DNA from: a virus
Reading direction: 5' to 3' (one strand)
Virus record (IMG/VR): IMGVR_UViG_3300033571_007743
Coordinates: 1-35,481 of that record
DNA length: 35,481 nucleotides
Under the pieces are notes generated by a model. The model saw nothing but the letters and a program-made list of their open reading frames with translations, was not told the origin of the DNA and did not search any database. Of the stretch, positions 1-35,481 are shown one piece after another (positions within the stretch are counted from its first letter, which is position 1; every line of letters begins with the position of its first letter). A program made the translations under genes and the position numbers.

Positions 1-87
1 GCCGTGAGGGATGCCGCGCCAACAGCGTTACCAGTTGACCATGCACCGCCGACACCGCAAGCACCCGCGCCAAACGTGCCAGCAAGA
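1..87. repeat. Left copy of 87-bp terminal direct repeat (circular contig overlap)
   Basis: Bases 1-87 are identical to 35395-35481. A coding frame continues without interruption across the joined ends, which shows that the molecule is circular or circularly permuted. The repeat is most simply assembler overlap, since 87 is a plausible k-mer length, rather than a biological terminal repeat. The true unique length is then 35,394 bp. Confidence 0.95.
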
Positions 88-290
88 GCAGGAGAAGGAA
101 CCTGCGTCCATCCGTCCTCGCTTGCGCTGTACAGGTAGGCAACGGTTGCCGAAGTCACATAGAGTTGCTGTTGCCTGTAGTTCCGAGACGAGATGATGAA
201 CATTCCCGCGCCAGATGTGACAGGGGCAGGGGAGAGCATCTCCCACCGCTTGAGGTCGAGGATCTTTCTGTTTCCGTTTGTAGTTGCCAT
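1..290 (-). CDS. Beta-propeller-like tail protein, N-terminal part (continues at 35394)
   Basis: This is the 5' part of a gene cut by the window edge; its remainder lies at 34248-35394. Joined, the gene is 1437 bp, coding for 478 aa. The start is the ATG at 290, placed directly after the TAA of the neighbouring gene (stop at 291-293), so the two cistrons are on opposite sides of a shared boundary in the same operon. The N-terminus begins MATTNGNRKI. The chain is rich in Ser, Thr, Gly and aromatic residues with repeated Y-x-Y/W-T patterns, as in kelch-like propellers. No signal peptide or membrane segment is visible. A role as a virion tail or receptor-contact protein is inferred from position and composition. 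Confidence 0.85.
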   Translation of the reverse strand, partial: MATTNGNRKILDLKRWEMLSPAPVTSGAGMFIISSRNYRQQQLYVTSATVAYLYSASEDGWTQVPSPALAGTFGAGACGVGGAWSTGNAVGAASLT

Positions 291-953
291 TTAGCTGACC
301 GTAATGTTCCTTCTGAGGTTGTCGCCGCCGAGCATCATCAGATATGGAATCTGAGGGTTCGCCGCAAGTCCGCCCATGTTTGTCTGGTTGGTAAGGGTTC
401 CGGTAGTCGTCACCGTTGACACTGTGGTAACCGCCGCAAGTGTAGGGAGTGAGCTAACCGCCACCGTCCCGGTTTCCACGCTGACTCGGTTACGTCCCGA
501 AGTGTCAGGCATGAACCGCGAGGACTGAGCCGCGAGTAGCTCAATAGCCATGCGAAGCGATTGAAGCGTCTCGACTAGCTCCAAATCAACAGAGACATCT
601 ACCGTCGCCTGATCGGATGCAATAACAACCGGAACCGAAGCGGCAGCCAAAGCCGAGCCAAGCGCAGGAGTCTTGTCGTTTATGGCGTCTACCGTCGCCT
701 CAGTCGCCGCGCCCGTTGGAAGGGGCAGAGAAGCCGCCGAAACGGGAATAGCGTTGCCAGCATCGTTCGTGATCTCCACCGAGCCAGCGATGTCGACGTT
801 ACCGATGACCTCGATGGCTTGCTGGTCAAAGGCGATAGCGATTGGAACCGAGTTAGCCATTGACTTCTGCCCCTTAGTCGGAACCTTGGCGTCAATGGAT
901 TGCAATGTGGCATCGAGCGCGATACCGGAAGGAATAATTTCTTGTGCTGGCAT
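291..953 (-). CDS. Tail-associated protein of unknown function (220 aa)
   Basis: I do not recognise a specific family. The start is the ATG at 953 (MPAQEIIPSG), two bases after the TAA of the collagen-like gene; a longer reading from 1007 would overlap that gene and is unlikely. The protein is low in cysteine and charge and rich in Ala, Val, Ser and Thr. It has repeated short segments such as PIAIAFDQQAI and PVVIASDQATV, about 90 residues apart, which suggests an internally duplicated beta-structured domain. It lies among tail-tip genes of the late operon, so a structural role in the tail tip or fibre is inferred. Proteins with repeated 'A(I/V)P V x I AxDQ' segments are common next to phage tail fibres. 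Confidence 0.75.
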   Translation of the reverse strand: MPAQEIIPSGIALDATLQSIDAKVPTKGQKSMANSVPIAIAFDQQAIEVIGNVDIAGSVEITNDAGNAIPVSAASLPLPTGAATEATVDAINDKTPALGSALAAASVPVVIASDQATVDVSVDLELVETLQSLRMAIELLAAQSSRFMPDTSGRNRVSVETGTVAVSSLPTLAAVTTVSTVTTTGTLTNQTNMGGLAANPQIPYLMMLGGDNLRRNITVS

Positions 954-955
954 GA

Positions 956-1294
956 TTAGGAACCTGTGATAAGGACAACTTGCCCGGATGGAGCAATCCA
1001 GAGACAATCTCGAGTCGGCTGGGTGGAATCGTAACGAACGGCAATATCGCCAGCAGTGAGCCCGGCGCCGTCAGCGCCATCTGCACCGTCTGCTCCAGGT
1101 TCGCCCTGGATGCCCTGAATACCTTGTGGGCCTTGCGCTCCCGTCGCTCCGGTTGCGCCAGTGGCTCCCGTTGCGCCCGTAGCACCTTGTGGGCCAGTCG
1201 GCCCGATCGCATACTCGCCGTTGACTGTGACCGACCCAGGAACCGCTAGAGCGATGGTGTATGGAGTCGGGACTGTTACTGCGACATCAGGCAT
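956..1294 (-). CDS. Short collagen-like repeat tail protein
   Basis: This is a 112-aa protein whose centre (about residues 31-77) is a run of Gly-X-Y triplets with the repeated unit GATGATGATG and later [10 protein letters not shown]. The unit is the collagen-like triple-helix motif that many phages place in tail fibres and head fibres, where it drives trimerisation. The flanks are an N-terminal beta-like segment ([20 protein letters not shown]) and a C-terminal globular tail ending VVLITGS. The ATG at 1294 overlaps the stop of the upstream gene by 8 bases, so the two are translationally coupled. Repeat number in such genes can vary by slippage. A virion location is inferred. Confidence 0.8.
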
Positions 1295-1628
1295 CTGCGT
1301 TTACCACCGTGCGAACCTTGAACTCGCCTTCTAGGATGAGGGTCTGAGTTGCGCCGGACGACTCCCAAAGCTCAACCGTGAACGGAATCAGCTTGGAGGT
1401 AAACGCCCTGGTCTCTGCAACCGTCAGAGTCAGCGTTGCGATGCCTCCCGCCGCGTTGGTGATCGTGAACCCCGAGCCACCCGTCCCGGTCTTCTTGACA
1501 AGTTGTGGAGTTGTCCCAGCAACAAAGACAAGCTCCTTGCTCGTCAGGTTGACCGCTGATCCGCTTTGGGTGATCGTCAGAGTGAAGGGAAGCGTTGTCC
1601 CCTTGATGACCTCAATCTGTGTTGCCAT
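1287..1628 (-). CDS. Small tail protein, beta-rich (baseplate/fibre N-domain-like)
   Basis: A 113-aa protein starting [10 protein letters not shown]. It has alternating beta-strand patterns ('LPFTLTITQ', '[11 protein letters not shown]', 'IPFTVELW') of the kind seen in small BppU-N-terminal-like or 'tail fibre adaptor' domains that follow tape-measure genes. The assignment to that fold is my inference from pattern only. It lies 5 bases after the tape measure gene and overlaps the collagen-like gene by 8 bases, so the three are co-translated. No membrane segment or cysteine pattern is visible. Confidence 0.7.
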
Positions 1629-1633
1629 ATCTG

Positions 1634-3181
1634 TTACCTGTATCCGTAAGTTCTTGATGCCCTAATTTGGTTTGATCCCTGGATTTCACCAAACCATTCT
1701 TTGATTGCCATCATTGCTTTTCGCTCTGCTGGAGAAGCCGCCCCGCCTGTAGCATTTGCCACCTGCAAGCCAGAGAATGCCGCCTGTGCAACCTGTCCGC
1801 CGCCGATTAATGCGCGTTGAAAATCAAGCTGCTCTTTTTGGAGTTCAACAAGCTTCTTGGTGTTGTCTGCGGTTTCGCTCATTGCATCACCGCCGCCTCC
1901 AAAACTTTGATCGGACTGGTTATTTTCAGATATCTTTTTCTCAAGTGCGCCGATGACGGAATTAAGCGCATCTTGCGCGTTCATCTTCTTGCCGTACTGC
2001 CCGGATGGCTGGTTTGCTGTGCCAGCTTGCCCTGCTTTCAACCGATCAATTTCTGCGCGCTTGTCGTTGTAGAAATCATTGGCGGCAGTAATGCCGTAAG
2101 CGTCTTGAAAGAACTTTGCTATATCGCCTTTTCCAGAGCCTAGCTGAGATGCAATCATCTGCCCAATTGGCCCAAGAGAAGCAATTGCAAACTCTTTCAT
2201 GCTCTCAATGAAGTTCTGTAAGAACACGCCGAACCCCACAAACCCAGCCGCGACCCGAAGCAATCCATCTTCTGCATCCGCCGATGAGCTTGGAATTAAC
2301 CCCAAAGCGTTTGCAAACATCGTAACGGCATCAGCCCAGACGTTTGCATCCGTGAGAGTGCTGATCGACTCCGCGAACTTGTCCAGTGGGCCTTGCACCG
2401 ACGCAAGCCCCGATCCAGCATTGATAAAAGCAAACTTGATTGAGTCGCTGAGGTTGTCCAGCGTGTTCTGCGCTCCACCTGCCGCCTTGGGTAGCTTTGC
2501 CAGTTCCTCGTTGAGCGCCATCAAGACCATTGCAGAGGTAACGCCCTGCTTCTTGAGTTGCTCGGTGTCAGTGGTACCGAACCGATCTTGCATCAATCCC
2601 TGAACCGGAATTCCTGCTTCCATGAGCTGCAGAAGTTCCTCGCCCTGGAGGTACTGCTTCATGGCGATCTGTTGAATGGCAAGCATTGCCCGACCAAACG
2701 TCTCGACTCCCCCGCCCGATCTTGCGTTAGCGTTGCCGACGCCAGCGATGAGACTCTCAGCAAGTCCGCCGCCGACCCGTGCATTCCGCAGTCCAGTGTA
2801 AGCCCGTACCGCTTCCTCAAACCCGATGCCCGGAGCCTTAGCAATCCGCTTGAGATCCGCAATAGCCAGCTTCGCCTTCTCCGCGCTCCCCTCGACCGAC
2901 TCAAGAGCCTTGACCAAGGAATCAAACGCCGCGTACTGCTCGAAGGCAGACTTGCCAAGCATTGCTGCGCCAATAGCGACTCCTGTAATTGCCGTCGCTA
3001 CCCCCGCAGCAATGGAGCCTAGTTTGCCAAGGTTTCCGCCCATCCCAGAGATGACACTCTGAGCCATATTGGTGCTTTTAGCTGTCCTCTGAGTCGCCTG
3101 AGTCACCTGCGATGCACCTTGTAGGTACTGCTGGTTCTTCATCCGGTACTCGGTGATGAGCGTATCGATGATCTGTGCCAT
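1634..3181 (-). CDS. Tail tape measure protein
   Basis: A 515-aa protein that determines tail length and occupies the tail lumen in long-tailed phages. The N-terminal 160 residues match the common tape-measure domain. A hydrophobic Gly/Ala stretch (about residues 50-76, containing IAAGVATAITGVAIGAAML) is followed by the typical QYAAFDSLVKALESVEGS segment and the region reading LLQLMEAGIPVQGLM. The rest is Ala/Gln-rich and helical. It lies directly downstream of the frameshifted chaperone genes, the canonical order. At the usual 1.5 Angstrom per residue, 515 aa suggests a rather short tail of roughly 75-80 nm. No lysozyme or peptidase domain is seen. Confidence 0.92.
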   Translation of the reverse strand: MAQIIDTLITEYRMKNQQYLQGASQVTQATQRTAKSTNMAQSVISGMGGNLGKLGSIAAGVATAITGVAIGAAMLGKSAFEQYAAFDSLVKALESVEGSAEKAKLAIADLKRIAKAPGIGFEEAVRAYTGLRNARVGGGLAESLIAGVGNANARSGGGVETFGRAMLAIQQIAMKQYLQGEELLQLMEAGIPVQGLMQDRFGTTDTEQLKKQGVTSAMVLMALNEELAKLPKAAGGAQNTLDNLSDSIKFAFINAGSGLASVQGPLDKFAESISTLTDANVWADAVTMFANALGLIPSSSADAEDGLLRVAAGFVGFGVFLQNFIESMKEFAIASLGPIGQMIASQLGSGKGDIAKFFQDAYGITAANDFYNDKRAEIDRLKAGQAGTANQPSGQYGKKMNAQDALNSVIGALEKKISENNQSDQSFGGGGDAMSETADNTKKLVELQKEQLDFQRALIGGGQVAQAAFSGLQVANATGGAASPAERKAMMAIKEWFGEIQGSNQIRASRTYGYR

Positions 3182-3197
3182 GAGTTAGAATAAAGGA

Positions 3198-3338
3198 ATG
3201 AAAGACGTATGGAAGATTGCGCTTGGGATTTGCCTCGCGCTACTCCTATTGGTTGGCTTTTGCTGTGGCGGGATGCTTCTAATGCCTCTTGCTGGGCAAG
3301 CATCAAAGAACATCAAATCCGCGCCTCGGACTCGATGA
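3198..3338 (+). CDS. Possible small single-pass membrane protein, antisense to the tail operon
   Basis: This 46-aa reading frame lies on the opposite strand in the 132-base gap between the tape measure gene and the end of the chaperone frameshift product. It reads MKDVWKIALG followed by a strongly hydrophobic segment (about residues 7-33, with LALLLLVGFCCGG) and a basic tail. This is a classic small membrane protein composition. A TAGAAT hexamer lies just upstream (3185-3190) and AAAGGA abuts the ATG. The opposite-strand alternative in the same bases gives a proline- and basic-rich peptide that looks like a shadow. Hydrophobic chance ORFs do occur, so confidence is low. Confidence 0.35.
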   Translation: MKDVWKIALGICLALLLLVGFCCGGMLLMPLAGQASKNIKSAPRTR

Positions 3339-3902
3339 TCTTTAAGGCCCACATATCGTAAAACTGATACGGGGCGAACTTGCCCAAGAGAAGCTCGTCA
3401 GGGTGCTTGCCAAAATCATCACGCCCAACGATGACCCTTGATCTGTACCAAGGGTCGTTTAGTCTTTTTTTGCCGCGTCAAGTTCCTCGTTTTCTGCGAG
3501 TTGGCTTGCGCCGTTGTTGTGCTTTGCCCACTCATCGTTGATGAACCGGAAGAGCAAAGGAGCCTCGGCGTACATCACCATGAACTCAAACTCCGAAGTG
3601 GCAGGTTCAACGATGGTCGCCGCCAGTGCCGCGCAGGACGCCAGAGCGGTGTTGTTCTTGACGATGTAGGGGCGAAACGCTTCGGGGACAAGGTTTGGCT
3701 TACTGACGGTCTTTAGGAACGTCTCAACCTTTGCCGCGATGGACTCTAGAATCAGGTGGTTGTCCACCGTCTTAAAGGTCATCACCGCGTCTTTGCCGAA
3801 GGGGATGTCAAACGTAGACGACTGCGGCCGAGTGATACCGATGATCCTCGCCAGCGTATCGTTGACCGGGAGCGGATTCTTCCCGATCTCCGCCGCATCC
3901 AT
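3313..3902 (-). CDS. Tail assembly chaperone, long form made by -1 frameshifting (GT-type)
   Basis: At the run of seven A on the coding strand (3465-3471), a -1 slip takes the ribosome into an open frame of 50 codons that ends at TGA 3313-3315. The fusion would be 196 aa: 146 residues of the short form plus 50 residues starting RLNDPWYRSR and containing LGKFAPYQFYDMWALK. This composition is protein-like and matches the short T-type extensions of siphovirus chaperones. A 10-bp hairpin follows 8 bases downstream. The long and short products are known in lambda (gpG/gpGT) to load the tape measure and recruit tail tube subunits. The order tube, chaperones, tape measure supports the same role. Confidence 0.85.
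3433..3471 (-). promoter_or_regulatory. Programmed -1 ribosomal frameshift signal
   Basis: On the coding strand the zero-frame codons GCA AAA AAA GAC TAA contain the slippery heptamer A-AAA-AAA (3465-3471). After an 8-base spacer comes a perfect 10-bp stem with an ACAG tetraloop, GACCCTTGGT paired with ATCAAGGGTC (3433-3456, one G-T pair). Slippery site, spacer length and hairpin fit the known pattern for tail-chaperone frameshifting. Confidence 0.85.
3459..3902 (-). CDS. Tail assembly chaperone, short form (G-type)
   Basis: A 147-aa acidic, helical protein ending ELDAAKKD. I chose the ATG at 3902 (MDAAEIGKNP) because it has a GAGG ribosome site 7 bases upstream and shares one base with the stop of the preceding gene (TGATG); an upstream TTG at 3917 is less likely. 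Length, acidity and the slippery A7 run at the very end of the frame mark it as the gpG-like partner of the frameshifted long form. It would bind the tape measure protein before tail tube polymerisation and is expected to be absent from the finished virion. Confidence 0.85.
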   Translation of the reverse strand: MDAAEIGKNPLPVNDTLARIIGITRPQSSTFDIPFGKDAVMTFKTVDNHLILESIAAKVETFLKTVSKPNLVPEAFRPYIVKNNTALASCAALAATIVEPATSEFEFMVMYAEAPLLFRFINDEWAKHNNGASQLAENEELDAAKKD

Positions 3903-4051
3903 CAACAATCCTCGCAAGGCTTGTTATAGCCGAGAGACTTTACGAGGTCGTCAAACGAGTCGGGAACCGGAGCCACTTCCAGCCCCGTGTTAGGATCAAT
4001 GAGCTTGGCGACTTCTGGAGCCGCCATTGTTGGTTCTGTGTCTTTTGCCAT
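3902..4051 (-). CDS. Small acidic protein between tail tube and chaperone genes
   Basis: This 49-aa frame fills the gap between the major tail protein and the chaperone exactly. Its ATG (4051) shares a base with the tail protein stop (TAATG), and its TGA shares a base with the chaperone start (TGATG). Such tight coupling on both sides argues strongly for a real gene. It starts MAKDTEPTMA and ends in a Cys-x-x-Cys pair (KPCEDC), which could bind a metal if two copies pair or could form a disulfide. I recognise no family. It may be an accessory tail-assembly factor; that is inference from position. Confidence 0.7.
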   Translation of the reverse strand: MAKDTEPTMAAPEVAKLIDPNTGLEVAPVPDSFDDLVKSLGYNKPCEDC

Positions 4052-4863
4052 TAGCTTCCTTGTACGATAGTGACCGCACCGTATGAGCGGAACGAGTAAG
4101 CAACCGGAACGATCTGCTCGTCCGCGATCTCAAACGATGCGCTCTGGAACTTGAAGTTGCCCGAGACGTTGACGCCGTTGGTGGACGTGATGCTCTGGAA
4201 CGAGACCGCAACCGCAGTGTCGTAATCGTTGAGTGCCTTGTTGAGCAGTCCGGTGGTAGACGTTGGAGTCGTTGGGAATGCTCCCGAGTCTGGCGCACGT
4301 CCCTCGAGCTTGATGCTGATCTCCTGAATACCGTCCCGCTCAGACACCAGAGAGACCTCCTGGAGCATCATTGGAATAGCGTAGGTGACGCCGTTGTAGA
4401 TGAGTGTAAACGTGACGTTGGAAGCCGAGAGCGCCGCCGCGTTGTTGAACGGAATCATCAGCGTCGAAGCCGTTCCCGATACCGCTTGGACTTTGACATC
4501 CGCCGCCAGGATCAGGTTTACGTTGTCCTCCATCTTGTAGCGAGAACCGACGCATGGTACAGTCGCCGTCGCATACGAGATGTTCAGCGAACAGGAGGAG
4601 AAACAGGTAAAGGTCAACGCGCCAATCGCCAGAGACGTAAGGTCAAGGTGGGTCGCCGCGTCCGAGGTGGTTGCAGACACTCCCCGCAGGTTGACGTCAA
4701 TAGTCGCGCTGGACTTCATAATGCTCGAGCGTTGCCCGCTTGCGCCGACTGAGGCCGTGTTAGCGGTCGTGTTGGTCGTGGTAAGCGTCACATTGTCGAA
4801 ATACGCAAGCTGCGAGCTTCCTCCGATGGAGAAGATTGAGATATCACCAGTGTTGTGTGGCAT
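4051..4863 (-). CDS. Major tail (tube) protein
   Basis: A 270-aa Ser/Thr/Ala-rich, beta-structured protein (MPHNTGDISI...), immediately upstream of the chaperone/tape-measure genes, where the tail tube gene of siphoviruses always lies. Strand-rich segments such as ASTLMIPFNNAAA and VTFTLIYNGVTYAIPMML, and a C-terminal strand 'IVPVAYSFRSYGAVTIVQ', fit tube proteins of the lambda gpV/Hcp-like fold. There is no C-terminal Ig-like domain. It is translationally coupled to both neighbours by TAATG overlaps. It should be one of the two most abundant virion proteins. Confidence 0.85.
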   Translation of the reverse strand: MPHNTGDISIFSIGGSSQLAYFDNVTLTTTNTTANTASVGASGQRSSIMKSSATIDVNLRGVSATTSDAATHLDLTSLAIGALTFTCFSSCSLNISYATATVPCVGSRYKMEDNVNLILAADVKVQAVSGTASTLMIPFNNAAALSASNVTFTLIYNGVTYAIPMMLQEVSLVSERDGIQEISIKLEGRAPDSGAFPTTPTSTTGLLNKALNDYDTAVAVSFQSITSTNGVNVSGNFKFQSASFEIADEQIVPVAYSFRSYGAVTIVQGS

Positions 4864-5474
4864 TAGATTTTCCTTTGTCTTGCGCGAACGCTTTGAACGA
4901 GTGCTGCCGACCTTGCCCGGTGACGCTGGGCAATAATGCCTAGGTCGCGGACGCTAGTCGTATTCCGAGACTTCGAGTAGAAGCCCCGGTAAATCATCTT
5001 TGACGTTCCCGTCGGTGACAGGACGTACTTGGCGTGTGGCGATCTGAAGCCCATCCAGACCACCCGATCCTTACCGCCGTACTTGGTGCGGAAGAACGAG
5101 GAGCGAAGCTGTCCGGTCTGCTTGTTGATCGGGAGCGGAGAGACCTTTCCCTTTGCGCCGACCTGCGTCTTGGACTGGGTGACTACCTTGCCCTGCTTGT
5201 TGGTTGACTGGAACGTGTACCGCTTGCCGTATCCTGCAAACTTGGCTTGCTTCTTCTTGTCCTTGATGCCACGGGCCGCCGAGCCTTCCCGGGCGAATGG
5301 ATGCCCCATAGCCCTGAGCGCCTTCTTAGAGAGTCCGCCACCCGTGTATGCGTTGTGATCGTTCTGACCTTGCCCGACGAGCTCATCGTGGACGCTTTCA
5401 TGCGTCTTGTGCATGGAGTCAAAACGCCGTTGTTGCGCCCGTGCTAGGTCAGCAGGACGTTGGTAAACGCTCAT
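4863..5474 (-). CDS. Putative neck/tail-completion protein (HK97 gp10-like position)
   Basis: A 203-aa strongly basic protein (many Lys and Arg) with the segments GLSKKALRAMGHPFA, LPINKQTGQLRSSF and VVWMGFRSPHAKYVLSPTGTSKM. The pattern 'x-x-x-Tyr-x-x-ThrGly-x-L-R-S-S' followed by 'HAxYVxxGT' resembles the minor tail/tail-completion proteins that sit before the tail terminator gene. The assignment rests on this and on gene order. It is coupled to both neighbours by TAATG overlaps. A role in joining the tail to the head is inferred. Confidence 0.6.
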   Translation of the reverse strand: MSVYQRPADLARAQQRRFDSMHKTHESVHDELVGQGQNDHNAYTGGGLSKKALRAMGHPFAREGSAARGIKDKKKQAKFAGYGKRYTFQSTNKQGKVVTQSKTQVGAKGKVSPLPINKQTGQLRSSFFRTKYGGKDRVVWMGFRSPHAKYVLSPTGTSKMIYRGFYSKSRNTTSVRDLGIIAQRHRARSAALVQSVRARQRKI

Positions 5475-5923
5475 TAGGGTGTTACTGGGACTGCCGTGTT
5501 GACGGTCTCAATCTGGAACGATAGGCGTATCTCGAGGAAGCGTGAGTGATCTTCTCCGATGTCATCAAAGGCGATGTCGTCGACCCCGAAGAGTGATCCA
5601 AGAACCGTCAATCCGTCCATGAAGTGGTTAGCCTTGTAAATCTCGGTCAGCAGGTCGTTAGCCTTCTCGGTTCGGAACACTGTTGCCGACTGCGCCGATG
5701 GATACTCAAACTGCCCGACGATGCTGAACGCCTGGACAAAGCTCTTGCACTTCGCCCCGCCTGACCCCTTGACCGCTCCTGTGGCAACGATGACCGCGTG
5801 GTCTGCCTGAACCGGCTGGAGAGGCGGATAATCGTAGATGTCATCAGCAGTAAGACCCCATGCCGTCTGTATCCGCACGGAAAGCTCTTTGACGATCAGA
5901 TGAGCGTTAAGAAAGTCTGCCAT
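5474..5923 (-). CDS. Putative tail terminator protein
   Basis: A 149-aa protein (MADFLNAHLIVKEL...) with a helix-strand arrangement and the segment SFVQAFSIVGQFEYPSAQSA, ending in beta strands (RFLEIRLSFQIETV). Size, fold pattern and place between the head-tail stopper and the tail tube genes match lambda gpU/HK97 gp10-type tail terminators, which cap the growing tube and provide the head-binding face. No motif in the chain proves it. It starts within a TAATG overlap with the upstream gene. Confidence 0.6.
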   Translation of the reverse strand: MADFLNAHLIVKELSVRIQTAWGLTADDIYDYPPLQPVQADHAVIVATGAVKGSGGAKCKSFVQAFSIVGQFEYPSAQSATVFRTEKANDLLTEIYKANHFMDGLTVLGSLFGVDDIAFDDIGEDHSRFLEIRLSFQIETVNTAVPVTP

Positions 5924-6255
5924 TACACTGCCACCGCCAGGGCTTTCACATAGTCAAGACCGAGACCGTCGTACCGGGTCGCCGCCTTAGTCGTCACCGC
6001 ATAGGTGATGGAGTGCCAAGTAAATCGATCACCGATCTGGATGGTGTCGTACTCGGTATGAGGAGCGTAGAGAATGACGCCGTTTGTGACCTCGATACCG
6101 AACTCCTGAAGGATTGATCCGGGAGTCTTTGCCTGAATGTCACAAGCCCAGTTCACCGTCTGCGCTGTCGTGTCCGGCAAACCTTGCACCTCAGACCCAG
6201 AGACCTCCGCCGTCCCTTGATGCTCGAGCGTGATCGTAATAGGGAACTCAAACAT
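5923..6255 (-). CDS. Putative head-tail stopper/closure protein
   Basis: A 110-aa beta-rich protein starting MFEFPITITLEHQG, with an ATG (6255) that overlaps the preceding gene by 8 bases. I prefer it over an upstream start because the overlap is typical for this operon. The pattern (LEH..., 'IQIGDRFTWHSITYAV', C-terminal 'DYVKALAV') and length fit the SPP1 gp16/HK97-type head closure family of about 100-115 aa, which seals the connector after packaging. Between a gp6-like connector and the tail terminator, this is the expected position. Sequence similarity was not testable here. Confidence 0.6.
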   Translation of the reverse strand: MFEFPITITLEHQGTAEVSGSEVQGLPDTTAQTVNWACDIQAKTPGSILQEFGIEVTNGVILYAPHTEYDTIQIGDRFTWHSITYAVTTKAATRYDGLGLDYVKALAVAV

Positions 6256-6883
6256 AAGGCACCCGCACAAACGGCGCAAGCATGGACGCCGCTCTCTGTC
6301 TCATCGATGCGCCGTTACCGATGCCGAACTCAGTAGCAACAACCGAAACCGCGTACTGGACTTCCCGGTCACCGATCTTCCTGCGCTGGGCAGAACCGCC
6401 CGAACCGGATTCGATACCGCTCACAACGCTTGCCGCAGCGTAAATGATGATTGCCTGCTTGACCGCGCCAGGTACGGCAGACCAGCCGAACTTGCCTGTA
6501 ACGTTGATCGCCTTGGCACCGTTAGGCACCGAGCGAAGGAAGCGTACTGCTTCGTATGGGTTGCCACTCCGAAGAGGAAGTGGAAGTAAATCGTAGTCTG
6601 TATCGAGCGTCAACGCCGAGCCAGTGCCGACTGAGACCGCCGTGATGGTGTTGGCGTCCTCAATCTCAACGAGCGTGTACCCGCTCTGCGGTTGGATGGC
6701 ATCGTACTTGCGAGTCTCGGACGAGTCGGAAGTGGTGAACGTGCGCCCGGTGTACCGCTCTGCCCAATAGACTGCCTCAGCTATCGCGTTCTCTTTCGTG
6801 TCCGTGCTGATCGTGTTCGTCACACCGATCTCCGTCAGATACGTCTGAAGATCGCCGTCGTCTGGGTAGTTCGTCGCCGCCAT
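6248..6883 (-). CDS. Head-tail connector/adaptor protein (gp6-like)
   Basis: A 211-aa protein starting MAATNYPDDG and reading 'LQTYLTEIG...AIAEAVYWAERYTGRTF', the characteristic N-terminal helical pattern of phage gp6-like connectors. A strand-rich middle part (EIEDANTITAVSVG, YDLLPLP, EAVRFLRS) and a helical 'AVKQAIIIYAAASVVS' follow. These proteins form a ring under the portal. The length is normal for the family. The gene is followed by stopper, terminator and completion genes in the canonical order. Confidence 0.8.
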   Translation of the reverse strand: MAATNYPDDGDLQTYLTEIGVTNTISTDTKENAIAEAVYWAERYTGRTFTTSDSSETRKYDAIQPQSGYTLVEIEDANTITAVSVGTGSALTLDTDYDLLPLPLRSGNPYEAVRFLRSVPNGAKAINVTGKFGWSAVPGAVKQAIIIYAAASVVSGIESGSGGSAQRRKIGDREVQYAVSVVATEFGIGNGASMRQRAASMLAPFVRVPYV

Positions 6884-6989
6884 AGTGGATACCTCGAATG
6901 ATGTCTAAGGCCTCGAGTTCGCCTTTGAGTTTCGGAACGGCTTGTCCGTCCCCTGTTACTTTAATGACGACATCCCGCGAGAATTCCAC
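6777..6989 (-). CDS. Possible small protein overlapping the connector gene
   Basis: In the 148-base gap between decoration protein and connector genes there is a GTG-initiated frame whose first ~37 residues look protein-like (MEFSRDVVIKVTGDGQAVPK, then an amphipathic segment). It then runs into the connector gene out of frame for about 107 bases with an Arg/Asp/His-rich shadow-like composition, for 70 aa in total. It has no good ribosome site. A real short gene, a decayed gene, or untranslated leader are all possible. Confidence 0.3.
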   Translation of the reverse strand: MEFSRDVVIKVTGDGQAVPKLKGELEALDIIRGIHYGGDELPRRRRSSDVSDGDRCDEHDQHGHERERDS

Positions 6990-7013
6990 AAAGGAAGTCT
7001 ACACGGGATGCCG

Positions 7014-7035
7014 CTAAACCTGTTACCGGGTTTAG
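7014..7035. promoter_or_regulatory. Hairpin at the end of the decoration protein gene
   Basis: A 7-bp inverted repeat, CTAAACC / GGTTTAG, with an 8-base loop overlaps the stop codon of the decoration gene (7032-7034). No T-run follows on either strand, so it is not a strong terminator. It may stabilise the abundant capsid mRNA or reduce readthrough into the connector genes. Confidence 0.35.
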
Positions 7036-7466
7036 ATGTCGGTCATTTCGACGGTTGCGCCCTGGGTGACAGGTGCGCCCCGCTTTGCCTTAATGACGAC
7101 GATGGAGTCAATCACCGAGTTAGCAGTGCCTCGGTCAATCGCAAGCCGGACATACCGCTTGGTAGGCTCGGCAAGGTCAGCGACCAGGATTTTGTTGTCG
7201 TCGGTGTCTGCATCTACCGCAACGGTCAAACCGGAGATGGCAGCGAAGCCAGAACCGGAAGCGTCCGAATGCTCGATGTTGACCGAGAAGGTTCCCGATG
7301 CGGTGATTGCGCCAAGAGCGATCTGGAAGGTCGCCCCGCAGCATCCAGCAAGGTCAATCGCTGAGGAGTTGACGTCGGTGGTACCAGCCGCAAGGGTGTA
7401 GGTCGAGGCGGAGCCGCTGTCTGGAGCGACTCGCTCGAATTCGTAGGATTTGGTGAGTTGGTGCAT
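7032..7466 (-). CDS. Putative capsid decoration/cement protein
   Basis: A 144-aa beta-rich protein (MHQLTKSYEF...), directly after the major capsid gene. It has strands of alternating hydrophobics (ATFQIALGAITASGTFSVNIEHSD and, near the end, VIDSIVVIKAKRG), few charged clusters, and a Cys-Cys pair (LAGCCGATF). Small beta-proteins at this position with the 'S-x-NIEHSDASGSGFA' pattern occur in many HK97-fold phages and are usually regarded as head decoration or accessory virion proteins. The function is inferred. The upstream ribosome site is AAGGAG at 13 bases. Confidence 0.6.
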   Translation of the reverse strand: MHQLTKSYEFERVAPDSGSASTYTLAAGTTDVNSSAIDLAGCCGATFQIALGAITASGTFSVNIEHSDASGSGFAAISGLTVAVDADTDDNKILVADLAEPTKRYVRLAIDRGTANSVIDSIVVIKAKRGAPVTQGATVEMTDI

Positions 7467-7481
7467 TTCTGTTTCGTCTCC

Positions 7482-8768
7482 TTAGCTGATCTTGAGTCGG
7501 CTGAAAGCGTTCTCATCAACTGGCGCGCCGTCAACGTATCCAGTCATTGCAAAGCCCTGTTGATCAGAGGTTGCGTAGAGCTGGTCAAGGACGGTGATGT
7601 CAAGCTGTCGAGCGTCTGCGATTGCGTAGCCCTGCTTGAGATCGTGGAGCGAGAGAACCATCGTTCCGGTGGTGATGTTGCCCGTTGCGCCTGGGTCTGC
7701 CATGAACTCGGAGACGTCGTATGCAAATCCCGCGAGGGTTGCGCCGGCGCCTACAGTGAGGCCGTTGACGTTCTGGGTTCCGACTGGTTGCCACAGGTAC
7801 TCGTTGCTACCTGCCTTGAGCTTGCGGACTCGCATCTCGGTGTTGCGGTGCATCGACCATCGAGCATTGGCGCGGAACTGGCTCTTGAGGAGTCCAACAA
7901 CCGTCCAGATGTCGTCAGCGGAGATGACGTTAGCAGTTCCCGAGCTTGAGGTTCGGTTGGTGCTTACACCGTCGTTTGACTCAAAGAGGAATCCGAGAGG
8001 GCGACCCACTCCGGTTCCGGTCAAGAACGCCTTCTCCTGAGTTCGAGCAAAGACGTAAGCCGCCTTGTTCAAAAGCAAGTCTTGGGCATAAGCTGCATTC
8101 TGGATGAGCTTCTTGCTAATCTTGATGGTCTTGGAGAGTCGTCGTGGCTGGAGTTCCTTCTTACCGAACGGAGATTCGGTCGAAGCCGATTGGTCTGCGT
8201 TCTCGGTAACCCAGTCGAAGTCGTCAAGGTCTCCGAAGGTCACAACACCGAGCGAGTCAGCGTTGGTAACCGGGATGACGTTGGCGTACCGGCGGACGAA
8301 GGTCTGGTCGTTGACGAGCGAGATGACGAAGTTAGCGAGAACTTCCTGAACCACCGCATAGCCGCCCTTGATTGGGTTAGCAACTGCGAAGTTGTTAAGC
8401 TCCTGCTGGAACTTGTTGTCACTCATTCGGTTGCCGCCAACGAAGGAGTCCTTCATTGCCGAGCCGAGTGCGTTAAAGACCATCTTCGCGTCCACGGCGG
8501 TTTCGCCCTTTTCGCTGGATCGTCGCTCGATTTCGCCGACTGCCTTCTGCGATGCCGCATCAAATCGGTTCAGCTTGTCTGCCGCGTCTTGCTTGACCTT
8601 GATCTGCTCGGTCAATGCGTCGTAGTCGTTGAGCATTCGGTCGAACCGCTCGAGTTCCGATCCGTTAAGATCGCCCTCTTTGCCGTCGTACTTTGCCCGG
8701 ATGTCGTTGATTTCCTTACCGATCTTGATTTGCTGATCGGTGAGGTCTTTGAGAATGCCGTTGTACAT
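7482..8768 (-). CDS. Major capsid protein, HK97 fold
   Basis: A 428-aa protein of the HK97 gp5 family. The first ~100 residues are a charged helical coiled-coil (delta/scaffolding-like) region (LTDQQIKIGKEINDIRAKYDG...). The mature capsid domain follows, with the recognisable segments VVQEVLANFVISLVNDQTFVRR, FVSS-like 'DWVTENADQSASTESPFGKKELQPRR', the helix ISKKLIQNAAYAQDLLLNKAA and the insert 'EKAFLTGTGVGRPLGFL'. The C-terminal half has the family strands (TMVLSLHDLKQGYAIADA). The prohead protease encoded just upstream would remove the delta region. Length is normal. Confidence 0.95.
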   Translation of the reverse strand: MYNGILKDLTDQQIKIGKEINDIRAKYDGKEGDLNGSELERFDRMLNDYDALTEQIKVKQDAADKLNRFDAASQKAVGEIERRSSEKGETAVDAKMVFNALGSAMKDSFVGGNRMSDNKFQQELNNFAVANPIKGGYAVVQEVLANFVISLVNDQTFVRRYANVIPVTNADSLGVVTFGDLDDFDWVTENADQSASTESPFGKKELQPRRLSKTIKISKKLIQNAAYAQDLLLNKAAYVFARTQEKAFLTGTGVGRPLGFLFESNDGVSTNRTSSSGTANVISADDIWTVVGLLKSQFRANARWSMHRNTEMRVRKLKAGSNEYLWQPVGTQNVNGLTVGAGATLAGFAYDVSEFMADPGATGNITTGTMVLSLHDLKQGYAIADARQLDITVLDQLYATSDQQGFAMTGYVDGAPVDENAFSRLKIS

Positions 8769-8773
8769 TTCTG

Positions 8774-9622
8774 TTAAGCTCCTAGCTGTCTGGCTTTGAG
8801 AAGCAAGTACCGGGCTTTGTTTGCCTCGGCTTCTGCGTTCTTGCCGCCGTTGGTCAGTGCGTCAGCATCAGCGATGACCGCCGAAACTACCGCTTGAAGT
8901 GCCGAAAGCTGTCCTAGCCGCTCATCACCGAGGCGTTTGCCTTTGGCTTTGCGTAGCTCGTGGACTGCCTGCGCCCGTTCGACTGCACCAAGAGCAGCGT
9001 CTAAGGCATCGGAAAGGCTCATGACCTCACCCGATAAATCGTCGTTGTCGCCCGGTTCGGAGTTGACTTCCAAGACCTTGGCGGATGGGTTCATCCCGAT
9101 GTTGCAGATGGAAACTTCGTTGAGTTCGGTGACCTCTGGAATGACCCAGCACCACCGAGCCTCCTTCTTGATCGCCTTGTCAAAGCGGGCCATGTCGTAG
9201 CCTTCGCCCTCGCACCAGTCCCAAAGCTCCTTACCAGTGTCGAAGTGGCGAACCTTGTCGTAGTTGACGCCGTAACCGATGGATACCGAGACCTCTTTAC
9301 CGTTTGAGATTCGCTCGGAGATAATGGATCGCTGAGTCTGCGCTTCGTCGTGGCTGTGGAACGTCGCCTCAATCATGAGGTTGTCGCCGTCCATGTACAC
9401 CTTGTCAAAGATGCCAATCGGCTCACCGTCCCACTCATGCGAGACGTCTACCCATCCCATCTTTACCGAGTCGCGCAGTACCTTGGGAGAAAACGCCCCT
9501 GGAAGGATTACGGCACCGTTTCTCAGCAACACGCCACAAGCGGAGGCAACCATCTTAAGGCTGTTCTCGCGCATCGTCGCTGCGTTCGTTTGAACGCCAA
9601 TCAATGACTGTAGTGTATTCAT
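8774..9622 (-). CDS. Prohead maturation protease (HK97 type)
   Basis: A 282-aa serine protease that cuts the capsid delta domain and itself inside the prohead. Catalytic candidates are His62 in DVSHEWDGEPIG, Ser112 or Ser114 in GKEVSVSIGYGV, and Glu169 in LNEVSICNIGMNPSA, arranged as in family S78/U35. The C-terminal 90 residues are charged and helical (DALDAALGAVERAQAVHELR...), which may act as a scaffolding tail lost on maturation. It lies between portal and capsid genes, the canonical place, with a 4-base gap after the portal stop. Confidence 0.9.
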   Translation of the reverse strand: MNTLQSLIGVQTNAATMRENSLKMVASACGVLLRNGAVILPGAFSPKVLRDSVKMGWVDVSHEWDGEPIGIFDKVYMDGDNLMIEATFHSHDEAQTQRSIISERISNGKEVSVSIGYGVNYDKVRHFDTGKELWDWCEGEGYDMARFDKAIKKEARWCWVIPEVTELNEVSICNIGMNPSAKVLEVNSEPGDNDDLSGEVMSLSDALDAALGAVERAQAVHELRKAKGKRLGDERLGQLSALQAVVSAVIADADALTNGGKNAEAEANKARYLLLKARQLGA

Positions 9623-9626
9623 GGTC

Positions 9627-11606
9627 TTAGATAGGGCCGAAGCCTGTTTGTCCGTCAGATGACCGGACTAATCGACATTTGCAATTCGTCAGACAAGGTG
9701 TGTCGCCCTGCCGTGGAGAGGTGTAAAGCGTCTCCTTCATGTAAGGCGAGTTAGCCTCAAGGTATGGGCAGTCCTGGCAGTGGTCTTCCACCGCGCCGTT
9801 CATGTCCCAATAGAACTCCTCATCTGCGCCGGAGCCGTCTACAAAGCCCAGAGAGGCGGTTGAACTGCCCTTGCTGGCGTACATCCCCAAACGCTGATCC
9901 AAAGCCGGGGAGACGCCATCGTAGCGACCATCCGCAAGGTCTTGAATAAGCCCCGCAAGGAAGCTCTGCTCGAGGTCTGCGATCTGGAGACCGATCTGCT
10001 CCGCCTCTTCTGCCGTTGCCGCGTTACCTGCCAGCTCCCGCCCGATCTTGTACATATCGGCGTGGAGACTTCGGAGTTCGTCGCTAAATGCCTCTTGGTA
10101 TGCGTCCGAGTCCAAGGTGCCAGACTGGTTGCGCTCGGTCAGATCAAGAAAGACCTGCTTGGCTTCCTCAATCCGCTTGTCGTGCGCCGACTGCTTGCCG
10201 TTGGTCTTCTTTGCCTGAACTGCGTTAAGCTGAACCCTTCCAAGCGTCCGCCGTGTCTTTGCGTCCCGCTCAACTAAGCTCTTCGCCCAATCGCTGACCG
10301 AGTTGACCTGAGCGACTGGAGCCGGAGTTCCTGATGCCTCCGCCTGGAGACTGAAGTAGTTCTTGAGGTTGTCGCCCTTTGCTGGCGTCTCGCCGATCTT
10401 GAGCTTGAAGGACTCGAGCGACATACCGCCGACCTTGAAGTTCTCCCGCGCCCGGTTGTGCGCCTGGTCAGTCTCATCAATAAGCCAAGAGACCGAGGAT
10501 GTGTCGTACCAAAGTCGGAACCGACTAGGATCAAGCCGAAGCGACGGGATGAGGAGCCGGGTCATGGCGTCCGCCCAGTCCGAGAGCATTGGCAGAACCG
10601 TCTGCTTGCCTAGATCGTCAAGAGCCGCCGAGAGGTTGTCGTACTTCTTGGAGGTTGACGTCAGACCAAACGCCATTGGGTCACCGCCAAACGATGGGCA
10701 GATGATCTCAATAGCCGACTGCCGAAGGTTGGATAGGTCAAGCTCCTCGGGTTTCCATCCAAGCTTCTCAACACCGACCTTGAACGGAACCATTGCGGAC
10801 TTACCACTCTTGTCCGCCACTAGTGAGTTAATGAGCGTGGACACCTTACCAATCTGCTCAGGGGTAGGCGAGATACCGTCCTTCTGAGGGTCTGGGTAGA
10901 TGAGGTTTCCTGCGCCAGGGTTGCGAACCATTGCGCCGTGCCTGGTCGCCGCATCGTTATAAAGAGTAATTTCCCGAACCGCTTGCAGGACTTCCGAGAA
11001 TCCACGCTTCGGGTCTTCTGGGTTGATGCCCTTGCGGATGAACAAGACATCCTCAACCGGGAGCTCCTTTGCCGAGTCGCCGCCGGGAAGACGATGTTCA
11101 AAGTAGGTGATGGTCTTGGTGCCGCCCTCGTTGTCCTTGTCGGCCATTGGCTTGACCTCAAAAGGTGACAGCCAAGTAAATCCAATGACCTCGCCAAACT
11201 GGTTCCGGCGGATGTACAGATAAGCCTCGCCAAAGACCGTGTAGGACAGCGTTAATGCGCGCTCAATCTGGCTCCACGTCTCAAACTCGTTTGGCTGCGC
11301 GAAGATGCGCTCAATCCGCTTTGATGCGACTGACTTGGACTCCACCCACGTTCCCGACTTCTCATCCCACTCTTGTAGCTGGATGGTCGCCTCTCCGATC
11401 ATGGACGCGATCTTAGAGGAGCAGAGGGCAACAATCGGGTTGTTGTAGTACGGCTTTGCCTCAAGCGCCCAGTTGACAGACGAGCCGTTCTGGTAGAGGA
11501 GACTGCCAAGATCGTAGGACGAGTACCCACCACCTGCACTCGTTCGCGGAATCTCCTTGCCGAGAAACACCGCGCCAGCGTTTTTGATTCGTGATAGTAA
11601 GCTCAT
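9627..11606 (-). CDS. Portal protein with C-terminal Mu-F-like minor head domain (fusion)
   Basis: A 659-aa protein. Residues ~1-430 are an HK97-type portal: 'NNPIVALCSSKIASMIGEA', 'LTLSYTVFGEAYLYI', 'VRNPGAGNLIYPDP' and 'CPSFGGDPMAFGL'. The portal normally ends near 400-450 aa. The extra ~200 residues form a helical region (DKRIEEAKQVFLDLTERNQ) followed by a Cys-rich tail with HCQDCPYL and PCLTNCKCRLV. This is the ending typical of Mu gpF/SPP1 gp7 minor head proteins. No separate Mu-F gene is present. The start overlaps the terminase stop (ATGA). The portal part is certain; the fused domain is likely. Confidence 0.88.
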   Translation of the reverse strand: MSLLSRIKNAGAVFLGKEIPRTSAGGGYSSYDLGSLLYQNGSSVNWALEAKPYYNNPIVALCSSKIASMIGEATIQLQEWDEKSGTWVESKSVASKRIERIFAQPNEFETWSQIERALTLSYTVFGEAYLYIRRNQFGEVIGFTWLSPFEVKPMADKDNEGGTKTITYFEHRLPGGDSAKELPVEDVLFIRKGINPEDPKRGFSEVLQAVREITLYNDAATRHGAMVRNPGAGNLIYPDPQKDGISPTPEQIGKVSTLINSLVADKSGKSAMVPFKVGVEKLGWKPEELDLSNLRQSAIEIICPSFGGDPMAFGLTSTSKKYDNLSAALDDLGKQTVLPMLSDWADAMTRLLIPSLRLDPSRFRLWYDTSSVSWLIDETDQAHNRARENFKVGGMSLESFKLKIGETPAKGDNLKNYFSLQAEASGTPAPVAQVNSVSDWAKSLVERDAKTRRTLGRVQLNAVQAKKTNGKQSAHDKRIEEAKQVFLDLTERNQSGTLDSDAYQEAFSDELRSLHADMYKIGRELAGNAATAEEAEQIGLQIADLEQSFLAGLIQDLADGRYDGVSPALDQRLGMYASKGSSTASLGFVDGSGADEEFYWDMNGAVEDHCQDCPYLEANSPYMKETLYTSPRQGDTPCLTNCKCRLVRSSDGQTGFGPI

Positions 11607-12934
11607 CCTGCTAGTCCAAAAAAGGCGTCGTAAACCGAATTCGTGTTGTTGACCTGGTTGAATGCTCCCGATAGAGCGTCAACTTGGTCGTCGTGAACTG
11701 TCTTGGAGGGGAACATAGCCGCCTCGTTTGTGAATGGCAACACCCAAGGCGCTCCAGATGGAAGCCGAACCAATCCGTTCTCGGTGGCCGCGCTCACTGG
11801 CTTTGCTTCCTCGAGCTTGCTTCCGGTCTTCTTAACCGCCTTTGCTGGGTATCCGCTCAGAACTGTTCGGATGTAGTGGTCGACAACGATCTTCCCACTT
11901 GATCCTGGCTCCTGCTCAAAGAACTGGGTAACCGCTTTGCCGTCCGCCGCCGCCGTTGTTACAATGCGCCGCTCAGTCTCGCTAGGGCTTTCCCTGAACC
12001 GTTGAACGTCCAGAACATCAAAGAACCCGTCTGCCGTCTTGCCGAGCTTTAAGCCGACCGTATAGTCTGGGTCGTTCTTGCCTGTCGCCTCGGTCGCGGC
12101 AAAGTCCCAATACCGGACGACATCAACGTACTCAGATTGCTCGTTGTAGTATTTCCACCACTCATGTTTGAAGATGTTGCCCGTTGAGACGATCTCCCAA
12201 GAACCCTCAAGCAGTGCCTTCCGGTCTGCCAAGGATAAGCTTTTGAGGTTTGCCAGATACGCCGGGTCTGCCGAGAGTAGCTTCTGGTTGTCCGTCACCT
12301 TTGCCGGGATGAAAGTAATGCTGATCGCGTCCGGCGTCCCCGCAGGAACCTCGACCAGATCATCGTTCTCCCTTAGATACCAAGCTAGTTCCCCCGGTTG
12401 TTTCAGCCCATCAAGCCAAGGCTGGATGATCTGCTTAACCCAAGAGTGCGGATCTGGGTTGCACGTCGCCCGAACCACTGGACGGATGCCAGTCATTGAA
12501 CGGCAGCGCGACCTGAGATACCAAAACTGTGAGGCCGTGAAGTGCGTAACCTCGTCAAACCCAAGGAAGCCAAACTGCGCTCCCTGATACTTGAGCTTGT
12601 CTATCTCCTGCTCACATCCCTCAAACCGGATTGTGGAACCACTTGGGAACGTCCATTTCCTCGAGCTGATAGAAGGGCTTGCGCCGACCATTGGGTAGAG
12701 CTTTTGAGACTCGTCCCATAAACCGCCCTGAATCGTTATCTGAGCAATCTCGCGCCGAAAGATAGCCCCGTAATAGTTAGGAGTATCAACGTGTCTTGCC
12801 GCCTCAAACAAGAGCGCCCACGTCTTTCCGCCACCAGCCGCGCCGCCATAGAATGCGATGTCAGCAGGAGTTGAGAGGATTGCGGTCTGTGGGCCTGGTT
12901 GTGGCTCAATCCGAACTACTTGCTTCTGTTCCAT
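11603..12934 (-). CDS. terL: Terminase large subunit
   Basis: A 443-aa packaging motor and nuclease. The ATPase half has Walker A GGAAGGGKT (residues 30-38) and Walker B ending FGFLGFDEV (Asp127-Glu128), then the coupling segment VVRATCNPDPHSW. The RNase H-like nuclease half has Asp277 in RYWDFAATE and a C-terminal VHDDQVDALSGAF. All key residues are present and the length is normal. The class is T4/'Terminase_6'-like. It overlaps the small subunit by 29 bases and the portal by 4 bases. Confidence 0.95.
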   Translation of the reverse strand: MEQKQVVRIEPQPGPQTAILSTPADIAFYGGAAGGGKTWALLFEAARHVDTPNYYGAIFRREIAQITIQGGLWDESQKLYPMVGASPSISSRKWTFPSGSTIRFEGCEQEIDKLKYQGAQFGFLGFDEVTHFTASQFWYLRSRCRSMTGIRPVVRATCNPDPHSWVKQIIQPWLDGLKQPGELAWYLRENDDLVEVPAGTPDAISITFIPAKVTDNQKLLSADPAYLANLKSLSLADRKALLEGSWEIVSTGNIFKHEWWKYYNEQSEYVDVVRYWDFAATEATGKNDPDYTVGLKLGKTADGFFDVLDVQRFRESPSETERRIVTTAAADGKAVTQFFEQEPGSSGKIVVDHYIRTVLSGYPAKAVKKTGSKLEEAKPVSAATENGLVRLPSGAPWVLPFTNEAAMFPSKTVHDDQVDALSGAFNQVNNTNSVYDAFFGLAG

Positions 12935-13328
12935 TAGAAGGCATCACAAACTGCACAATCTGGGACTCCAGCTTCTGCCCGTCGGATGTCAAATCCACCT
13001 TGCTGCCGTACACCTTTGGCTTGAGGTTTCCAGCCCGCCACTTGTAGGCGTCAATCTTGAGCTTTGCCCGCTGAATCTCCACTACGTCAGGCAAACAATC
13101 CTCTGCTGTGGCGACAACTTTCTCAGCGTAAAAGTCTCCTTGATCTTCCCTTGCGCGTGTGTATTTCGCCGAAAATTCAGGGTCGTCTCTTAGCCAATCT
13201 GTGATCGTTGAGTACCCAGGATGACCAGGAACAGCGCACCAGTCAGTAAGCGATCCGCCATTAGCGATATGCTCACAAATAGACTCAGCGAACTCTGGAC
13301 ACCTTACGGTTGGTCTTCCTGCTCCCAT
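12906..13328 (-). CDS. terS: Terminase small subunit
   Basis: A 140-aa DNA-recognition subunit of the packaging complex. The N-terminal ~45 residues form a helix-turn-helix (ICEHIANGGSLTDWC, then PGYSTITDWLRDDPEFS). A central helix (YTRAREDQGDFYAEKVVATAEDC) and the typical IQRAKLKIDAYKWRAGNLKPKVYGSK segment follow, widely conserved in small terminases of this class. The start ATG at 13328 lies inside the preceding small basic gene. The adjacent large subunit confirms the role. Confidence 0.9.
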   Translation of the reverse strand: MGAGRPTVRCPEFAESICEHIANGGSLTDWCAVPGHPGYSTITDWLRDDPEFSAKYTRAREDQGDFYAEKVVATAEDCLPDVVEIQRAKLKIDAYKWRAGNLKPKVYGSKVDLTSDGQKLESQIVQFVMPSNGTEASSSD

Positions 13329-13464
13329 TTCTCTTCACGCTCGAGGCTGGAACCCATGCCCCGCCCTCGATCCTTACATAGCCCTTTGCCAGATACGCCT
13401 CTCTCTGCTTCCTGAGCCGATACTTGTTCAGCTTCCGAGTCGTGTTGAGGCGAATCTTAGCCAC
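13285..13464 (-). CDS. Small Lys/Arg-rich protein upstream of terS
   Basis: A 59-aa, very basic protein (MAKIRLNTTRKLNKYRLRKQ, then an aromatic YVRIEGGAWVPASSV segment). It starts with GTG at 13464, directly after the stop of the gene before, with an AGAGGA ribosome site 7 bases upstream, and overlaps terS by 44 bases. No family is recognised. The charge suggests nucleic-acid contact, and the position suggests an accessory to packaging. An HNH or zinc-finger motif is absent. Confidence 0.6.
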   Translation of the reverse strand: MAKIRLNTTRKLNKYRLRKQREAYLAKGYVRIEGGAWVPASSVKRNGSRKTNRKVSRVR

Positions 13465-13668
13465 TTAAACGTCCTCTTCTACTCGCTCGATACCGATGCC
13501 AGTAACAGCGGACGCGATTGGCATAGCCGAGAGAACTTCTTCAACTGCTCCCTGGGTCATTCGCTTGACAACAGTTCGCCAGCGGACGTTGACCTTAAAT
13601 AGAGTCCGAATCGTCGCCGGGATCCATGTCGCATCCTCCAAGCTCAAAATGAACCGATATCGTTTCAT
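13465..13668 (-). CDS. Hypothetical protein (67 aa)
   Basis: A small protein starting MKRYRFILSL at the ATG 13668, which shares one base with the upstream stop (TGATG); a longer start is not needed. It reads as alternating strands and helices (ILSLEDATWIPATIRTLFKV, 'VRWRTVVKRMTQGAVEEVLS') and ends with an acidic ERVEEDV. No family is recognised. It lies in the lysis-to-packaging stretch of the late operon, and no function can be given. Confidence 0.65.
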   Translation of the reverse strand: MKRYRFILSLEDATWIPATIRTLFKVNVRWRTVVKRMTQGAVEEVLSAMPIASAVTGIGIERVEEDV

Positions 13669-13850
13669 CAGGCCGACACTCCCAGCGCACCACACGCGCC
13701 CGTGACTGCTCCCTTAATCCAACGCTTGACTGCGATCTTCCAGTCGAAACCAAATCCCACGGACTCATTCCACTTCTGGAGGTCGAACATGACGGCACCG
13801 AGAAAACCGAGAGCAGCCCCTTTGAGAGCTTTTGTGAGTAGTTCATTCAT
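13668..13850 (-). CDS. Small holin-like membrane protein
   Basis: A 60-aa protein with two hydrophobic Gly/Ala segments, around residues 8-22 (LKGAALGFLGAVMF) and 45-58 (IKGAVTGACGALGVSA), separated by a Trp/Lys-rich linker (FDWKIAVKRWIKG). Small two-segment Ala/Gly-rich proteins near the endolysin are often holins or holin antagonists; the 'DWxxAxxxxxxGAxxGAxxAL' pattern recalls r1t-type holins. That is inference. A second candidate holin (14730-14984) lies closer to the endolysin. It is preceded by an AGGAGAACAACA ribosome region. Confidence 0.6.
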   Translation of the reverse strand: MNELLTKALKGAALGFLGAVMFDLQKWNESVGFGFDWKIAVKRWIKGAVTGACGALGVSA

Positions 13851-13860
13851 TGTTGTTCTC

Positions 13861-14727
13861 CTAAAGTAGAACCCGAGCCTGGGTAATCAATTCGTTTGCG
13901 GTTCGCATCTGGCTCAGTTCGATGATCGCGCCGCCCTTAGACTGTGGCGAGACGTTCCATCCGACCGCGTAGCTTGGCTTTGTGTCCTTCTCAAGACCGT
14001 AGGTGTCAAGGTACGAGCCAGTCATAATGCAATGCACGTCCCGCTCCTTACTGGTCATCGTGCGCCGATCAAGAGTCATCTTCCGGTTGACGACTGCAAA
14101 GCGGTTATGCTTGTGACCGATCCAAAGACCGTCAACGTCGCCCTGCCACGCCATCATGCGCTCGAAGTCGATGATGCCCTTGGTGGCCGGAGCCGCGCCG
14201 CCTGCCCCGTGGTGCCGATAAATTGTAAAAGCGGTTTTCTTAGTGCCTGTGCCTTGCAGTCCAACATTCCAGTAACCGCACCATCCGCCGTACTTGATGC
14301 TATGCCCTGTGCGCTCTCTCAGAATTGCGATGAGCTGCGGAACGAGCTGGACGTGGTGGTGTTTGCCAACGTGCCCTTCGTGGTTTCCGATGCCGATAAA
14401 CTCAATGAGGTGAGCGTATGGCTCGAGGAACCTTGCCGCGAGTTCAATCGCGCCATCCAGCGGAAGCCAACCGCCCTCGGTACACATCCGCATCAGTTCA
14501 GGGTCAACCGCTCTGAGGTCGAACCGCTTAACGTCGCTTGGGAGGATCGCGTCAAATACGTCCCCGTTGATACCGATACGGCAACCTAATGCCGCCATCC
14601 GGTCAAAGTCTTTCTTAAGAGCTTTTTTGTCTAAGCTACTCGCTCCGAAGTGACAATCCGAAACCAGTCCGAGCCGGACGACTTCGCTGATGGAAGATAA
14701 CTTGAACTCGGTTCGGATGTTGTACAT
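13861..14727 (-). CDS. Calcineurin-like metallophosphoesterase
   Basis: A 288-aa protein with the complete di-metal phosphoesterase signature: Asp24 and His26 (SDCHFG), Asp56 (NGDVFD), Asn115-His116 (GNHEGH), His172/His173 (YRHHGAGG) and the GH-x-H pair His205/His207 (GHKHNR). Substrates in this superfamily include nucleic acids, cyclic nucleotides and phosphoproteins, and the sequence does not show which. Related proteins occur in phages as isolated late or accessory genes. It lies between the lysis pair and the packaging genes and is expressed late by position. It could process DNA ends or host signalling nucleotides. Confidence 0.85.
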   Translation of the reverse strand: MYNIRTEFKLSSISEVVRLGLVSDCHFGASSLDKKALKKDFDRMAALGCRIGINGDVFDAILPSDVKRFDLRAVDPELMRMCTEGGWLPLDGAIELAARFLEPYAHLIEFIGIGNHEGHVGKHHHVQLVPQLIAILRERTGHSIKYGGWCGYWNVGLQGTGTKKTAFTIYRHHGAGGAAPATKGIIDFERMMAWQGDVDGLWIGHKHNRFAVVNRKMTLDRRTMTSKERDVHCIMTGSYLDTYGLEKDTKPSYAVGWNVSPQSKGGAIIELSQMRTANELITQARVLL

Positions 14728-14729
14728 AC

Positions 14730-14984
14730 TTAACCGCGCTTTCTGTCTTCTAGCAGGATGTCAATCTTTGCGTCCATGCTTGCGATGTGGGTTGGAACCT
14801 CTCTGAGGTCTTTTATGTCTTCCGCAAGCTTGGCAATGTCGCGTGAGTTTTGAGCTTGCCCAATGGCAATCCGCTCGACCCTGATGATGCCGCCGACTAT
14901 TGCCGTAACCGCACCAGCAATAACGCTCCACCAGACAGGCAGGAAGTCGTACCAATGCGTTGATTGTTGCTCAATAGTTGCCAT
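14730..14984 (-). CDS. Holin-like protein: one membrane helix plus coiled coil
   Basis: An 84-aa protein, start ATG 14984, chosen because it shares a base with the endolysin stop (TGATG) and has GGAGAGG just upstream. After a short N-terminus (MATIEQQSTHWYDF) comes one hydrophobic helix (about residues 16-35, VWWSVIAGAVTAIVGGIIRV). A charged coiled-coil tail follows (IAKLAEDIKDLREVPTHIASMD), ending KRG. Membrane helix plus amphipathic tail directly behind the endolysin fits a holin or XhlA-like lysis accessory. It is oriented unlike XhlA, where the coiled coil comes first. Confidence 0.7.
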   Translation of the reverse strand: MATIEQQSTHWYDFLPVWWSVIAGAVTAIVGGIIRVERIAIGQAQNSRDIAKLAEDIKDLREVPTHIASMDAKIDILLEDRKRG

Positions 14985-15451
14985 CATCCTCTCCAAATCT
15001 CTAAGCCCACATAATGCGTCCCAGTAGGTCTGAACAAGACAGGATCGGTCTTGCGTCCCGGCGAAACCCAGTAGTGAGTAGAAATCTTGGTGAGCGTTGG
15101 AACCTTCTTGCGTAGGTCAATGATTAGCTCGGTCAGCGCGTTGTATTGGTCAGCAGTAATAGGGTCTTTGCCGTCGTCCATGTTGGCAAAGGAAACGCCG
15201 ATGGTGTAGTCGTTGCAGTTGTTCCCGGCCCATCCTCTCGACTTACCAGCGTGGTAAGCCTTCTGCTCCTTGGGAACGCCGACGATGATCGTGCCGTCTC
15301 TTTGAATTATAAAGTGGTAGCCCAACCCTATCTGCGATAGCCAATCCACCGAACTCTGTCCATCCTTACCTGCCGTAGCGTGGACAATGATGCCCGTTGG
15401 CACTAGCTTGCCGTGACCGAGGAGCTTTTTGATGGCAGAGACGAACTTCAT
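14984..15451 (-). CDS. N-acetylmuramoyl-L-alanine amidase (endolysin)
   Basis: A 155-aa single-domain Amidase_2 (AmpD/T7 lysozyme family) zinc enzyme that cuts the amide bond between muramic acid and the stem peptide. Zinc ligands are likely His24 (IIVHATAG), His126 (STHYWVSPGRKTDP) and Asp136, with the family spacing. Family strands YHFIIQRDGTI and YTIGVSFAN are present. There is no cell-wall-binding domain and no signal peptide, so release needs a holin. The ATG at 15451 has no Shine-Dalgarno sequence, and a 6-bp GC hairpin lies 12 bases upstream. It is the first gene of the late block. Confidence 0.92.
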   Translation of the reverse strand: MKFVSAIKKLLGHGKLVPTGIIVHATAGKDGQSSVDWLSQIGLGYHFIIQRDGTIIVGVPKEQKAYHAGKSRGWAGNNCNDYTIGVSFANMDDGKDPITADQYNALTELIIDLRKKVPTLTKISTHYWVSPGRKTDPVLFRPTGTHYVGLEIWRG

Positions 15452-15648
15452 AGCAAAGCAGTGCCCCGGCGGAGAGGGAACCGGGGACTTGTGGGGTGCA
15501 TGGAGGGTTTACGAAAAGTGCCCAAATACCTGGCAACTGAATTCCCTTAATGGAAACCAGGCGGGCGAACTGAATTCCCCCGTTCGATTGCATTGCAATC
15601 CTGTAAGTGAGTTAGAGCGCGATTGTGCCTATCTACTTGGGGGAAAAT
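15452..15648 (-). promoter_or_regulatory. Late-operon control region (no gene seen)
   Basis: About 200 bases between the early terminator and the endolysin, without a convincing gene. It holds a perfect palindrome GATTGCA-T-TGCAATC (15586-15600), a 12-base direct repeat AACTGAATTCCC at 15535-15546 and 15568-15579 (33 bases apart, about three helical turns), and a GC hairpin CCCCGG/CCGGGG (15474-15496) close to the endolysin start. No consensus sigma70 promoter is visible, as expected if a phage activator binds the repeats. TTGCCA/CGTAAA with a 17-base gap is a weak candidate. The role is inferred from position. Confidence 0.5.
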
Positions 15649-15677
15649 GAAAAAACCCAGCCGCTATGGACTGGGTT
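15649..15677 (-). terminator. Intrinsic terminator of the leftward early block
   Basis: On the minus strand AACCCAG pairs with CTGGGTT around a 10-base loop, followed directly by a T-run (TTTTTTC, then ATTTTCC). It lies about 70 bases after the last early gene. It would stop early transcripts before the late operon unless antitermination occurs. Confidence 0.8.
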
Positions 15678-15747
15678 AAAGGGTTGAGGCGCAACAAGAT
15701 CGCGCCCTACATGAACATTATACGAAGTAGAAGACCCATTGTTCCCT

Positions 15748-16263
15748 CTATGCGGCAACTTTTTTTGACTTTTTTTCTCGTTCGGCGTAAACATAATCCG
15801 ATCTGATCCAAAGCCTTTGCCCCTTGGAGATCATAAATTCAGGTTCAATCTTGCCTCTTTGCTTGCGTCTTTGGAGCGCAATCAGCTCAATCCGAAGAGC
15901 CGCCGCCGCCACCGTTGCCGGAATAAAGAATGGATTGGTTACCCTGTCCTGTCCTCCTTCCTCGGTTGTCGGCTCAAACGGTTCCCGCTTTAGGTCTTGA
16001 CCGAGCAAAGCGACGTACTCCCCGCAGAGTTTCCGTCCAACCTCCCAATAGACTTCTCCCCGATACCAGGGCATGATGAGCGGAATCACGTCGTAGAAGC
16101 CATCAACCCCGCAGCAACGCTCAAGTGCGCGGTCTTCGGTTCGCTGGACTGACCATGCTTGGTGTTCGTCCACCTCTCCCCGGCTTCCGGCGTGTGGGCC
16201 TCCGCATCCCTCAAGGTATCCCCGAAGCCCTGCCTCAATGACTTGCTTGACCGAGTAGCTCAT
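15748..16263 (-). CDS. Hypothetical protein, last gene of the leftward early block
   Basis: A 171-aa protein, start ATG 16263 (MSYSVKQVIEAGLRGYLEGC), overlapping the preceding stop as ATGA. It has five Cys/Trp-containing helical segments (ALERCCGVDG, LIMPWYRGEVYWEVGRKLCGEY) and a basic tail (EREKKSKKVAA). No family is recognised. In many temperate phages the last early gene before the late control region encodes the late activator or antiterminator, and the basic tail would suit that. This is a positional guess with no motif support. Confidence 0.7.
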   Translation of the reverse strand: MSYSVKQVIEAGLRGYLEGCGGPHAGSRGEVDEHQAWSVQRTEDRALERCCGVDGFYDVIPLIMPWYRGEVYWEVGRKLCGEYVALLGQDLKREPFEPTTEEGGQDRVTNPFFIPATVAAAALRIELIALQRRKQRGKIEPEFMISKGQRLWIRSDYVYAEREKKSKKVAA

Positions 16264-16478
16264 ACGCAGACACCTCCAATGCTCGTCACCTGGATCTTCT
16301 GCAGCTCGTCCCACGCAAAGAACTCGCGCATCTCCATCTCTCGCTCCGTCTTCCTATCAATCCACTTGTAACGAACGTAGGCGCCGTGTTGGTTGGTCGC
16401 GCAGATGACCCCGGCGGCCTCGACCTGTTTCGTGTCCACAAGAGGGTAGAAGATGAATGTCGTGCCAAGCGGAATCAT
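16260..16478 (-). CDS. Hypothetical protein (72 aa)
   Basis: A small protein (MIPLGTTFIFYPLVDTKQVE...) of beta strands followed by a charged helix (WIDRKTEREMEMREFFAWDEL). It overlaps both neighbours by ATGA junctions, so it is translated with them. No family, membrane segment or cysteine pattern is recognised. The strand-turn-strand pattern 'GVICATNQHGAYVRYKWID' suggests a small SH3-like barrel, which is only a guess. Confidence 0.65.
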   Translation of the reverse strand: MIPLGTTFIFYPLVDTKQVEAAGVICATNQHGAYVRYKWIDRKTEREMEMREFFAWDELQKIQVTSIGGVCV

Positions 16479-16843
16479 AGACTCCCCCCGAACAACTCCG
16501 ATTGTGATTTCTTGAGCTTTTCCATGCGTTCTTCTTTAGTAAAGAGATCAAATGATTCTTTGATCTGCGCCGACAATGCGTCTCCTTCAATTCCAAAGAG
16601 ACAAACTTCCAAGACGTTTAAGAGCTGGCTAACTACATTGGTTGGTAGATCGAGAACACTAACAACCGTTCTGCTCTCGGCGGACTTCGCTCGGATGGTC
16701 GCAAGGTCTACCCTCGCTTTGCCCATATCCACGCCCTGGAGTGACTCGTACAGAGCGACCGCAAGCGCGGCGCAAGTCTCCGGTTTTGCCGGCTGATCGG
16801 TCTGCTCGGACAGATCGTAAGCTGCATCCTCGAAATTCAGCAC
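16475..16843 (-). CDS. Hypothetical protein next to the putative origin
   Basis: A 122-aa acidic, helical protein. I favour the GTG at 16843 (reading MLNFEDAAYDLSEQTDQP) because GGAGGT lies 5 bases upstream; a TTG at 16846 is too close to it. The middle is helical (ALAVALYESLQGVDMGKARVD; VVSQLLNVLEVCLFG) and the end is charged (EERMEKLKKSQSELFG). No family is recognised. It follows the iteron cluster directly and may assist replication; that is positional inference. Confidence 0.65.
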   Translation of the reverse strand: MLNFEDAAYDLSEQTDQPAKPETCAALAVALYESLQGVDMGKARVDLATIRAKSAESRTVVSVLDLPTNVVSQLLNVLEVCLFGIEGDALSAQIKESFDLFTKEERMEKLKKSQSELFGGSL

Positions 16844-16864
16844 CAAACACCTCCGCCGAACAGT

Positions 16865-17099
16865 TGATGAACAGTTTGGAAACTGCTTTTGAACCTAATG
16901 ATGAACAGTTCGAACAGTTTTGGCGAAAATGCAAAACATTTTCCTAGAGAGTGTTCTTGTTTGGATTTCTCAGAGAACATCTTTTTCTTATAAGTGTTCG
17001 AACTGTTCATCAAAATAGAAAATGAACCTAAAAAGCCCATAAAACTGTTCATCAAACTGTTCATCAAACTGTTCATCATTTGAGTAAAACTGTTCATCA
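16865..17099. repeat. AT-rich iteron cluster, probable replication origin
   Basis: At least five copies of AACTGTTCATCA lie in one orientation: three in exact tandem at 17043-17078, one at 17001-17012 and one ending at 17099. At least two lie in the inverse orientation (16865-16877 and 16899-16910). Between them is an AT-rich stretch with a perfect hairpin GAAAATG-CAAAA-CATTTTC (16925-16943). The cluster is directly downstream of the primase-helicase gene. Iterons around an AT-rich unwinding region are the usual build of theta origins. The repeats also read as MNSL on the minus strand, which I consider incidental. Confidence 0.65.
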
Positions 17100-17102
17100 C
17101 GA

Positions 17103-19481
17103 TCAATACTCCGTTGCCTTGGCGATGCCCTTGTAAACCTTCCGGCCTGAACGCTCACGCCCCTTCTCGATGCCCTTCCGGGCGATCATTGAGCGACCGA
17201 ATTGAGTGATGTTGAGCATGGGCGCAGCCGTCTTCTTTGCCCACTCCAGATAGTGCTGGTGAAGATCAGAACAAGAGACCTCGTTCGTATCATTCAACAC
17301 GCATTTCTCCTCGATGAAGACCGCCATATAGTCGTTCTCTTCCTTATATGCCTCTACATCCTTCTTGATTACTTCTGGCACAGGTAAACCATCTACCTGC
17401 CACTGCAAACACTTAGAGACTAATAGTCTTAGTATCTGTGAAGATTCCGCCCGGAGCCGGTCGTTCAAATCCTCGATCCGCTCGGCGTCGGTGATCGTCT
17501 GGTCGAAGTGGATCAGACGGACGCGCCGCCAGATAGCAAAGTCTTGACCGCGGATCTGGGGCTTAGTGTTTCCCGTCAGCGTCACCTTAAACTCCGGGGT
17601 GTAAGTAAACGGCCGGCCATAAGGGTGCCGAGCGTTGACCGAATCGCCGCCCGTCATCTGCTTAATGAGCGACTCGTTGAGCCTCTCGCCATCACCCGCT
17701 TCTTCCGCCGTGACAAACCGCCGGCCGCGCAGACCTGCAAGCTCGTACTCAGCAGTCGAGGAAGGCATTCCCATTCGGGACGCCATCAGAGCTTCAGTCT
17801 TCATCGGACGCGCATAATCGCCCAGCATCCAGTTGATAAGGTCGATTAGCGTAGACTTGCCGTTCCGCCCTTCACCATAGAGCATTACAAAGCACTGCTC
17901 TTTGTTCGATCCGGTCAGGTTGTAACCCAGCCAGGAAAGAAGGAACTTTGCACGCGCCATGTCCGCGTCTTCGCTGTTCATGTTCTCCGGCGGGAGAATC
18001 CGGGTCAGATACTTCTCGAACGTCGGGGCACCTTCGTACTGCTCCGCGCATCCGCAGGTTGTGATCTGCTGGATGTAGTCGGCTGGGTCGTGTGGCTTTA
18101 TCTTCCCGGTCTTCAGGTTTACCGTCCCGTCTTGGGTGTTGAGAAGCCAAGGGTGGCGGTCAAAGTCCGCAATGCTCCGAGTGAGCAGCGACTTAGCCAG
18201 AGTCTTGGCGGCCTGGATCGACTTGTTCGACAGCGACGCCTTAGCGTGCTTTAGAAGAGCGGCCCGAGTGTCCTTGTCCTCGTACAACTGCGCTTCGTCG
18301 GTCAGCTCCTGGAGGCACTCTTGCATCAGGATATTGACCCGCGCCTCTGCGCTCGGAGAAATGACCCAACGCTTGCCGCTCCAAAATCCCCAATCGTTTT
18401 GCTCGGGAACAAAGACCACTTCGTTCTGATACTTCCGGGCAAACCGAAGCGCGTTACCACGGTCGCTGGTCGCAATGAATAGCTCATCTTCGGTTACCGA
18501 GATATCGACCGGAGCATCGTTATGCACAACGTCCTGAATGATCGGGCTGTACCCCTGCTTTGCCAGACGCCTGGCGGCTTCCTTGAAGTCTCCGCCGCAC
18601 TCCAGATAAGAGTAGGTAGCAAACTTAGAGAGCATCTTGCCGACTGGCAGCGCGGTGGAGGAAGAGAAACAGTAAAGCCGATCCTCTCCAATAACCGTCC
18701 GGTATCCGGTGGTCGCAGAGAGCGCGTCTTTGCCGTCTTTGCCCGGCCGAATCCACTTGTCGAGCGTTCCCATGCGTCCGGCATACTTCCAGCCAGAGAG
18801 AATCTCCGACCAGCTCGCCTTTGCATCGAACTCGTCTCCGACCCGCCCGCGTGTTCTTGCAATCCCTTCCTGCTCCCGCTGGAACTCCTCTCTCTCAATG
18901 ATCTCCGGCGTTACTTCCGGCAAATCTTCCAAAGAGAGCAGCTTGCCCTCGTGGAACTCGGAGTGATACATAGGCTTTCCGCCAACCGGAACCACTGGGA
19001 AGAAGTACATACGGCCGGGGTCTTTGCAAGCCCGGTCGCACAATCCGTGTGCAAGATGCTCGGAGATCCGCGCCCATACGCCAGACCACTCGGAGCCAGG
19101 AACCGGAACCTCGAGCGGGAAGACCGCACGCCAGCGCGGAGCATCGGGAGTGTGCTTATAGGTCGTGTAAATCCAGAAGTTCAGACCGGAGGACTTCCAC
19201 ACGGAAACAAAGTCGTCCCATGCGTGCCCATCATCAAAGTCCAGAACAGCCAGAGAGACTTCTTGCACGTTCTCGGCTTTGCGCGGGGCGCCTTCGATAA
19301 ACTTTGCCGGCACAAACAGCGGAGCTTCTTCTTTGCTCGCTCGCTCGATCGGTTTATCAAACCGCGTGCGGAATCCGTTGACCGTTGTGTCCTGCGTTCT
19401 CGGGTTCCGATCGCGCAGACCAAGGAAGGTAGAGACCGTCAAAGGATGCGCTCCAGTACCGACTCCGATTACAGCGGCCAT
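17103..19481 (-). CDS. Primase-polymerase/superfamily 3 helicase replication protein
   Basis: A 792-aa replication protein. The N-terminal ~320 residues look like an archaeo-eukaryotic primase: the acidic pair Asp81/Asp83 in LAVLDFDDGH, basic RWRAVF (116-121) and CKDPGRMYFFP (152-162). The C-terminal ~400 residues are a D5_N plus SF3 helicase: Walker A GEGRNGKST (536-544), Walker B Glu593-Glu594 (FVTAEEAG), sensor Asn638 (LTGNTKP) and arginine finger near Arg652/653. This matches phage/plasmid P4-type primase-helicases that start replication at iteron origins. AGGAGG lies 8 bases before the ATG. The AEP assignment is weaker than the helicase. Confidence 0.9.
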   Translation of the reverse strand: MAAVIGVGTGAHPLTVSTFLGLRDRNPRTQDTTVNGFRTRFDKPIERASKEEAPLFVPAKFIEGAPRKAENVQEVSLAVLDFDDGHAWDDFVSVWKSSGLNFWIYTTYKHTPDAPRWRAVFPLEVPVPGSEWSGVWARISEHLAHGLCDRACKDPGRMYFFPVVPVGGKPMYHSEFHEGKLLSLEDLPEVTPEIIEREEFQREQEGIARTRGRVGDEFDAKASWSEILSGWKYAGRMGTLDKWIRPGKDGKDALSATTGYRTVIGEDRLYCFSSSTALPVGKMLSKFATYSYLECGGDFKEAARRLAKQGYSPIIQDVVHNDAPVDISVTEDELFIATSDRGNALRFARKYQNEVVFVPEQNDWGFWSGKRWVISPSAEARVNILMQECLQELTDEAQLYEDKDTRAALLKHAKASLSNKSIQAAKTLAKSLLTRSIADFDRHPWLLNTQDGTVNLKTGKIKPHDPADYIQQITTCGCAEQYEGAPTFEKYLTRILPPENMNSEDADMARAKFLLSWLGYNLTGSNKEQCFVMLYGEGRNGKSTLIDLINWMLGDYARPMKTEALMASRMGMPSSTAEYELAGLRGRRFVTAEEAGDGERLNESLIKQMTGGDSVNARHPYGRPFTYTPEFKVTLTGNTKPQIRGQDFAIWRRVRLIHFDQTITDAERIEDLNDRLRAESSQILRLLVSKCLQWQVDGLPVPEVIKKDVEAYKEENDYMAVFIEEKCVLNDTNEVSCSDLHQHYLEWAKKTAAPMLNITQFGRSMIARKGIEKGRERSGRKVYKGIAKATEY

Positions 19482-19527
19482 AATTGGTGCCTCCTATTTG
19501 TGCTAGGTCGAGGGTTAAAAAAAAGGC

Positions 19528-20007
19528 TCATACCCGCACCACCGTTTCGGAGTAGCGACCGTTACTCATCTGCTCCCAGCCGATGCACTCGATCAGGCAA
19601 CCGGAAGAGAGCCAAGCCTGTGCCATCACGTTCTCCCGGCACTTCTTCACGCGGGCGGATAGGTTGGATTTAGAAGTAAGTTGTATCAACAATGGTGGGT
19701 GCCCCTCCTTTAAGGCGATCATGTCGGCAAAGCCGAGGAAGTCGTGGGAGCGGCTGGTTCTGGTATCAAACCAGTCCACTCGTAGAACGCGGGTGTAACC
19801 TTGCGCCCTATAAAATGTTTCTGTGCGTTGGTTGTGGTCTGCTCGCTTTGCCTTGGGCGCCTTCTCCTCGTACACCTTTGGCGGCAGAGCCTGGGTCTTT
19901 TCCGCGTGCTTCAGTAGAGCTTTAGCCACGCGGTCTTTGTAGTCTTGGGCAGAGAATCCCCCCGTCGCCGGGGGGTTATCCATTTCGATCAGTTCCGCGT
20001 TAAACAT
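19528..20007 (-). CDS. PD-(D/E)XK-like nuclease-fold protein
   Basis: A 159-aa protein, start ATG 20007, sharing a base with the upstream stop (TGATG). The core reads FYRAQGYTRVLRVDWFD, then DFLGFADMIAL, LLIQLTSKSNLSARVKKC and LIECIGW, the layout of PD-(D/E)XK or Holliday-junction-resolvase-like folds: Asp in FADMI and a Gln-x-x-x-Lys strand in place of the usual Glu-x-Lys. The Gln means activity is uncertain; Gln does occur in some active members. The N-terminal 50 residues are disordered and Lys-rich. Placement between SSB-like and primase-helicase genes fits a recombination or repair role. Confidence 0.6.
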   Translation of the reverse strand: MFNAELIEMDNPPATGGFSAQDYKDRVAKALLKHAEKTQALPPKVYEEKAPKAKRADHNQRTETFYRAQGYTRVLRVDWFDTRTSRSHDFLGFADMIALKEGHPPLLIQLTSKSNLSARVKKCRENVMAQAWLSSGCLIECIGWEQMSNGRYSETVVRV

Positions 20008-20792
20008 CACTCATCAGAAAAGGGGTCGTATTCGGCTTCGCCGTTTGCGGCAAACGCCTCGAGCTTCTTAGGGAGCTTGGCTTTGTTCTTTCCGTAGAAC
20101 TCAAAGAAGCCCTGCATGGTCTCCTCCGGCACGTCGGCATAGTCCGCGAACGTCTGGTTAGCCGCCTTGCCAATGATCTCCAGATAGGCAGCCTTTGCCG
20201 CGCCAAACGGATCAGGCCACTTCTTCTCATCCCGGATCGCTTCGAGGTACTCGCTCTGGCTCTCCGCCTTCTTGCCTAAAGCCCGGTAGAGCGGATGCTT
20301 CTTCAGCTCTTCGATGATGTGGGGCAGCTTCTCTTTCGACGCCGCGCCAGGGAACGATTCCCGAGCCTTGCGGGTGTCGATGTCCACATAGCGACCAGTG
20401 GCAGGATTGACCTTGCACACGTCCACAAACGTCGAGCATTTGCCGTACTTCGGATCTGGCTTGGACAGCTTTGGGAAAATGCCAATGTCATCCCCTTCCG
20501 ATAGCTGGAGCAGTCCGAGCGCAAACCCGACCGCTGAGACGTTACTAGAAGATGGCGTCAGTCCGACCTTACAGCGAACCTTAACCTTCTCCCCGCTCTT
20601 CAGTTCTAGCTCTGCGCGGATCGCCGCGTAGTCCTCTCCGTCGTCCGATGTCCCTTCCGTGTAGTCAAAGCCAAGGATAAACCCGGCGATTGCTTCCTGC
20701 TCCTCGGTGGCGGAGCCTTGTCCGATTCGGATCTTGCCCTCGCTGATTCGGTAGGTTTTGAACGACGATTCTCTAATTGGTGATTCTGTCAT
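20007..20792 (-). CDS. Putative single-stranded-DNA-binding protein
   Basis: A 261-aa protein. The first ~150 residues are beta-rich with an OB-like run (IRIGQGSATEEQEAIAGFIL, then AAIRAELELKSGEKVKVRCK and KCSTFVDVCKVNPATGRYVD). The middle is helical and the end is acidic (AEYDPFSDE), like the protein-binding tip of bacterial SSBs (consensus D-D-x-I-P-F). It lies amid exonuclease and primase-helicase genes. No sequence family is recognised, so the call rests on architecture and context. A recombination mediator or anti-recombinase remains possible. Confidence 0.5.
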   Translation of the reverse strand: MTESPIRESSFKTYRISEGKIRIGQGSATEEQEAIAGFILGFDYTEGTSDDGEDYAAIRAELELKSGEKVKVRCKVGLTPSSSNVSAVGFALGLLQLSEGDDIGIFPKLSKPDPKYGKCSTFVDVCKVNPATGRYVDIDTRKARESFPGAASKEKLPHIIEELKKHPLYRALGKKAESQSEYLEAIRDEKKWPDPFGAAKAAYLEIIGKAANQTFADYADVPEETMQGFFEFYGKNKAKLPKKLEAFAANGEAEYDPFSDE

Positions 20793-21031
20793 GATGTTGA
20801 TCTCTTGTCTGTGCGGACGCCTCCGCCTCGGCTCCCCTTACTTCCGGGGATTGGTTCGATGTTTTTAAGTCCTTGGGTCTGCTCGAAATAGCGCACGTTT
20901 GCAGATTTCGAGTTGAAGATCATCGTTCCGGTGTCGGCGGCTCGCCTTGCGCCAAAACCCTTTGATCCGTTGGTCGATTCAAAAACGATCTGCTCGTTCT
21001 GGTTTGGCTGCCCGTTCTTGTTGATGCTCAT
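20789..21031 (-). CDS. Small Gly/Ser/Asn-rich hypothetical protein
   Basis: An 80-aa protein, start ATG 21031, ending with ATGA overlap to the SSB-like gene and starting with an ATGA overlap from the membrane peptide. The sequence is low-complexity (MSINKNGQPNQNEQIVFEST ... GSKGSRGGGVRTDKRSTS), basic at the end and probably partly disordered. No family is recognised. Its place in the replication operon suggests an accessory nucleic-acid or SSB-associated role, without motif support. Confidence 0.65.
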   Translation of the reverse strand: MSINKNGQPNQNEQIVFESTNGSKGFGARRAADTGTMIFNSKSANVRYFEQTQGLKNIEPIPGSKGSRGGGVRTDKRSTS

Positions 21032-21129
21032 TTCTGCTCGCCGTCCTCTTTCGCTGTCTTGTAAGAGGCGATGTAAGTAGCGACCACTACGAGCAGGAGC
21101 AAGACGACAATCTTGGCGCCCTCGCTCAT
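21028..21129 (-). CDS. 33-aa single-span membrane peptide
   Basis: A very short frame that fills the gap between exonuclease and the next gene exactly, with ATGA overlaps at both ends. It reads MSEGAKIVVL followed by a continuous hydrophobic run (about residues 6-24, VVLLLLVVVATYIASY) and a charged end (KTAKEDGEQK). Charge pattern and coupling support a real bitopic membrane peptide. Its role in a replication operon is unknown; membrane anchoring of replication proteins or inhibition of a host process are options. Confidence 0.6.
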   Translation of the reverse strand: MSEGAKIVVLLLLVVVATYIASYKTAKEDGEQK

Positions 21130-21758
21130 GCCTCACCCTGCGAGATAAGCTCGCGTAGCTTGAAGTAGAGCTGTCCACACTTGACCGCATCCTCTGCCGC
21201 GTCATGCCCCTGCGATTCCCGTGGTGGGATTCCAGTAGCGGCGAGACAAGCATTGAGGTCTTTCTTGTGCTTGTCTGGCCACACATGGCAAGCCAGCGTC
21301 TTGGTGCAGATCCAGATCGGAGAGAGCGCGTTGCCGAGAATGACCTTTGCGCGGGTGTTGTTCAGCTTGTCGTTATAGAAAGCGTGGTCAAACGATGCGT
21401 GGTGTGCGACAACCGGAACTCGGTTAAGTCCGCTTGATGCCGTCCACTCCTGCAGCTCGGTCGCTGCCTGGAGCGCAGGGATAGAGTTGACGGGGAAGAG
21501 GCTAGCCAGTTGGCTAGTCAGCTTCTCAACAAACTCCTCTGGGTCAAACGAGTCCGCATCAACGTCAAGCCCTTGGACTTGTAACGCTTCCATGCTGACC
21601 TTTAGCTTTGCGCTCGGCCGAACCTTTCGGGTGAACACGTTCCCGGTCAGTTCTCCATCAATCATCTCAGCGATTGAGATCGCGTTGATAAAGTCGTACA
21701 TCGAGTTGAGTCCTGTGGTCTCGCAGTCGAGTGCCAGGATTCGGTTTGGGAGGTTCAT
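21126..21758 (-). CDS. DnaQ-like DEDDh 3'-5' exonuclease
   Basis: A 210-aa exonuclease of the RNase T/DnaQ superfamily. All five metal/catalytic residues can be placed: Asp11 and Glu13 (LALDCETTGL), Asp124 (AHHASFDHAF), His185 and Asp190 (GHDAAEDAV). It would remove nucleotides from 3' ends and act in repair, proofreading or host nucleic-acid breakdown during replication. There is no polymerase domain in the genome beyond the PrimPol. It is second in the leftward early block, 37 bases after the HTH gene. Confidence 0.9.
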   Translation of the reverse strand: MNLPNRILALDCETTGLNSMYDFINAISIAEMIDGELTGNVFTRKVRPSAKLKVSMEALQVQGLDVDADSFDPEEFVEKLTSQLASLFPVNSIPALQAATELQEWTASSGLNRVPVVAHHASFDHAFYNDKLNNTRAKVILGNALSPIWICTKTLACHVWPDKHKKDLNACLAATGIPPRESQGHDAAEDAVKCGQLYFKLRELISQGEA

Positions 21759-21795
21759 GCCGCCCTCTTGTTTAGTGTTTGCTTCATGTGCTTAC

Positions 21796-22086
21796 CTATG
21801 CGGTCAGGGAAGCGGGTTCTGCTATACTTTCAGTAGTTACGGAAAGTACGCAGTTGACTGCCTCGGTGGTTGACGATGAGAGGCCCTGGTTGCAGCCGGG
21901 GCTTTCTTGTATTTGGAGTGAGCTTTGTTTCCGCTTGCGAAGGTAGTAGGTGTCTCTTGAAAGACCGACCATTTGACAGGCGGCAAGCACGTCCATATAA
22001 GGGTTTGCTGCTCGCATCCCATCCACTTGATTCACAAGCTCAGTGATCCTGTCACTCTTGCGGGGTTTTGCTGATTGTCCGCTCAT
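21796..22086 (-). CDS. Small HTH protein, possible Cro-like or early regulator
   Basis: A 96-aa protein transcribed divergently from the repressor. The part around residues 26-50 (NPYMDVLAACQMVGLSRDTY, then YLRKRK) looks like a helix-turn-helix of the kind found in Myb/transposase N-terminal domains. The rest is Ser/Thr-rich. Position opposite a CI-like repressor and over a shared operator suggests a Cro, early activator or anti-repressor role. The start is ATG 22086; an extended -10 lies only about 10 bases upstream, so the mRNA is probably leaderless or nearly so. Confidence 0.7.
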   Translation of the reverse strand: MSGQSAKPRKSDRITELVNQVDGMRAANPYMDVLAACQMVGLSRDTYYLRKRKQSSLQIQESPGCNQGLSSSTTEAVNCVLSVTTESIAEPASLTA

Positions 22087-22095
22087 TCCTAAACA

Positions 22096-22104
22096 ATTCT
22101 AACA
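22096..22104 (-). promoter_or_regulatory. Leftward early promoter (extended -10)
   Basis: The minus strand reads TGTTAGAAT, an extended -10 (TG-N-TAGAAT). No clear -35 is visible. It is about 10 bases before the ATG at 22086, and the operator at 22110-22125 lies just upstream, so the repressor could block it. Confidence 0.5.
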
Positions 22105-22109
22105 CAATA

Positions 22110-22125
22110 TAAACAGACGTGTTTA
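22110..22125. promoter_or_regulatory. Operator OL (TAAACA-N4-TGTTTA)
   Basis: A perfect inverted repeat with 6-bp arms and a 4-base centre (GACG), in the divergent region between HTH protein and repressor. Its arms are identical to those of the operator at 22872-22887. A TATAAA -10-like hexamer (22108-22113) for the repressor overlaps it, so autoregulation is likely. A half-site TAAACA is at 22090-22095. Confidence 0.75.
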
Positions 22126-22142
22126 GATTTTGGGAGACAATT

Positions 22143-22832
22143 TTGAGTTTTTATTTACAAGTGGCTGCAAACACACCAAACCAGGACGCGCTAACCCTTC
22201 AGGCAATCTATGCGAAATTGAGGCTTGACTCAGTCAATGCCTTTGCCGACATCGTCGGGGCGGATCGTAGTAAGTTTCGCAATTACTTCTACAGTGTCAC
22301 AAAGAAAGTGCCGGAAGAAATCATGGACAAAGCTCGATCGCTCGAGGGAAAGGGTTCCGCTAAACCGGATGGTAGGCGAGTCTCTTTGATGTTCGGCCCA
22401 ATGGCGCGTATCCCGGTTGTAGGGACAGTCTCTGCCGGCCCTGGCGTCACCAATGTAGACACCGACGAGGGGCGCGTTTACGTTCCAATGAGCCTCGAGC
22501 AGATTGGTGGAATCGGGTTCGTGATTGACGGAGACTCAATGATGCCCGCTTTGCAACCGGGAGACGTGGCGCTGTTCCGAGAGACCCACCAGCCGCGCAA
22601 TGGGTTTACGTTCTTGCTCAAGAAAGATGGGGAGTACAAGTGCAAGAACATTGCATGGCGAAACAGCGAGTGGATGATGGAGTCACTCAACAGGAATAAA
22701 GAAGAGTTCCCAGATGAATCAACAAAAGACTGGCAGATCCTGGGGATGCTCGTTGGATGGTATCGCTCGGTTGGTTCCTATGAGAAGCTAGAAGCCGACC
22801 CGAACGGGATTCGGCTTGACGGCCCAGCATAA
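22143..22832 (+). CDS. LexA/CI-like self-cleaving phage repressor
   Basis: A 229-aa repressor of lysogeny. The start TTG at 22143 has GGGAG 6 bases upstream; a GTG at 22119 lies inside the operator and is less likely. The N-terminal ~65 residues are helical and DNA-binding by inference (LQAIYAKLRLDSVNAFADIV, then DRSKFRNYF). The C-terminal half is an S24 peptidase: cleavage site Ala98-Gly99 (VSAGPG), nucleophile Ser132 (IDGDSMMPALQPGD) and general base probably Lys168 (EYKCKN), with spacings like LexA. RecA-stimulated self-cleavage and induction by DNA damage are expected from the family. Confidence 0.9.
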   Translation: MSFYLQVAANTPNQDALTLQAIYAKLRLDSVNAFADIVGADRSKFRNYFYSVTKKVPEEIMDKARSLEGKGSAKPDGRRVSLMFGPMARIPVVGTVSAGPGVTNVDTDEGRVYVPMSLEQIGGIGFVIDGDSMMPALQPGDVALFRETHQPRNGFTFLLKKDGEYKCKNIAWRNSEWMMESLNRNKEEFPDESTKDWQILGMLVGWYRSVGSYEKLEADPNGIRLDGPA

Positions 22833-22871
22833 ACAATTTTAGAAAAACCTTTCCAAAAACTATACAAAATC

Positions 22872-22891
22872 TAAACAGTTGTGTTTATAAT
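22872..22891 (+). promoter_or_regulatory. Operator OR and rightward early promoter
   Basis: TAAACA-GTTG-TGTTTA (22872-22887) matches the left operator except in the centre. It overlaps a perfect -10 TATAAT (22886-22891). The -35 is weak. Binding of the repressor here would block transcription of the small rightward genes and excisionase-integrase. Confidence 0.75.
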
Positions 22892-22932
22892 GATGTTATC
22901 CCACTGCAATGGGAACTTCAAGGAAACACAGC

Positions 22933-23178
22933 ATGGCAACCGTAACGGCCACCAAAGAAACCACTAGCAACTTCGACGCATCGAATCTAGACTTTGACTA
23001 CAACCAGAAGCGCGACGGCGACTCCGACGAGTTCGGCGTCACCGCTCACCATGTCGAGCTGTTCGCCGACAAGCACAAGGTCACCGCACAGACGATGTTC
23101 CGAGCCTTGTCTGTGAGCAAGCGCGGATACGGCAGACTCTTTGACCAGTTCGCTACCTTCTGCTTGGAGGTTGCGTAA
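22933..23178 (+). CDS. Hypothetical early protein (81 aa)
   Basis: This is the first gene of the rightward early block. The start ATG 22933 has AAGGA 8 bases upstream; an in-frame ATG at 22909 has no ribosome site. The protein is acidic in its first half (MATVTATKET...NLDFDYNQKRDGDSDEF), with a helical second half (VELFADKHKVTAQTMFRALS). No family is recognised. First genes under an early promoter often encode host-takeover factors; no motif proves it here. Confidence 0.65.
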   Translation: MATVTATKETTSNFDASNLDFDYNQKRDGDSDEFGVTAHHVELFADKHKVTAQTMFRALSVSKRGYGRLFDQFATFCLEVA

Positions 23179-23432
23179 TGTTCAACCTCGCAGACTACAC
23201 CAAGCAACTGGAGATTGCCGAATCGGTCGCTACCCACTTTGGGCAGGCTCGCGTTGTTCGGTACTGGCGGTTACTAAACGAATTCTCTGAGGTCAGTCTT
23301 TCTCTTCACACCGAGTTGGAATGGGATGGTTCCGATGTTGTCATCGCGGCATCCGTTGACCATCTTGGCATCATCACCGAATCCAAGTGGGTTAAGGAGC
23401 AGATCGAGAAGCTAGGGGAGGTGGCGGCATGA
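23178..23432 (+). CDS. Hypothetical early protein (84 aa)
   Basis: It starts MFNLADYTKQLEIAES in a TAATG overlap. It looks like an alpha/beta protein with a helix (QLEIAESVATHFGQARVVRY) and strands (VSLSLHTELEW, DVVIAASVDHLGII). It ends EVAA because the last codons carry the ribosome site GGAGGT for the next gene. No family is recognised and there is no membrane segment. Confidence 0.65.
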   Translation: MFNLADYTKQLEIAESVATHFGQARVVRYWRLLNEFSEVSLSLHTELEWDGSDVVIAASVDHLGIITESKWVKEQIEKLGEVAA

Positions 23433-23680
23433 GAGTCTTGACCCGAGATTCACGCCATCTTACAACTGAGAACTGTGCCGAAGTTTGGTACTTTGTCCAA
23501 GATTGCATTGTGGCGATGACGGGGGATACCTCTGTAGACCGATCGGTTTCCGACTACGAGCCAATCATTCAAGAGTGGTACAGCGAGTGGTTACGCGACG
23601 ATCACTACCCATTTTCTCCAGTCAATAAAGACCACGCTCAAGACCTGTGGGACAAGTTCTGCATGGAGGTGGCGGCGTGA
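23429..23680 (+). CDS. Hypothetical early protein (83 aa)
   Basis: It starts MRVLTRDSRHLTTENC with an ATGA overlap. It is acidic and aromatic (VWYFVQDCIVAMTGD, IIQEWYSEWLRDDHYPF) with three cysteines. It ends FCMEVAA, where the codons again carry GGAGGTGGCGGC for the next start. No family is recognised. Small acidic early proteins are often inhibitors of host enzymes; nothing in the chain shows a target. Confidence 0.65.
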   Translation: MRVLTRDSRHLTTENCAEVWYFVQDCIVAMTGDTSVDRSVSDYEPIIQEWYSEWLRDDHYPFSPVNKDHAQDLWDKFCMEVAA

Positions 23681-23913
23681 CCTTCACCCTCATTCAAGAC
23701 TACTCGGTTCACGGCGACCCAACCGTGACCGTCCACTTCCCGAACGGCGACAAGATGCTGGTGGAGAGTTCTCCGCTCGGCTTCGGTGTCGCAACGGTCA
23801 GAGCAAAGAAGCGGGTAGGTGAAGCGGTTCTGATGACCGACTTCCACCGGGGAACCTGTACCGACTTCGGTTACTTGACCATCCCGGCAGATGATGCGGA
23901 GGTGACGAAGTGA
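23677..23913 (+). CDS. Hypothetical early protein (78 aa)
   Basis: The GTG start at 23677 is chosen because it overlaps the previous stop (GTGA) and lies 6 bases after GGAGGT; an upstream ATG-like start inside the previous gene is not needed. The protein is beta-rich (MTFTLIQDYSVHGDPTVTVH, KRVGEAVLMTDF, TDFGYLTIPADD). No family is recognised. Confidence 0.6.
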   Translation: MTFTLIQDYSVHGDPTVTVHFPNGDKMLVESSPLGFGVATVRAKKRVGEAVLMTDFHRGTCTDFGYLTIPADDAEVTK

Positions 23914-24074
23914 GGCGCGAAGTCTGGCTGCGGGACTCCGAGGGACGACCTACCCGCCTGGTCACCGTCGAGACCTACGAGGACGCCGTGAATGCTCCCC
24001 CGGCTTGGGTGTGGTTCCTGCTTGCGGTCTTCTGTATCGCCCTTGCCTTCCTAGATGGTGGGGTGAGGTGGTGA
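23910..24074 (+). CDS. Small single-span membrane protein (54 aa)
   Basis: GTG start at 23910 with GTGA overlap and GGAGGT 6 bases before it. A charged N-terminal half (VRREVWLRDSEGRPTRLVTV) is followed by one membrane helix (about residues 31-48, WVWFLLAVFCIALAFL) and a short end (DGGVRW). Both ends are coupled to neighbours. A membrane role such as superinfection exclusion or host-envelope modulation is possible but not shown. Confidence 0.6.
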   Translation: MRREVWLRDSEGRPTRLVTVETYEDAVNAPPAWVWFLLAVFCIALAFLDGGVRW

Positions 24075-24262
24075 CATACAACGAAGCCAGAGCGATTGCA
24101 GACGAGTCCAAGACCACTCCATACCCAGACTGCATAAAGGCGTATTGGGTACTCCACGATCATCCCCGATGGGCGCACGTTCCGAAAGTGGACGACGAGG
24201 TAGATGAGGAGTATGTGCGCGAGTTCCTGTGGGAGGTTGCTAATGGGCCAAGAGGTTATTGA
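24071..24262 (+). CDS. Hypothetical early protein (63 aa)
   Basis: GTG start at 24071, overlapping the previous stop as GTGA. Longer in-frame readings from 24005 lie inside the membrane protein gene and are not supported. The sequence (TYNEARAIADESKTTPYPDC, then IKAYWVLHDHPRWAHVPKVDDE) is acidic and aromatic. It ends EVANGPRGY, with GGAGGT-like sequence for the next gene. No family is recognised. Confidence 0.6.
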   Translation: MTYNEARAIADESKTTPYPDCIKAYWVLHDHPRWAHVPKVDDEVDEEYVREFLWEVANGPRGY

Positions 24263-24272
24263 GGAGATAGAA

Positions 24273-24776
24273 ATGAACACGATTGAACACGAAGGACAGA
24301 ACTACGAGGTGTTGACGCTGGGCAAACAGGACGGCATGACGCACGTTCTATTTGCGGGTGGGGAACTCAAGATTGGTGAGACTTGCGCCGGATTATCGTA
24401 TGGGTTTTACGCCTACGATGACGAAAGTAAAACGAATGGCACTTGCTACCTGCTCAAGGAAGCAAAGCTCCACAACATCCAACCCCTGCGCCTTGTGCTG
24501 AGGGAGCCTGTGACGTTTGAGGCTACGTTTGCCTTATCTGGTTCAAGTTGGTATCCGTTGCACCATTTGAGCGATGGACTAGCGCACCAGAACAGCACAA
24601 CCAAACGGTTCCGATGCGTCGAGATCGTGGAGGAAGCCCAAGCCATTCTCAAGGCTAAGGGGGTGAAGGGGGATAGCCCAACTTTCGAGAAAGCACTAGA
24701 GGCAACTATTGATAAGTACGGCGATGCGCTGGCTAGGCTTGCAGGGACGCAAGAGGCAGACAATGACCCCGATTGA
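24273..24776 (+). CDS. Hypothetical early protein (167 aa)
   Basis: I chose ATG 24273 (MNTIEHEGQNYEVLTLGK), with GAGGAG 6 bases upstream. ATG 24243 has the operon's usual GGAGGTTGCTA leader and is a real alternative that adds 10 residues. The first part is beta-rich (YEVLTLG, THVLFAGGELKIGETC), the second helical and charged (VEIVEEAQAILKAKGVKGD, FEKALEATIDKYGDALARL). No family is recognised. Confidence 0.65.
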   Translation: MNTIEHEGQNYEVLTLGKQDGMTHVLFAGGELKIGETCAGLSYGFYAYDDESKTNGTCYLLKEAKLHNIQPLRLVLREPVTFEATFALSGSSWYPLHHLSDGLAHQNSTTKRFRCVEIVEEAQAILKAKGVKGDSPTFEKALEATIDKYGDALARLAGTQEADNDPD

Positions 24777-25095
24777 TCCACCCCGAATCCTCTCTCAGCG
24801 TGAGGCCGCTCAGTTCATGGGCATCAGTCCAGCAAAGCTAAGACAGCTTGAGCGCAACGGACTCGCAAAACTACCAGGTGTCGAAGGTTACACCGCACAG
24901 CAACTACAAGCCTATGTACAATTCCTCACAGATGAGCAAGCGAAAGGATGGACGGTACCAAGCCGCGAAGAGGGTGAACGGGAAGATCATCTTCGGTTAC
25001 TCACACCTGAGCCAGGAAGACGCCGCCGCCGATCTCGCAAGGAAGATAGCGGATATCAAGACCACCCGCTTGAGCGCAGAATCGACGCTGCATGA
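24763..25095 (+). CDS. Excisionase-like HTH protein overlapping the integrase
   Basis: A 110-aa protein whose first ~50 residues are a MerR/HTH_17-type DNA-binding domain typical of excisionases (ILSQREAAQFMGISPAKLRQ, LERNGLAKLPG). From residue 57 on, its frame runs over the integrase start in another frame for 164 bases and becomes Arg-rich (EPGRRRRRSRKED). It may be a real extended tail or the protein may matter only in its N-terminus. The ATG 24763 overlaps the upstream stop by 14 bases. Directionality factor for the integrase is inferred from neighbour and fold. Confidence 0.7.
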   Translation: MTPIDPPRILSQREAAQFMGISPAKLRQLERNGLAKLPGVEGYTAQQLQAYVQFLTDEQAKGWTVPSREEGEREDHLRLLTPEPGRRRRRSRKEDSGYQDHPLERRIDAA

Positions 25096-25984
25096 AGTCG
25101 CGATGAACGTCTGGTATCCCAGAGTTCAGAACCTGTCGAAGAACACGGTCAAGCGGTACGAATCCTCCTACATCATGTACATCCGCGAGAGGCTCGGACG
25201 AAAGCCAATCGGACAGATCAAGATGCAAGATGTCCAGTCATTCGTCAACGAGATCGGAAAGCTCCAAGTGTCTCGGTCTGGGAAAGGGAAAGAGGTTCAC
25301 CAAATCGAACCCGCCAGCGTCCGGTTCATCTACTCAGTTCTCGCCCAAATCTTCCACTGCGCGGAATGGTCAGACATCATCGTCAAAAGCCCCTGCAATC
25401 CGCTTGTGACGCTTCCAGAAGTCAAACCCAAGGAGCCAGAGACGTACACCGTTGAAGAGGGAATTGACCTGATCGAGAACGCCCCGCACCGACTGAAGCT
25501 ACCGCTTTTCCTTGCAATCGGCTTGGGTCTGCGCCTCGGAGAAGTGTGCGGCCTTGAATGGGACGACATGGACAGGAACGCCCTGACGCTCAGAGTCTGT
25601 CGGCAGGTTGATGGAGACGGCAACGTATCGGAGCCGAAGACCAAGAAGAGCAAGCGAACAATCCCCATCACCAAACACATCGTGAGCTACATTGACGCAC
25701 ACGGCGACCTTGACCAGGCGCGGATGATTGGAATGACCAGGCGAACGCTCGAGCGCGAATGGACGAAGTACCTACCGAAAGGAAAGACGTTCCACGGACT
25801 TCGGGCAGGCAACGCCGGGCTGATCGTTTATCTAACAGGTTCCACCAAGACCGCCAGCGACCTGCTTGGACATGGCAGCACAGCGATGACCGAGAAGCAC
25901 TATCTAGGTCGTCGAAACCATGCGATTGGAGATGCTGTTGAAAGCCTGACTAACGCCCTGACTAACAAAATAGACTCAAATTGA
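24932..25984 (+). CDS. int: Tyrosine-recombinase integrase
   Basis: A 350-aa phage integrase. I chose ATG 24932 (MSKRKDGRYQAAKRVNGKII), the usual arm-binding AP2-like N-terminus; earlier in-frame starts read shadow sequence. A core-binding helical domain spans about 50-160. The catalytic domain holds Arg201 (GLGLRLGEVCGLEW), a Lys near 236-241 (KTKKSK), His288 and Arg291 (FHGLRAG), His314 (LLGHGS) and nucleophile Tyr324 (EKHYL). The set is complete, so it should be active in insertion and excision. attP-like repeats follow the gene. Confidence 0.93.
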   Translation: MSKRKDGRYQAAKRVNGKIIFGYSHLSQEDAAADLARKIADIKTTRLSAESTLHEVAMNVWYPRVQNLSKNTVKRYESSYIMYIRERLGRKPIGQIKMQDVQSFVNEIGKLQVSRSGKGKEVHQIEPASVRFIYSVLAQIFHCAEWSDIIVKSPCNPLVTLPEVKPKEPETYTVEEGIDLIENAPHRLKLPLFLAIGLGLRLGEVCGLEWDDMDRNALTLRVCRQVDGDGNVSEPKTKKSKRTIPITKHIVSYIDAHGDLDQARMIGMTRRTLEREWTKYLPKGKTFHGLRAGNAGLIVYLTGSTKTASDLLGHGSTAMTEKHYLGRRNHAIGDAVESLTNALTNKIDSN

Positions 25985-26108
25985 ATCTATGGTGGAGAAT
26001 AGGGGGTTCTATCAAGCAGGTTCGGCAGGTTCTGCGCCTAACTCTAAATGCGCCCCAATGCGACCAAATAAGCCCCAAGCGAAAGGGCTGACTAACGCTT
26101 AGACTAAC
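25946..26108. other. Probable attP region with paired arm-site repeats
   Basis: Two pairs of a 9-base direct repeat flank about 120 bases downstream of the integrase. The first pair is CTGACTAAC at 25946-25954 and 25958-25966. The second is CTGACTAAC at 26088-26096 and TAGACTAAC at 26100-26108. Each pair has 12-base spacing. Pairs of short direct repeats on both sides of a core are typical of integrase arm-type sites. The crossover core would lie between about 25985 and 26085; I cannot identify it without the host junction. Confidence 0.55.
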
Positions 26109-26117
26109 AGGCATAGA

Positions 26118-26152
26118 CAAAAAAATACGCCCCTCCGAAGAGGGGCTTTCTT
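26118..26152. terminator. Bidirectional intrinsic terminator between integrase and late block
   Basis: GCCCCTC-CGAA-GAGGGGC (26129-26146) is a perfect 7-bp stem with tetraloop, followed by TTTCTT on the plus strand and by a T-run (from the A-run at 26118-26125) on the minus strand. It separates the convergent integrase and SGNH esterase genes. Confidence 0.9.
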
Positions 26153-26164
26153 ATGGGTGAGGTG

Positions 26165-27826
26165 TTAGCCTGTGGTTGTGAACCGAGGCACGTTGGCAAC
26201 CGCAAAGAACTTGGTCTTGAGTTGGTCGCGCATCCACCAGACGCCTTGCATATTCGGGTGGATTCCATCGTTGGACGTGTTGCCCTCGATGACGTAGCCA
26301 TCAGATGCCGCAATCGCGCTTGGGAAAGCTGCGACCGTCAAGACTCCGGCTGCCGTGTTGGAACTGATCGCTCGCTTCAGCCCAATATTGCCAGCCGTTC
26401 CCGAGGTCATCCGAACCCATGAGTTACGGTATTGGTTGGGGAGCATAGCGACACCAGTTGTCAGCGACGTGGTTGAGCCAGCCGTTGCCGTCCCAGTGAG
26501 CTTGTCAGCGATGACGGGCCAATACTTGTCCGCCGCCGTTGCGGTGGCAAGTCGAAGATCAACAATCGCGTCCAAGGTTGAACCGAGGTAGGTTGCAATC
26601 TTGTCCCACTTGCCCTGATCGGCGTTGGCGTCAAGCCCTGCCGTACCGCCCGAGATGGAAACGTAGTCCCGAGGGTAGCGAACCGCCACCGTCTGAATCT
26701 TCGGGTTAGCCGACTTGAGTGCCGTGAGCATCCGCCCGTAGGAGGTCGTGAAGTCCGCGTCGTTATTGTCGTTTTCAGGGTCATGGCAGACCACAACGTC
26801 AAAGTATTGCGCCAGTTGGCAGATGAGCTTCCGAGCGTTCGCCGCTTGCATCTCGTCGCCCAGTCCGTGAGTTGTTGACCATACGTCAACCACCTTTGAG
26901 GAGTTGAGCGCGAGGTTGAGACACGGCATAGCCACGTCATTCTCCGCCGCAAGCTGGTTCCACACTCCCCGGAATGTTCCCTGCCTGACTTCGGTGAACG
27001 GGCCAACCGCGCCACCATCGTTCAGCGAGTTTATCTGGAACGTGGACGCAATCGACGTGCCAAGAACCAAGACTGCCTTTTGCCCATTGGTAGGAATGCC
27101 AAGCAAGCCGAGCGGAGACATGACGCCGACATCCTGACCGCTTCCAAGGTTGTACCGGAAGACGTCAGTACCAGCGCCGGGAACGGACGAGATGTTGGAA
27201 CCGATCAGAGTTTGAGCCGCCGCAAAGGACGTGCATTGCGCGCCGTGAGAGTTGAACGGATATTCCGACCAGCACTCCTGCGACGAAATCAGATCCCCCG
27301 CCGCAGTCTTCGCCATTGCCGTCCGAACCCACCACTCCCGCGTTCGGTCAGTAACCTGGAATGCGGATAGCGAATAGGCAGAAGCAAAGATGAAGTCGGT
27401 AATGGAAAGCTGACCGCCCTGAACGTATCCGGTGGTTAGTCCGTCTTGGAACGTGAACGCCACGCGGGTTCCGCCCGTGTTCGGGGAGGAGTTCGCCGTT
27501 GTGATCGTGCCGTTTGGTCGCTCAAGATTGGCTGCAATCTGCGCCCGTGAGTGAGTTGTGACGCCGAGCCTGGACTTGGCAGAGAGCTGATAGGCGCCGC
27601 AGTAGAGCGCGCTGAGAGCCGACCAAGTTCCACCCGCCATCCGAGTTGCGACACGAGAGGCGATGAACTGGTTTACGTTCTGGTTCTGACCGGCGCAGAG
27701 GTTGGTAGCCTCGCTGTTCGATGCCCAGATAACTCTTGGGCTTGTGTTAGCGTTTCCGAGGATCGGGTTAGACGGATTGACTTTTGGAGGCGCAATCCCC
27801 TTAGGGCCTGTTTCCGTGAATGCCAT
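26165..27826 (-). CDS. SGNH/GDSL-type esterase tail protein
   Basis: A 553-aa protein, last gene of the late block. Residues ~1-245 are a virion-attachment-type beta region. An SGNH hydrolase core starts with Ser258 in VLVLGTSIAST (block I, GTS instead of GDS) and ends with Asp520-His523 in SNDGIHPN (block V). Between them, at about 444-515, is a module (TATAGSTTSLTTG ... AGNIGLKRAISSNT) also found in the propeller tail protein. Such enzymes on phage tails deacetylate surface polysaccharide. Catalysis on the host capsule or LPS is inferred. The start shares a base with the upstream stop (TAATG). Confidence 0.75.
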   Translation of the reverse strand: MAFTETGPKGIAPPKVNPSNPILGNANTSPRVIWASNSEATNLCAGQNQNVNQFIASRVATRMAGGTWSALSALYCGAYQLSAKSRLGVTTHSRAQIAANLERPNGTITTANSSPNTGGTRVAFTFQDGLTTGYVQGGQLSITDFIFASAYSLSAFQVTDRTREWWVRTAMAKTAAGDLISSQECWSEYPFNSHGAQCTSFAAAQTLIGSNISSVPGAGTDVFRYNLGSGQDVGVMSPLGLLGIPTNGQKAVLVLGTSIASTFQINSLNDGGAVGPFTEVRQGTFRGVWNQLAAENDVAMPCLNLALNSSKVVDVWSTTHGLGDEMQAANARKLICQLAQYFDVVVCHDPENDNNDADFTTSYGRMLTALKSANPKIQTVAVRYPRDYVSISGGTAGLDANADQGKWDKIATYLGSTLDAIVDLRLATATAADKYWPVIADKLTGTATAGSTTSLTTGVAMLPNQYRNSWVRMTSGTAGNIGLKRAISSNTAAGVLTVAAFPSAIAASDGYVIEGNTSNDGIHPNMQGVWWMRDQLKTKFFAVANVPRFTTTG

Positions 27827-28137
27827 TACACAAGCTCCTGCACCGTTGCTGATGCCGTGGTCAATGCTCCGGTATAGATGTCGGTGTCATCTCCTGCGCC
27901 TGGTTCAATGAACTGACCTGGAGCCACAACAAACGAGGGAGCCGCGATAACCGCAGACACCGTTGGCGCAGTGGTTCCTACTGGAACTTCTTGGACGTAG
28001 ATGTCGGACGCTCCGAAGTTGGTCAGACGGTAGCCGACCCGAATAGGAAGAGGCGTACTAATCGCCTTTGCCGCTGTGCTGGACGTGTTGACGGTGACTG
28101 CTGCCGGAGCTGCATTGGGTTTGTTGTACGAGTTCAT
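27826..28137 (-). CDS. Small tail-associated protein (103 aa)
   Basis: A beta-rich protein (MNSYNKPNAAPAAVTVNTSS...) with the segments LPIRVGYRLTNFGASDIYVQ and FVVAPGQFIEPGAGDD. This pattern is common in small virion proteins next to fibre genes. There is no Shine-Dalgarno before ATG 28137, and a strong terminator hairpin ends only about 8 bases upstream. It is coupled to the SGNH esterase gene by TAATG. The role, perhaps fibre trimerisation or attachment of the esterase, is inferred. Confidence 0.65.
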   Translation of the reverse strand: MNSYNKPNAAPAAVTVNTSSTAAKAISTPLPIRVGYRLTNFGASDIYVQEVPVGTTAPTVSAVIAAPSFVVAPGQFIEPGAGDDTDIYTGALTTASATVQELV

Positions 28138-28145
28138 GGTTCTTA

Positions 28146-28172
28146 CAAAAAAGCCCCGCGCTTGCAGGGCTT
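28146..28172 (-). terminator. Intrinsic terminator between fibre gene and the last two late genes
   Basis: On the minus strand AAGCCCTGC pairs with GCGGGGCTT (9 bp, one G-T) around AAGC, followed by TTTTTT. The T-run ends about 8 bases before the ATG at 28137. The hairpin would cut expression of the small protein and the SGNH esterase relative to upstream genes. Confidence 0.8.
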
Positions 28173-28196
28173 GAGTCGTTGGATGTGGCGAGGTTC

Positions 28197-31100
28197 TTAG
28201 GAGAATGTAAAGCCGTCGGCAGCAGTCTTGAATTGCCTTGCGCCGCCGATCTGGTAGGTGATGCCGATGACCTGCTTTTGGTCTGAGTTGACCGAGACAC
28301 GGATGTTAAATGCTTGCTGATCTAACCCTGTAAGGTTGGTTGCTGTCTCACTCACAACCGTATTGGCTTGAGCATCCAGCACCCGCCCGTAGAGCGTCCC
28401 GCCCGAGTCAAGCCTGTACGCATACAGGAGATTGTTTGGAGTCCATTCAATGGCAGAGAAGTCGCCGGAGCCGAGTGTCATAACGCTGGTGAGGGTTCCG
28501 CCCTCGTCTGTGGTCTTGTAGAGCGTAATCGCGCCACCGTCTACGATGGCAATAGACAACGCGCTTGATCCGTTGTGATACGAAATATCAAAGTAATCTG
28601 CCGGGACTCCCGTGTCAACATCCCCCCAAGTGTAGGGGCCGTTCGTGCTGGAGTGCGACAGCCAAGCATTGCCTGCCTTTACATATCCTGTGCAATGCCG
28701 AAGGTTATTGAGGACATCGTATGTGAGAGGCGCACCGTCGCTGACCGTCTCCATCCCGATAAACGCCTGACCGCGCCAGGGACGCATCTCAAACCAGTCC
28801 ACGCCCGACCAATGGAACATCCAGTCCTGCGCTTCGTTGTTGGTCACCGCTTCCGAGAACTCGCAGACCGTCCAGCCCTCCGGCGCAGTCGCCAGCGTTA
28901 GGTGGTCGCTTCCGCCGTTGTTAAGCTCGGGAGGAGTGTTGCCGGGAACAATGTGGGGATGCTTGTTGCAAATGTCGCTAAACGCCGTCTGCTCGTAGTC
29001 TCCATCCGCAAGCCAGCCGTCTCCCGTCTCGCGCAACGCTTCCGGCATATGCGCCAGTGGTGGCAATGACCGATAGGAGTTCAGATACCAGAGCCTCGGC
29101 CCGATCTCCGAGCGAACCACGCCAGAGAGGGAGTCGACCGTTATCGCGCCTTCCTCGTCCTTGTAACGCCAAAGGTGCTTGGTTACTCCGGCTGGGAACT
29201 CTTCACCGCTGACAAACTCCGCAGCCATCCGCGTTGCCAGCCCATCGAGCGCATCCAGTCCCCGAAGGAAGTTGTTCTCCCAGCACCAGAGGTCGCCAAT
29301 GGTTACCTTGGTAAAGACCGAGGATGTCGGCGTAGGCACGTTGATCGGAGCGTCTGCCATCCAGTCGTAGTAGTTCAGAACGCCATAGCGAACCATAGGG
29401 CCGTTCTTAAACAGGATCGTGGAGAAACATCCGTTCTCGTGGAAAACTTGTGCATCTGTCCAAGGCGCCTGATAGAACGTAGGATGGTCAATGCTGACCG
29501 CTCCGGTGTACGCTCCTGCCCGGGTGATCTCGATCCGAATCTTGACCGGCGAGAAACCAGGGAGAAGGTTAAACGAGCTGATCCGCTCTGCATCCGCTAG
29601 AGTTGCCGATGTGATGTCATCCGCGCTGACTCCCGCATCCGGCGTGTAGTCGTCCGTGAGGTAGCTTGCGCCAAAGTCTGACCCTGCCGACGTCGCCCAC
29701 TTCTCAGAGTCTCCAAAGGGAATCCGGTAGATGGTTCCAGAGACAACACCTGCTGTCGGCCCGATCTGCTTCCTTGTCCCGTCGATGCCCTCGGCAAAGA
29801 CCTTGACCGCGCTGATATTGGTATCAGTCCAGCTAATTTCGATCCGATCCGAGAGCGTTGTGACCATGTACGGATAGACCGTAAACGAGGTCATGTCGAA
29901 CTCGATCGCGTCCCCGGTGGTCAGGGTAACCGATGCGCCAACGCTTCCGGTTCCGCTGCCGACTCCATTCTTGAAGGTGAAGCGGGTGGCGGATGTGGAG
30001 TTGGTTGTGAAGTTGGTTGCAAAGGTCTCGTTCTCGATGCCGAACCGACAGATGCCCCACCATGTCGGCATCCCCGAGATAGTTTCGGTCAGTGATTGAA
30101 TCCTGTTTTGCGCGATTGGCTCGGTGGTCACGTTGACTCTTCGCTTAGTGTCCTCTGCCGTCGGGAGTGCCGGGTTTGTGATGTGTTGCTGGCGGATGGC
30201 GTACCAGTAGGCGATGTCAGAGTCCGACCCTAGCAAATCCCAGCGTGAACCAGTAGATGCCGTATCCGGTGGGAACCAAAGCGAGTAGCTCCAATGCGGA
30301 TTTGCCCAGCTATTCCAAAGCCGAACGAGTGGTTCGGGATGCCCAAGCAATCCCGTACACATCGTGATGTTGTCCAGCATTGCGTCAATGATTGACGGGA
30401 AATACTGGATCTTCTTATTGGTGTAAGTTGGCGATCCCGACGTTGTGCGCCCCGTAGCGTTGGAGTAGTACGGCGCGTAAGTTGGGTAGCCGAATGGGTC
30501 TTCAATAATTTGAACAATGTCCCGAACGTCTTGGAGCATATAGGACAGTCGCGGATAAAGCTCATCCGTCTGATCCACCGAGGTTCCGCCTGGAGGATCG
30601 TCAATCCCAACCGGGAACGTACAAGACTCCTCTGCGTACCGCTCCGCCTTCGGAAAACCGAACCGGGTTACCAGTGCCTCATAGGATGCCGGGAAGCGGA
30701 CGAGAGACTTTGAGAGGTCGGGCCACGCTCCAACCCACGACCAGGACGCCGCCGGGAACTTACCCTGCGCGACCATGCTCCAAGTGTTGTCACCGCTCGG
30801 CAGTACGTCCGGCGCAGACGCAGGGCAGGAAAGCCCCAAAGAGCCAACTGTGTTGACGTTTACCGGGAACGTCTCGTAACTTGATCCAATCTTGTAGCGG
30901 AACCCGCCGGTGTTGGTTCCGTTCCAGCCGTAGATGGTATTCGCCACCCCGACAATGGGAGCAATGCCAAAGAGCGGAATAGAAGACGGAATCGCCACCA
31001 TCCCGCCGTTGACCGCGCCACTTGCCAAGGTCGCTACACTTGAGCCGTTGACCGAGATGTCTACCGATGACCAAAGCACCCGCCAGGTTCCATCTGTGAC

Positions 31101-31397
31101 GAAAATCTGGAAGTCGTTCAGCGTTGCGATCATCTCGCAGGCAGACGTGCCTGAGATGGTATCTGTCCAGGTCAAAGCCCCACAAGTAAACGTCAGATAG
31201 GTCTCGTCAATGAGCAGAGAATCCGCCCTTCGTAGCTCGACCTCTACAGAGCATCCCGCCGACATTAGAGCATAGTCGGGAGTGTAGTAGAAGCGGGTGT
31301 AGGCAGGGAAGGAAGCGTCCGCCGGCGAGACGTAGGTAGCGGACGCCGAACATTTTACTTGCAGCTCATCCGCCGAGAAGACTAATCCAGATAGCAT
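28197..31397 (-). CDS. Large tail fibre/tip protein
   Basis: A 1066-aa protein, the largest in the genome, Trp/Tyr/Ser-rich and without membrane segments. The last ~200 residues have repeated 'S-x-DGG/x-x-W' blades (AWLSHSSTNGPYTWGDVDTG, ITLYKTTDEGGTL), like Asp-box/BNR propellers that bind sugars. The central part has FRF-like segments and beta strands of a jelly-roll type (YFPSIIDAMLDNITM; LVRLWNSWANPHWSYS). It is probably the receptor-binding fibre or tip. The ATG at 31397 has only a weak ribosome site (TAGG). It is followed by a terminator at 28146-28172. Confidence 0.75.
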   Translation of the reverse strand: MLSGLVFSADELQVKCSASATYVSPADASFPAYTRFYYTPDYALMSAGCSVEVELRRADSLLIDETYLTFTCGALTWTDTISGTSACEMIATLNDFQIFVTDGTWRVLWSSVDISVNGSSVATLASGAVNGGMVAIPSSIPLFGIAPIVGVANTIYGWNGTNTGGFRYKIGSSYETFPVNVNTVGSLGLSCPASAPDVLPSGDNTWSMVAQGKFPAASWSWVGAWPDLSKSLVRFPASYEALVTRFGFPKAERYAEESCTFPVGIDDPPGGTSVDQTDELYPRLSYMLQDVRDIVQIIEDPFGYPTYAPYYSNATGRTTSGSPTYTNKKIQYFPSIIDAMLDNITMCTGLLGHPEPLVRLWNSWANPHWSYSLWFPPDTASTGSRWDLLGSDSDIAYWYAIRQQHITNPALPTAEDTKRRVNVTTEPIAQNRIQSLTETISGMPTWWGICRFGIENETFATNFTTNSTSATRFTFKNGVGSGTGSVGASVTLTTGDAIEFDMTSFTVYPYMVTTLSDRIEISWTDTNISAVKVFAEGIDGTRKQIGPTAGVVSGTIYRIPFGDSEKWATSAGSDFGASYLTDDYTPDAGVSADDITSATLADAERISSFNLLPGFSPVKIRIEITRAGAYTGAVSIDHPTFYQAPWTDAQVFHENGCFSTILFKNGPMVRYGVLNYYDWMADAPINVPTPTSSVFTKVTIGDLWCWENNFLRGLDALDGLATRMAAEFVSGEEFPAGVTKHLWRYKDEEGAITVDSLSGVVRSEIGPRLWYLNSYRSLPPLAHMPEALRETGDGWLADGDYEQTAFSDICNKHPHIVPGNTPPELNNGGSDHLTLATAPEGWTVCEFSEAVTNNEAQDWMFHWSGVDWFEMRPWRGQAFIGMETVSDGAPLTYDVLNNLRHCTGYVKAGNAWLSHSSTNGPYTWGDVDTGVPADYFDISYHNGSSALSIAIVDGGAITLYKTTDEGGTLTSVMTLGSGDFSAIEWTPNNLLYAYRLDSGGTLYGRVLDAQANTVVSETATNLTGLDQQAFNIRVSVNSDQKQVIGITYQIGGARQFKTAADGFTFS

Positions 31398-31443
31398 AAA
31401 TTAAACCTACTGAAATCTTTTTTGAAAATGTTTTCCAAATCTA

Positions 31444-31472
31444 TTGACAATCGTTTAGAAATTGTATACAAT
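31444..31472 (+). promoter_or_regulatory. Near-consensus sigma70 promoter of the moron cassette
   Basis: TTGACA (31444-31449), a 17-base spacer and TACAAT (31467-31472) on the plus strand, opposite to the surrounding late genes. This is the best housekeeping promoter in the window and would work in a lysogen without phage factors. Predicted mRNA starts about 33 bases before ATG 31512. Confidence 0.88.
31461..31472. promoter_or_regulatory. Palindromic operator over the -10 box
   Basis: ATTGTATACAAT is a perfect 12-base palindrome that covers the -10 hexamer. A DNA-binding protein here would switch the promoter off. The cassette's own RHH- or wHTH-like product is the obvious candidate (autoregulation). 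Confidence 0.6.
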
Positions 31473-31511
31473 ATCTACATCAGCAAGAAACAAGCTGACA
31501 GGACTGCTCAA

Positions 31512-31763
31512 ATGAACAACACTCAAGAACTCATCATCATCAACTTCGCCGCACACATGAACGGAACAAACAGCGCGGGCAACCCATCGGCTCCATTTGA
31601 AATCTATAAAGCGATCAAGGAAGTTGACGACTCAATCACTCAGCAAGAAACCAAAGAGGCACTTGATGCGCTTGTGTCATCTGGTCACCTATCGGTCAGC
31701 AATGGCAATTACCAACTCACCGAGCTTGGCGAAGATGCCAAAGAGGAGTTGGAGTCCAACTGA
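31512..31763 (+). CDS. Moron protein 1: small winged-helix-like acidic protein
   Basis: An 83-aa protein, start ATG 31512 (MNNTQELIIINFAAHMNGTN), just behind the promoter; ribosome site weak. It reads as helices followed by a wing: PFEIYKAIKEVDDSITQQET, EALDALVSSGHLSV, then NYQLTELGEDAKEEL. 'Y-x-LT-x-x-G' is the hallmark of winged-helix wings. The net charge is negative, unlike most DNA binders, which would suit a protein-protein inhibitor or nucleic-acid mimic. It is transcribed against the flanking late genes and coupled to the next gene (TGATG). No family is recognised. An anti-defence or host-modulating role is inferred only from gene layout. Confidence 0.8.
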   Translation: MNNTQELIIINFAAHMNGTNSAGNPSAPFEIYKAIKEVDDSITQQETKEALDALVSSGHLSVSNGNYQLTELGEDAKEELESN

Positions 31764-31906
31764 TGCCACGCGGAGGAAAACGAGAAGGAGCTGGAAAAAA
31801 ACAAACCCTACCTGACGGAACCAAACCTCGAACTATACGCCTGACCGACACCGAATACGAGAAGGTCAAGAGCCTGATCGAAGAACTCCGAAAGCTCTCC
31901 AATTGA
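31763..31906 (+). CDS. Moron protein 2: ribbon-helix-helix-like small regulator
   Basis: A 47-aa, very basic protein (ATG 31763) with GGKREGAGKKQ, then KPRTIRLTDTEYEKVKSLIE. This 'beta strand T-I-R-L-T-D plus helix' is typical for ribbon-helix-helix regulators (Arc/CopG-like), and the GGKREGAG tail is common in small phage DNA-binding proteins. The second helix is short (to ELRKLSN), so dimerisation is needed. It overlaps the previous stop by TGATG. It may bind the palindrome in its own promoter, as Aca or antitoxin regulators do; this is inferred. Confidence 0.8.
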   Translation: MPRGGKREGAGKKQTLPDGTKPRTIRLTDTEYEKVKSLIEELRKLSN

Positions 31907-31919
31907 GGGCTTTTTCTTT
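31891..31919 (+). terminator. Intrinsic terminator of the moron cassette
   Basis: AAAGCTCTC pairs with GAGGGCTTT (9 bp, one G-T) around CAATT and is followed by TTCTTT on the plus strand. It overlaps the stop of moron 2. The minus strand lacks a T-run here, so late transcripts can pass leftward. Confidence 0.75.
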
Positions 31920-34248
31920 AAGGCACCTCAACCGACGACGCGATCAGACTGTTCCCAAACAGGTTCCCGAAGTCTCTGCGAACCGAGCCACCAGCGAGAA
32001 ACGCTTCGTAATTGTTGCGAATCTCGGGAACGCTGGAACCACCCAAACCAAACGATGCACCGCCGACGTAGTTGGCAGACCGGAATACAAGAGCATCCCG
32101 CTCGGCAATGAACTCAGCAGTAAACGCCGTGATCGTCACCGTTCCTTGTCCGTCGTAGTCAATTTGGTCACCGCGCCACAGTGGTACGTCGTCCGCTGGG
32201 TCAATGAGAAACATAGAGTCCGCCGATGTGACATAGTTCCGGGCGAAGATTTTAGGCGCTGCCGTCTCGAGCAGTTTCTCACAGGCCGCCGCCGTCTGAA
32301 GTCTTGGAGACTGGAAGCCGACAACCCGAGGCTCACCGCACCAGTTGGTTGGGCGTGAGCTTGGAGCCGTCGCCGGGTTCTTGCTTGCCGCATCTTCCTG
32401 CCAGCGCACGATTGGCTCCTGCTTCCTTGGGTCAAGACCCATAACCCGAACCTCGTTGCCAGCGATTGGTAGCGGTTCCCGGTGGTAGTTGTCGTAGCAT
32501 CTGTAGGGAGCGTCAGTGCTTGAGACACCGCCAGCAACCGCATCTGCCGGAGTCCGGTAGAGCGTGATTGTCCTTGGCGTGTAGGTGTCTGGATCGTTGA
32601 AGAAAGCCTTCGGAGTGGTCGCCGTTGGCTTGATGCCCCACAGGAACCCAAAAGCGATCTCGGTGACCAGGCTCGATAGCTCAGAGAATGGCGTCGACCC
32701 GCTTTCCATCATGTGCGAGAACTCCGAAGAAGACGCGCCAGGGATGGACGGAATCAGATAGGCGATGTTGTCAATGTCGTAGTCGGTGATGCCAACGGTT
32801 TCAAGGAGTCCGCCCACACAATCTGGGTCAGTCATGTGTGACAGCTTCAAACCGTCCAGCGGGATTCGGTCGCGCAGGATGTAGCTTTGCATAGCCGCCA
32901 TACGGTCTCGAATGATAAGGTCGCCTGTCCTGACTTCGCCGTGCAAGCCGTCTGCAAACTTGACTGGGTTGATGATGCCGTCAATGATGACCAGAGTCCC
33001 GATCTTGACCTTGCAGGGGATGTTCTCATGCTCGAGCAGTCCAGCAACGTCCGTCTGTACGTCCTCCGGGTCTTTGAGGACAACGTGCATCTCGACCCCG
33101 CCAGGATCGTCTGGAACGCTCAGAGACGCCGAGAGAATGGAGCTGCTAATGTCGAACTCTTCCGAGTCGTCCGTGTCCACAAACGTGCCAGTATAGGAGG
33201 TCGATACACCGCGGAGAAATGGCGTGTATCCGTTGCCACTTGCCGCCGTCATTGATACCTTGACCTTGACCTGTGATGTGGTTCCGTCCGGTGTGAACGC
33301 AGATCCGCCAGTGGTCTCGATGGCTACCGCGCTGACCGCTTCGGATGTCGCTGCCCAACTGCCACGATCCGCAAAGACCCGCGCATTGGTTACCGCCGTC
33401 GCAGGTGAGCCGTTGGAGTAGGTGCCAAGCGTCTGCCCGGTCTGGGGAACCCTGCCAAAGGAATAGGTCTTGGAACGAGCATAGCCGGAGGCCTTGAACC
33501 TTAGTGGTGCAATCTCGCAGTCTACGGTGCGGTTGTTGCGAACCCAGAACCAGAACTTCTCGTCCGAGATAATCTCAGGAGACGTTGCCGTCTCAAGGAT
33601 GTCATCGAAGACGTGGACAAAGCCGCCCTGCGTTTGCTTGCAGTAGACCAGCAGTTCCCGCCGGCGCATTGGGATAATGAGGAACTCGACTGGCTCATTG
33701 ACGATAGACCCGCCGAACTCATGGGTTTTGAGGAATACGCCGTCCTTCCAGACCTCGCACGTCCCATTAGAGGCATAGAAGCGAAGCGCAACACCAGCAG
33801 TGGATGAAGACCCGCCGCCAGCGTTGTCCCAGCCACACTCAAAGCCGTATTGGTCATCCGCGTTACCCGTGTTGAACGAGTGGAAGGAAACGTACCATCC
33901 CCGGTTGATGCCGTAGGTCGCAGAGGTCAAGGCAGGAGTGCTACCCATTCCACTGGTCGCCCACAGTCTCACCGTTCCCGCGTTAGTGTTCGCCTTCGTC
34001 TTCCAGAGCGAGGAAGAACCCAGACCGAAGTCCGAGAGGGTAAGCCTTGCATAATCCCCTGCGCTAGTCGTCTGCCACGTTTGGTCAAGACAGACAGGCA
34101 GGAGCATGGTCGTATCCGTTACCGGATCAGTCCAGACGCTCGATGAGGTAGCCCCATCAAAGTCCTTCCCCGCAACGGTGAGAGTTACCCGCTCTTTGTC
34201 AATCCGGTTTTGCGCCGTGTTGACCAGGATTGTTAGCTTGTCTGCCAT
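31918..34248 (-). CDS. Tail hub/tip protein
   Basis: A 776-aa protein, start ATG 34248 in a TAATG overlap with the propeller gene. The first ~250 residues look like a LamG/concanavalin-like sandwich (SGMGSTPALTSATYGINRGW, GVALRFYASNGTCEVWKDGV). The second half has hub-like segments (LEHENIPCKVKIGTLVIIDG, AAMQSYILRDRIPLDG, 'DVPLWRGDQIDYDGQGTVTI'), as in gp27/Tal-type baseplate hubs. It closes or extends the tail tip downstream of the tape measure. Fold-level assignment only. The gene ends 12 bases before the oppositely oriented moron cassette. Confidence 0.65.
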   Translation of the reverse strand: MADKLTILVNTAQNRIDKERVTLTVAGKDFDGATSSSVWTDPVTDTTMLLPVCLDQTWQTTSAGDYARLTLSDFGLGSSSLWKTKANTNAGTVRLWATSGMGSTPALTSATYGINRGWYVSFHSFNTGNADDQYGFECGWDNAGGGSSSTAGVALRFYASNGTCEVWKDGVFLKTHEFGGSIVNEPVEFLIIPMRRRELLVYCKQTQGGFVHVFDDILETATSPEIISDEKFWFWVRNNRTVDCEIAPLRFKASGYARSKTYSFGRVPQTGQTLGTYSNGSPATAVTNARVFADRGSWAATSEAVSAVAIETTGGSAFTPDGTTSQVKVKVSMTAASGNGYTPFLRGVSTSYTGTFVDTDDSEEFDISSSILSASLSVPDDPGGVEMHVVLKDPEDVQTDVAGLLEHENIPCKVKIGTLVIIDGIINPVKFADGLHGEVRTGDLIIRDRMAAMQSYILRDRIPLDGLKLSHMTDPDCVGGLLETVGITDYDIDNIAYLIPSIPGASSSEFSHMMESGSTPFSELSSLVTEIAFGFLWGIKPTATTPKAFFNDPDTYTPRTITLYRTPADAVAGGVSSTDAPYRCYDNYHREPLPIAGNEVRVMGLDPRKQEPIVRWQEDAASKNPATAPSSRPTNWCGEPRVVGFQSPRLQTAAACEKLLETAAPKIFARNYVTSADSMFLIDPADDVPLWRGDQIDYDGQGTVTITAFTAEFIAERDALVFRSANYVGGASFGLGGSSVPEIRNNYEAFLAGGSVRRDFGNLFGNSLIASSVEVP

Positions 34249-35481
34249 TAGATAATCATCTGCCGAAGAACGACGGCCGACGTGTTGAGAAGCATATAGA
34301 TGTACTCAATCTCAGTCGCGCCGTCAAAGTAGGTGATGTCAAACGAGGTATCACCAAGAACCGCCGCACCGTTTGGATACGGCATCGTTGTCCATCCGTC
34401 CATTTCCGATGTCACAAAGTTGTAGCGGAACCACCGACCCGTCGCGTCCTTCTGGATGAACAAGTAGTTGTCGTGGTAGACGTACTTGGTTCCCGTTGTG
34501 AAGGTCTCTGTGGCTGGCGAGTAGGTGATGGTCGCCCAAGTGTTGCCAGCGATGTCGTAGCGGTGCAGTGCAGCCGTTGCGCCACCTTGAAGGGAGTAGA
34601 TGTACCGTCCGTTCTGAATGGCGTTCTGAGAAGTCCAAGCCGAGTCGGTTGACCCCCAAACCCAGTGACCAGACATACCCGTCGTAGGAGCCGCCGCCCG
34701 AGCCGCGCCAGGAGAGAGCGTTGTCCAAGTGTTTGCCGAGATCGAGTAGCGATAAAGGGTAACCGCGCCCGATCCCATGTAGTACAGGAAGTCGTCGTTG
34801 CCCTGAATCTCAAAGACCGAGGTCGCATCTGGGTTAGTCGTCCATGCCACCGAGACAGTCAGAACCGTTCCCGTGTTGGATGCAATCGTCCGAATCTGAC
34901 CCGCACCCGTACCGCTGACAATCCGAACCTGTGCGTTTGCCCACTGGTTTGTTGCCCATGCAGCCGAACCTTGGGTAAGCGTGGTAGATGCGCCAGCCGT
35001 TGCGGTTCCGGTTGCAAAGTTGAGGTAGTTGGAGTCAAGCCATGAAGGGGTAGAGATTAGGCGAGAATCTGTACCAATGGTCGCAGGTAGACCCGTTTGA
35101 GTGAGCGCTGTCCAAGTATTCGTAGCAAAGCAATACTTCTTGAAGATGTTCGCCGCCAAGGTTCCCGCGTTAAGAACGTAGAACGTCGGAGTACACAATC
35201 GGTAGACGCTCGATGCCGAGTGAGCTGAACCCGCCGTCTCAACGAAGGTGATAACCGCGTTAGTTCCGATGGTGTTGGACGCAATCGTGTAGGTGCTACC
35301 TGCGTTCGGCCCTGCAAGAATCTGCACCTTGTAGCCCCGCAAATCCCGAGCAAGTGGCTGGTTGGTCGTCAGCGTGGTGGTGGTTCCTGCTGTTGCCGTG
35401 AGGGATGCCGCGCCAACAGCGTTACCAGTTGACCATGCACCGCCGACACCGCAAGCACCCGCGCCAAACGTGCCAGCAAGA
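34248..35481 (-). CDS. Beta-propeller-like tail protein, C-terminal part (starts at 290 across the junction)
   Basis: This is the 3' part of the 478-aa gene whose ATG is at 290; the frame is open through 35394/1. Kelch-like repeats are visible: 'YYMGSGAVTLYRYSISANTWT', 'YIYSLQGGATAALHRYDIAGNTWATI' and 'YLFIQKDATGRWFRYNFVTSEMDGW'. Each has the Y-R-Y-(D/S)-x-x-x-N-x-W-x-x-L/I pattern of beta-propeller blades. Two copies of a ~70-residue beta module (whole-protein residues about 93-162 and 224-294) interrupt the blades. A carbohydrate- or receptor-contact role on the tail tip is inferred. The last 87 bases repeat the window start. Confidence 0.85.
   Translation of the reverse strand, partial: LAGTFGAGACGVGGAWSTGNAVGAASLTATAGTTTTLTTNQPLARDLRGYKVQILAGPNAGSTYTIASNTIGTNAVITFVETAGSAHSASSVYRLCTPTFYVLNAGTLAANIFKKYCFATNTWTALTQTGLPATIGTDSRLISTPSWLDSNYLNFATGTATAGASTTLTQGSAAWATNQWANAQVRIVSGTGAGQIRTIASNTGTVLTVSVAWTTNPDATSVFEIQGNDDFLYYMGSGAVTLYRYSISANTWTTLSPGAARAAAPTTGMSGHWVWGSTDSAWTSQNAIQNGRYIYSLQGGATAALHRYDIAGNTWATITYSPATETFTTGTKYVYHDNYLFIQKDATGRWFRYNFVTSEMDGWTTMPYPNGAAVLGDTSFDITYFDGATEIEYIYMLLNTSAVVLRQMII
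35395..35481. repeat. Right copy of the 87-bp terminal repeat
   Basis: Identical to 1-87. It should be counted once; the circle closes at 35394/1 within the propeller gene. Confidence 0.95.

Follow-up and report, generated by a model that had tools for sequence, protein, structure and literature searches.

A two-gene cassette with an exchangeable first gene, probably a mobile moron, among the late genes of a temperate tailed phage

A two-gene cassette lies against the late genes of the window, the whole stretch of 35,481 bases that was analysed. The cassette is probably a mobile moron of the shell-and-cargo kind, with a host-type promoter, an exchangeable first gene, a second gene that would repress its own unit, and a built-in terminator. 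The exchange of cargo, the shell, the coding character of the genes and the terminator were established from sequence.

The record of the window carries a repeat of 87 bases at its ends and is therefore taken as complete and circular. Family matches to a tape measure protein, a major head protein, a head protease, a portal protein, a terminase large subunit, a primase, an S24-type repressor and an integrase identify it as a temperate tailed phage. The late genes are read leftward and run on across the record ends. Two scans of GTDB genomes, one using the tail protein and the other the C-terminal half of the second cassette gene, gave no confirmed host. An inverted repeat, TAAACA-GACG-TGTTTA, was seen at 22110-22125, at the start of the repressor ORF, and is likely the operator of the phage repressor. 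The GTG at 22119 falls within this repeat, and the repressor gene therefore probably begins further downstream.

The first-pass annotation had described a single rightward unit within the leftward late genes, and this was borne out: the cassette occupies 31421-31919, between the minus-strand genes 28197-31397 and 31918-34248. The coupling of ORFs of 83 and 47 codons by TGATG, the near-consensus promoter and the terminator were also as described, and the unit had been called a moron. In its sequence it has both a promoter and a terminator of its own, independent of the surrounding operon, and it is an extra unit between conserved genes, absent from that place in relatives. The features are as follows.

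31421 to 31516, plus strand: promoter and leader (the 5' shell), conserved with the cassette of relative G001 by local alignment
31444 to 31472, plus strand: sigma-70 promoter TTGACA-17-TACAAT, 11 of 12 consensus bases
31456 to 31477, no strand: 22-bp imperfect palindrome over the -10, with the perfect core ATTGTATACAAT at 31461-31472; possible operator
31480 to 31498, plus strand: inverted repeat TCAGC-N9-GCTGA, from sequence, alignment and folding; candidate operator or 5' mRNA hairpin
31512 to 31763, plus strand: first gene (cargo), acidic winged-helix-like 83-aa protein, from ORF, structure model and coding score
31763 to 31906, plus strand: second gene, basic 47-aa protein of pI 10, presumed autorepressor
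31890 to 31919, plus strand: intrinsic terminator with a 10-bp stem around the stop codon that ends the second gene, from folding and alignment with the G001 cassette
13851 to 13860, no strand: empty site in the window, between an exonuclease-like gene and a 60-aa gene, occupied by a related cassette in G001

The whole window was searched on both strands for promoter-like sites matching at least 10 of 12 consensus bases. Only the cassette promoter and one other site were found, the latter at 21973, where the repressor ORF follows 146 bp downstream. The core ATTGTATACAAT is the sole perfect palindrome of at least 12 bp in the window; a uniform model predicts about nine of that size per 35 kb by our own arithmetic, so it is notable by its position rather than by its existence. 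The perfect palindrome that had been noticed on the -10 is thus present, but it has no counterpart in the nearest relative, G001, and the alignment led us to reject it as a conserved operator element. In contrast, both arms of the TCAGC-N9-GCTGA repeat and their spacing were kept in G001, while the loop had diverged. This repeat, which the earlier annotation had not mentioned, is by alignment the conserved inverted repeat of the leader, and it starts about seven bases past the -10, at the expected transcript start. The promoter and leader contain inverted repeats that are candidate sites for the regulator. When IMG/VR was scanned for the leader motif, 80 stretches were returned; outside the contig of G001, neither the leader repeat nor a downstream GGKR gene was present in any of them, and they were therefore taken as chance matches.

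The exchange of cargo was seen in comparison with G001 (IMGVR_UViG_3300033571_006148), a close relative whose tail protein is 84% identical to that of the window. The record of G001 ends inside the tail gene, so the comparison covers its loci other than the tail slot. G001 carries a two-gene unit against its late genes, between the exonuclease-like gene and the 60-aa gene that lies upstream of the terminase small subunit. These two flanking genes are only 10 bases apart in the window, and the G001 unit is therefore a clean extra at its site. The second genes of the two cassettes were 62-64% identical. The promoter and leader aligned with a local score of 27.5, in comparison with a mean of 12.9 and a maximum of 25.5 in 3000 shuffles, and none of the other stretches of the G001 loci, 982 in all, matched the window as well. 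A stem-loop at the end of the second gene was common to both but had diverged, and the G001 terminator had no good T run. The first genes, however, were unrelated, with no BLASTP match. That of G001 (L010 1266-1748, minus strand) encodes a 160-aa protein with the motif HEIAHxxxxxxxxHD (HExxH) and a weak SprT-like match. No third copy of this shell was found in IMG/VR, and a scan of IMG/VR for the 3' end of the second gene returned G001 only.

Relatives of the second protein were gathered as small genes beginning GGKR(E/P)GAG, and their neighbours were listed, as the first-pass annotation had proposed. A second set of cassettes showed the same regulator type with unrelated first genes. In L014 and L114, the promoter block was 93% identical up to the start of the cargo and the first 64 nt of the second gene were 100% identical, whereas the first proteins, of 61 aa and 106 aa, were unrelated. 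L021 had the same shell at a different slot, where head genes flank it, and a third unrelated first gene; its promoter matched the consensus at 12 of 12 bases and was 72% identical to the L014/L114 shell. The second genes of the three units were 55-68% identical within the set (55-60% for the L021 protein), and the three first proteins had no DNA-binding matches. All three units lie in late genes, on the strand opposite to their neighbours, and a cassette opposite in strand to both flanking genes was seen in at least five cases. The earlier description of a small variable first gene before a basic second gene of DNA-binding type therefore agrees with the related cassettes, which keep the shell and swap the first gene.

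The terminator of the window cassette consists of a 10-bp stem, a 5-nt loop and a T-rich tail (-11.9 kcal/mol), and the stop codon of the second gene sits at its loop. A simple terminator scanner missed it, the likely reason being that base pairing of the stem extends into the T run. A terminator at the stop codon was found in 7 of 17 GGKR genes as against 9 of 133 control ORFs, a comparison that is indicative only, as the sample of 17 includes relatives and script-made gene calls.

The tail slot that holds the window cassette was compared in other phages sharing the tail protein. L003 had an opposite-strand HTH-like gene of 71 aa (8343-8558, minus strand), L004 had other small opposite-strand genes (13656-14365), and in Synechococcus phage Sc-Yong805-2 an RHH gene plus a membrane-type gene lay on the opposite strand. 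In the Synechococcus phage the slot genes were followed by a Bro-N antirepressor gene, and its RHH protein had a weak RelB-like match. The slot of L007 had no opposite-strand gene. As judged from these sequences, the tail slot is a site where extra genes collect, a hotspot in tail-fibre regions.

The 83-aa ORF had a coding score of 0.268, like that of the phage's own genes, and none of 1000 shuffles scored as high. Its product is strongly acidic (pI 4.2). The winged-helix-like character suggested for it was supported by a single-sequence model of medium confidence (pLDDT 68), in which three helices and a two-stranded wing are predicted in the order H-H-H-E-E-H. This model matched winged-helix domains with Z up to 9.7. 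Among solved structures in Foldseek, the T4 MotA activation domain ranked first by E-value, ahead of PadR, LmrR and MarR types. The matches to cullin, Fur, MukF and ORC winged helices were taken to indicate fold and not function. Pfam hits to ANAPC2, RQC and HTH_45 were below the cut-off and mirror the winged-helix fold only, and weak PADLOC hits to LmuC, NDT_II-A and MkoB (E about 0.01) were taken as chance. No family was matched above threshold in Pfam, PHROGs, NCBIfam or PADLOC, in line with the earlier remark that the protein belongs to no recognised acr family. Annotated phages and plasmids contained no homologue, nor did a pattern search combined with tblastn recover one from IMG/VR, and a functional reading of the protein rests on the model as a consequence.

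The 47-aa protein has a GGKREGAG arm, a strand (TIRLT) and one helix, and its model gave a single helix preceded by an unstructured basic arm. The ORF was weak by codon use, since 44 of 1000 shuffles scored as high. However, its differences from the G001 homologue were distributed 10/8/23 over the three codon positions, and because they fall mostly at third positions the ORF is taken as a selected coding sequence. It had been called RHH-like. The strand and the first helix are present, but the protein ends after that helix, whereas an RHH fold has a strand and two helices in an interlocked dimer; the missing second helix leaves its dimer uncertain. The protein had no RHH match in Pfam and no HTH match, although together with longer relatives it aligned to the ribbon-helix-helix pattern, and in the relatives L014, L017, L021, L023 and L114 a second segment resembling a helix is present, compatible with RHH. 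The best solved match of the second-gene profile was the relaxosome protein NikA, which was weak, and the protein itself weakly matched plasmid UrfF. A search of full-text articles for the GGKREGAG motif returned nothing. The second gene encodes a GGKR-arm ribbon-helix protein that travels with the promoter and the terminator and most likely acts as an autorepressor. Two observations lead us to infer autorepression: the promoter and the second gene travel together, and Aca proteins offer a parallel case.

Other GGKR-type sequences were observed in several loci. In L116, a second GGKR-like gene (3609-3782; GGYRPGSGRK...LTDAEYAKLKELLDKLRT) encodes a product close to the 47-aa protein of the window, in a phage that already has one such gene. 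A GGKREGAG arm also opens portal-like and terminase-like proteins or lies close to their start (L024 1400-3571, L026 826-1140 and L118 2417-2752), and the sequences suggest that the arm may be a general nucleic-acid-binding tail. ArdC-type genes stand beside small GGKR genes in L017 (1332-2261), L023 (1391-2218) and L117 (3115-3963). They were assigned by Pfam in L017 and L023 (ArdcN plus MPTase-PolyVal, a metallopeptidase) and by similar sequence in L117, where a C5-methylase-like gene lies directly upstream. In L017 and L023 the GGKR pair follows the ArdC anti-restriction gene on the same strand; as their ArdC genes are alike, the two count as one lead.

In the proposed mechanism, host RNA polymerase would read the cassette promoter on phage entry, in the lysogen, or in both. 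The 47-aa protein would accumulate, bind the promoter or leader through its basic arm and a strand-helix dimer, and shut the unit down, a negative autoregulation like that of Aca proteins. Its terminator and its orientation against the tail genes would insulate the cassette from their transcription. With less certainty, the 83-aa protein may be an accessory, non-structural factor that acts on a regulatory or defence protein of the host or of a rival phage.

Other readings of the cassette were weighed against this mobile moron. It could be a strict anti-CRISPR or anti-defence operon, with the 83-aa protein as an inhibitor of host defence and the 47-aa protein as its Aca, although we consider this rather unlikely. 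The acr-aca layout with its inverted repeats, coupling and cargo exchange agrees with such an operon, as do the zincin-type cargo of G001, the GGKR genes after ArdC in L017 and L023, and the wHTH-type anti-defence proteins reported from archaeal viruses (PMC11065993). However, the first protein matched no known anti-defence family, and the L017 and L023 genes are distant RHH-type relatives in another context. It is unlikely, and a little more so, that both proteins are transcription regulators, an alternative that the first-pass annotation had itself raised, in an accessory module for immunity or late-gene control, in which the winged-helix protein would act on phage or host promoters or on a sigma factor in a MotA-like manner and the 47-aa protein would control the pair. 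The winged-helix model with its MotA, PadR, LmrR and MarR matches speaks for such a module, and the tail slot of relatives holds single DNA-binding genes (HTH-like in L003, RHH in Sc-Yong805-2). Nevertheless, the winged helix is a common fold and the protein is strongly acidic. In G001 a SprT-like metallopeptidase gene takes the place of the first gene, and the corresponding proteins of L014, L114 and L021 lack DNA-binding matches; with the cargo replaced by such proteins, regulation is not what the first genes have in common.

The 47-aa gene might instead encode another DNA-binding factor, for example a relaxosome- or packaging-like one, that is not the repressor of the unit and ends many small operons merely because it brings a good terminator. 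The weak NikA and UrfF matches and the GGKR arms of the portal-like and terminase-like proteins of L024 and L026 point in that direction, but in both sets the promoter and leader travel with the second gene and the cargo does not, and we regard this explanation as improbable. A type II toxin-antitoxin or addiction pair is very improbable. Two small coupled genes with their own promoter, one of them basic and RHH-like, would suit such a pair, and the RelB-like match of the Synechococcus RHH protein is consistent with it. Against it, the basic gene comes second and is retained where its partner is replaced entirely, searches of Pfam, NCBIfam and PADLOC matched no toxin family, and the first protein is acidic and winged-helix-like.

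Beyond the mobile moron, which we prefer, a wider proposal is put forward tentatively and is more doubtful than probable: GGKR-arm ribbon-helix proteins may be widespread, undescribed non-HTH autorepressors that mark mobile phage cassettes, whose cargo, the 83-aa winged-helix protein included, would form a large and unexplored pool of anti-defence or host-control genes. If so, this pool would escape Aca-guided searches, which are limited to HTH regulators, and a GGKR gene with a built-in terminator would be a new bait for such genes by association. The cassettes would also be a clean case of a phage reusing one control shell for varied cargo, and they single out a few small proteins, for each of which the promoter and the regulator are defined.

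The likeness to acr-aca operons noted at first holds in layout and cargo exchange, but membership is not supported. Like acrIF8-aca2 and acrIF1-aca1, the cassette has a small variable first gene and a small regulator gene downstream, its own promoter with inverted repeats, a position among other phage genes, and a regulator common to varied first genes, as in window/G001 and L014/L114/L021. Aca1 and Aca2 bind inverted repeats at the -10/-35 and repress (PMC8434428). All 12 of 12 known Aca families are helix-turn-helix (PMC9765179), whereas the cassette regulator has a GGKR arm and a ribbon-helix and no HTH match, and the first gene matched no known anti-defence family, its anti-defence role being putative; the cassette was therefore not filed as an acr-aca operon. 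With RHH repressors (RHH_1/RHH_3, NikA and CopG/Arc types) the 47-aa protein shares a predicted strand followed by an amphipathic helix, but the window and G001 proteins end after the first helix and add the basic GGKREGAG arm. With phage morons and lysogenic conversion units the cassette shares an autonomous promoter and terminator, a place on the opposite strand between late genes, and precise presence or absence in relatives; it differs from them in that a whole control shell is reused with new cargo and at new positions.
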